Positions 1 through 64,000 of a stretch of 64,000 bases of DNA are shown here, one piece after another. Below the pieces are notes generated by a model, which was given only the letters and a program-made list of their open reading frames with translations, was not told where the DNA came from and did no database searches. A program made the position numbers and the translations under genes. This DNA is from Cruorifilaria tuberocauda. Lineage: Eukaryota > Nematoda > Chromadorea > Rhabditida > Onchocercidae. Location: positions 1 to 64,000 of the forward strand of contig JABVXU010000256.1 in NCBI GenBank assembly GCA_013365365.1, given 5' to 3'. Every line of letters starts with the position of its first letter. The first letter of the stretch is position 1.

Positions 1-2088
1 AACCATATTGTATTTAAGAATATCTTCTCTATTAGACTATAACCTTTAGAGAGTAAAGAGAAAATTTAACAACCTCAGTCATTCCTTGCACCATATTTTA
101 TAATTCATTAAACTTTATTTTCTAATTTATATGGATATACGAGTTTTTCCGAAATGGACTTGATTAAGATCAAAAAACGAAATTTACCGTCCCACGTGGC
201 TAAGCAGAGTGAAATAACCGGTATCTTCGCTAATATGCAAAAAATGAATCGTCTGGTGTTGAAATGACAGAATAGCGAGAAGATATCCCATCAGAGTAAC
301 ACCACGTGATATCCAAAGACGATCTGCATCCAAGTAATATTTGTCACAAATATCACCTGTCTAGAAAACCAATTTCATTTTAGAAAAATTAAAAATTCCA
401 CTGTTATTTTGGTTGTCTTTAATATATTCAAGAATTAATAAATTCATATATTCTTACCAAAGAATGCAGATATAATTTCTGTAAAATCCATTCAAAATTT
501 ATTTTCGTGTACTTTTTTAGTGTATTTCGTACACCTTTTTAGTGTATTCTCGCACACTAAAAAAGATAAGCTACGTTGAAATGAAGTTTCTTGAAGACCT
601 AACATTCATATCGATGCAATAAATGATATAATTTATGAGTGCTTGCACCGAAACCGGAGGAAGTGACTCGTTATTTTGATAAACATCATCCCATCTTAGA
701 GCATTTTCCGATGTAGGATATTCTGCCGCAACTGCAAAATAAAACACATCGCTCGTGCCATTACTTTAGTACTGAAATAACTTCTGTCTGAGTTAATGTT
801 TATTTATCTTTCCAAAATTTGAAAAAGACATAACAGAGAGTGTAATTCACTAAGATATTCCCTCCAAAATTTTATCTAGATCGTTTCACTGTAAACAGTA
901 AACCGACAAGCTTGAACTCAGTTCTCTCCGCAAACGTATATGATTAACAGTTTTTGTCCTCCAAAACTTAAAACAAAAAAATAATCTTTCATCAAGCGCA
1001 AACCCAGTAGATAACGACAATCCTCTGTAAAAAAAACGAATTCTTTGTTTAAAACAGCTCCTTCTTCTTCATCAGTTATCAGATTCACTACAAAGCGTTC
1101 CGGGAAAACGTCCTGAAAAAATGAAATATTTGTTTGATGGAAAATCAAAACAACGAAAATGTGATAAATCTTAATGTGCAGTATTGAAATAATCCAATAT
1201 CAGCAAAGTGAGAAGTCGAAATCAAAAAAGTGTAAGTAAAGGGCACTCAAGAAAGATTATGTGAAGTGTACAGATCTAATCAAAATTTCATCGTATTCTT
1301 ATCTGAATGTAAGATATAAAAAACGAAGAGTGTTGCATATTTCCTTTACAAAAGAAAGAAGTAACATGAGAGGGTTTTTTGTTTCTTAGTGAGAATGATT
1401 AAGATTTATTGAAATATAAATTTAACCTCAAACATAGTTTCTGGCTGTTTATTATAAGCATCTGTAAAACCACGATAGTCATGAACATATAAATCATGAC
1501 AGTTTGAGGAAAAGCAAACGAGACTACGTCCATCTGGTGAAAACCTGTAAAGAGTATATTTTTAGAAGTGATTATACACCGTGCAACATACATGGGAAAC
1601 AAGAACTGAAAACTAAAATCTTGGAGTTCTCCTCCTCTTTTTTTGCTAGGATAATGGTGTTTTCAACAGTTTTCCGATTAAAATAAAAAAATAACTTGCA
1701 ATTACAATTCATCACAGTAAGTATCAAAAGATACCTTTGATCATAATATTCCAATTTAAAATAATTGAATAAGCACCAACCTTCTAATGATTAAATTTTT
1801 TTTATCAACTCCTGAAACACTATAACTTGGGTGAAAGCACTGATAAAATTGTCGGGCACCGTAAAAGAAATGCGTCCCTGAAAGAAAAATGAAGCCTTTG
1901 TAGTACGAAATTTTCAAGTACACTTCAAATGCCTAATAAATACACTATCGGCATTTAATGTAGAATTTATTTGCAAAACCTGGTTTCCGGCTACCAAGCT
2001 CGCGACTTTGAACCATTCGAGCCATATGGACAATCGGTATTCGTCTGTGTCTGCACCATTCTAAACCATACATTTCCGTCGACGCCAT
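1..2088 (-). CDS. DET1: DET1 homolog, CUL4-DDB1 ligase adaptor (3' end outside window)
   Basis: DET1 is known as an adaptor of the DDB1-CUL4 ubiquitin ligase (with COP1 in animals), acting in the nucleus. Six exons are visible: 2088-1980, 1877-1781, 1544-1427, 1112-1004, 731-604 and 360-188, all phase-consistent, giving 244 residues. Family landmarks in order: a RKPGTHFFYGARQFYQ segment (human GKAGTHWHQVRVFHQ), then FSPDGR followed by an aromatic DLYVHDY stretch, then VVNLITDEEEG..LNKE and FFTEDCRYLL (human FTDDCRCVI), AAEYP, and LAILSFQHQTIHFLHI (human LAILSVQQQTIHVFQV). The rest of the protein lies beyond base 1. The start is the ATG at 2088, two bases after a TTTTTTGCAG acceptor, a likely trans-splice site. 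Identity is secure; the downstream half is not visible. Confidence 0.95.
512..565. repeat. Tandem repeat and hairpin in DET1 intron 5
   Basis: Two imperfect 23-bp units beginning CTTTTTTAGTGTATT lie head to tail at 512-556. The second ends in an inverted copy, so CTTTTTAGTGT at 534-544 can pair with ACACTAAAAAAG at 554-565 across an 8-9 nt loop. It lies wholly inside an intron. Confidence 0.7.
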
Positions 2089-2782
2089 TTCTGCAAAAAA
2101 ACAAAAATAATTTTCGTTTTAAGGTCCTAAAGAATAACTGAAAAGTTTCATAAATTCCTTAACTAGATTTTGGCAACTGTCATCTTACCCAACATTCCTC
2201 TCTAATATACTAAAAACCACAGAAGTAAAATTGTACTGAAAATTATACCGAAAAAAATACCGGAAAAATCATTCTTATAAATAGGATGACCTTCCATACT
2301 TCCACTAACCACTGAGAAATTACCAGTGTTTCAAGATGCTAGATAAAAACACAGGTTTGAATAAACCAATATTTGATGTAACATGAAATCGTATTCATAC
2401 ATCTTTATTCATTGTAATATAGAACTAATACAATGTCAGAATAATCAAACATGAAAAAACCGAAAGAAGGAAAGATGCTTGATTTCAAATGAAAAGCAAT
2501 TTGGAATCGAAAATGGAATCATAGAACAAGTACAGTGTCTCTAAATTAAGAAAAATTAAACACATCAAATAATTTTAAAAATCTGTTAAAAATTTGCAGA
2601 TCAAATAAATAATTCCATTCATAAGAAGTTCAATAATCAGATTTTCAAAGATGTTTAAAAAAATGAATTACATGCATTAGTTCAAATTAATTACGCTATA
2701 GAAAATACAGTTGGGCAATCATATTACACTGTAGAGTTCAGTAATTTTTCAATCTAATAATGTTTACAAGAACTGGAATCTT
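2089..2782. other. Intergenic, DET1 5' flank
   Basis: About 700 bp of AT-rich sequence between the 3' end of the CX9C gene and the start of DET1. No exon with a matching frame was found on either strand. It presumably holds the 3' UTR of the upstream gene and any DET1 promoter. The short spacing makes this pair one of the two best operon candidates in the window. Confidence 0.5.
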
Positions 2783-3448
2783 TTAATGAAACGCATCGGG
2801 AGGATTATGTGAAAAATAATCTGGATAACATTCACCAAGTTTCGCACCTTCTGGAAGTGGTCCGTGCTTTTTTGTATCCCAATGCAGTTTGTATTGCAGC
2901 CTGATCCATTCCGCACGTTTTTTCTCAAAATAAGAATAAAGTAAAAATCAATTACAAGATTTTTGAAAACATAATTTAAACTAAAGCAATTTTGCTTAAC
3001 TCTTCAAATTTAAAACTACGCCAGAACGATAACCAAATTGTATCATCTCAAATTTCAACTTATGTTAACAAGACTGCCAGAAAAAGAAAAAAAAACTTGT
3101 TTGTAATTTGTAATGCATTCATTGAAGTCCCTACGCTCCAAATCGCAATATTTTCGGCCAAGTTTTTGTCCGAAGGCTTCTAAACAATGATAATACTGCG
3201 ATTCAAAAAATCCACACTGTGTATCTATAAAACATGGCAGTTGTCAAAGATAGTTAATTTAAAACAATTAGATTATTGACTATTACTAAAACAATATCTT
3301 ACAAAAGTCAAAGGATGATAACCAAAACTGAACAGACACCTTGTTTTGACGAAATTCTTCGAAGTGCATCCACAAGTGGTAGCCTTATTACTGGCTCAAG
3401 CATATGTTCTTCCGCCTCTTGGAAATGTGGGTTTTCCCGAAGACTCAT
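2783..3448 (-). CDS. Small CX9C-motif protein, 110 aa, unrecognised
   Basis: Three exons join in phase: 3448-3340, 3179-3097 and 2923-2783, ending in TAA. The product is charged and soluble, with no membrane helix. Residues about 37-64 contain KLGRKYCDLERRDFNEC, a CX9C spacing typical of one half of the twin-CX9C proteins of the mitochondrial intermembrane space; only one further Cys follows (LGECYPDYF near residue 98), so the second CX9C is missing. The C-terminus is aromatic and Pro-rich (GPLPEGAKLGE, then HNPPDAFH). The ATG is chosen because it lies 14 nt after a CCAG acceptor (likely trans-splice site) and gives a compact small protein. A mitochondrial assembly or respiratory-complex role is only inference; I do not recognise the family. 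Confidence 0.7.
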
Positions 3449-5872
3449 GCCGATTAGTTTTTCTGGTTCCAAGAAAAACTACGTAATAAGTTACTCGTTT
3501 CAAAATGACTCCGCATACAATAACCCGTTAATAAAACTATGAAATTGCAGCTAACACAAATGGAAACGCACTGGCACAAAAACGAAGATGATTAAGTAAC
3601 ACTTTAAGACAGCCTGTATTTCTTTGTTCCATGAAATATAACATTATATTCCATAATAATAAAAGACAAGTTAACAGATGAAATACATAAACTGAGAACC
3701 AAGAAAAGTCGAGAAACAACACCAGCTCAAGATCGAGTCCCGTAACTACCCACCACCTTAATAGAAATTCATACAGTTCCAGAAGACAAAAACGCACAAA
3801 TAATGCGCTTGCTGATGAAGTCTCTAAGTGCAATTTTAATCCCAAAAGAATGATTTATGATTTTATACCTCTGCTCCAAGTCCTTTTGCGAAAGAGCAAC
3901 AATCCGTACAGAACATTGGTTTCAATATTCCTCAGAACAGCTTCCGCCTTCTCTCACTCTCCCACTGCACCAGTTCTCACTTTTCTCATTGATCTATCTG
4001 ATAATGAGATGCAACAGTTCCTAGTTTTTCTCATATATTTAAACAAATAGCAAGCATTCTCCATATGTAGAGCATCATGTTAAGTTAAGACGTTGTTTAG
4101 AAAATAGCGATGAGTTTTCATCTAAAACGAGTTTCGGCATTATTGTCACCAGTAATTGAAACTGATACATAAAGTACTAATATCAGAGGGATTTATATCA
4201 TCGCCTCAACACTCCGTGCAACTCAGATAAAGTCGTTAGAGATGATAAATTATAAGCGCTTAACCTGAAGAAAAGTTCGAATCCCAAAACTGAACTATCG
4301 TTCAAAAGACCTTGGAAAATGCATTCCTCTGTGAAAGATAATTGCCAGTTCCAATTGTCAAACCATAATTTATCAGTTCCACCGCTGATCACGACTATTA
4401 TTTCCCCTATTGTTAGGTGTTATCATTTTGTTTTCTGGTTTTGTCTTTCATGCATTTGACTATTTTGGCTTTTTTAGTTTTGAAATGTTATTATTGTCTT
4501 TTAATGTTTCTGTGAGAGTTTTTGAAGATATTGTTGTTACTCAAATCCAGTGGTTTTTTTATGCCTTCGATGTCCTTGAGGTAAGTTGTTTTGATTTTGG
4601 CTGTTGTTGTGTTGAAGTTGAATGGCTGTGGGATTTATCGTATTAGTAAACCTCTGAGTTTCTTTGGGTTCAGAGTTTTTGATTTTTTCATTATTTGTAT
4701 GTTGCAAAATAACTGTAAGTCTTTGCCCACTTATCCTTCTATTTGTCAGAGAAGTTTCGTTTTATTGTATGAGGTGAGTATATGCAGAACATTCTCAAAA
4801 AAGCATTAGAATAAATAACACGAATAATCCAACCAAAATTAACCTCAAGCAGCCCAGTGACTCATTTGAACTAAATCAAAATATACCACCCAGTAAAAGC
4901 AACAGTTACCCAACTTCAACATAATACCAGCCCTTGTTTATTGTTGCAGGAAATTCTGCCAATGTTTATTATTGCCTGCCACAATTTGATCTCACCTCCT
5001 TCTTTTAATGCACAAATTTTCTAAATGCCTTCACTGTCAATAATGATCTCATGCACTTCAGAAAGGACAAATTGACTTATCCATTAAACAAGGCCGAACT
5101 CCGCCCAACTCGAGGAAGCAAGTACAGTTGAGAGGTCCTAAAATTGAATTTAAAGAACAAAGTAACACCTGTCAAAGCGATTACCGACGATCAAACAGAA
5201 GCATCCATCACGATTCTGAATTTTCGACATGGATCATACAAATTGCCTCATAACGTCATAGCCAAGTGCTCACATACATTTGAGTGTGCCAAACCAAATG
5301 AAGTTGTATACGAAAAAGTATCGAGATAAAGTCGATATCTAGCGAAAAGAATATCGTAAATAATTACTTCCGAAACCATTATTTACAGTGAATTATATCG
5401 AAACTGATTTGAATGAAAAAATAGCATATCCCATTATGCAATACAAACTTAATTTAGAGCAAATGAACAAACTTCTCCATTCGATGTGGTGCGTGAAAAC
5501 TCTTATGTACTATATCGTTCTCCATATTATTTTATATTATTCTACAAAGGGAAGTGGATGACCACTTGTTCCACATAAAGTGATCACAAAAGACATATTG
5601 GCAAACTCTTTTATGGTAAAGCAAAGCACAAAGAAATAGTCAGGTATAAAAATAATTTGCTTTACTTTAACAAAGCATTCTGCAATAAAAACTAAAAAGT
5701 TGAGATAATGACCAAAATCTCCAATTTTTTAAATATAAAAGAGGTCCAAGCTTAGGAGTTAAGTTTTGATCTCTTACCGAACATTGATAACTAATTTAAC
5801 TAATTTAAGCACAAACAAAACTTCTAAAGCGTAATAAACCATAGACTTTAATGAACGAAATTAAAATCCGAA
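3449..5872. other. Long intergenic stretch with unresolved open segments
   Basis: About 2.4 kb between TIM23 and the CX9C gene. No gene could be assembled. Minus-strand open segments at about 4275-4392 (ending in a CAG/GTTAAG donor-like site) and about 3848-3960 (ending in AGAG/GTATAA) look mildly protein-like but do not join. Base composition is asymmetric: the plus strand is G/T-rich at about 4400-4790 and A/C-rich at about 4830-5330, with stop-free frames of about 80 codons on the minus strand (Asn/Gln-rich, about 4555-4790) and about 65 codons on the plus strand (about 5050-5250), neither with a clear start. A decayed mobile element is possible. Confidence 0.4.
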
Positions 5873-7208
5873 TTAATAACTATAATCCTGTTTACTGGTT
5901 AAATGCTTCCGCATTTCCCATAACCTACTTCGACTATCTTGATCACTTAATAACCAAATAAAAGCTATGATTGCACCAATACCCGCGCCAGCCACTGAGG
6001 CGTGTAAACCTCGTGCACATCGAAAGAGCCCTCCAGTAACAGCACCAGCAGCTAAAACAACATAATTAGGAGAATTTGTACTGAGAAGTTAACAATTCCA
6101 TACAAATGTAACAAGGAAAAAATGTTGAAGCTTCACAGTTATGATTATCGTAGACTTCAATCAAATAACAATATAAATTGATAATTGAAATCTTACCAAC
6201 AGCATTAAGGTCATCTTTCGCACGCAGTTTTCCAAAAATCATATTAGCAACAGAGAACATAAAAACAATGGAACCAGCTGGATGAGCAAAACCACTACCA
6301 TGTTTTACTGAGGCATTCATCAAACGCGTCATAAACGGTTTAAAAGGCTAAACAAAAATATGCCAGACTGAAAAACTATGGAAATGTTGAAATTTAATTC
6401 TAGAATATTGATAACTATTACAATTTATTTTTCATACTTTTTTTACAGAAAAAAAAAACCGAAAAGAAAATCATGGCTGCATTTGAAGTGTAATATACCA
6501 CAGAAAATCTGCACGAAAATGAAACCGATCCTCACCAGCTGCCTCGTATTAGGATTCCGCAATTCTGGTAGGATGCCGCGCAGACTACCCAATGTATAAC
6601 CACCTAAAACAGCCCATCCAATCCTTCCCATTGCAAATTCTAGTTCTCCTTTCGATTCACCAGGAATAATATACATGAAAATATGCAATATTATTACATC
6701 CTAAAAGTTCTCTGATGCGAATAAAAACTTTCACATGCTGCTTCCCTCGGCTTTCTAGTCAACAATTCTTTACTTCTAACGCAAGGGACTTGGATTTTGC
6801 CAGACTAAAATAATTCCGAAAAAAGGGACCTTCGAAAAGGTAATTGTCGGCTTTTCCAAACTAGAAGAGCTTACGTTTCCTGGCAAAAAATAATAAACCA
6901 AACCGTATCTAATACTTGGCAACTTACTGGGGTGTAGATTCTCGAAAAACGGCAGGATCCATTTGTAGGTAAGGCGAAAGCTGCTTTTCAAGCGGTACGC
7001 CAGCCTGCTTCAACTGATCTAACGCAAATATCGGAGATCTGTCTAAACTGGTCATACTTATACTATCTTTACCAGAATCCAACGTGCTATTTAAGTCAGA
7101 CAATGATGAATCCATTATTGCTAAATTAGATACTGATGTTGACTGTGTATCTGAATGTGATAAATTAGATGATGATGCTGGGTTTGTCGAATTGAACGGC
7201 CAAACCAT
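5873..7208 (-). CDS. timm-23: Mitochondrial inner membrane translocase subunit TIM23
   Basis: TIM23 forms the channel of the presequence translocase in the inner mitochondrial membrane. Exons: 7208-6928, about 6674-6536, 6347-6197 and 6051-5873; about 249 aa. The N-terminal, Ser-rich intermembrane-space part ends with the family motif AGVPLEKQLSPYLQMDP (human AGVPLTGMNPLSPYLNVDP). Then come the Tim17/22/23 helices: ELEFAMGRIGWAVLGG.TLGS, NASVKHGSGFAHPAGSIVFM, RAKDDLNAVAAGAVTGGLF (human AEDDLNTVAAGTMTGMLY) and the GLHASVAGAGIGAIIAFIW helix, ending KQDYSY. The start lies after a CTTTTATAG acceptor 11 nt upstream. One oddity: the exon 1-2 junction lacks a canonical acceptor (see findings). Identity is secure. 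Confidence 0.95.
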
Positions 7209-7839
7209 TTTGATGCTTCGCTATAAAAGAACATGAATGAAGAGACATTTTAGGCAGAGCTCTCGCTTACACTTCAATTCTCGTATCAGATTTTACAGCT
7301 CAATATTTAAGCAAAATAAATCGTATTGCTAACTGAACGATAATTATATCATGAATGGTTAAAACTTATTGAGATTAAAATATGATCAAGTTCGGAATTT
7401 CTATATCCTCTAAATATTACAACAGCTTACACCACTGAAAATACTACAGTCTGTCTCTTACCCATCTACAGAAATTTATATTCCTCTTTCTGCGTGAAAA
7501 ACCGAATGAAATAATTTATCCACTTTGCTCCATATGGCTGTCTTAAACTTGTCTTCCAATGGAAGACATAAAAAAGTAACAGCTCATCGAATTAATTAAA
7601 GAAAACAATTGATAATGAAATGGGGATATGGAAAAAATATTGAATAAAGAAATAACTGAATGAGAACGCTTCTTCATATAAATAATTAAGCTATATTCAG
7701 TAATTTCTAGAATATGCTAGGCAGCTAAATAGAGAGATTAGAATTTAGAAGTCAATTATTATTTCTTTTCTTATTTAACTGATTTTAAAAAGTATTTCAA
7801 TCCTACCGATATAATAGAAAACGAGGAAGAACGTATGTG
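7209..7839. other. Intergenic, TIM23 5' flank
   Basis: AT-rich sequence upstream of the TIM23 start. No exon or structured element was recognised apart from the trans-splice-type acceptor just upstream of the TIM23 ATG. Confidence 0.4.
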
Positions 7840-8238
7840 TCAAGATAAATTCGTACCACCGCTGTCCCAATCTAAACCAAACACCTGAAATGAAATTCTC
7901 AACAAATCGATAAACAAACTCACGAATCGCGCCAGCAGTGAAGAGACAAGCATCAGACCTTTTATACTACGACACAACACAACAGAACTGAAATGATGGA
8001 ACAATCTCACTCTGGCATAACGCCGATTCAGGCCTTTATGGCGCCAATTCAAAATCCCCACTCCCTGTAGCATAAAACCCACCGCGACCCACAACCTAGC
8101 ACTTGGCTCAGCAACGACACCCCGAACTTCTGCTAGCAAATTTTCGGAAACCCCCCGTCTCATGCTTGTCCATGATTGATGCTTCTTATTAAATAACGCA
8201 GTTCTCGGCCAAGTCAATTTCGAAAGTTGAATTTCCAT
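7840..8238 (-). CDS. Possible single-exon ORF, 132 aa, weak
   Basis: An uninterrupted ATG-to-stop frame of 132 codons, visibly richer in G+C than its flanks. The product is basic, with two hydrophobic stretches (about residues 48-61, ARLWVAVGFMLQGVGIL, and about 92-115, IKGLMLVSSLLARF onward), so a small membrane or mitochondrial protein is conceivable. No family is recognised. Against it: there is no acceptor directly upstream of the ATG, no confirmed neighbouring exon, and a single-exon gene would be exceptional here. It could be chance or a 5' leader of TIM23. Confidence 0.25.
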   Translation of the reverse strand: MEIQLSKLTWPRTALFNKKHQSWTSMRRGVSENLLAEVRGVVAEPSARLWVAVGFMLQGVGILNWRHKGLNRRYARVRLFHHFSSVVLCRSIKGLMLVSSLLARFVSLFIDLLRISFQVFGLDWDSGGTNLS

Positions 8239-9421
8239 CAGTGAAAGGTGAATTTTGAGATAAAATCTGATTACGGAACTATTTTACTGTAAATTGCATC
8301 TGACATTCCCTCCCCACCCAAATGAGGCTTTTTTCTAAAATTGCTCATGCTCTATCCTCTCACTGACTTCAACTCCTCTCTAACAAGTAAGAAAAGTAGT
8401 TAAAGTAGAACGAATGAAATTTAATGTCGACAAAATATGCTACAAACAATAACAACAGCCACTAATACCCATCCAGAATAAGAAGATATTAGGAATGGAA
8501 ACTGAATAAAGACAAGTAATTTCTCTAGTACATAAAGAATAGCGGGACAAATAATGTTCTTATAATATTTCTAAATACACGCACGATTTTACATCATAAT
8601 ATTTCAACTTTCTATGAACAAAGAAATGGCCAAAACGATGCAGATTTCTTTCCACTAACTGCTGAATCTTAAAAGCTCGCCTAATTGTTATCCATTATTA
8701 GGATTCAGGCACCTAAAATATTCGATTCACCGAGTTGACTACAGCAAACAAAAAGAAACGGAATAATCCGACCCGAAATGCAGAACACACACACACACAC
8801 ATAAATAAACAACGAAAATTAGTCACGGTTTTTCACTAGCAATAATTACTTATTTTACACACTTCACACAATTCTGTCCCATAATAAATGCGTTAATGCG
8901 TAATATTGAAATCTTTCATTTATGTTTTCCCTAAAAATTTCACTTCCTTGTAATTTAATTGCAAAAATTTTATAGGCAGCGTAAGCTTATCTTAGGTTAT
9001 CTAACTGCATATCTCTGCCATGTCATATGGAGATTGAAACATGACATACTGGAATCCTTAAAATGACAGAAAATAGGTTTTACGATTCAATAATGATGCA
9101 GTATGCTTATACATTATTCTAAGTTAAAATAATAAACCAAAATAATGTAGATTTCATCAGCCCAAATAAGAAAAGTACAACACCGAAAAATATGTGCAAG
9201 ATAACTAACAATGCAATCCTAGCATCCAGAGAACTTTTACACTCAAATAAATGCAAAAGACGAGTTCATCTGAAACTTCCAAAACATATCAGAAAGAACA
9301 AATACATCAGAAAATTACAACTGTTTTAAGATTTCATTTATTGGCCTAGTTAGGCACCTTAATGGTTGCGAAAATTAAATCAGAACTTTGTCGTATTTAT
9401 AAAATTTTAGTAATGCCCATC
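8239..9421. other. Intergenic with short AC microsatellite
   Basis: About 1.2 kb downstream of the RPRD gene. The only recognisable element is a run of about eight AC dinucleotides at 8785-8801. Otherwise AT-rich with no supported exon; the 3' UTR of the RPRD gene must lie in its right part. Confidence 0.5.
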
Positions 9422-12400
9422 TTATCTCCGATTACGATTAAAATCAACACGTGATGGATCGTAATATCGAGAGCGACGATCACCATCATAATCTCTGTAA
9501 CGAGTTACACGATTACGATTATCACTAGAATAACGCCTACCACCGTTATTATGAAGCTGTTGTTGCAATCCTCGACTATTACTGCGTTCGCGATCTCGAT
9601 CGCGCCCACGCGGATCTCGAAGACTCCCACGACCAATGTCGTTGCTTCCACGAAATTCTCCAAATGATCGGCGATCTCCACGGCTATCCACAGTGGTACC
9701 ATAATTTTCAACATACTTTCTGGGTTCGTGACGTAAACTACCATTAACTTTTATTGAATCGATAATACTGTTACTGTTGCCACCATTCGTTAACGGCCTT
9801 CTGGAAACTTGAATAGTGGAAGGAGCTATTGTAGCAGAACTAGAACTTGACGGAAGTGACGAGGAAAAAGAACATGGAACCAAGGGATTAGGTAAAGAGA
9901 AGCTGCTACTATTCAGAGGAAAAGAATGAGGTGGTGAACATTCCACAGCACTACATGGAGGTATATTTAAGGAATTGGATGGTGACACAACTACAGGTCT
10001 TGGAGGTGGAATAGTGAAAGAGCAGGGAGAAAATGGAATCGTTACTGGTGATGGAACGGAAGTTGAGGACATTACAGTATAAGATGCCATTGCAATTGGT
10101 ACAAAACTGTTTAGTGACGGCATTCCCTGTGATGGATTCGGTGGCGGTGGTGGCAACATTCCAGGAGATGTGATAGGTTGTGATCCAGTTTGCGGATTAG
10201 TATTCAACGGTGATGGTTGCCTTCCAAGAATAGGGGATCCAGTTATTCTGCTCCCTGTTTTACTCCCATGCAGCTGACTGGAAATAATTGGCGTTTGGAG
10301 AGAATTTGTGGTGCCAGAAATGGATGCAGCATCCACCATAATTCCTGATGGTGATGTAGAAAAATTCGACGACGAATTGTACAGCCATTGTGGAAGATTG
10401 CCATTTAATTGAGACGCTTGTGTATCTTGTATTCGTGATACGCCAGGAAACACCGAGCTAGATGAAGCTTGTGACAACAGAGGGAGAGGAGAACTAGCAA
10501 CTGTAGCAGTAGACTCGGTTGATGATAAGCATCCAAGACCAGAAGGAAACAGCGAATGAGAAGCGAGACGTGGATCGGACACAACTGACGATGGTGTATT
10601 TGTTTTAGATGTCTGAAAACATTACTATTTGAGATCTCATTTATTAACCAATTTTCTGTAATGTTCTGTAGGTAGAAAAGTATAAATGCAATCCATATAA
10701 AGAAAAATGTAAATGTTAAATGTTATGACAGTGCAACGTTGCGATTTATTCACCGACTATTTTCAAATTTTGCAAAGTTGTATTCAAACAGACGCGTATT
10801 TCTATAAGACATACCCATTCTTTTTTACATGTCACACCTATAACAAGAACAGCCTCTTCATGAACAAAGACATTTAGTGGTGTTTATTTAAAACAGCACT
10901 TAAGATAATGCCATCTGATACACATATGGCTGTTATTTATGCTGATAAAACATGTTGGAGAACATGTGCAAAGATTTAATGCTCCAATTGTTCAACTATA
11001 AACGAAATAACAATTGTTATTATGGGAGATCAATCCCAATCAGAGATACTGTTCTTATCGAAATAATCAATTGGCAAAAATCTCAGAAACTCATCTAGGC
11101 TAAGATGATCTCCAATACCTAATCATTTTTTAGGACGGAGATGATGAATATTAGTTCAATTTGAGATGATAAATCCATAGAAACACGAGCGTATTTGAAT
11201 GCAACATTGTATCAAAATTTGAACACAATCGGTGAAAACTTTCGGAGATTTAATATTTTTGGACAAAACGAAATATAACGAACACGTTATAAGTTCTTCA
11301 CCTATTGATTTCAAATTTTATAGACTAACATATGCACTAACTGCAAAACGGACCACGGAGAGTTCATATCATTCGTATACATGATCATACCATTGGTATA
11401 ATTCATGTTTCTAGTCGATGCGGCAGTCATTTTTTGAGTTGATTAATTAAGACACGAGTAAAATAAAAAATACAAACGCAAATAAAGAAGTTACCTCACT
11501 TGCTCGAATTCCTTCTATTATTTTCAACATATGTGTCGAACCTCTGAATGACTGATCCGTTTGGAGTGAATCTAAAATTCTTCTTATCACCGGATATTGA
11601 AAATCTTTTATTAATCAACAATTCCGCCAAAACTTAAAAAGAAAACAACTGAATTAATGGAAGACAATTAATGACAGTACTGAGAAAGCGAACAAAACTT
11701 CAAATTCAAATGCCAAAGAAAAAGTTTGATTAATATTTACCAGGTGTAACAACGAATTCTTCCTTAGCGGCTACTAGCTTTGGTAATGGCAATAGCGAGG
11801 TGGAACCGCATTGTGGTCCCCTCATTTCTACAAATATTTTCATTAGGACATAGATGATACAGGATCAATATAAAAATGAATTAAAATTCAAAATAATAAG
11901 TGAAGTAGAAATCTGAATGCAATTAGAAAATATGAGTTGCACACCTAAATCACAGTAACTAAATTATAAGAACTTACGTTTAAATGCAATTTCGACCCCC
12001 TCCCTGAACGGATCATCATTCGCTGTTGGTGAAGGAGCATCCCGTGGAGGCGATGCACCTGGATAAACACTTGTTTTTAACATTTCTTCCACTTCCGCAC
12101 AAACTTCATCGATCCCAGCACCGAATTTCTGGTAAGCCTAAAAAATTTACAACACTTAATTTCACTCAAAAATTTGCAACAACAGTACAACTTGTGATAA
12201 AACGCATACAATATTATAACTTGAGCACCATAGTATTTCAACTCTTAATATCCTTCCCAATCAAAAATATTTGCAAAAAATGAACTGCGTACATCTTCTA
12301 CAACAGTTACATCTCGTAGCTGCAAAGTGAAGCAACGTTTGGCTCGTTCGATTTCACCTAGAAGATGTTGTCCGCGTTTGCGATGCTTTGCTAATGCTCC

Positions 12401-14572
12401 GAAAAAATCCGTTAGCTTCGTGTAGGACTGTTCAATTTCTCCCATGAATTTCTCACCATCTCGACGATCTGTAAAATACAAAAAACTGGAAAAAAACTCT
12501 ACATTTATTAAAATTTCAAAATAAGTAGCCGCAGCATTTTTATTTACATTTCATTAAAATGCACTTTAACTTGACATTATACATGAAATTTTACAGCTGA
12601 CGAATTAATGCTTGATATTGATGTCATAAACTTCTTGAATAATTGATTGGACGGAAGTAAAAATTGGTAAAGTTATTATATCTTGAAAGTTTAACTTACC
12701 TTTCATTCGACTTTTTATTTTGTCCTTAAAATTGAAGTCGCTCCTGGAAAGTAAATCTCTCGCACGTTCCATGACCAAATTTCCTTTATGATAACCCTCA
12801 ACGTCACGTATTAAATACCCAATATCAAAATCGATTAGTGCATTATCCTCCAATTCATTGCTGTCATCTGAACTGATTGTAAATTTAAACATGCACTGAA
12901 TTCGAATGCAAAAACCAAAAGAATAGATACCCAGGTTTCCACATTAACAATAACTCCCAATCTAAATGTACGAAAAAATGACATAAACTTACTTTGTGCA
13001 GTACGCATATCAGCTAGCTGTGACTTTGAATAAATTTGACGCTCTTCGAATATATCCAGTATTCTACTAACAGCTTTCTGAACATTTTCACTACTCCTAA
13101 AATTTAATATGACTAATATCAGATGAACTTAACGTAGTCTACTACGATTACCAATTCTTGAAACTCTAGTTTCCTTTTAAATACGGCGTAAAAATATACT
13201 TGCATTTACTGTTTCAACTCGAAAAAAGAGAATTAGCAAAATGTACTTAAACATTTCTACAACAGCAAAAAATGAAGTGAAGGAAAAATGAACTTGAAGC
13301 AATACCAAAATCTTTAACTTTCAGTCTGATAATAATAACATCAATAAAAAACACAAAATTGTTTCCCAAACTTTTTCAAGTAGTTTAAGCCATTTAAAAT
13401 TTATTTCAAAGAAAAAGTACCTAGAATACGAAATGGCATTGACCCAGTGTGGTGCAAACGCTTGAAGTAAGACATGTGAGCCGCCCTTTTTCTTCGCTTT
13501 TTGGCAAACATCATTTGCTACGTAGAAAAGAGCAATTTGTAAAGAATCGCCAGCTAAAAGAATATAAATTGCAATGATAATAAGAGCACTGGCGCAACAG
13601 AACATTACGATGCCTTGGAATTAAAACTCGAAGCAAAATGAAGAACAATGCACCTCCGTTTGCGTTTAAATTGCAAAGGATTACAAAAGAAAATAAGACA
13701 TACGACTGCCAATGTAGAATATTCTTCCTATCCTTTATGGAAGTGGACCAGTGTTAATTAAATCCTTCAACACCGTTAAGATTACGTATAATTGAATGAA
13801 CGATAAAAACAAAACGATCAGGTAAAATCAGTCAGCGGAAAAAGTGAAATTATTAAAATTGAATTAAACTCACTGAATCAATCAAGTTAGAGCTTATATT
13901 TTAAACCAAAATGAGGCTAAACATAAGAACTTTTTTTTCTAACACAGCGGTCATCTATAAAGTAAAATTGTGATCACCAAGGAGATTGTAGCCAACAAAA
14001 ACTCCCATTCCAGCAGAAATGTAAAAATAGCTAATCCCAAAATATCAAAAAAAAACAAGTGATTTAATAATATAGCCAAATTTATACTCATAAATTTGCA
14101 GAGGAATATTGTTTGCAGAGGAATATTGGTACCAACGATCGGCTGTAATGTCCAAAAAAGAACCACAGTAAAGAAATTAAATATTCTACTTTATTGGGCA
14201 CAAATAATGAAACACAATTAGACAATAACATTCAGTTTTCATAATAATTTTATACATTAACTTGGACTCTACGAACTGAAATATACTGGAAAGGAACATA
14301 CTTGAAGACCCTTAAACTTTTGTAGCACTCAAATCTTTACATAAAAATTTGTAAGTCTCGTTTTAAGAAGAGCTGATGATTGATTAAATTTTCTTTTTCA
14401 CTATAAATGAACTTGGAATTTTACCCGTTCTGAATACTTCAGTCCAGCAGTTCACAAACTGTGCGGCTAAATCGCGGTGATGTAGTATCCACATAGATGT
14501 TGTCTGAATAGATTCTGAACTCTGATCGACGGCTCTAAGTCGTCGTGCGATCACTTCTTCTGACAGTGCCAT
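9422..14572 (-). CDS. RPRD-type CID-domain protein, RNA polymerase II CTD-binding
   Basis: Nine exons join in perfect phase (14572-14425, 13553-13421, 13096-12993, 12867-12700, 12468-12293, 12137-11978, 11827-11741, 11604-11495, 10612-9422) for 758 aa. Residues 1-130 are a CTD-interacting domain: ESIQTTSMWILHHRDLAAQF, then LQIALFYVANDVCQKAKKKG (human RPRD: LALLYLANDVIQNSRRKG) and ILDIFEERQIYSKSQL. Residues about 185-260 are helical and charged (KFMGEIEQSYTKLTDFFGAL onward), matching the coiled-coil region of RPRD proteins. The single long last exon (397 codons) encodes a disordered Ser/Pro-rich tail ending in Arg/Asp/Gly-rich sequence (RGDRRSFGEFRG, RDPRGRDRDRERS). RPRD proteins bind phosphorylated Pol II CTD and help its dephosphorylation; the nematode relatives are the CIDS proteins. 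An upstream TTTTAG acceptor sits 30 nt before the ATG. Confidence 0.93.
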
Positions 14573-15978
14573 TATCGCTACCTCCGCATATGCTTTGGTT
14601 TCTAAAACTAACAGAATCTATATTTCACTATGACCCAGTTGCTCAAGAACAATTGGGAAGTATCTAATCAGGTAAATCGATTTCAATTTACCTCAAACCA
14701 CCATAGATACTTTTAGAAGAATGAAACAAAGAAAATATTCGAAGGACAGGAAACCTCAATGGTAGCTGGACATTACATTTAGAAATGGCGGACACGCTAT
14801 GAAATGACAAAATCCCGATGCGATCAATTTGGTGTTGTGAGTGTGAGATTCCGGATAATAATGTGGAAGACGTGCGTGGATTCATCCCGGGAAGTACACT
14901 TTCATTAAAGAGAAGTGCAGTCTCATGTAACGAGAACAAGAGAGAATGACTTCCTCTCCTTCTCCTGCTTTGCAATAGGAATTTTAACACGGATAACTTC
15001 CTCCTCTGCCAGTTCAAATCTCAAGCACAACAGTTTCGCATCTTTTTTTCGATCACTGTTTCAATGATTGTCTAAATACAGCTGGTACTATTTTGCAGCA
15101 AGTACCAAAGTAAACGCTGAAAGTTGCGGGACATTTGTCCACATCTATCGCATTTCATCGATTTGCAGTTTTTAATCCCAAAAATTAGTTTACTTCAACG
15201 TCAACTTATGATTCAATATATGCCCGAAAATTACCAGAAATAAATAGTTCAGAAAAAGCTATGATTTATGTGATAAAACATTTAAGTGTATTATGTAAAT
15301 GGATTAAAAGCCAGAGATTAGACTGTACATCGAAAAATAATCATAATATTAAAGTCGTGGAACGTAGAAAAACAAAGTCTTTCTTTTTGTTCAACTGAAC
15401 GAAATTATTTAATTTAATTTCCGTTGTAATGCTTATTCTGTGAAGATGAGATTTTTCGCAAACTCCGATATAACGCACGATGAGATGTACATGTGAACTA
15501 GAATTATGCCTATTTTTACACTTTGATAAGTGTAATATTTTTCTATTAAAAAGATTGTACGATCAGCTAACTCATTGTTTCAAAGATAATACAGGTAAGG
15601 ACTTCCGAGTTAAATTACAGATAAAAGTACATTTTGAATTCATCATCCACGTAAAGATAGAAGTAATCATTTCGGATGTTTGAAAACAGAAATAAAGAAC
15701 TATTATTATTGATGAAGTATAGGTTAGCATATTTACATTATTAATTCGGCACTTGCTAAATAAAGAGTTAGTGTAGTTATCATTCTATCGATGGTATACT
15801 TCACTACCATTTACGACAATTCGTTGGACATAAATTTCCTTGGATGTTCTAATTCCATTCAAACAGAGCTTCATCGATTGAAATTCGCTTTGCAGTGCAA
15901 TGCATATTTCACGATAGCTCTAAAATGTCGAAGCACTTTTACATTTTTTAGATGCAATTTGTCAAAGGGTTGAATGTT
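14573..15978. other. Intergenic between RPRD and repeat-protein genes
   Basis: No supported gene. A 109-codon minus-strand frame at 14688-15017 is Ser/Arg-rich without recognisable domains and lies in the probable promoter of the RPRD gene. The rest is AT-rich with only short frames on both strands. Confidence 0.45.
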
Positions 15979-16172
15979 TTATGATGATATGATTGTAAAA
16001 TTCTTTCGAAGCAAATTCCAAGTCCAATTTTCATCCAACGTTTTATAAAATAGACTTGGGAAAAAACGCACCGAAACGACGTCGCCAGGTGCCGCACATT
16101 CTGAATTAGTCCCAGACAATCGGATGAAAGCAATATGTGAACCGCTTCCTTCAACTATTCCTTCTTTTACCT
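15979..16172 (-). CDS. Possible alternative 3' exon of the repeat-protein gene
   Basis: After an AAATCAG acceptor, 64 codons stay open and end in TAA. The translated piece looks protein-like (GSGSHIAFIRLSGTNSE, then PGDVVSVRFFPSLFY). A donor inside the last exon of the repeat-protein gene near 16333 joins it in frame. Whether it is really used, or is a separate exon or chance frame, cannot be decided from sequence alone. Confidence 0.3.
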
Positions 16173-16279
16173 CTGATTTCAAACTTTTTAAATAACCTTA
16201 AGGGCTTTATAAATAAAATGAACAATAACTTAAAATTAAATAACAAATTATAAATAAATGATTATTTCTATTAAAAAGG

Positions 16280-19200
16280 TTATAAGACATTACTAGCTTT
16301 ATTATCGCGTGAAATTTGAAGTTCTCTACCCAGAATTTTCTCCTGCTGACAAAAATCGAATGTATACATAGTGTTTTCTTGGAAATCAGGTCGATAACGA
16401 TGAGATTTTTTTGGCGGGACAACTCTCGTTTGCATACACAAACATCTTCCGCTTGATGAAGTCAGCGAAATTTCAGAAAACAAAGACGGACTTGATGATC
16501 GGATTCGAGCAGCACGCAGATCTAATGAAGCAGATTTTCGGAAGCACTCGACTCGAGAATTTTTTTGTGTTCGTTCTGCCATCAAGCGTGAAGAAGATGC
16601 CAAATATCTGGGAGGTAAAACGTAATTTTGTCGAGAAAATTTCCGAGACAATATTGATTTTAACTCTTTGATCAGCGAACGTTGAGAAGATGTAGTATTA
16701 GAGAAAACCGATATAAACGATGAAACGGTACTTAAGATTGATAAGGTATTTTTTTGGAAACGACTAAAACGTGATATTTTCGACTCCTTTCTAGCCGATA
16801 CTTGAGAGAACAAAGCTTTGGATACAATGGATTTTTCGAATGATTCTGTTGAAATGGTACTTGAACTCGACAGTGTTCTTTTTTGAAAACGCTGAGAGCG
16901 CGAAGTTCTTTGCAATATTGGCTTAGATCGTTTCCATAGGTATTTGTCATAAAATACTACATCAGACAATACTGACGCCACTAATGATCGTGTTTCAGAC
17001 ACAGGTAAATTTGAAGCAAGATTTTTCTCGAAGCGTTCTAAACTGGTAGCTCTACATGATGGTTTAATTGTTAACTTCGGATGTTTCTTTGACGATTCTT
17101 TGGAAGACAAACTTTCAGTCAAAAACATCTTTGATGATTGTAACTGAGTCGTGTGTAAACATGAGAGATTGCTCATACTAGAAACTTCTCGTAGAGGCAT
17201 TAGTTTTGCTTGCTCACAGGATGAACCTCTCTGTGACGAATTTGATAAGATAGCAGGAGATCTTGAAGCACTCGATGGTGATGATTGCGTTGCAAGGAAA
17301 TTCAGTGAAACTTCTCGCTCAAATTGTTCAGAACGAAGATTTCCATGAGAGATATCCACTACTGAATTATCTGGAACTGGGAAACGATCAAGACGTGAAA
17401 TTTTCGGTAATGATTTAGAAATCGTTTGTCGCCAAATCGATCCTCGAAACATTCTTGATTCTGTTAAAATAAATTGATCTGCAGACTGTTCCAACTCTGA
17501 AATACATCGTGATTTCGTATTCTCAATTTCCGATTCCCGAAAACGTTTCAAACGAGAGACTTTCTGAGATGAATTAGAAGAGATCCGCTGCCAAATGTCA
17601 TATCGAGCAGTTTTTGATGCGTAATACCTCGAGTGTCTTAACGGTGCCTCGGTTATCCAAACCTGTGCAGAAACGGCTTCCAAAAATTCTGATTGTGATG
17701 CAAAGCGATCAAAACGTGAAATCTTCCATGGTACACGCAAAAGTTTTCTCTGCCAGCCACGTGGAGTTTTGGCTTGAGCTGTTCGAAGAGTAGATGTTGA
17801 AGTAACAATATCTGCCTGTTGCAAATAATCTCTGCCAAAATCAGGTTGCGAAGTTTCTTCCTGGTATGAATTTTTCGATGATAGTTGCAATTGAGCTTCT
17901 TCCAAATACATCTCAGTCTGCGTATTTTGGATATCTATTGATGATAAATCTGCTGTCTGCTGTTTAGGTTCCTTCGTAAGCTTTCCATTCCGTGATACTT
18001 TATCATATTTTGATGTTATTCTATCCCAATATAGTTGCTTTAGGTAGTTGTGATACAATCCACCGCAATGTGCGGAACAGCGAGCGACTCTGAACAATGG
18101 CTGTGATGGTGGTGTTCGTCGCAAATTTTGATGATTCAATGCATTTGCTATATTGCACTCTGTGGTGAGTAATTCCGACTCAGGAAGTCTATTAACTTTG
18201 CGACACAATTTTGGTAATGATTGCGATATCGCTTGCTGCCGTAAGCGTAATCTCGACTGACTTTTTCTCTTCCTTGATGGCGTAAACAAAGTTGCTGTAT
18301 ATAATCCTTTTGGAATTGAATGTCGTCCGCGAGAAGTCATCAACGGCGATCTTAAGGATGTGCACTGTTTCATTATTTGTTTCATTTTCATAGCAGATGA
18401 AATAGTTGGAGCCATGTATGGCGGCCTTTGCTGAAAGAAAGTATTTGTTTCTACATGCGTGGGTGTCCGAAAATGATAAGATGACGGGTGTTTGACGGAA
18501 CTATTTGCTGTTGATTGCGATATGATACACAGCCCTCGAGATGTTGGGGTACCAAATTTTTTTTCATCTGATCGACCTGCTTCTAAATTCGGCATTGAAA
18601 GGTTAGAACTTTGAACATGATCAGTATCTTTGTTGATCTAAAAAAAATGGAAATTTTAGTATTTCAGAATAAAAAAATCCCAGTTAGATTCAATTAAACG
18701 TTAGAAAACTATCACAGATCCAATAAGTTTCTAAATAAATATAAGTCTCAAAAAATAATTTCCGCTCTACTGTGTAAAAAAATTCCAAAACTTTAATCAC
18801 CATATTTATGAAATCCCAAGATAACGGTTCGCTCAAAACTTAATTAGCTAATATGGTGAATTAAGTCAAAGTAGCTCTGAAATCTAAACTAAATTACCGA
18901 AGAATTGTGAATCGTACCACTTGACTTAATTAAATTTAAATCATCAGATATATGTCCGAGAATTTTCTTATCTGAAATCCTTTTCACAACGTTTATAACC
19001 ATGTAACGAATTGAAATAAATCAATCCAAACATGCTACTTTCACCACATTCGATAAAAAGGAATACGAAAATTGATCTGACAAACAACAACATTCTTTTA
19101 TAGCTTGGCGATTCCATTTTCCAATGTCATTATAATTATCAATACTAATTATTCTTAATGAATTAAGAAATTTGACTTTCAATAAATCAGATTTTATTTT

Positions 19201-22200
19201 TCATTTTTTGACTGCATAGATACCCAACTGTTTAAAAATTCTTTATAATTATTCCATACTAACTTATTGTCTTAGTAGGTGGACGGTGAACGGTGAATGA
19301 AATTGAACTGTATGGTAATTATTTCACTCTATTGTATAACTGTTAATTAGTACACTTATCAATTACAGCAAACAAGACATATTTCTTCAAATCTCCAACT
19401 CTATGAAAATTGGCTGTGGCAAGTGGCGAAATGGATTTGAAACTAAGAAAGCCAAGAAGTACTTGTTTTACTCGTCCGTCTTGCTGCTTCCAAAGTTTTC
19501 GTGCTTATCTCCATCATTTCTCGTTTTAATTCTATAGCAGTTTCTGATGGATTAGTCGGGGACGATTTTTCAATTCTCGGATTGTATTGCTTCTTATGTT
19601 TATAAATGACCATTTCTGCAAATGATTATTTAATTATTAAAGTTTTTTTCCATCTTTGAAGCATAAAGAGTAAGCTCAAAACAGTTATTTCGATACCAGC
19701 CATAGTTGGCCAATATCGAAATAACTGTTCCGAATTTATTCTTTATGCTTTAAAAAAGAAGGCCATTGATTTTTTTTTGGGACAGTTAGAATTGTCAGTA
19801 ACGTTTCTACCGAAGTCTGTTAGATATTTTGAGCTCAATAAAAAGGATAATATAATAATCTCAAAGGATAAAAATATCATTAACCTGCGCTAGGAGTCAA
19901 CATAATTTCACTATTAAATTATTTTTCACTTCTCATTCTCATCGTTTAAAATCGATTCCGTTTTAGCTAAATTTATTACAATTTCATTCTCTTGATTATT
20001 TTAACATCAGTTTCATTTACTTAGGAGTAGAATTTGATTTGCCAAAAGTCATATCAACTAAGAATGAATAAACATTAAATTGTAAAACTGATTTTTTTGT
20101 AAATTTTAATAAGCAAAAACAAGCTTGTTGACCACGCTATATTACGGCGGATTTTACACATTTAAAAAACATCAAGCATACGGATTGATAAGTTATAAAC
20201 AGTTGAGATAAAGTCATGGAAATGATTCAGAAATTGATAATTCAGCAATAAAATTATAAATTGATGCTCAATAAAAGTCGCCACATCCTAAATCATTTTC
20301 ATGCTTTCTTAACCAATCGAATTAAAACTCATTTTAGAAGATAATCATGGAGCTATGCAATTATAATTCTTGACGTTCATTGTTATTGCTCAGCTAATAA
20401 ATTCACTAGTTTCGGAATTTATAGTTAATGATACATTATAATAAAACTTATTTACTTGAATTCTAGAACTTCTTTTGTAAGATTCAGACATTTCAGTTTA
20501 TTTATGAAATGAATTCAAAAATTACAAAATCTTCAACTACTATGCAAAAGTGTAACAATTCTTCATAACTTTAATATTGAATTTTCAATCGATAATCATT
20601 TCATAAAATTAGAGGTACCATTAATAATTATGAAAGAAATACTTACTTTTTCTTACCTCAGCTGACACTGAACATGACAGTGAGTTCTTCTGTTTAGGTG
20701 AGGCTATAATTTTACACTTGAAGTAGTTCGAGATATAAACTTATCAGCTAAATAATACACAGAAATAACTCAATTTGCAAACATCTAATGATTTTCTAGT
20801 ATTCTACTTGTGTCACACAGATTTTGGTGCTATCCTTTTAATATAGCTACAATTATATTTAGGAAGTTCTGCATACGACAAAATGCTGCGGAGAGACGTC
20901 ACTGTCACACATACATTTTATGGGTGCAATGTTTTGATAAAGATGAAACTAGCAATGTCAGGTAAAAATACTTTTTATTGGCAACAAGAGAGAATAGTAG
21001 CGTTATTCTATAATTTCAAGTTAGCTGCAGTAGTTTTCTACTTTTCTAAATTCAAACAATATTACATTAATTAAAGTTATTAAGTTCTAAGTATTGAAAT
21101 AGTTTTTTAATAGATCACTCATATTTTATTATCTAACAATAGCGATCATAGTGCTTATTGTCATAATCATTTTCGTGAAATTGCAAAATGACCAAACCTG
21201 TGTGGAAATTTTTTCGTTTTTGTTGCAAAAATTAATTTAATTTCTATCCTTAATAAATAAATTCAGAATTATAAATTTAAAACAGCAAACTGGAAATGTC
21301 CCCAAACCTTTCCGTGATACCATTGCAATAGTAGCACTAGCTGATCCAGTAATTGATGTTTCCTGATCTTTTACGCACTTAATTGTTTCCATTTTTTTCG
21401 ATTTGTGGATAAATGATGATTCTAACTGAGATCTATTGATTATCAGACAGTCACATTCACCACTTTTAGTATATTTTTCACATTCATTGTACTTCTTGCT
21501 ACATTTGCATTGTATCGACCTCGATCGTATTGAAAAACTATGCTTCTGAGAATGATAAAAACACGAGGTAGAATGCTTGCAAAGAACTGAAGTGTTGGAT
21601 ATCGTTTGATGATGGCTATCTAAATTTTTAACAACAAGCAAGTTAATATTTTTGTGGTTCGAAACACTGCCAGAATCAGAATTTAGGAGGTCACAGTAAG
21701 AGCAGTGCCATTCATGTTCCATTGCATTCATCGAATGTAAGCATTCAACTCTTCCATCAATATACAAAGATCGGATTTCTCGAATTGTTGTGCCACCACA
21801 ATCATTGCAATGAAAAATGCGAAGCTTTTCAGGTTTCCAAGACGCACTTTCCAGGATCAATTCCAAACAATATGGACATTTGCAAGAAAGTTGACTTTCC
21901 AAATGATAAGAACATAAAGAATTGCTTCTTTCATGGTTACCATTATTCATTTTCATATTCCACTGGCTTACTTCATCATCTGAAGCATTAAATGATGTTT
22001 GGTAATCTAGTAATTATTATCTATCTCTACTATATTTTAAAATGAGACTGATTCCACAATGGCTTGAAACAATCTTTTAATTAATTTTTGCCATATCACC
22101 TATCTTCTTCATTTCTTTCATATCATAACGCAGCAAGTTAAACACTACATGAGAGATTTTTTGAATGATTTCCAAACAAGTTTCCGAACAAAAATTCTAC

Positions 22201-23477
22201 TCTAAATTCTTTTTGGGGATTGAAATGTTAATTAAAAATAACCGTCTGCCCAAACATAAACTCAAAAAATAAATAAATTTATGCAATTAGAAGGAATTGA
22301 AAAGACAATCAAGAAACACTCGAGGAGCTGCGCAAAGTTTTTTCTACAAAATGTTTCAAAATGAGTTTTTTAAAGGTTTGCGATAACGTTGTGATAACAG
22401 CCACATACATATCTGGAATTGGTAGGTAGTTATTGCAAAACAGAAGAGTTTTTAAAAAGTCAATATAGAAAATCTTTCTATAAAAGAAGAAATTTCATAT
22501 GATCACTATAAAGTAATGAAGAAAATGTATTTATTAAGATAAAAAGCATAATCCCTAACTTTCTATTAATTGATTTTGGACTCGGGCATGTTCTTCAGTA
22601 CAGAATATGCTCCAAATATTTAACAGAAACTGGAAGAGTTCATCCTTTGCTGCGCAAATTCTATTCCTTAAGTGCTGGAATTGAAACAATAAATAATTAA
22701 GAAGTAATAATACTTTCACATGTTCGATCTGTAGCAGTTGATTGCATTCCAAGAATGGATGTTTTCAGGTTACTGTCTGTACATTGATCCATTTCCATAG
22801 TGGTATTCACGTCCGGAAGATCTGTATTGTCTATTAAAAACATAAGTGTTACACCTAGGTCATTCATCAAATAGCCTCAGATCATGTTTCGGTTTCCAAG
22901 TAAACGATTTAGGAACAAAATCTGTTCTTCCCGTTCTTTCTTATTTCTCGTGACCAAATATTAGGAATTTTGGCACTATTTTTTACATATTTTAATAGTT
23001 TGAAATTTTAGGCAAACTTCATAGTGCTTGTGCAAAGAAAAATTAAAGGTCAAAGTTAGCTGTCATTTTGTTTCTTTCCACCCAAGATATATAAGCAATA
23101 AAAAAACAAGTTATTCCTACTCTCTCGATCAGTTGTATGCTCCTAAGAGACAAAGTGCATATCACCAGCTATCTTTTTAACGTGATGATTTCACATTACG
23201 CTCTTACGCTTAAAACTCTGAAAGATATCATTATTTTAGGCACCATAAATGGCTGACTGTCTGCTGTTATCAATTCTATTTACCTATAGCACCAAATATA
23301 GCAAACACACGACAGTACGCACGTTTTCAAGTCAAATTTCGTTTTCATGCATGCATGTAAGCATGCAAAGACGCGTTTTAGATTCAACTGTAGAATTAAA
23401 AGCCTACATGATCGAGCCGCGTTCATTTCCTCTTTGTTTTCCATGTTATTCTTATCATCGAAACCCTTTATGTCCAT
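16280..23477 (-). CDS. Unrecognised 1117-aa protein: Cys cluster plus SRxxRF repeats
   Basis: Six exons join in phase: 23477-23408, 22830-22714, 22649-22560, 21979-21308, 20703-20657 and 18637-16280. The ATG follows a TTTTAG acceptor by 12 nt. Residues about 65-92 are a short amphipathic helix. Residues about 108-170 hold paired cysteines (CKCPYC, FHCNDC, WHCSYC) suggesting a zinc-binding fold; more Cys follow (CKCSKKYNEC). The large last exon is basic and Ser-rich, and repeats a KISRFDRF-like core about every 50 residues (KVSRLKRF, KISRLDRF, RTSRSQRF, KISRFSRF), often after W-Q/K-R. I recognise no family. Exon 3 is the least certain: if its donor were not used it would end in a stop. An alternative splice from CTGG/GTAGAG (about 16333) to an exon at 16172-15979 is also in phase and would give a different C-terminus. 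A scaffold or spindle/chromatin role is guesswork. Confidence 0.7.
19443..19613 (-). CDS. Small ORF of 56 aa inside a 2-kb intron
   Basis: Lies in intron 5 of the repeat-protein gene on the same strand. The ATG is two bases after a TTTGCAG acceptor, the arrangement seen at true gene starts in this window. The product is highly charged, with a helical segment ETAIELKREMMEISTKTLEA. It is not in the phase needed to be an exon of the host gene. There is a faint resemblance to the first SNARE helix of SNAP-25-like proteins, but no continuation exon was found, so function is not assigned. It may be a nested small gene or chance. Confidence 0.25.
   Translation of the reverse strand: MVIYKHKKQYNPRIEKSSPTNPSETAIELKREMMEISTKTLEAARRTSKTSTSWLS
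19661..19748. repeat. 88-bp palindrome (MITE-like) in intron
   Basis: Two arms are perfectly symmetric about 19704.5. GCATAAAGA at 19661-19669 pairs with TCTTTATGC at 19740-19748, and ACAGTTATTTCGATA at 19681-19695 pairs with TATCGAAATAACTGT at 19714-19728; the short stretches between are partly complementary. The loop is about 18 nt. It sits in the 2-kb intron of the repeat-protein gene. Confidence 0.85.
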
Positions 23478-25739
23478 GACTTTTCGTTTCTAAAACGGAT
23501 GCCTTATTTGCTATTGTTTATCGTGAAAATATATGCAAATTATGTTCTACTGAAGCCATTTCTAAGTGCATATTTACACACGTCGTAACATATTATGGAA
23601 GGATCTAATTTATATAAAATGGTCTGATGAAGTATAATAATAGCATAAGAAACGGCCTTCAGCTGGATAGAATACCGGTAACTCATTAAACTCGAGTTTT
23701 GTAGGAAAAACGAATGATGCAAACGGCTCGCAACATCCAATTTAATGAAACTGTTTGAGTAAACCTATCCACTAATTTGTTTCTCAGATATAAAAATACA
23801 CGTATTGCTGTTTATGAATTGCAAAAGCGCAATTATATTTGTGGGGTAAGAGATTGGAAATGCGCTAAATATTTCTCTATAAAACGATGAAAACTTCTAT
23901 CTCTAATACTGTAACCGCAGCATTGACTTATTGGAGAGATCTGCGGTGGCAAATCTGTCCTGAAGTTCAGCTCCAGCTCGTGCCCATAGAGTTGAATTTT
24001 GAAGTTTATAATTCTTAGTTGAAGACATCAAGCTAATTTCATACAATTAAACGGCCAGTAATTTAGAAGACTATAGCAGAACTTATATAAAAATTTCACT
24101 GAATCACTAGCACTTCGATATGCTTTTTACTAGCGAACAAAAATTTACATAGTCATTGATTGCAATTCGCATTTGCAACGAAGATTATGATAATTTAAAT
24201 TATAATAACTGGCTAAATATTTCAGATGTGAAGTTTTTACTTGCACTAATTAGAAACTGAATTTAGAATAACTGCTCAAAAGAAAAAAACCATAAACGTT
24301 CATTGGATTATCGTCATGCATAGGGACATTTTGAATTTTTAAATTCACATGAAATTATCATGCTTCGAAAATTGTATTTTCTGAAGGATTTTAATTTGAA
24401 TATTTTAAGTTTCTTGTTCTTTTTAAATATGACAAGAACCTCAAAATGCTTCGATCATAACAGAACAAGAAACTGTATATCCATATTTTTTCGACTTTAT
24501 TTTGAATGCTGCGCAAACATTTAAAACTTTAAAAACAAAAAGAATAAACATTTTTCTGTTTTATGGTCATAACAACAATGCAAGCAATTCTGAGATCTAT
24601 AGTTAATGCACTAAAAAGTTTACTCGAGCAACAAATGAAACTAATTCAACTGAGACAAAGGTAAAACTACTCTACAATAAAATAAAAGAGAACGCTTCCT
24701 ATTTGAAAACAAATTACGTCGACCAATATTCATTCGCAGGAGAACTGGTTTACCCTTTTAAAGTAAACCTACTTTTTTAGAAAGATACAATTATCCAGTA
24801 TTTTCAAAAAACATAAAAACCCAGATTTGAAAATTACTTCGAATTTAGAAGTGCTAAATCTAAAAAAAGAATGCTAAATTTATAACTATGAAATCAACAA
24901 TAATATTTGGAACACAGTGTAGATTGTTTAAAACAATTAAAATAGTAAGCAAAATAAACTACAAAGAAACGGTGTTTAAAACTGTACTTAAAAGCAACAC
25001 ATTAAATTTTTAGCAAATAATTGTATCATGATTGGCTTAAGGCTATAAAGGATAGAAGACAAATTAGTAACTTTTTAAATGTTAAATTTTTACATAGTTG
25101 ATTTCTATAGTTAACCAATCAACCATAAAAACTAGTTATTTAAAACAAGTAGTATGATTTTAAATATTTGAAATTTTGTTCAAAAAAACATTGGACAAAA
25201 AAGTTACCAGGAAAAATTAATCAAAACTGCTAATACAAAAATACAAATCCCACAGACAAGATAACATAGTGTGTTTTAGGTAGATTTTACCAAATTCTTT
25301 TTATTGCTGGATGAAAATAGAAAATAATCAATTTTGTCTATGTGATGTAGATAAATTCTGATTGTTAATTATTGAAGTAATAAGGGCAAAACTGACAGAT
25401 CTATAACATTACATGATTTGGAATGTGATTGTAAAATTATAAGTGATATAGAGGATTCGAGAACTATATAATCATTTCAAAATCAATATTATTATCATAT
25501 TTTAAATAAAAAGTAACTGGAAATACCATCTTTTAGAGTAAATCAAAAACTCCAGAAGTGAGCAATTTGAATCAGTAAACTTCAGTCACACTACACTGAA
25601 AAATGGATTATCATAAATGCACTTTTCTAAAGCTAGTTAGTAAAAACATGAATATTATGCGTTTATTGGAGTTTCGTCCATTCTACAAATCTTGCAGTTT
25701 GTCAAGTACACAGGATATAATCTTAAAGGCAACGAAACT
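23478..25739. other. Long intergenic stretch with a GC-richer island
   Basis: About 2.3 kb between the 3' end of NCBP1 and the start of the repeat-protein gene. Most is very AT-rich and without exons. At about 23887-24018 there is a GC-richer island in which both strands are open: a 43-codon plus-strand ORF (MKTSISNTVTAALTYWRDLR onward) and a minus-strand frame containing LWARAGAELQDRFATADLSN. Neither has a recognised relative. Confidence 0.4.
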
Positions 25740-28700
25740 TCACGCTCTTAAAGCAGCAAACTGGCGGTAAACCTCCAAAATTCTCGGGTCGATTCCCGCC
25801 GTTACAAATAATTCCTTATCAATGTGTTGTTTCATTTCAAACAACTCGTGCCAGTGCTAAAAATGAATCCATGCTTCACATCACTGAAGATACAGAACTT
25901 TTAGTTTTTTAGATAGAAACTTATTTAAAAAGAAATGTTTGTTTTCTTTAATAATTTATTTCAAATTGTGGTTTAGAAGTGAAAACAACGGTTTTGCTCG
26001 CGAAAATTCAATAAATTAACCAAAAGGATATAGCATACTTGTGGAAATTTTCCTAATATTAATTTGAAGATAAATAGAATTTCAACTGGAAGTGTGTACA
26101 TGAATCTCAGAATTCGAAAAACACAAAACTCAAACTTTTAATAATATTTCCTTAAATCGTCCCATCATATACCGATACCAGCAAGTGTCGTAGTCTCTTC
26201 CAGCTGTTTCATATTTTACAAGATGTTCTGAGAGAAAAACTACCAACTTCTAAAAAACAATAATTTTATAAAACTGGAAAAATTACGACGAAACAAAAAA
26301 AGATATATGCATGTCAAATGGAATACTACAACAATATTTGATAAATCCATCCATCGCAATTTCTCATTGAAATAACTAAAAAACTAAATCAAATTATATT
26401 TACTTTTCCTCAATATTCAAAGAACAAAATAATTTCTAAGTTAGTTGCAAACTTACATGTAAAATATTTAGAAACAGATTTTTCAACATTTCCTGTAATT
26501 CATTTAATTCTTTTGTCTTCGTTTCAATATCATCATCAAGAATCACTCCCAAACTATCATCTTCATTGCAGCAGAAATGTTGATGTGCCTGTACAAGAAA
26601 TTTACAATAATCGTTTATTAAAAAGTGAAGAAAAATGGAAATTTCATGGTTTGGACACAAAATTCTCAAATCCCTGGTCATATATGACTATTTTAATATT
26701 TGCAAACTTCATTTAAAAATGTCGGAGTCTAAATAAAATTAATATGGAATTAATATAATGGCTTTCCGACCAGCAAGGAGACCAATAATTATGTGGCATT
26801 ATTTGGAAGTAATAATTTATAGTTTGTTGATAATTGCCGTTTATTTTACACACAAATAAGAAAAAGATAATTAAGATGGAAGTGGTTCTTGATCTATTTC
26901 ATTCTTGCACATAATCGAATTTAAAATAAAATTTCTAAAACTTTCCGAAAATGATTAGTTTAAGGAAAATAAAGAGTGTGGTTAGGAAATTATTTCACTA
27001 TTGTCCAAAAGATTCCTCTGCTTCTTTTACGAACTAGAGTTTTTCAAAATAGCATTAAATAAACTACATCGCCATCACTTCGCTCCATCCTGGCACGTTT
27101 TTCCTGCATTTGCTGAAGTTTGATCTTACATCGATTTGTATATAAGCATGCATATTTTACAACAATAAACAATGCTTCCCATAGCCAAAATCTGAAAAAA
27201 TAAAATCACCAAATGGTGCATTAAAAATTAACAAAATCGCTTATAAAAACTAAAGCAAATAATACAAAAATCAACCGATGTAATTCCTGGCCAACGCAAC
27301 TACTCAATAACCAGGACACCACAGCATTGGTACTCAGCAATGTCATTCGAAGCATTTTAGTAATCAATGCAACCATCATCTGTAATATTTTCATGGCATA
27401 TATTCTGATGAAAAAAATGATATTTAAAGCAAATTAACCAGCAAAACTTGATTAAGAATAATGAAGCCATTATTTGATATAAAGTCGTAGAAATTAATCC
27501 CCAGGGTCAACAAATTCTTCGATAGTTCATTAAATTAGTACTGAAGTAAAGTAAAAATATCTTAAGTAACACTCACATGTCGATTATGTTTCCAGACGTT
27601 GTAAAGTGTTTGTAAAAGTATTGTGGAGGACTCGTCATCAATACTACTCAGTTCTTTCAACGTTTCGTGGTACCTGATTTAAAAACATGCAACTGGTCAT
27701 AATTTCAATCCGCTCAAAAAGTTGGTAATTTTAATTATCTAATAGGGCGGAAACAGACAAATGACTGAAAGCTGAAAATACATATGACGAGAGAGAAATG
27801 AAACCTTGCTAAGGCTGCAAAGTTGTGACTAAACGACTTCTGCGCTGCATTAAGCATAACTGCAAAGAAAGTAGACAGTGTTGCTAAACCATTGTCTTTC
27901 TGGATAAATCCACGTAACATTTCAGTTACTTCCTTTGACTCAGCTTTATTACGAAATGCTCTTTCAATTTCAGCAACTAATTCTTTTTCTTCTATAAAAG
28001 ATATGAACATTATTTTTTCCTTGACATAAATAAACCGAAACAAATGATAATCATCATTAGCAATTAAGCTATGGAAAGAATAAAACTTCACGAATGGGAA
28101 GGTCTTTGATCATGGAAATTTTTTTAATCTTTATTCTACTTTAATGCAGCAATACTATCAGTTTCTGAACGCTTTCAAAAAATCCGATTAAACATACTTC
28201 AGAGAAAGGTGAATGAATTCCAGCTTAAGAAAAAAGACTAAAAAAAGTGTATATGCAATTAATATACCTTGGTTCACTAAATACGATATAGAGGGTTTTT
28301 CTGGAGTTATTTCTTCGAATGAACTTGGCAAGCAGTCACAAATTCTTTCATGATACGAAAACCTCATGCATTTTTCGATAACCTCAATTTCGAAAACTAT
28401 GAATTAATTGTCTGTTGGTTTATTTTTTCTTAAGAATTTAATCATTTAAACTGGTATGAAGAGAAATGGCTAACTTCTTTTACGAAATATCGCCTCGGTG
28501 CATAATCATTCAGGTCGAGACAATCGTCCCAGTCGGCCCATGACCAACGGTAATCAAAATTTGACATGTGGTAACTGAACCAATCAATCAATCTGAAATT
28601 TGAAAATACTTCACATAACCGTAAGCTTAATAATGAAATTCGAGTAGAAGTTGTATATGGATACAGAGGAACAAAATTTTCGCCTTAAACGTGAATTGTC

Positions 28701-31655
28701 TCTGATTGCTGCAAGGCGATAAAATAACCTGTCGATGCACTCAAGTTGCATTGTATCGATTCGTTGATAAAATAATTCTGCTGCTTGGGCGATCACCTAG
28801 AAATGTGCAAATTCCAGCAAGAACATCAACATTTGATTTGATGAATATAGCAACAAACCATGATCCTTCGTTGACAGATTTTAGCTTGAAGAAATCACGA
28901 GAAAATGAAAAAACTGGCCTGAGGCATATCTTTTGTCTTACATAATTCAATCATCACACTTCCATAAAATAGAGGTCGTAATGGCGGATTTGGCAGACGA
29001 AATAGTTGTGAAAAGATTACTTCCAAGATCATGTAGTTTATTGGAACCATTGCCTTTTTTTGGTAATTAACAAGTTGTGCTGCACTGAAATTTCAAGCCA
29101 GTTATGATAAACTTAAAAGATTTCAGCAAATATAATGTAAAGAAAAATGCAATTAAGACAAGAATATTACCACTCTTTCCTACTATAACAGTTATTTCCG
29201 ATTATCGAACACAATTCTTCCTCAATCAAAAAACGTTCGATCGAATGAGCCCCAGGAAGTACTGGTCCCTATGAATGATTACTTTAAAATAATAAGATAT
29301 TGAAAGAGGGTAAAATGAAATAGAAGAAAAAGTGAAGGTAATTGGGTAATTGTAGGTAATTACTCCGTCGGGGCAATCTGCATAATCGAAAAAACGAAAT
29401 ACAACTGTAGGCAGTGGATATATCATCATTGATGTATGAGGTGGTGGAACAAACCTGCAGAATAACACATAAATTAATTACATAAATTATTATAAAGGAC
29501 ATACTTTTAGAAAACGATATACAGGAAATAATAGTAAAGAGATTTTTGACACGCCGCAATTAATTACACTAGAAATCCTTTACAGATTATATTTAAATAT
29601 CCTTCCGGCATATTCAGCAATATTATTAAAACTTCATTTTGAAATTCCCTTTATACCAAAAAAATTAATAGCATCCCTTACAATGGCAAATTATGCGCAA
29701 TCGTACCGGCCAAAGAACCATCAAATGCTACATAGTACCGTGAAATATGTCGTTCTACCCAACCATCATCCCTTAGTTTAGAAATCTGAGTCCACAAACT
29801 GTCCAAATATTCTTCTTGCTCATGTTCCGTTGCTGACCAAACTTGAAGTAGCTGGAAATAAAATAATATGACTACAGCGAAGAACGAAGAATGAAAAAGA
29901 ACAATAGATTTGATAAAGACTGAATCATGTGGATTTGAATCATGCAGTGGAGAAGTCATAACTGTATGGGATGTGCAATCCCAAAGTCAATAACTCTTTC
30001 AATGTTTCATTCAACATTTGTCATTCATATAGTGAAATCTGCTTCATCTTCTTTTTCTACCTCAAACAAACTATGCCAAGGAATACATGTTGATGAGAAG
30101 TTAAATAATATCACAAATGTTAGGAAATTATTAAACTCGTTAATAACGCTAAGTTACTACAACTTTACCTTAGCATGAGAAGTGTTCCTTTCAAGCATAT
30201 ATTTATCAACACCTTCTAAAAGATTATCAAGCGGTTCCTTCTCTCTATCATTTAATTCAGGCCCCGCCCATGGAAGACTGTGCAGTACCGCATAAACAAA
30301 CCAATCACTCCGAACCTGGAAAGGTCACAACTTTAAAATATGAAAAATTATAGCTACTCATGTTTACATAAATATTAAATGGACTAATTTACAATCTATG
30401 TTCAAATTAACAAATAATATACTATGCTTTTGTTATCTCGCCTTAAAATTTTTGATACGCGTCATTAAAGAATTGATAGAAATTTACGTATCCAATATAT
30501 ATGCTTATAATATTTTCAGTACTCATTTCAATAATCGTACTTGCGGAATACTTTCTTCACAAGCTGCTTCCATGAAGCTTTCATAAAATTCTACCAAGGA
30601 ATTAGATGAAACAACACGACAGTTGACCAGATCAGCCAGAAATGTAACCTGGAAAAAGAGATAATCAATGATCAAAAATCATAAAGGCAAAAAAATTCCG
30701 TGTAAAATTCAAAAACTTACAATATGCAAAGCATGAATGAAGTCAGAGGAAACAAGCTTCTCACGCAAAACCTCCAATAATTGATGCAGAAGCTAAAAAT
30801 TTAAGTGAAATCAATTTTATTGTGACAATTAAGTAAATTGTATTGTGCCTAAATATTATATTATTTCATTTTTACCAAAATAAAAAAATCGCGATACCTC
30901 GAAGCCAAATTTTTGCTTTTTTGAGTTCAACAAACCCGCAAGAGTTGAATATGCAGTAATTTCTTCCGGTAAATAACATACGCTGCAATAAAGAAGATTT
31001 CTGCTCGCAATTAATATTTGCAAATTCCTAACTTCTATTCATACAATATTGAAGGGCTAAAACACTACCGCTCTACGATGACATCGATAATGCGATTTAT
31101 ATCAGTGATGAGGTAAGTTCCCAGTGACTGCGCCAAACTTTCCAAATTGGATTCCATAGATGAATTATTCTAAATTAATGTTAAACAACATTGCTTATTT
31201 CGACAGCAGAACCACAACACACCGGAACTTACGCGAACCAGTATATTCCTAATTTCATTTTTAAAAATAATAGTGCATTAAGCATTAGTAGAAAGTGACG
31301 GAGCTGTGGATTATTCTATCAATAAGATCAGTTTTGGACTGAACTTTACCTTCTCACTAATGCGATTAATAAGTGACTCTAAACGCATATCTGATTCCAC
31401 TCTTTCCGAAACGGCCCGCCGTTTTTTGCAACATTCATCATCGTCTAAACATCTTTTCAATAATTATCCAAGAGAAAATTAAAGAAATTAAAAATTGACA
31501 ACGCAAAACATATCTTCCGTGAAATAAATACCGAAACATTCGAAAATAAATGACTAAAGACTACTGAAAATTATAAATTTTATTTCACCATAAGTCATAC
31601 CTTCATCACCAGCACGTCTCCTTCGATCATGATCACTGTGCGACAGGCGAATCAT
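25740..31655 (-). CDS. ncbp-1: Nuclear cap-binding protein subunit 1 (CBP80)
   Basis: NCBP1 is the large MIF4G-repeat subunit of the nuclear cap-binding complex, binding m7G-capped Pol II transcripts with NCBP2. Twenty-one exons join in phase (first 31655-31601; last 25856-25740), giving 787 aa against about 790 in human. Landmarks: [178 protein letters not shown] and the C-terminal [18 protein letters not shown] (human ELDPHILAVFQQFCALQA). The N-terminal nuclear-localisation region is basic ([16 protein letters not shown]). Intron 11 (28797-28918) appears to be GC-AG. The ATG lies 8 nt after a TTGTAG acceptor. Confidence 0.97.
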
Positions 31656-32478
31656 TTTTAAATGCTACAACAATCCATACCAAAGAATCAGAAGGACATT
31701 CTTTATTCCTTACAAAAGTTAATTACCATATACAAAAGAAAATATCTCCAATGGGCGCTGTTTTCATTTAAATTTCAATTTTAACTTCAATTGCTATACG
31801 GGATCATAAAGCGAAAATTCTAAATCTCAACAGGAGGAGAAGCAACAACTTTCAATTTATACGAGAAGAGCACAGTACTAAAAATGGCTCACAAGAAGTG
31901 GTTTCGCAAAATGACGATAGTTAATGACCTACCTCACATCTATTCACCAGTTATGGAAAATATACAGTACTTATTATCGAGACAATTTTCACCTCTTGCC
32001 AGAAGACAAATAAAATAAATCATTTTATTCATGCAAAAAGTTCATGCCTTTAACCCGTGACAGTTCATTCTTTGTATAGTCTGCAATAACACCATAACAT
32101 TTTTTTCGAATTAAGCAAAATATGAAAAGACAAACTGACAAAAATACATGACCTAAAACACTGAATCAAAGTTTCCTCTGAAGAAAAACAAGATGAACAG
32201 AAAATAAGAATTCGTCATTCAAGAAATAACTATATGACAAAGTTTCTTCGAAATTACTGAAACAATGAAAAGAATTATTCGAAAGAGGAAATTAACAAAA
32301 TATCATAAATGTTCTTTCTTCACACGACTTCCAATCTTTCAAAAGTTAGAATATGCATTTGCTGTAATAAGTAACAATATCTTTACATCGTCAGGTTACC
32401 ACTAATGTGTCTCAAACACAATTTAACATGAATTTATTGAAACACTGAGAAATTTTCTCAGAAAGTAACATCATGATA
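31656..32478. other. Intergenic, NCBP1 5' flank
   Basis: About 820 bp of AT-rich sequence with only short frames. It holds the 3' UTR of the RMDN1-like gene and the acceptor upstream of NCBP1; nothing else was recognised. Confidence 0.45.
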
Positions 32479-35113
32479 TCAAAGTTTCGTAAAATCCTTT
32501 ACGCCAAGTTTTCGCAATTTTTCATAAGCCTAAAATAAAATAATACTTTAAAGTTTATACTGCTAATAAGGGAACCAAAACATTAAGGTAAAAATTTCTA
32601 CCTTATCGTGAGTATCACCGTCATCCATGGTAATGATTGGCATTTTAAATGCAGCTTTATAAAGTTCGAAAGCCTCTTCTTTTTGACCAAGTCTGGTTTT
32701 TACTTCTGCCAAGTACCACAAATTTGAAGAATCGAAATTTGGCTGAAACCAATATCTCTGAGATACTAAAATTGACATATCGAAAGAGGATTATTATTTC
32801 AAGGAATATATCTCATATTTTAAATACTCAGCTCTAATTTTACCTTAATAAACTCAGCCTTCTGAAAACATCTTAAAGCGTCGTCGTATGTCGCAGGGGG
32901 AATTGACCCGAACAAGGCCTTAACTATTGCAGCTTTCCATGACGATAAATCCGCAAATGTAAAGTACCATACACCTAAAGTGATCAGGCTTCGACAATTC
33001 ATCAAAGAATAAAATTAATTTGTGATCAGGATTGAGAAGAAACTTTTCAACAACAATATATAGTCTATCTTTATAAGCAACATATATTAAATAAATACGA
33101 ACCAAGTGCATGCCAAGTAGTTGCATCAGTAGAATTTAAATCAAGTGCTTTTTCAAGATGTTTGCGAATTTCGAAGGACTGCCTAATCTGTTCCCTGGTA
33201 CCTTCATATTCTGATACATAACTCAATACAATAGCATACCTAAATTGAGCTCACTGAGAAAAGAGAATTATACTCACATATATTGCGGAACATTTTTATT
33301 TTTATGATCCGTATTCATTAGTTGTATGAAAAATGACAAAAGCAGTGAAGGCCCAGCACTTCAAATCATTTTATAATCGATGGAAGTAAATCATTAAAAA
33401 GGAAAATAAATACAGTTAAACCACTCCAATTAAATATTGCCTAAAACTTTAATCTTCTACTTCATCTAATACTTATCTTCCGCCAAACATTCAAATGCAG
33501 TAAACCTACAATTGTTCACAGCGTCGATCAAAGAGTTAGAACGAATTACTAACCGCCTCTCAAAATGGAATTGTTGATTACTACTATAAGAACTTGAGCT
33601 CTTTCGTTTATGATTATTTCACTTACTTATAATTTATGCAATTTGGAAACAATATGAACATTCCATTATTTCTTCACATAACACTATCAACAACTCACCA
33701 TTTATGAGCCTCCCAACAAGATTCTTCACCTTCATTCTTGAGTGCCTTTTCAGCCATTTTCAAAGCATCATACATGAATCGCTTCCTATCATCTTTATCC
33801 TAAAATATCTATGAAGACAGCAAAAACTATAATAAAAACTGTATCCAGTACTCTAAGTAGTAGCTGAGAAAAATATCGTTATTATTAATGCTCATATAAA
33901 AAAAATAAAGAAGCTGATCTTAAAGCACGCTGATAGTCCAGAGTTTGAAGATACAACGAAGATAAGGAACAGATAACAATATATGATACAACAGGAAAAG
34001 CTTAGCTCTCAAGAGAAAAGTAAAGGTCTTTTTGCATTCATATCTTAACACTTCTTTCTCTTCTGGAGTTGGCAGGGGAGCAAAAAAGCGAATTTTTAGT
34101 ATATTTCTAATTAATGCTAGTGGAGTTTGTTTTGCGCCTTCTCCCATAACTACAAGCGCAAATATAGCTAGCATGTCAAGAAGATTAATTGTGTCACCTG
34201 GAATAGTTTTTTATAGAGATCTAGTTTAATAGAACAATATAGTAACCCCAAGACGCATAGGTGTTATATTATTATCCGTAATTAAAATACCACGATGTTT
34301 TATGCAGTGCTTTGCTCTAAGGCAACTCCATACTGACATAGCTGTTTTCCGTGAAGCCAGAATTTAAATAACCTTAGACATTTTAGCTTTTTCACACAAT
34401 ACGCGGGCCAGTCGCCAGAGCATTTGTGGATCATTGCTTGATGAAAATCTAGAAAAAAAAAGTAGTTATGACAGATCGTTCAAACTCCACATTTTATTTT
34501 AAGAAAAATGACAAGAAACCATATATGTCCATTAATAGGACCTCCTTAAGACGTTGTATGCATTTTCAATCAAATAAACACTGTATAATGTATCTGCTTC
34601 TCGTTTGAAACACTCCAATTTTGATGCTTCCTCAGACACATCGTTTTTTTCTAACTTCTTACCCAAAAAAGGTATTAATGCGGCACCTAGAAAGAATAAA
34701 AATATAAATGAGTGGAAGCTATAAGTGGATTGACAATAAGAAGAAAGTGAAAGATGGTTTTCAAAAAAACGGAGCAGTATAAAAGTGATAAACACTGAAG
34801 TGGTAATTGTGTATTAAACAAATCGAAACTGGAAATCAATGCAGAATGATTCCATCGAATCACCTGTTGTACCGATTGCTGTAGTTCCCAGCAGAACTCG
34901 TCGTGCTCTCTCATATATGCCGAATCTTTGTTTCGTCGCGAATCGCACACCCTGAAATATGAAAAATATAATAAAGCTAAACTGACAAAATGTTTATGCA
35001 AATTTCAGAATTAATTAATATAAACCAACCTTTATCGCCGTTATCCTGCTATCAGTCAACGATACAAGTCGTAATGATCGTGTAAGCGTCCTATTTAACA
35101 TGTGACTAGACAT
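32479..35113 (-). CDS. RMDN1: Regulator of microtubule dynamics (RMDN1-type) TPR protein
   Basis: RMDN proteins (RMD in C. elegans) are TPR-like proteins associated with microtubules and mitochondria. Nine exons in phase: 35113-35030, 34951-34864, 34686-34542, 34448-34373, 33799-33699, 33239-33103, 32974-32844, 32742-32602 and 32529-32479; 317 aa, against 314 for human RMDN1. The N-terminus is Arg/Ser/Thr-rich without acidic residues in the first 18 positions (MSSHMLNRTLTRSLRLV), like a mitochondrial presequence, followed by a hydrophobic segment (VLLGTTAIGTTGAALIPFLG). The TPR-like core matches the family: MLWRLARVLCEKAKM, WYAIVLSYVSEYEGTREQI, LEKALDLNSTDATTWHALGV, WYFTFADLSSWKAAIVKALF (human WCYTFAEMPWYQRRIAKMLF), PPATYDDALRCFQKAE. 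An ATTTCAG acceptor lies 17 nt before the ATG. Confidence 0.93.
33920..34339 (-). CDS. Candidate nested gene, 108 aa, in RMDN1 intron 4
   Basis: Two exons, 34339-34291 and 34197-33920, join in phase from an ATG two bases after an AAAACAG acceptor, so it has the start architecture of the other genes here. It lies entirely in the 573-nt intron between RMDN1-like exons 4 and 5 and cannot be an exon of that gene, because the phase-0 frame hits a stop. The product has a hydrophobic stretch (LLDMLAIFALVVMG, about residues 22-35), a basic/Pro segment (RFFAPLPTPEEKEV) and a hydrophobic tail. The last 35 residues may be read-through if a GTGTTAAG donor is used. No relative is recognised. Confidence 0.45.
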
Positions 35114-36288
35114 AATGGTACGTATGGTAACTGAAATGTAGGACTAGAGAAAGATTTCATCAAACCAAATCAGATGAAGTCGTATCATTATGATTGCTTT
35201 TCCTCTCTCATATGATTTGGAAATGCTTTATGTCCAAGAGAAATTGGAAGAAACATAATACGACAGCTCGCACCATCGCAGATGATAGATACCCTCCCAT
35301 TCTCTCATTTAAAATGGAAGCTGCATATAGCACGGCCCGAAAATCGTCTCATGACAACGTTGAGGCCCAGATTGATATTCACTAAATTTGGGGAGTTCCC
35401 ACACGAGTTATTTGGTATATTATGCGAATTTTGAAGTCTTAGGTTTCATGAATTTCCTTCACTGCCACTTGTAATAATAGAATATAATGTAGAATACCTT
35501 CTATATGCATAAGTTGCGTGAGGCATTCTAACGAACAATAATTTGTTATATGTGGAATGAAAAATGTATGAAATGCATAAAATGATACGTAAAACATTCA
35601 ATGTAAGATTTATGAAATTGTAAAATAAATGTCGTTCCTACAGAGAGCTTCTGAACTTCTGGAATTCCCTTTTTTTTCAAAAATTTCTTATAAGTGGTTT
35701 GTCATGCACTGTGAGTAACAATTGAAGTAATTCGGAGAATTGTGCGCAAAATGCATATAACGTCACAAAAAATTGCAATATCAAATGTCTTCCTTCAAAT
35801 AAGCGAGCCGCATCTTAATAAATCTTAAGTTATCCATTAGCAATAATGAATGACAATTTAATTTCAAATTTATTTTATGGTAGAATAAGGCAACATAATT
35901 AACACAAAACGATGCACACGGTAACTGCTAAGAATGTGCAAATATAGTGCTTTCAGTTGTGGCAAGACAAATTTCACTATAATGGACATTTTTTATCCCT
36001 GTAATCAATCAATTTATAGAAATTGTCTATTGTTTTCCAGTAATAGTTAAGCCTTAGCAAATCTTCTAATATACTTCTGATATTTTCAGTCTTACTAAGC
36101 AGACATTTCAGAACATAATAGAGCAATAATATTGTTGTAGCGAAAAACAGAATTCCTTAAAGAACCACTTTAATCGGGAAAGGTATCCTTGTAAAACAGG
36201 AATAAAATTTCGGTGATCATTCCTAAATAAACCCGAACATTCTTCATACAGATAATGAATATAAATCATGTACCTTGATGATTATTTC
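35114..36288. other. Intergenic, RMDN1-like 5' flank
   Basis: About 1.2 kb of AT-rich sequence. A 63-codon plus-strand frame at 35194-35385 has no domain signature and is antisense to nothing known. No feature supported. Confidence 0.4.
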
Positions 36289-37882
36289 TCATCCTATGTG
36301 CATCACAAAGGAGGCAAAATGCGCCACATAGGAGGGAACTCCAAGTTTTAATAAAATTCCTTAGTAAAACAGCTAATTTTAAACGAATATAACACATATA
36401 GGTAACTTCGTACTTTTAAAAAAAGTACTGCACTATCGTACAAAATCAGAATACGAAAATGTAGAAAAATAATGAGATGAGTATAATATTCACTGCAATC
36501 AGGAAGAATGTAGCCCGTATGTTGCGATGTGGCACGAGTTGTTGCAACAAATACGATACTAAAAATTTATTTTTCATTTTTTTGAGACACAGAATATAAA
36601 TGAATTCTTAAAGAACTGTGTCATCTTTTCTTCCGTGCCTTAATACTATCAGAAAAAACCTACCATATCGTTTAAGTCCGTGATTACGTGAATACATAAA
36701 ATCTTCATTAGATCGATCTTTCAAATCCTGTGCCATTGAACGTGTTAAAGTTGTAGACCATAAACTGGAAACACTTTGTTCATTTTCAATCTTGTCATTA
36801 ACAAATCGTCGCCCATCTTCGTGATAAATAATTTGGCGCTTCTATAATCAGAAATTCAGTGAAGAGTGAAGTAGTTTGCAATATGAAATTTTATTTCTAA
36901 GTATAAAGAATATATTTTTAAGGAACTACTGAAATTTTAGCAAAAGATCATTAGTTAGAAAAATATTACTGTAAAAATGGCTCCAAATTTCAGAAGAAAA
37001 CTAGAATCAGGGATATCAAGTGATAAATTCTGATTACTAATTCGCTCTATTCTAATGCTGCACCAGATTTCCAACACTGAAAGGAAATATTTCTGCTAAT
37101 CTGAGTACTTTGATGCAATTCCTCGCCCTTTGCCACAAAAGTCAAGATGTTCCAAAAAACATATTTTCCCTAAACTTTAAACTACGATTTCCCACTAAGC
37201 ACGTGCAATTCTATCTTTTTAATATATATGAAGACAAGAGCAACAAATCTTTCCCATATTTTCTGCAACAAGTTCGAGCCTTACATTTTCAATGAAGTTC
37301 ACAAATGCAAAGTTCACAAAAATCATTTTCATCTATCATTTTCATCCATGCAAATAAACTTTACTCTGGACAACCATAATCATAAACTATTTTAGAGATA
37401 TTGACACTTCAAGTGTCGATGTTTTCATTTTTTCATTTCCTTCTTATCGGCCTACATAGATAGAAGCATTGTTTACTGAACTGAATTCAAAATTTTTAAT
37501 TTCATAAAAGGCGCAAAAAGCACACTGCATTTCAACTACTTCTGCCAGAAATGAAATTTAGCTTTTTATTCATTGGAAATGAAAAAACGACAATGCTAAT
37601 AATGAAAAATAAGTTAAACAATGCGTAAAAATTTTGAATAATGGTTGAATGAACAGAGTAACACTTGAACAGTCAAGCACTAAAATTAAGAAGTTATGTA
37701 GTTTGGAAAGTAATTTACACAGTGGCATCCTTTATTCCTTATACAGCAAGAAAATAATAACGAGTATTCGGAAAAGAAGAAAGTCTTACGGTATGACACG
37801 TGAATAAAGTTTTCTTTCCTTTGGCCTTTTGAAATTCAGCCAACGACACCGGTTCAACTGGGCCATTAAAAACATGTAGCAT
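36289..37882 (-). CDS. Orphan small protein, 113 aa
   Basis: Three exons join in phase: 37882-37790, 36841-36664 and 36359-36289, ending in TGA. All donors are GTAAG/GTAGG-like and acceptors are TATAG or CTAAG. The ATG is chosen because a TTTTTACAG acceptor lies 27 nt upstream; an in-frame extension to about residue -16 (YFRSEENFYSAC) is possible if an earlier ATTTCAG acceptor is used. The product starts MLHVFNGPVEPVSLAEFQKA, has a charged middle (KRQIIYHEDGRRF, MAQDLKDRSNEDFMYSRN) and ends in a hydrophobic, possibly membrane-inserting tail (YGILLKLGVPSYVAHFASFV). A tail-anchored or mitochondrial location is inference. I do not recognise it. Confidence 0.6.
37286..37347. repeat. Two short tandem duplications
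   Basis: AAGTTCACAAA occurs at 37295-37305 and again at 37310-37320, followed by ATCATTTTCATC at 37322-37333 and again at 37335-37346. They lie in the intron between the first two exons of the 113-aa gene. Confidence 0.7.
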
Positions 37883-39742
37883 CGCTGCTGTATATTTACT
37901 ACAAGCACTGTAAAAATTCTCTTCAGAACGAAAATACACTGAAATTTGGCAAAAAGCCGTACCTGCCGTCAATTTTAGCAGAAATAACACGAGAACTCTC
38001 TACTTTTTTGTTCTGTTTCTCGGTTTAAAAATCCTAAGGAATGCTGCCAACTATTGCAGTGTGAGCTTAAACTCCAAATATGAATTAATTTCAAATTCAT
38101 TCACTGTTTTCGATCATCTCTTCAGTCCAATTTATGACCTTGTAAATTTTATAGAGAAAAGATGAAAATAATAGTAACGCATAAGTCTAAAATCAGGTTT
38201 CCAATATGTGTTTATTAACTTATCATTAAAATCAATCTATACAGTTAGAAATTTGAAATGAATACGAAGATTGATTAAATTAATTTTCAATAGTAGAAAA
38301 TCAAAGACAAAAAAAAGATGAATTTATATTAAAACAGAACACGGAAATTGAACACAACAATATGCACGTTTTACTTATCAAAAAAAATCCTTAGCGTTCT
38401 TTATTAAGGTAAAGCGTACGAAAACACGAAAAGTTCACAAAGAGAAAAAAGAAAAACTTTTCAAAAAGGGATATTTTTTCGATAACCATATTGAGATAGA
38501 AATAATATGAGAACTTATCGATCAAAAATGAAAACTGTGGAAAAATGTCAAAAAATTGATAAAATGAGTTGATTTACCTTCTCTAGTTTAACAAAGAACG
38601 CGATTTTGTATTGACAGCGAAACTTTTTCAATCTCAATTTAGAGTTAAACACAGAAATAAAAAAAAAAGGGAACAAAAGTACAGAAATTTAATTCATCGC
38701 TAAGATGAGAAGTATTAACAACAACTGGTTTGACTCAATTTTCTTTATTCCTTCTATTACTGTTTTTCTAAAGTAAAATAAGAAAAAGCTATTCAATCAA
38801 AAATGGAGACGTACAAATAGATTCGATCATTTTACTGAGTCGTGACGTCAGAGATGAACTTTTGCACTTGAGGAACATGATTCTGTGGTCAGGAAAAGAA
38901 AAACAAAAAACGAATGAGAAACAAAACAGATAGTAAAAAAAATAAATATTTGTTTGTAACCTATCTTTTTTATAGTACACCAAAGATATTACAAGCTGCA
39001 AAAGTACGCTACAAATCAGAAGAACAATACGAAATGTAAGCTAGTGAAAAATGAACACATTAATATGAAGTGCTATAGTGGCTTAAAAGAGTTTGAAAAA
39101 TGACAAAAATTGCGTTGCTTAACTTGGACTGTAATCAAATGTCCTCTAGTCGAGTCGATTTAAGAACTGCGGGTAATGGTACTGCACCAAATATTCGTGA
39201 AAATTGTTCCATTGCATTCTTGGTCGCGAACACATAGAAGACATCCATTTCCATTTGATCTAAAACAAAATCAGCAGATATATCATAAGTTAGTCATCTT
39301 AATTCCAAAAATCAGTTTGAACACTAGCTTGATGTCATCTAATTTTTTACATTTATTCCAAAGAATTTTTATCCATTTTCAGAATCTAGCCAAAACATAT
39401 TTCCTTTTGCTTGCACTTTGTTTACAATTTTGTGCACAAAATGCAATACAAAAATACACGAAAAAATCGCAAAATTGTAAATCAGTTATTCATTTCCGTA
39501 TATCACGAATCATCCTACTTTTCATATCCAAAATAAATCCACAAATCCTCAAAACATTTCAACCCCAAAAACTAAACTTGATCTGTAGAACAATGTATAA
39601 ACAATGATTGGTTATTTTGCAAAATATCCGTAACTTAAGATTTCATTCAATTTTAAAATAGGATAAAAATTTTTAATGACTCCAAAATATGATTTTAAGA
39701 TCAACACCTTATCCTAACTTCTGAATAATAATTTGATGCAAC
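37883..39742. other. Intergenic between GTF3C1 and 113-aa gene
   Basis: About 1.9 kb, very AT-rich. The plus strand has a 143-codon ORF at 39176-39607, rich in Ile, Leu, Phe and Gln, discussed under rejected items. No other feature was seen. Confidence 0.4.
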
Positions 39743-42700
39743 TTAGAATTCACCATTTTCAAACAACGATTTTCTTCGGAATGTTCTTGAAGTTAATTTC
39801 TGAATACGAATGCAACTGCATAATTCCAAAATTCGAACTATTTCGAGCAACAGTCGCGGTTGCAAAACATAAGCGAAGCGTCTTTTTAATTCATCAATAG
39901 GACACCCAGGGCGACTAATAATCGAGAACAGAACACCTTCTGCTATCCATCTTGAAAAAAAATTCTACCTTACATTCCTAATTTTCATATCTAAAAACTT
40001 AAGATTTATACATCTATTAAAAAAAAATTTAAAGATGATTAAATTTAGATAAATATGGTGCATGCAAACTGAAACTAAGAAAAAAAAGGAAATAGAAGTA
40101 GTACAATACCATAAGAAGTGTGGGAATTTTGCGACTTCAAACCAGTCAAAATAAATTTTCTTAAAACCATTCAAAGATTTGGTTTGAGAATTTTAATGAA
40201 ATCATACCTCACAGCAGGTGCATGAATTTCACCGGATGGCATAAACCAAGGGGCTGGTACATAGACAAGCTTCCCATAGGGAACAAGCCAGCAGTCACTG
40301 TAAGCTGGGAGCACAAATCGTACTGTATCAACACCAACAGTTACCAATTGCGAATCTGCTTCCATCTGCTGCACAGCCAAATTTACCACTGAACCACCAG
40401 TTTTCAAAATTATCTGGAAGCATAAACGCAAGATGAGTGTTTCCAAACAACATTACAAAGGAATAAAAATGAAGCTCAAATATTGGATATATACTTCAAA
40501 AGATGCCTAGCATTGAAGAACTATGAAACCAAAATTTAATCACTATTTTCAAAATTTGATCGTTTATTAAGTTCAGATACCCACGGTTAATTCCTCAATC
40601 GACATTCCAATAAATTTCGATTCTTTTATCACTGTATGGATTCGACGCAAAAATGAACGTGAGGAAATCGATTGAAACATCAAATAATCATCGAAATTAG
40701 TGTTCCTTATTATTTCTAACGAATAAGTTCGCTTCAGTGAATTTAAAACTTGCTGCAAATCGGGTACATCAATTGGCGCAAAATCACCATCAGGCTTCAC
40801 TGTTATCCGCTCCAAATGCAAATCCGCCGATTCCAAATAGCGTAGCTGTTTAGTTGCATTCATGATTTGCTTGAAAATTTCAAAATTATATAAATTAACC
40901 AGTATTATACAAGTTCCCAAACAAAAAAAGTAATAAAGAGTGTGTTGTTTAACAAACTACCTTCCGACTGACTTATTGAATGAATTTTGCAATTACTTCT
41001 GAAATCATAAAGACGAACAATGATGAAGAACACTAACTTCTGATCTCTTAAATTGCATGATTAACCACTGCAAATATGGGCAGTAAAAATAAATAAAGCA
41101 AAACAAAAGTGTGTAACGAAGAAAAGAAAGAAAAAAATAAAGCTAACTCTCAACATTTTCTCAAAAACTAAAACATGTAATTAGAAATTTGTTACGAACT
41201 TCCTGAGAAGATGCATCGAAACATTCCAGTACATTATCATCCATCGTTATTTTTAATGAAGGCTAAAAAAATCAACTGAATAAGAAACAAAGCATGATTT
41301 TAAAAATTTCTGACATAAATAATTTAAATATAATGAAAAATATGGGGTAAAATTTTCCGTGATAAAAAATAATGATCACAGGCCACTTCTAAACACCCTG
41401 ATAATATAACAGATTCGTATAAAATTTAAGGTTATTGAAAAATAAGTATTTTGATTTACTCCTGCGTAGAAACATCTGGTAGCAGCTGCAACAGTACCAG
41501 CAGTATCATCATCAGCCGCAAAACTTATGCCGCGTTCCATTTCTTCGCTAGATTCAATAAGTTGTTCTAGCATGCTCGGATGAAAACGATGATTGAAGAA
41601 GTGTCGGAAGCTATAACATATTGATTTTATTTGGATGCTAAATTTCTAGATCTATAAGAATGCTAAAAACATTAAATAATACAAATTACCCAACTTACTT
41701 GAATGACAATGTTGCTTGGCTCTTCCAAGAAAACTTTGATTCTTCAATCGGAAATCGTTGTCTAGTGATAAGACCGTCTATGCGAAGCTGCTCAAGTACC
41801 CTTGTAACAGCTGGAACTCCTAACTTCTCAAAAATACATTCCATACTTTTATCTGTTAAATCTTGCTCACTTATTAAAGCTCCCTGAAAATAAATTTTTA
41901 AGCCAGAACTATTTCATATTTACTGCTAAGTGAAGAATATAAAAATTGTCTCTTGCTTAATTTTAATGATCTTTTCTAGAATTCGATCATTCTGAAAGAT
42001 GATTTTTTAAAAAACTTTCATTGGAAATTTTAAAACCATTCCTATTAAAAAATCAAGTAACAAAAGAAAATAAAAATCGAATTCTTATTTCCACAAATAA
42101 AATAATTTTGCTGTGAAAACAGTTTTTTTTCGAAATAAAAAATGTGACGAGGTAATAAGAAACACGTACCACAATAACATTGAAAGCAACGCAATGACGA
42201 ATCTGATTTGGATCTTTCGGTTTTTGCGATCGCATTGGCACTGCCATAGTTTTTTGAACTTCTGTGGATATGTTTATTTTACCAAGGCTCATAAATTTTT
42301 CGAATGACCTATCATCCTCGCTGGTTTTTGGCAATTTCTCTGATTCCCTCAAATATATAACTTACAGTTTCTAACCAAAATAATGAGATTATATTCCAAT
42401 CAAAATCATTGATCAAATTTTCGATACAATTTGTCTCTAAGAGATTATATCTAATAAAAAAAAATTGAAATTTATATTACATAAATAGTAGGTGTTTCGC
42501 CTTATTGAAAGCTTCAATAAAAAATTTTTTCTTCAAAGCTGGATCCGAAACAGGATGAAAAGCAAGCTGACTTCGTAAGGCCCTCATTTCCTGAAAATTT
42601 CCCGTGCAATTTTACAATTATACAACAGAAAATCTATTAACAGCATTTTCTCGGGAAGTATAGTATGAATAAAACAAACCTTGAACGAAGCCAAATTTTT

Positions 42701-45700
42701 GACGATTCGCTGAAGATATGCCACACGCTCAGCACGCTTCATTTCGCGAACCCCAGCAGCCATTAAACTTTGCACTGTTTTCGAACGCGCTTCCTAAAAT
42801 GTCAAAAAAGATTGAAAAAAACCTATTTCATCGACTGGATCAATAATAATAAAAGTGAACAAGTGCGAGAACCGTTATGAACAACTTGAATAGTAAGTGA
42901 CGGTATGACTTTGTAAATAAATAGTACTTGGACATTTTCATGCATAATATCTCGAAGCACAGCAGGTTCTAACCAAAATCGGTACATCGGATTCAAAAAG
43001 AAGCCAACGGCTCGAATAAGTATTAACTGAAAAAAGTTCCATCAGTTCCAAATTCGACATGCCATGTTATGTTTGCTTCTGCTGGATTTAGCAGGTTTTG
43101 AAATTCAAGAGCTGAATTAAAGAAAAAAAATACCATATTGCGTTCTAGTGAAGTAAATCTGTTTCTTAGATGCACACGCCGCTGCTCCGAAATGATATCA
43201 ACTTCATCATATGGGCGCTTCTTCTTTCCTTTAAATGACTTAGAACCATAGCTGCTACTTTTGCGACCAAGAGAACCGGGATTTGCTCGTACCAATGCAT
43301 GGCTCTCATTGGATGTTCTATAAAAAAATTCAATTTTAATTCATCAAAAGAGGTAATTTATGAAAAGTTTTATAAAGTAGTAAGGAAAATTAATTATCTT
43401 TTTATGAAATATTTGAGATGGAATCCACAACTTTTTGAAAGAAGGAACTTTTGACAAGAAAACTTAAAATTCCTAGATTTAGACAGATATAAAAAAACGA
43501 ATTTAATTAAATTAAATTTCGCACCTCCGGAAGATACCATTCTCTGGTGGTATTAAAGCCCTGAAATAAGAATTCCACGAGTTTTGGTAATTTGTTACTC
43601 GTGACTCAACAAGAGATCTCGTTTTTTCAGTTGATCGACGCCATTCGTGCAAAAACCAATTGAGAAATTCTATCGGTCGAGGGTTGAGGTCCCAGTGTCT
43701 TCTTAAATGTCTATAAAAGCACAGATAACAAAGAAATGAGTGAAATACACTGAAAAGAAATACAAAAAGAAATAGTGAAAAGAAATACACTAAACAAATT
43801 AATTGCTAAAGAAAATTTTATAAATATTATAATGCTGAAAAAACTAAGGAACGTAAAGAGGTTGTGAAACTGCATTAATCACATTAATTAAATAACACAA
43901 TATTTTATTAGATGGAACATACCAATCTTTTATCCAACATTAAATCCAACTAAAAAATGAACTTACATGAAAAATGAGGAGTCGAAACCTGCGCAACCGT
44001 CATGAGGTAAAACAGGTGAGCAAGCTGTTGACATGTCTTCAAAAGGTTTTACAATTTGAGATCGATCAAACATCCCAATTGTATATTTTTTGTACAGCCG
44101 TACATCTTCTTGCTAAAAATTAAAATAAAATTATGCTCCAAGAAATTCCGTAAATCTATATCTTAACTATGGTTTGGTATAAGCATTGCAAATAAAATTA
44201 GTGAACTCGTAATTACAAAATCGATTCTCTGATTCTGTGTTCTATTAACTAATAAAACTGCTGTAGAAAGAAGTATTTTAATATTTCTCAAACACCAGAA
44301 AATTTTTATGATTTCCTTTATTGTGAAAAACAGCGAAGCGTTATAATATTTGAAGTGAAATTTTAGAACTCAAAGTCAATGCATCGAGGAAAAGTCAGAA
44401 GTGTTTACACTTTGTCCAAAACATTGATAAAATTACATGCGTGAGGCAAATTCGAAAAAAAATAAACCGGTATTTCCATCCTGAACGATAATGGTGTGCT
44501 CTGTACAATTGCTCGTAGATGATGCCAATAACAGATTACATCCTACAAATGGTTGAATTCAAAGATTAGAGAAATTGACAAAATAAAGAATATTTACAGA
44601 TTTCTTTTCGATTTTTTTTTGTTGCTTAATTCTATCAGAGAAATAAGATTTCTGAGACGAAATGAAACTTGGATTAGAACAGTAGCTAATTTTCTTTATT
44701 GTCGTTGCGCATATTACTGAAAAAATCATTAAAAACTTACATCCATTGTGTCGAATGTGTATTCATATTTGGTGTACTGTTCAACTGGCATTGATACACG
44801 ACAATATCCCTTCTGTGAAATACTTGTATCGCGTAAATAACCATTACGGGACAGATAAAAATATTGCTGAAAAGTGAGTAAGCCTAGAAATTAGAATACA
44901 GGTAACTGCTAAAATTCTCTGATGCAAGATCTTACCAATTCTACACTGGTCACTTTTTTTGCATCTACAGTCGGACCCACTCTTGCCAATCCGAAACCAC
45001 ACAAAGTAAGCAAAATATGCTCCAGCTAAAACACCAAGAATGAGAAGATACAAACATAATCAAATTAATTTATAAAACTTTGAGTTCAAGTACAAATAAG
45101 AATAAGTGCATTAATTAACTAATGGTTATGTGCTTTTAAAGTTCCCCTCGATATATACCTGCAGCACAGCCTTTTTATTGCCCAACAATTTTACACGTAT
45201 ATTTATTGGGAGATCACTAATCAACGTATGCCGCAAAATTGGATCCTTCAAATACGGTTCGATTACATCCACCTAAAAAAACATCGAAAATTTACTTGAG
45301 CATAATCAAAAAAAGTGGTTTGATTGATGATTTTCATGAAAATTGAAAGAAAAGAAATAAATGCGAAAGTGAAGGATTTCCAGCGAATTTTAACTGATTT
45401 ACCTTGCTCCTCATATTCACAAATAACACGTATATTGATAATGGCAACACATTTATCAAATCTTGCAATAAAAACCATCCATATGGTAAATCTTGATGTG
45501 GTGGTATCGGTGGTACGAAACGATATGGAGATTCATCATCGACGTACACCGGACACTGGTTTACTGACATTCCCGGTCCAAGCGCTTGGTAAGGTGGAAA
45601 CCTATACATACATTTATAAAAGCTGAAGAGGAAAACCGAAAACGGAATTGGTAACTGGAATAAAATTCCATTTAAAATTTTAATCCACTTACCAAATTCA

Positions 45701-48700
45701 AGCAGTAATTGGAGGTCACAAGAATAAATTTAAAAATTTTAGTACCGATAGTTAAAAAAAATCCTTGCTTGAAAGTCAGCAAAGCAATTTCAAAATCGAA
45801 ACTGATTTTGAATATCTTGATAACTTTATAAATCACTCTATTTCATCAAATAGTCTGGTGTAAAATATAACTACTGCCTATCCCATATCCCAATATGTCC
45901 AAAATCCAAAGTGGAATTTAATATTTATTTACAGATGTAGCAGAAAACTTTTCATCTGCTGAAAAGTAATTCATTGCCTACTTATAAGATAAAGTTGAGA
46001 TCGCTTTACTTGACTGCTTTATATTTGAGTAACATTCTTTATAGTGTTAAGTATCATTTCGCCAAAAATTGCCTGGTTTCAAGTATTAAAACCCACTCTA
46101 ATACTCAATATGCTATAGTACGTATTTTAAAAAATATGATTTTTCCTGAATTTGAAAAGTGTGGTGTAAAGAAGTATAGTTTCGGTAGCATTAGTGACTT
46201 GAAACAATGAATTCAATTAAAATCCATTCACCTCTCCCATACGTTCGGCTTTGTTCCTTGCGACAATCCATACAAACAGTGCCATACTAACTGATGTATT
46301 ATGCAACATCTAATCATTTTATTTTGTTGACCGTACATATCATTAGGTAATCGAGTGTTCAGTTGCAAATTTTCGTTCGCTGCTGAAGCACTCGGTGAGA
46401 CCAAATTTGAACTAACTTCATCCATTGAAGTTGCATTTTCACCTATCTGTTCAGTTTGTGCGAGAACGACCTCTATTTCATTAGTGATACCTGATCGTTC
46501 ACCTTGAAGTTTGATGTGATTTTCTGCATTATCCTGCAAACTTACGAAAATTTAACAGTAATAATGTTATAAATTCGAAAAAGAAGGAAAGGATAGGGAG
46601 AAGGAAATTACAACCTCTTGATAAGTATTTAGATAATTTTCAACAGTAAGCAATAGTTGGTTCTATTTCGATAGAAAAGTACGAATATTAACATTGGTAA
46701 ACATTTGATTATTTAAGCAATTATTAAAAAATCATAAAAATTTTTATCCTAAAATAAACCCACTCCATAAAAATTTACTCTTCTGGCTAAATTACGATTT
46801 TTGAATTTTTAGATAAAATTTTAGCTCATTTTTAGGAACGAAAAAGGAAATATATTTGAAATAATTGTTCAATGAATAGAACGAGCATGATTCCTGCTCA
46901 AGCCCAAAAATCGAATTTCCAAATATATCCAAAGTCAAAATCAAAAATTTTTCATTTTCAAAATCAAAATCAAACTTTCAAAGTTTTAAATACCCCGTGT
47001 TTTTATATGATGCAGTTGACCTACAGAACCGATTATCATAATTTCCTTCACTAGTTCTAATAACCAGAACTCTATACTCATGCACAACAAATTTATGATT
47101 GTAAAGTTCATACAGAAGATTGTTGCTCAGGAAAAATTATAGATAAGCGTCGCATCATTTGCAATCGAAACATCGCTAGTCTTTTCTCAACTGTCATTTC
47201 ATTCAAACTATCATTTTCAAGCATTTCCTGCAATACAGATCATTAAATGATGAGGAACATTAATAATTTTTATAACCATTAATGCATCAATAAAACTGAT
47301 TTTACAGAATCATTATTCTTTCAAATGATAATATTCACCAGCAAACCAGTTTTGCAAAAAAAAAACCACGCATCTTCAAATGATTTATTTATAATATACT
47401 TTGTAAGTGAAAGTTATTAATGATAACCGCTTTTTAAATAAAATTAAGAAGGGGATTTGAGAATTAGGAAGAATGATCAAGAAATATGAAATTGATGATA
47501 AAGACAGAAGCAACATATCATGATATTTAACAAAAATATGAGAAAAAAACTTACAATATCTTCCGAGGTGAAGTCAGATCGTTTTTCATCATCTTTGTCT
47601 GGTTTTTTACGATTGAGTCTGCAAAATTGTGTTCTAAATTTTGCCACTCTTTCATTTTGAAAAGATATTGTGAATCAATGTATGCATAATTTGAAAAAAA
47701 TTTAACTACAGTAGCAACTTAGCATTAGAACAGTATTTGAAAATGTATTTAATATTCATGAATTTTGGCCCGAAACTTCAAACTCAATTTAATATGTAAA
47801 GAACAAAGTGTGAGGTGGGGAAAAAATTATATTGTAAAACTAAATATTAAAAAGAATATGGAGATACTTCCAAAGACCATGGAAGTAAATATGCAAAGCT
47901 GTGCATTCTTCCTTCTAATTATAACAAACCTCAACTGTCCATGTGGAAATACACGTCCTCTCTCATTATATTCACTTATCATTATGCGGATAGCTGCCTC
48001 TACTTCTGGATGTGACGCTTCAGCTATGTCACTTTCGGTAATAACCAAAATCTGAAATTAAATTACATTTCAATCAGATTATATGGAAAAATTAACGGTA
48101 TTTACTGATAGAATTAATTCGCCTAACCACTATTATTCTCTATTTTGGTGAAGAAATTCATCATATCATAGAACTGACAGTACTGGCATTTAAATTATTC
48201 AGAAATGATGCCATAAACATAATAAAAATTTACTTTATTCGATCGATACTCCTCAACAACAACGGTTTGGAACATATGTAGATATCCTTTTTTTTCAAGT
48301 GCTTTCAAACATTTCAACAAGGACTTTTTATCAATCTAAATAACAGAAAGAATTAACTCTGAAAAAACCACGTAAAAGAGGTAAGATGCTTAGACATAGA
48401 AAAAATAGCAGAATTCAATAATTTTGATTTTTTGCTTTTTCTTGAAGGTAAAAGAAGCACTACCGAAACAAACTGCATTCATTGTATGTTCATTTCTAGA
48501 AGAAAAGAAACCATTTCCTTTAGAAGAATTATAACACAAAATACCTGATAGCGAAGACCATATTCAACCTCCAAGTCTGTGATAATTTTCATAAAATAAT
48601 GAATTGTTACAATAACGCGATGTTCCTTTAGAACTTTCATTATATCGATTAGTCGTCGTAAAGAAACATCACTCATTCGCAAGGTACCTAATCGAAAGTA

Positions 48701-49776
48701 CCATGAATAAATGGCTTAAAAAAATTCAAACTAGTTGAAACTGAGTAGTAGACAAAATTGATTTCTTTAAAAATATTTCACATGAATATTTTCGGAGACT
48801 AGCTTTGATTCTTACTCTAATTTAAGAAAATATATCTGAAAAACGTACTCAAATTAGTATTCGGGAACTTCAAAACTTCACCAATTCTAAACGGACAATT
48901 ATCACCAACGACTGTTTTCCAGTTTTTGAAGAGATAAATAAAACTTTCTGGATGAGCAGCTACTTTCCAGTAGTACCTTAAAAGAAATTTTAAGCATTAC
49001 ATAATAAAAAGTTTCCGTAGAAAGACTGAACAAAAGACTTACTTTATACATCTAATTTTGCCTTCCATTTTTTGATATTGCCCAAAATGATCGGGAAATG
49101 ATTTAATTCCATTCACGATATTTGCCGAGACTCGGCGATTTCCAGCTTTTGTTGTCGTATCCATTCCGTAAGTTTTTCCGATTTCATAGCGTCCTATACC
49201 TTCTGAACCAGACTGCCGTATTGCTGCCAGTGTCAGGTCAAACGGAGTACGATACAAAAATAATGGTGACCATCCGCTCTCTTTGTATGGAAGGTAAGCA
49301 GTTTCTGAATATTGCACTTTCACAAAAGTAAAACGAATCTCAAAATATCAAATTTTAAAGACTTTCCAGAAAATCATACTACTTTTCTCTGCATATCCGA
49401 TTCTGCTGAAATGCAAAGATCGCTTTAAAACTTGAATCATTTCATCAACTTACTGTTGCTACTTAGAAGGCAACGATTTATTTTAGAGGTGCCAGCTTCA
49501 GCTTCGTGTACCTCCTAAAATTAAAGAAGCACTTAAAATTAATTCTATACAAATTAATTTTCGCAAAATATTTTTCTAGTTCGACATCTTATCTTAAGAG
49601 CATAAAAAAAGATGTAACTATATTTAAGAATAAGCAAATTTTACAGATGTATTTATCGAACTGGAAACACTATCAAGCGCATCAGCTGCCTCATCCCCTT
49701 GAATACTGATGACTTCCATTTCATCAAAAGGCTCTATCCTTTTCCGTTTCCGACTAGTCTTTGTAACAGGAGCCAT
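39743..49776 (-). CDS. GTF3C1: TFIIIC subunit 1 (GTF3C1, B-block-binding subunit)
   Basis: The largest TFIIIC subunit binds the B box of tRNA-type promoters in the nucleus to recruit Pol III machinery. Twenty-eight exons, from 49776-49645 to 39950-39743, join with continuous phase to 1382 aa (human about 2100). A short basic N-terminus (KTSRKRKR) is followed by a winged-helix-like B-block region (SPLFLYRTPFDLTLAAIRQS; human-like IDKKSLLKCLKALEKKGYLH, cf. VDKKSICRLVHRLCQEGLLR). Strongest match: YVDDESPYRFVPPIPPHQDL, GWFLLQDLINVLPLSIYVLF (human YMDDASWRRFVPPTPLYRDF, GWALVSDILLCLPLSIFVQV). Also GFDSSFFMHLRRHW, and the C-terminal RPGCPIDELKRRFAYVLQPR (human LLRPGCSEREIVQKFPYISP). Exons 9-10 carry a low-complexity linker and are the least constrained. 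The ATG lies 7 nt after a TTTCCAG acceptor. Confidence 0.93.
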
Positions 49777-51437
49777 ATTCTTCCTGGAAACAAAATCAAA
49801 GCAGTGAAATAATTCCAACATTTCTGTTCAAGTATTCGATCGATGAAGGCAAAGGGATGTCTAATAATTTTCATAGAATATCTCTATCGACAAATTTCCG
49901 CTTGCCTGCTATTTCACTAAAAATCTTTTTTTTTTCTATCTTTCATCTACCTGTCTTAAAATTTAAATTTGTTAATTATAAAGGTTAGTTACTGCCATGA
50001 GTAAAATGTCCTCACGATTTAATAATAATGTAAGTATTGAACATTGCCAAATTTAATATAAAATTTCTTGATACCATAGATATTATGCAGAATTAGGAAC
50101 AACTATATATGGTTATGAATAAGATACTAACTACAATAATTTATTTCCTGTCATGCAAACGCATTAACAATGTAATTTTAAAATGAAACTTTAACAAATG
50201 AATAATCATCAAATTTTATGACAAATACAGTCTGGTCATATTTTTGGAATGTTACACAGATTCGGACATGTCATCCAACATTCTCTACATTCATAGTGAC
50301 ATCATTAAACAACTTACTACAATTTGAAAAAAAAAAATTAAAAAGCAAGCATTTCAAATAGGAAACTGAAAAAAGATCTGAAACTGATTGCTCAGTATTG
50401 TTGTTAAAACAGGGTAATTTTGAAATTTTCATCAAAAATTAAAATAACTTCTGAAGTTGCTTATTGGTATCTGATATTCGAAATAGAAATATTTAAAAAG
50501 GGAAGAAAAAGAGAATTCGGAAAATAAGAGCACAAAAAATTATCCCGCGAACCGCCATAATAAAAACAACAAAACAAGCTGAAATACAAACATACATAAT
50601 TTAAAATATAAAGCATCGCATGAAGTAAAGCTCCTTTTTTCCCATATTGATGTCGGAATTCAAAATCAAGGAGAAAGTAACTGTGGCGAAATTAAATGAA
50701 AGCCCTTTCATTAACTCATTTGAATGAGCCTTGCGAAATATATCACATCTGGATTTATCAAGAAAACGATAAATAAATTGATATGAGAATTGTGAGATAA
50801 TATCAGGATATAATAAAGATTACGAATTTTAAGTTAGCACCGAAATTCTGATCCATCGGTATGAAAGTACATATAGGTACATATTTATTTTATTTATTGA
50901 TTTATGTGTACAAAGAGATAAACATTAAATTATAAAGTATTTATAATATCATTTCGAGAACTTCTAATCCATCGAAACAGATGGTATGAAAGAAAACCAT
51001 TTCTAGAGGCGTCCTATCAGGTCGAAGTGCTCAGATTTCAACACTTAAGTCCTATCTATGTACTCTGGAAAACAGATACTGATTTACGCCTAGGTGATAA
51101 AAATTAATCGATATATGCAATTATTAATTGATATAAGAAGATTTTTGAGTCAACAAAATTTTGAAATGCGACTAAAAATCTCAGTGCTTTTTACATTGAC
51201 TACCCAACCATATTATTTTTTCTTTTCCTATACTATACCTTCATATTTCTTCGAGAACTAGAGAGAACCGAATCTTATTTTTTTTACTTCTCAAATGAAT
51301 ACGATATAGATTGGTAAAATATTATCAGCTTACAGAAACAACTGCTATATAAAAAATAATGTTTTCACTAATAGAGCAAATATTTATATCAAAATTTGCA
51401 TTCAAAGTCAAATTGATTTCAATTATGAAAACGTTTA
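49777..51437. other. Intergenic, GTF3C1 5' flank
   Basis: About 1.7 kb of AT-rich sequence. No frame on either strand exceeds chance; nothing recognised apart from the acceptor just upstream of the GTF3C1 start. Confidence 0.4.
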
Positions 51438-55904
<4,467 letters not shown>

Positions 55905-57662
55905 CTGTTGATTACTTTAAAACTATTCCTGCAAATAAATTTTGGAAGTAAATGAAATAAAAAGAAAAATTTAACATTTTAGGATTCAAAAACATTTTAG
56001 TTAATCGTTAAATAAATTTTAAATACTTCAAGATCCACAACAACATAGAAAAATTAAGCATTTGAAGAAATTAAACCCATCAAAACATTAGCACAAACAT
56101 AAAAACAAGTAATTACTACTGAGAATTGATTTTGATTAAGACAAAACAAAGCAAATATTGAATTTTAGATAAACATTTTTCAAACGGATGCAAAACTCAT
56201 GCAAAATTCAATTATTCCGTATTGAATTCATGATGGATAAAATTACTGTTATTACTTTCTCATTTCATATTATCCGTCACGTGTAATATACTAAAGAAAT
56301 TGAGAAAATACGATAACCTTATCTAATTCCACATTATTAATCACTAAAAAAATTTCCGCATGCTACAACTACAAAAACTACAAAACTACAAAAAGCACGA
56401 ATTTATTTAGCAGGCAATAAAAATAGTAGAAAACAGCTGTTGTCATGATTTGCATGATCACTGGACTTAGCAATCCTCTTTTCGAAACATGTATAGCTCC
56501 AAAACTTTATATAAAAACCACTAGGCCCCTAATGCACAGCAAATAAGTAATATAATCATTTAAAAAACCTTTGAAAGTAATTACTTAATAAACGCCATAC
56601 AAACGAAATATTACTCAAAACTATTTATAACTGTAAATAATATTCATTTTTCAAAAATACCAGTTAATTTCAGCTAAACATATCTTATTCATTACTTTTC
56701 AGTAACGAGCAGACTTTCAAAAATAGATATATAATTTTTGCTAACAAATGAATAATCAAAGTTTCAAAAATTTCGAATCAAAAAACCACTAAGCAAAAGT
56801 ATTCAATTAAGAGCGATAACTAGTTTAATTTTTGCTTTTTTTTAAAGTGGAGAAAAAATTGAAAAAGACATATCTGAACTTCATGCACTCATTTACTCAT
56901 TTTATTAAATTTATATAAAACCAAAAAAACCAAACGGAAATTTGTTTCCCATTTATTCAGAATATCGTATTCATAATTTAAACGACTGAGACACTATCCA
57001 CTCTGTTCCCATTATTTCTGAAGTACTAGAAAAAAATTCATAAATTTGAAAAAATTAAAGAACTGTAACCTGCTTGTCCACATTAATTTTTTTGCATATT
57101 CCTAAATTGCAACTTATTTTGCATTACAACTTTTATCCTATTAACAGACATTTCAGCATAGAGAAGTAAAATACTAATGGTTGAGAACTCTCCCTTCAAG
57201 AAACAGATTTCTGAATTCTGCACTGATTCATTACTCAAAAGTATAAAATTGTTTTAATAATTAAAAATCAGAACCTCGACCACGAAAAATACGTCGTTTA
57301 AAGACTGATAAATCGCTCTTCTGACTTCAGAGTTCTACTTTGGAATGAACAGGTATACAACAGCATTACAATTTACTACTACACCAAAAGACATTCTGTA
57401 AATTCATTTTCAAAAGCTGGATCAAATCTGCATCTCATAAAATATGATGCGAATTTTCGCATTTCAATCTATCAACAAGGTCACTCTTATCACAAATCCA
57501 GGAAGACCAGGTGATCTCAATTTCTGCGTATTATCCACGACAAAACAGTATTACTGAGATTCGACCGTAATAGATCTGCATATTTATTGGTCTAAATAAT
57601 TACAATAAATGTTGATATGTTGATACTGAGATCTATATCTACATAGTAGGACAGTATTGTAT
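55905..57662. other. Intergenic, RSPRY1 5' flank
   Basis: About 1.8 kb of very AT-rich sequence without supported exons or repeats. Confidence 0.45.
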
Positions 57663-58422
57663 CTACAGTTTTTTCACTTCCACTTGAGCGCCATCTTTAT
57701 AAACTCTTAACGATTGATCGCTATTGAAGAATAAAGAATAGTGAAGAATAGATCCAATCAGTGAAAATGAAAGAAAAGCTGTAGGAAATGAGGTATTTGG
57801 CAAAAATAAAACTTGATATACCAATTAATGTCAACTAATACCATAAAGGAAGCTGAGGAAAAAAACTGAAGTATTATACCTCCAAAATGCGTATTATGCC
57901 AGTTACTGAAGTCGCAAATCAACCCTTTACTGACGTATAAAATCTTAAGGAACATTCAAATTCCACGCATCATAAATAACCATTTAAAAACGGAACACGG
58001 TAAGTTACATTATAAAGGAAAGATGAAATGGAAAAATTGCCGATCCATCGATTACCGGAGGACTGTTTTGGTACTCGTTGTGAGAATATGCAAGTTTTAA
58101 TATTTGACAGATACGAAGCGGATATTGGTGATGTGTGACTGCACATTCTTTCTTCTTTTTCCTCGGTATCATTTCGAGAAAGTGCAATTAAGAACTTACA
58201 AAATTGCTGTAAAAGTTGAAGAATTAAAAGGTGTCCAACCGTAGCTTTAATCATCAAATACGCTTCCTCTAACTTTTTCTCGTCTACCTTTTGAATACTA
58301 TCAATAGAAGAAAGATTAAATGAAATTGAAGTGGACAAGTCTTGCCATCCTGTTATTTCTCAGTTCATTGTAGATTACGGCCTGGATGAATGTGGTGATG
58401 GGTCACTCGAATTATTATCCAT
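57663..58422 (-). CDS. Orphan small protein, 109 aa
   Basis: Four exons join in phase: 58422-58379, 58297-58200, 58138-58009 and 57720-57663, ending in TAG. The N-terminus is Ser/Pro/Asp-rich (MDNNSSDPSPHSSRP), followed by an amphipathic helix (EEAYLMIKATVGHLLILQLL), a hydrophilic middle (THHQYPLRICQILKLAYSHN) and a basic end (LRVYKDGAQVEVKKL). The third exon uses a GTGCAG acceptor inside a longer open frame; an alternative 31-nt exon at about 57873-57843 is also in phase, so the middle is uncertain. No membrane helix is convincing. I do not recognise the family; the fold pattern suggests a small subunit of a complex, which is inference. Confidence 0.45.
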
Positions 58423-59616
58423 TTTTAACAAAAGACATAAAAATGAATGCTTCAAATTTGAAAGTCATAATTGTATTTATAAGTTCAATATTTAGTTATA
58501 ATGTCGACAAGGAATCATTCTAGAATCTGTACAAAAGATAGCAATTACAATAACTTTAGCAATTAACAGTTTTCAGGCACGAAGGAAATTAAAGATGATA
58601 TCTTATTTAAGTTTCATTTATTGATCAATCAACTTTCGTTTATTTTGTTTCAAATTTTCGTAATAGCGCTGATGAAAATCTCACTAAAACTTGTAGAAAA
58701 CTTAATATAATTGCATGAAATGAGAGTTGATTGATATTGATGGAATATCAATATCATTGTCCTTTCACAGAAATCGATACTGATATTTTTAGCTGGGGAT
58801 CCCTCACAATAAATGATTTGGTAGTTTCGATGAAATAAATCAAATATCGTAAATTTCAGACAATAAACTATTAATATAAATGAAATACTGTAAAATGTTT
58901 AGGAAGAGACGTAGCAGTACGCTATCACATGTTATTATATATGTTACAAAACATGAGAATGTATCAAAGCATAATAGTGAAATCGATCTTGAACTAAAAA
59001 TATGATGAAAGCTAAGAAAAATCAAGATCAAATAATAAGTGAATTGTTTTTTAAAAAATTTAAAAGGATCGGCTTTGCTTTTTCATTTAGTTTATTGTTG
59101 CGCCTTTTGATTTTCTCGTTTAATTATTTTTTCAAACTAATTGGAATTCTTATAATTTGGAGTTTTAGGTGAAATGTACTTTCTAAATCGGAACCCATCA
59201 AAAATCAGGACGAGAGAATTTCATAAATAGTGGCAAATGGAGAAATGAAAACAGCAAACAAATAAAGTGATTATGAGAATTGAAAGAAACGAGGAAATGG
59301 AACAAAGAAATTGAAAACATTGGGAACAGTATGAGAGAATGACATGGATGGAAAACATTTTTACCTTTTTTTTGATAGAAACAAGTTGAGATTACTGGAA
59401 AGTTTTTCAAATTTAATCTCTTTTTGAAATATTAATAAATTCTACACGCTAACAATTATCTTTTACAGATTAAATAAAAATTTCTTATAAGAATTAGTCC
59501 GAATCTTTATTTTTTATTTCTATAGTTTGCTCAACTCATTTTCACTTCTTTATCAAATATTATCAAGCTCAGATCATTATTTTTGGGATACTGGAAGAGT
59601 GGAAAAGATTAATAGT
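58423..59616. other. Intergenic, downstream of zinc-finger gene
   Basis: About 1.2 kb of AT-rich sequence. Short frames only; it presumably includes the 3' UTR of the zinc-finger gene. Confidence 0.4.
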
Positions 59617-62600
59617 TCAACCGAGTTGCACAACATCAACAAAATCGTCTTCTTCCTTTCTCGTTATATTTAGGTCATAAGCTACTTCTGGCTCATTTTC
59701 CTGGCTTGTTTTATTTTCTGATGATTCCGAAAGACCAACTAATCCTTGAATTTTGTCTTCCCCTTCAAGAAGTGGTGAAGACAATGCGTTGTGTCGTTGG
59801 CAATAATGTTCAATAAATTTGCTAACATCCTTAGAAATGTGATGATTAGGTGATGCTGAGTTAAAATCAAACAGGTTGGAAGTTACGCTTGATTTTTCTG
59901 GCAAATTAGATGAAATGGAATTCATCCGATAAAAGTTTCCAGAACGATAGTCCGGATTGAAGTCTGAAATTATGGCTACTGAATTACATGGAATATTATC
60001 AATAGTATCAGAGATTAAAAAACTGAGTTGTTCAATAGTTTTTTTTTGTTGAATTTCATGAATTCCTGGATAGAACGTGAAGCCCGCAATTGGTATAATC
60101 TCTTCCGTAATTGGAGTTACTTGTTTAAAAGCTGAAGAGACAGTTGGTATCCATTCCGATGACAGTATCGGCATCGATGAAAACTGAAACCGCAAATATG
60201 AGAAATCATCGTAAGTTGTAAAACTTAAACTTTCATAAAAATCAACATGGACATTTTGCTACGATACGCAAACATTAACAGTTAACCGGGAGAGAGTAGT
60301 GTGGAAAAACCATTTTTTATTCAAATAGTGTTTCTATTTCTAAAAAAATAAAAGTTAAGAAATCGAGTGGTTCCACTGTATCTAATTTTCTTCACACTTT
60401 ATTAAATTCAGTCTCATCTAATTGTAAGTTGTAAAAAAGAATGATTCTTCGATTAAACATTACAGATATTCTTGGGTAAGTTTAGCCAAAGCATTACTTT
60501 TTTCAAAAATATTGCTTCAATATTTTTTCAAACAAATCACTTTTATGATATTTATCAAAAAGCAATTGTGATTTATGCTATTGAAGATAAACTCATTGTG
60601 TCTCACATATGAGTAAATTTAGCTTATTGTTTCTCTTTATTCTTCTTGAGCTTAGATTATGAAGTTTTTGCTTTAAAAATTTAAAAGAAAAACTAATAAT
60701 AAGTAAGAAGATTATAACTTCACGGAGAATTTTTTTCTTGGCTCTATAGAACAAGAAATTTTAGTTTACTTAGTATTATTATAACTTTACTACTATTTTA
60801 TTCGTAAGTGGGTGCACATATGGGTTTAAAAAGAATTAAAATAGATTGTATCAAGAAATGAAATCATTAAAAGTCGACTGAATTTTAGAAGTTCCAAAAT
60901 CTTTTGGTATTTTCTTTCATGTTTCCATCCTTATAGATATATATTATATCAGAACTGGCTTGAGATATTTTTGTAATGAGTGAATTACCGTTGGATGAAG
61001 GGTATCGTGCTGTTTCAGTAATGATAATAATGTTCCAAAATGCAGATATCTCGTTGTGGCCAGTGCCTGGAACAGTCAGTACTACAATGAATAAGCAAAA
61101 TATCCACTAAACATGAAGAAGTATAACTAAAATAATTAAAATTGAAATGTAAAGAGCGATGGACGAGTGAGTACCTGTTCCGTCGGGTAGATACTATCCG
61201 CACTCACTTTCATCTGAACAGTGGAATTTGCGATGATCTCATCGATGGGTTCTATCAAAAGGGATGGATTTACTGTATGCGTGCGCAAATGCTCTTCCAT
61301 TGAACACATTTTTTTTGTAGTCCAATTGCAAAATATGCAATTGTAGGTTATTTCTAAAAAGATTGGAAACATTCGGAAATGATTTCAAACCTAAAAAGAG
61401 TCAATCATTGAGACAGCAAAGCATAATCCGCTAATACAAAACTTCCGAAGTGGTTACGCCGTTAGTAAGATCATGATGCTGCAGAGGATCATTTACTGGT
61501 TAATCTTTCAACGATACTAAAGAATCATTTTATGAAATGATAGTAGCAAACAAACGCTTAAAAAATATCAATTTATCTGTAATAAAGTGAAATCATTTGC
61601 CATCTAAATTAGTGGTAATTACATCTTCACATCTTTACATACCATTTTGATTATTATCGTATATATTTGGCTGTCTCATTTCATATTTGCTGACTGGTAT
61701 TACTGGTACATTTCCAGTCGATATGACCGATGAAGTAATTACTGAACTTTTACCAAATAATTCTTGGGCAGCTCGTTTGGCAGCTTCATCAAGGAGTGCA
61801 AATGATGGCTTTAAATCTGAAAATACTCTACAGAACAATTTTAAAAGTTTGAAAAGATTTTAAAAGCAAGTAAAGGAATATTTTTCATATAATATCCTCA
61901 ATTTAGCAATAAAAGATTTCATTAGACAAAAGGAATGATTATGAACTTACTAAAATTATTTTTTGTAATATTTGGTGGTGCGATGTTAATTTTGAGATCG
62001 GTTCTTTTACATGTTGTCTTCTCGATGAAATGCTTCACGGTGGTGTGAGCATCCATGAATGAGCTGCCGCATGAATGGCACTCATATAATGCCACATTAT
62101 GAGCATTCTTCAAATGGCTCATCAAAAGAAGCACTGAATCCTAAAATTAATAACAAAAATCACGAGAATCCAACACTAAAATCTTATATTCAACTACTGA
62201 AAAATTTTTGAGTTACTCAACCTGTTCAAACAGGCATATAACACATCGATACATGATCGGCAGTCGAAGTGTTTTAGATTTTCGACATTTAAAAGCAATA
62301 TCTTCATCATTTTTTAAATCAGTCGACACCTGTAATAGTTCGCTTTAGTAACGAATGTTTTCAATTAGTATTTAATTCATCGAGATTTTGATTGCAGTGA
62401 TAAATATTAATTGTTAGAGAAAAATGGAAATTAAAGAATTTCAAAAATTTCATTCTAACTGTTGCATTTGTGATCTCACTTTGAATTGAGAGAATGATTA
62501 AGAGAGAACGAAGAGATATACACACCTTTACGCAATTTCGTTCATTCGATTCTTTCGTTGAGGTCCTATTATGAAATGTTTTACTTCGACTGTATTTTGA

Positions 62601-64000
62601 AACCACTCGTATTCCATGGGTTTCTATAGACAAAACAGGTTAGCTTAATCTTTTTTTTTGTTCTATTTCTTTTTCCATATGTTTCGCTAAAATTTATTGC
62701 AGAAGTACGTCTGAATGTCTTTCTTTTAGTGCAAGCTTTTTGGGAAATATCAATTTTTTGTTCGAAATTGCGATGCTAATTTCATAAAATTAATTTTATA
62801 TCAATTTCTCCAAAAAAAAACCAAAAACATAGTAAATAGTGCAAGATGATAAGCCTTTAAGATGAGGTTTATTAAAGATATCACTTATTAATCTTCGAAA
62901 AGGCGCAAAAAGGTTGGAATAAATTGTAAAAGAGGAAATTAATTCAGCATACTAGCAACATGTCGAACGAGATCAGCTTTCCATTTGCTTGTCCGAGAGC
63001 AGTATTTGCAACGAAATGGACGTTCGTTAGTATGCACGCGCTTATGTCTGATCATTTCCGAAACCCACTTTCCCTGGTAACCACAAATGGAACAGGTCCT
63101 TGTTGACACGTCTGGATCTATTTCAATACGCTGTAAAAGTCAATGGAGGTGTATTTAATTAGAAAAAAGTAGAATAAATTTCATCCCTGATTGATCTATC
63201 TATATCATACAAAACTGTTGCGGCAAACAAGAAATTTTCATTTCCTGATCATCGTTTGGAGCTTCGATTGCCTCAGCTTCAGTCAAATAGCGCTTATGGA
63301 GACTGTCGTTAGCACCAATATCATCAGCACGTTTAGCGACTAAACCATCCAAAGTATTCGCCGGATTCGTTACACCTCCTCGACGGCATTTTCGAATTCG
63401 ATGATGATAACTTGGCATTTCGGTCATCTGAAATTCACATTCATCTCCCTTCGAAAAAATCGAACGAAGTTCAAATAAGAATATCCTAATTTTTATTAAA
63501 ACCTATATCTAAATTAAGAGAAAAAAAATCTTCATTTAAGGAAAATTTTCATTCTACGAAGATGGGATTAAAATTTCAAATTTAAATTTACTACTCCCGC
63601 GAACCGTAACTTACCATGTTAAAAGATTCAGAAGTAGTTGGTGATGAGGTGAATTTGTCGAAATGTTTTTGATGATATTCCGTATTCTGTAAAAATTTTT
63701 TATAAAGCGCCAGTATATGTATAAAAATAATAGGGTTATTTCTCAGTGATGTTTTAAACATTGGAATTACTTTTCATCCAATTTAATTCCCATATGAACT
63801 CATTATTTGAACTTATTCCGTGGAAATTTCAGTTATTTTCACCTTCATTGTGATTTTCATAAATTTTAGTTTCCAAAAATTTGAGTTTAGTTAGGCATAA
63901 ATTCGAACTAATTAGTTGCAAGCCACTCAAGCAATTGTTAAAAATTTAAAAGTTCTTTAGCGAGTAAAGAAACATAGGATGTTCTTACAGAAAATGGTCC
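59617..64000 (-). CDS. C2H2 zinc-finger transcription factor (5' end outside window)
   Basis: Exons, right to left: 64000-63989 (partial), 63686-63615, 63427 to about 63200, 63130 or 63111-62953, 62623-62526, 62329-62222, 62140-61951, 61816-61643, 61353-61175, 61066-60989 and 60183-59617. Five fingers are visible: CSICGYQGKWVSEMIRHKRVH; CKYC...H then VAKTH completed across an intron; CVIC...HLKNAH, also split by an intron; a C2HC finger CHSCGSSFMDAHTTVKH with a Cys seven residues later; and CIFCNWTTKKMCSMEEHLRTH. The C-terminal 190 residues are acidic and Ser/Asn-rich, ending EEDDFVDVVQLG, as in an activation or cofactor-binding tail. The junction between the third and fourth exons does not settle in phase with the nearest acceptor. 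A nuclear DNA-binding role is expected; the specific factor is not recognised. Confidence 0.83.

Follow-up and report, generated by a model that had tools for sequence, protein, structure and literature searches.

A repeated W-x(11)-S-R-x-x-R-F motif in a probably disordered filarioid protein, a candidate multivalent scaffold

The locus studied here lies on the minus strand of a 64,000-nucleotide stretch of Cruorifilaria tuberocauda DNA (contig JABVXU010000256.1; hereafter the window), and it raises the question of what is encoded by a gene that combines SRxxRF-type repeats with a Cys cluster. The original prediction knew of no family with this combination, and this held, as the curated Pfam cut-off was not reached by two ORFs, four relatives (P0002, P0005, P0006 and P0008), the Cys region or the C-terminal segment. 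Searches of solved structures gave nothing credible for the unit profile (one sequence, E 1.1) or the C-terminal profile (four sequences, best E 1.3), and no paper was found under four accession names of relatives or four spellings of the motif. Comparisons in this study draw on general features of KNL1, Sec23/24, RanBP2, PARP, PLAT and RPRD/CIDS. A PLAT-like C-terminal segment was considered and dropped, since Pfam listed no such match.

The gene had been modelled as six exons encoding 1117 amino acids. Phase and homology did not uphold this model, and point instead to a larger gene of nine phase-compatible exons (23477-15785), predicted to encode 1240 amino acids with another C-terminus (table 1). 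All eight introns (8/8) of this model are GT-AG and phase-compatible. The true start may lie upstream of the ATG of exon 1; the exon 1 peptide KRKVMDIKGFDDKNNMENKEEMNAARS, which includes four residues upstream of this ATG, shared 52% identity with P0005 and P0006 (E ~0.001). In the exon 8 region P0008 matched as well, reading on into the following intron. Other chains with open frames were found (2-3-4(short)-7, and 2-3-5-7 with another acceptor); the matches of exons 5 and 6 to relatives favoured the nine-exon chain. Alternative splicing is possible. One copy of the gene was found in the C. tuberocauda genome.

Table 1. Features of the predicted gene in the window, in the order of the minus strand.
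Feature	Position	Strand	Observation
Exon 1	23408..23477	-	Starts at the originally predicted ATG; donor CAT/GTAGG, giving phase 1
Exon 2	22714..22830	-	Open frame, GT-AG, phase fits both sides; weakest exon, no relative matched
Exon 3, Cys-rich	21308..21979	-	48% identity to P0005 and P0006, 36% to Setaria P0008
Cys-region core WKPEK ... HCNDCGG ... EWHCSYC, predicted zinc ribbon C-x2-C-x31-C-x2-C	21693..21839	-	Invariant columns, four sequences
Exon 4	20647..20703	-	Donor AAAAA/GTAAGT; SPKQKNSLSCSVSAE against P0006 SPKRKNLLSCSISTE, 73% over 15 residues, but E 0.14
Exon 5	19463..19615	-	37% identity to P0005, 40% to P0006
Exon 6	18898..18971	-	Stretch 19008-18895 matches P0002 (65%), P0005 (61%) and P0006 (45%); acceptor TTTCAG within stretch
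Exon 7, long, Ser/Arg-rich, with repeats	16294..18637	-	Open frame continues to stop at 16280
PYMAPTISSAMKMK, contains the exon's most conserved 8-residue window	18380..18421	-	Mean pairwise identity up to 0.96
Degenerate unit YWDRITSKYDKVSR	17990..18031	-	Score 8.4, shuffles not beaten; fuller in P0002 and P0008
Unit GWQRKLLRVPWKISRFDRF, core KISRFDRF 17702-17725	17702..17758	-	Matrix score 40.0
Unit IWQRISSNSSQKVSRLKRF, core KVSRLKRF 17540-17563	17540..17596	-	Matrix score 32.3
Unit IWRQTISKSLPKISRLDRF, core KISRLDRF 17381-17404	17381..17437	-	Matrix score 40.8
Weak unit RATSLERF, without W	17030..17053	-	Score 7.5, shuffles not beaten; position poorly conserved
Unit LWKRSKPILQRTSRSQRF, core RTSRSQRF 16886-16909, W at -11	16886..16939	-	Matrix score 22.2
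Unit core KISRFSRF	16757..16780	-	Matrix score 18.4; no W in C. tuberocauda copy
Worn unit core KNSRVECF	16541..16564	-	Score 15.6; W and SRx[EK]RF here in P0002, P0003, P0004 and P0008
Exon 8, C-terminal segment, first half	16072..16172	-	66% to P0005 over 29 residues, 44% to P0006 over 34; phase fits
Exon 9, C-terminal segment, second half and stop	15785..15919	-	73% to P0006 over 44 residues; same stop position

Relatives were found as P0002-P0010, and all six that carry species names belong to filarioid worms: C. johnstoni (P0002), E. elaphi (P0003), W. bancrofti (P0005, A0AAF5RWS2), S. digitata (P0008), B. pahangi (P0009, QQG55_24155) and B. timori (P0010). Seven relatives were 31-60% identical to the C. 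tuberocauda protein over the matched part; Setaria, the most divergent one found (31%), has kept six core-matching units. These uncharacterised proteins share conserved stretches of the long exon, the repeats where they reach that far and, in several cases, the Cys region or the C-terminus, but the number of units varies and all are gene predictions. The C. tuberocauda long exon lacks about 180 end residues that are present in P0002, P0003 and P0004. Units after the third are missing from P0005, P0006 and P0009; as the break points differ between P0005 and P0006, this may reflect annotation rather than real loss. The P0010 fragment stops short of the units. The protein searches (7987 and 7992 candidates scored), which depend on shared five-residue words and on similarity in length, named no relative outside the filarioids. 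As they also listed nothing under the names Onchocerca, Loa or Dirofilaria, the filarioid restriction applies to the matches listed only. When the query was just the Cys region of P0010, nothing but the query itself was listed among 12 candidates.

The seven cores were all recovered on the minus strand, none more than a few bases from where it had first been placed. The pattern [KR]x[ST][RS]xxRF, which was composed after the sequence was seen, occurs six times in the 785-aa ORF, against a mean of 0.031 and a maximum of 2 in 20,000 shuffles. With a matrix of 36 units from five relatives, six C. tuberocauda units scored between 40.8 and 15.6, compared with a best score of 13.8 in 1000 shuffles. 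By both measures the repeat exceeds shuffled sequence. They do not recur roughly every 50 codons as had been proposed; the gaps are uneven (92, 54, 53, 165, 43 and 72 residues, omitting RATSLERF and including the degenerate unit at 17990-18031).

The aromatic step noticed before several cores proved to be real, with near-fixed spacing to the Ser. In the relatives the unit extends further, to W-x(11)-S-R-x-x-R-F, and has Lys/Arg at -2. The W lies 11-12 residues upstream of the Ser in 4/7 C. tuberocauda units, the other three having none, and in 29/43 units over six sequences. The 36 units of the relatives have a near-invariant Ser (33/36), Lys/Arg at -2 (34/36) and, less often, D or E at +3 (26/36). 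Lys/Arg at -2 precedes 40/42 core Ser/Thr/Cys, compared with 183/1147 Ser/Thr elsewhere and 12/68 instances of [ST]R outside the cores. The flanks of different units were weakly alike in Setaria (a similarity matched or exceeded by 34 and 22 of 300 random sets) and moderately alike in C. tuberocauda (12 and 7 of 300).

Within the long exon the mean pairwise identity was 0.83 for the S-R..R-F columns, 0.65 for the eight-residue cores and 0.49 for the remainder, and the core value was reached by one of 770 circular shifts. The repeat region is Ser-rich and basic (net charge +64 over 781 residues), includes an RKRK stretch and falls into the disordered class by charge and hydropathy. AlphaFold gave it no confident fold (mean pLDDT 30.6), which fits disorder yet proves little because the alignment had nine rows. 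The protein is fast-changing and probably mostly unfolded.

Three Cys pairs had been noted in the N-terminal half. CNDC and CSYC are kept in 4/4 sequences, while only the first Cys of CPYC is conserved; the supposed cluster thus comes down to a single conserved C-x2-C-x31-C-x2-C, with one Cys preceding it and some more conserved Cys further on in exon 3. The two kept pairs probably form one zinc ribbon, a reading drawn from Cys spacing and conservation only, because the predicted model of the Cys exon was poor (mean pLDDT 32.2, 5 rows; 26/223 residues at 50-70, none higher). RanBP2 and Sec23/24 zinc ribbons share with it two C-x-x-C pairs and W-x-C-x-x-C followed by Asn four residues on, but here 31 residues separate the pairs. 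The RanBP2-type zinc finger has the order W-x-C-x(2-4)-C-x3-N-x6-C-x2-C; its first half is present, with the second C-x-x-C upstream instead of downstream. Below the cut-off, the weak Pfam matches to zinc-ribbon models included the RanBP type in 2/4 members (best E 0.0082) and the IS1595 type in 2/4 (best E 0.0037). No Sec23/24 match was listed by Pfam, where most matches above ~E 0.1 were dropped, and likeness to PARP or Sec23/24 was abandoned as Pfam listed neither. KDM6/UTY histone demethylases (E 0.24-0.53; Pfam KDM6_GATAL E 1.4) were not used. Among solved structures, the Cys exon alone had no matches up to E 10, and the Cys profile had 24 distinct sequences (best E 0.16), over half of them antibody chains and none credible.

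The motif recurs several times and is more conserved than its surroundings in the exon, suggesting a grip on several copies of one partner. We lean, at somewhat less than an even chance, towards a filarioid disordered basic protein that acts as a multivalent scaffold with repeated docking peptides, perhaps phospho-switched. The predicted N-terminal zinc ribbon and a small conserved C-terminal segment would flank a predicted disordered, basic, Ser-rich chain of ~780 residues. Depending on the species, this chain would present between six and nine copies of a docking peptide in two parts, W-x(11)-[ST]-R-x-x-R-F, which has Lys/Arg at -2. Every copy would fit into an extended groove on its own molecule of a single kind of folded partner, with pockets for W and for R-x-x-R-F a fixed distance apart, and the scaffold could thereby gather partner molecules or space them out. 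Docking could be switched if a basophilic Ser/Thr kinase acted on the near-invariant Ser of [KR]-x-S-R. The varying copy number, the ~180 residues lacking from the C. tuberocauda long exon, the poor model of the Cys exon, the weak to moderate likeness of unit flanks and the 3/7 C. tuberocauda units without W count against the scaffold, and Arg/aromatic-rich repeats would also fit self-association.

A known system of similar design is KNL1 with its MELT repeats, which shares the repeated short motif, a modifiable Ser/Thr, a long disordered chain and fast-evolving spacers, but has a different motif; no Pfam match to any KNL1 domain was found in the C. tuberocauda protein. It is a more doubtful step to take the 18-residue W-x(11)-S-R-x-x-R-F as the ligand of an undescribed peptide-recognition domain, in a new multivalent assembly switched by Ser phosphorylation. 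If the motif were half of such a new ligand-receptor pair, its partner would define a process special to filarioid worms, a group which includes human parasites and from which alone named relatives of this conserved gene have so far come. The practical gain at present is an improved gene model, a defined motif and a small set of residues that can be tested.

Among the alternatives, a sticker-and-spacer condensate fares best, though we consider it rather unlikely. In such a condensate the W/Arg/Phe clusters would bind each other, and perhaps RNA, across a Ser-rich spacer, with no dedicated partner domain. This agrees with a chain that is basic, is predicted to be disordered and has its Arg-aromatic clusters at intervals, but the near-fixed W-x(11)-S-R-x-x-R-F, with its Ser and Lys/Arg preferences, is more exact than sticker models need. 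Binding to nucleic acid, nucleosomes or filaments is less probable again. Here the basic units would touch an acidic surface (DNA, RNA, acidic patch or tubulin) and the ribbon would add specificity, consistent with the high net charge, the RKRK stretch as a possible nuclear signal and the weak zinc-ribbon matches of the Cys region; the acidic residue at +3 and the frequent tryptophan point rather to a protein groove, and Pfam found no known nucleic-acid-binding domain above the cut-off.

A gene-model artefact, with the Cys exon and the repeat exon on different transcripts, appears very unlikely. Five of the nine relatives' predictions (P0002, P0003, P0004, P0007 and P0009) begin downstream of the Cys region, shorter exon chains also have open frames, and the model rests on phase and homology. 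The other four join the Cys region to the long exon, with units in P0005, P0006 and P0008 and only the start of the exon in P0010; by name or by similarity they come from Wuchereria, Brugia and Setaria, three genera in all, and the regular introns and matched intervening exons 5 and 6 also speak for one transcript. Of the two results set out beforehand as refuting the original prediction, units no better than shuffled sequence or two separate transcripts, neither appeared, although all nine relatives are gene predictions. A secreted precursor, cleaved by a furin-like enzyme at R-x-x-R to free peptides with N-terminal Phe, is the least credible reading, since the R-x-x-R that overlaps 40/43 cores is part of the motif definition and so no independent support, the stricter R-x-[KR]-R occurs in 7/43 only, and P0005 and P0006 start with MSS(I/F)KK, by eye no obvious signal peptide.

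For the scaffold, the docking platform first suggested agrees with a conservation pattern that fits docking peptides; the cyclin, kinase, phosphatase and 14-3-3 partners named with it were not supported. When 43 units were compared with ELM-type consensus patterns, the precise repeated motif fitted no partner consensus tried. The cyclin RxL pattern ([RK]xL) occurred in 1/43 units, the MAPK docking pattern DEF in none (0/43), and 14-3-3 mode 1 (RSxSxP) in 0/43, or 1/43 in its loose form. A basophilic-kinase site, [KR]-x-[ST]-not P, coincides with the unit Ser in 41/43, a consensus match only, and the stricter PKA-type [RK][RK]x[ST] was present in 4/43. For phosphatases, neither the PP1 patterns (RVxF and SILK, each 0/43) nor that of PP2A-B56 (0/43) was found, and calcineurin PxIxIT was equally absent (0/43), with LxVP in 4/43. 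By eye, the four LxVP matches all fall at a single unit position (RF.VP) shared by four sequences.

The gene carrying the SRxxRF repeats encodes a member of an orphan family whose motif looks new. A first protein search, in which 7987 candidates were scored, recovered seven relatives besides the window's protein itself, and a second search added two more. The relatives include Cercopithifilaria johnstoni (P0002), Elaeophora elaphi (P0003), Wuchereria bancrofti (P0005), Setaria digitata (P0008), Brugia pahangi (P0009) and a B. timori fragment (P0010); the Brugia-like P0006 is 97% identical to P0009, and P0004 and P0007 are further predicted proteins. Setaria belongs to the Setariidae and C. johnstoni to the Onchocercidae, both within Filarioidea. 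These relatives would place the genome containing the window (71.7 Mb, 1108 contigs) among the filarioid nematodes; at least one copy of the long exon was found in it.

All seven cores named in the original prediction were recovered within a few bases of their given positions. The pattern [KR]x[ST][RS]xxRF, composed only once the sequence had been inspected, matched 6 times within the 785 residues, against an average of 0.031 and at most 2 in 20,000 same-composition shuffles. A unit matrix was built from 36 units of P0002, P0003, P0004, P0007 and P0008, with the window excluded; P0005, P0006, P0009 and P0010 were omitted because these predictions lack most or all units. Six window units scored 40.8, 40.0, 32.3, 22.2, 18.4 and 15.6, above the best of 1000 shuffles (13.8), and both RATSLERF (7.5) and a degenerate unit at 17990-18031 (8.4) fell below it. 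The pattern count and the six matrix-scored units thus place the repeats above chance. The matrix relatives are probable orthologs, and the matrix test therefore reflects same-place conservation besides repetition.

Within the matrix set, Lys/Arg occupied position -2 in 34 of 36 units, Ser/Thr position 0 in 35 (the search demanded S, T or C), Asp/Glu +3 in 26 and Arg +4 in 34 (R, H or C demanded), while Arg +1 and Phe +5, present in all 36, were demanded by the search. W stood at exactly -12 in 20/36 units and R at -10 in 17/36; W lay 11-12 residues upstream of the Ser in 4/7 window units and in 29/43 units across six sequences. With the W and the -2 base included, the motif is sharper than first described. 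Unit-to-unit likeness of the flanks was reached by 0/300 random sets both upstream and downstream in P0004, and by 1 and 0 of 300 in P0003; it was less clear in P0002 (0 and 8), the window (12 and 7) and P0007 (16 and 2), and weak in Setaria P0008 (34 and 22). The array may therefore have been born by duplication and worn afterwards. Another short motif, L-x-T-A with its variants, was present in 4-8 copies in the long exon of the five matrix relatives (copy number reached by 0 to 11 of 2000 shuffles) and in only two copies in the window (163/2000).

An alignment of seven sequences, from which P0006 was removed as a near copy of P0005, gave mean pairwise identities of 0.83 for the S-R..R-F columns, 0.65 for the eight-residue cores and 0.49 for the remaining exon, and the core value was reached by 1/770 circular shifts. 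By alignment columns KISRFDRF was the best kept core, RATSLERF was poor and the other five were intermediate. The exon's best conserved stretch of eight residues (identity 0.96) fell within PYMAPTISSAMK. At about 16290 the window's long exon lacks some 180 3'-end residues present in P0002, P0003 and P0004, a stretch that includes at least one further unit in these relatives.

Ligand consensus patterns were compared with the units. Those for cyclin, PP1, PP2A-B56, calcineurin, 14-3-3, MAPK and EB1 matched 0 to 4 of 43 units, LIR 2/43 and the strict PKA site 4/43, while [KR]-x-[ST] matched 41/43 and R-x-x-R 40/43. Lys/Arg at -2 was found in 40/42 cores versus 183/1147 other Ser/Thr, an excess specific to the cores. 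With a net charge of +64, the repeat region is classed as disordered on charge and hydropathy. On these counts, the core-specific base and the predicted disorder and charge, the favoured reading is a multivalent scaffold in which every unit would dock one folded partner, and a basophilic kinase may switch this docking. The docking platform proposed originally is a reasonable reading; its suggested cyclin, phosphatase and 14-3-3 partners do not fit their consensus patterns, and the suggested kinase may still apply. Loose sticker chemistry is disfavoured by the nearly fixed spacing between W and SRxxRF, which would instead argue for a groove.

The original six-exon model needed correction in its exon set and C-terminus. 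Relatives' matches and splice phase predicted nine exons, separated by eight GT-AG introns of compatible phases. The stop at 16280 is probably intronic, because P0005, P0006 and P0009 continue into a C-terminal segment, finishing ...QRIIVNGSKVYH(H)K, that window exons 8 and 9 also encode with an identical stop position. P0008 carries the first half of this segment, which is absent from the ends of P0002, P0003, P0004 and P0007, and fragment P0010 stops earlier; the extension is therefore supported by 4/9 relatives. Exon 2 had no counterpart among the relatives' matches; for exon 4 the match was weak (E 0.14).

In the Cys region, the first Cys of CPYC and both of HCNDC and of W-x-C-x-x-C were invariant in four sequences, with additional invariant Cys further along the exon. 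The predicted Cys cluster needs correction at CPYC, whose second Cys is not conserved in relatives (CPNS, CPNF, CPPF). The arrangement fits one putative zinc ribbon with pairs 31 residues apart; zinc binding is inferred, since Pfam gave only scattered sub-cut-off matches in this region and its predicted structure was poor. A genome search with the region, counts being lower bounds, gave a single extra match (E 0.12, 28% identity, containing a stop), taken as chance.

Features of the gene and its surroundings in the window
Feature	Position	Strand	Remarks
Predicted gene	23477-15785	minus	1240 codons, single stop
Repeat-bearing open frame	18637-16280	minus	785 codons
Cys-region exon	21979-21308	minus	second open stretch
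Inverted repeat	19655-19754		48 nt, arms 81% complementary, 4 nt apart
Neighbouring ORFs	about 14570 to 9422	minus	
CID domain	13370-13560	minus	Pfam CID, E 9.2e-6, above cut-off
C2H2 zinc-finger exon	62942-63139	minus	Pfam zf-H2C2_5, E 1.5e-11, above cut-off
RING-like Cys exon	51441-51629	minus	Pfam zf-C3HC4_3, E 0.00059, below cut-off
Possible Tim17/22/23-type exon	5876-6088	minus	E 0.0019, below cut-off

The inverted repeat sits in the exon 4-5 intron; a genome search with it found this locus only, and it is therefore not an evident mobile-element family. Downstream of the repeat gene, also on the minus strand, the CID domain lies in the gene-like stretch that comes next, where a peptide at about 14570-14400 is similar to the beginning of RPRD/CIDS proteins. 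The long ORF at 9425-10621, Ser/Pro-rich then Arg-rich and with no Pfam match, may be the tail of this CID-containing stretch.
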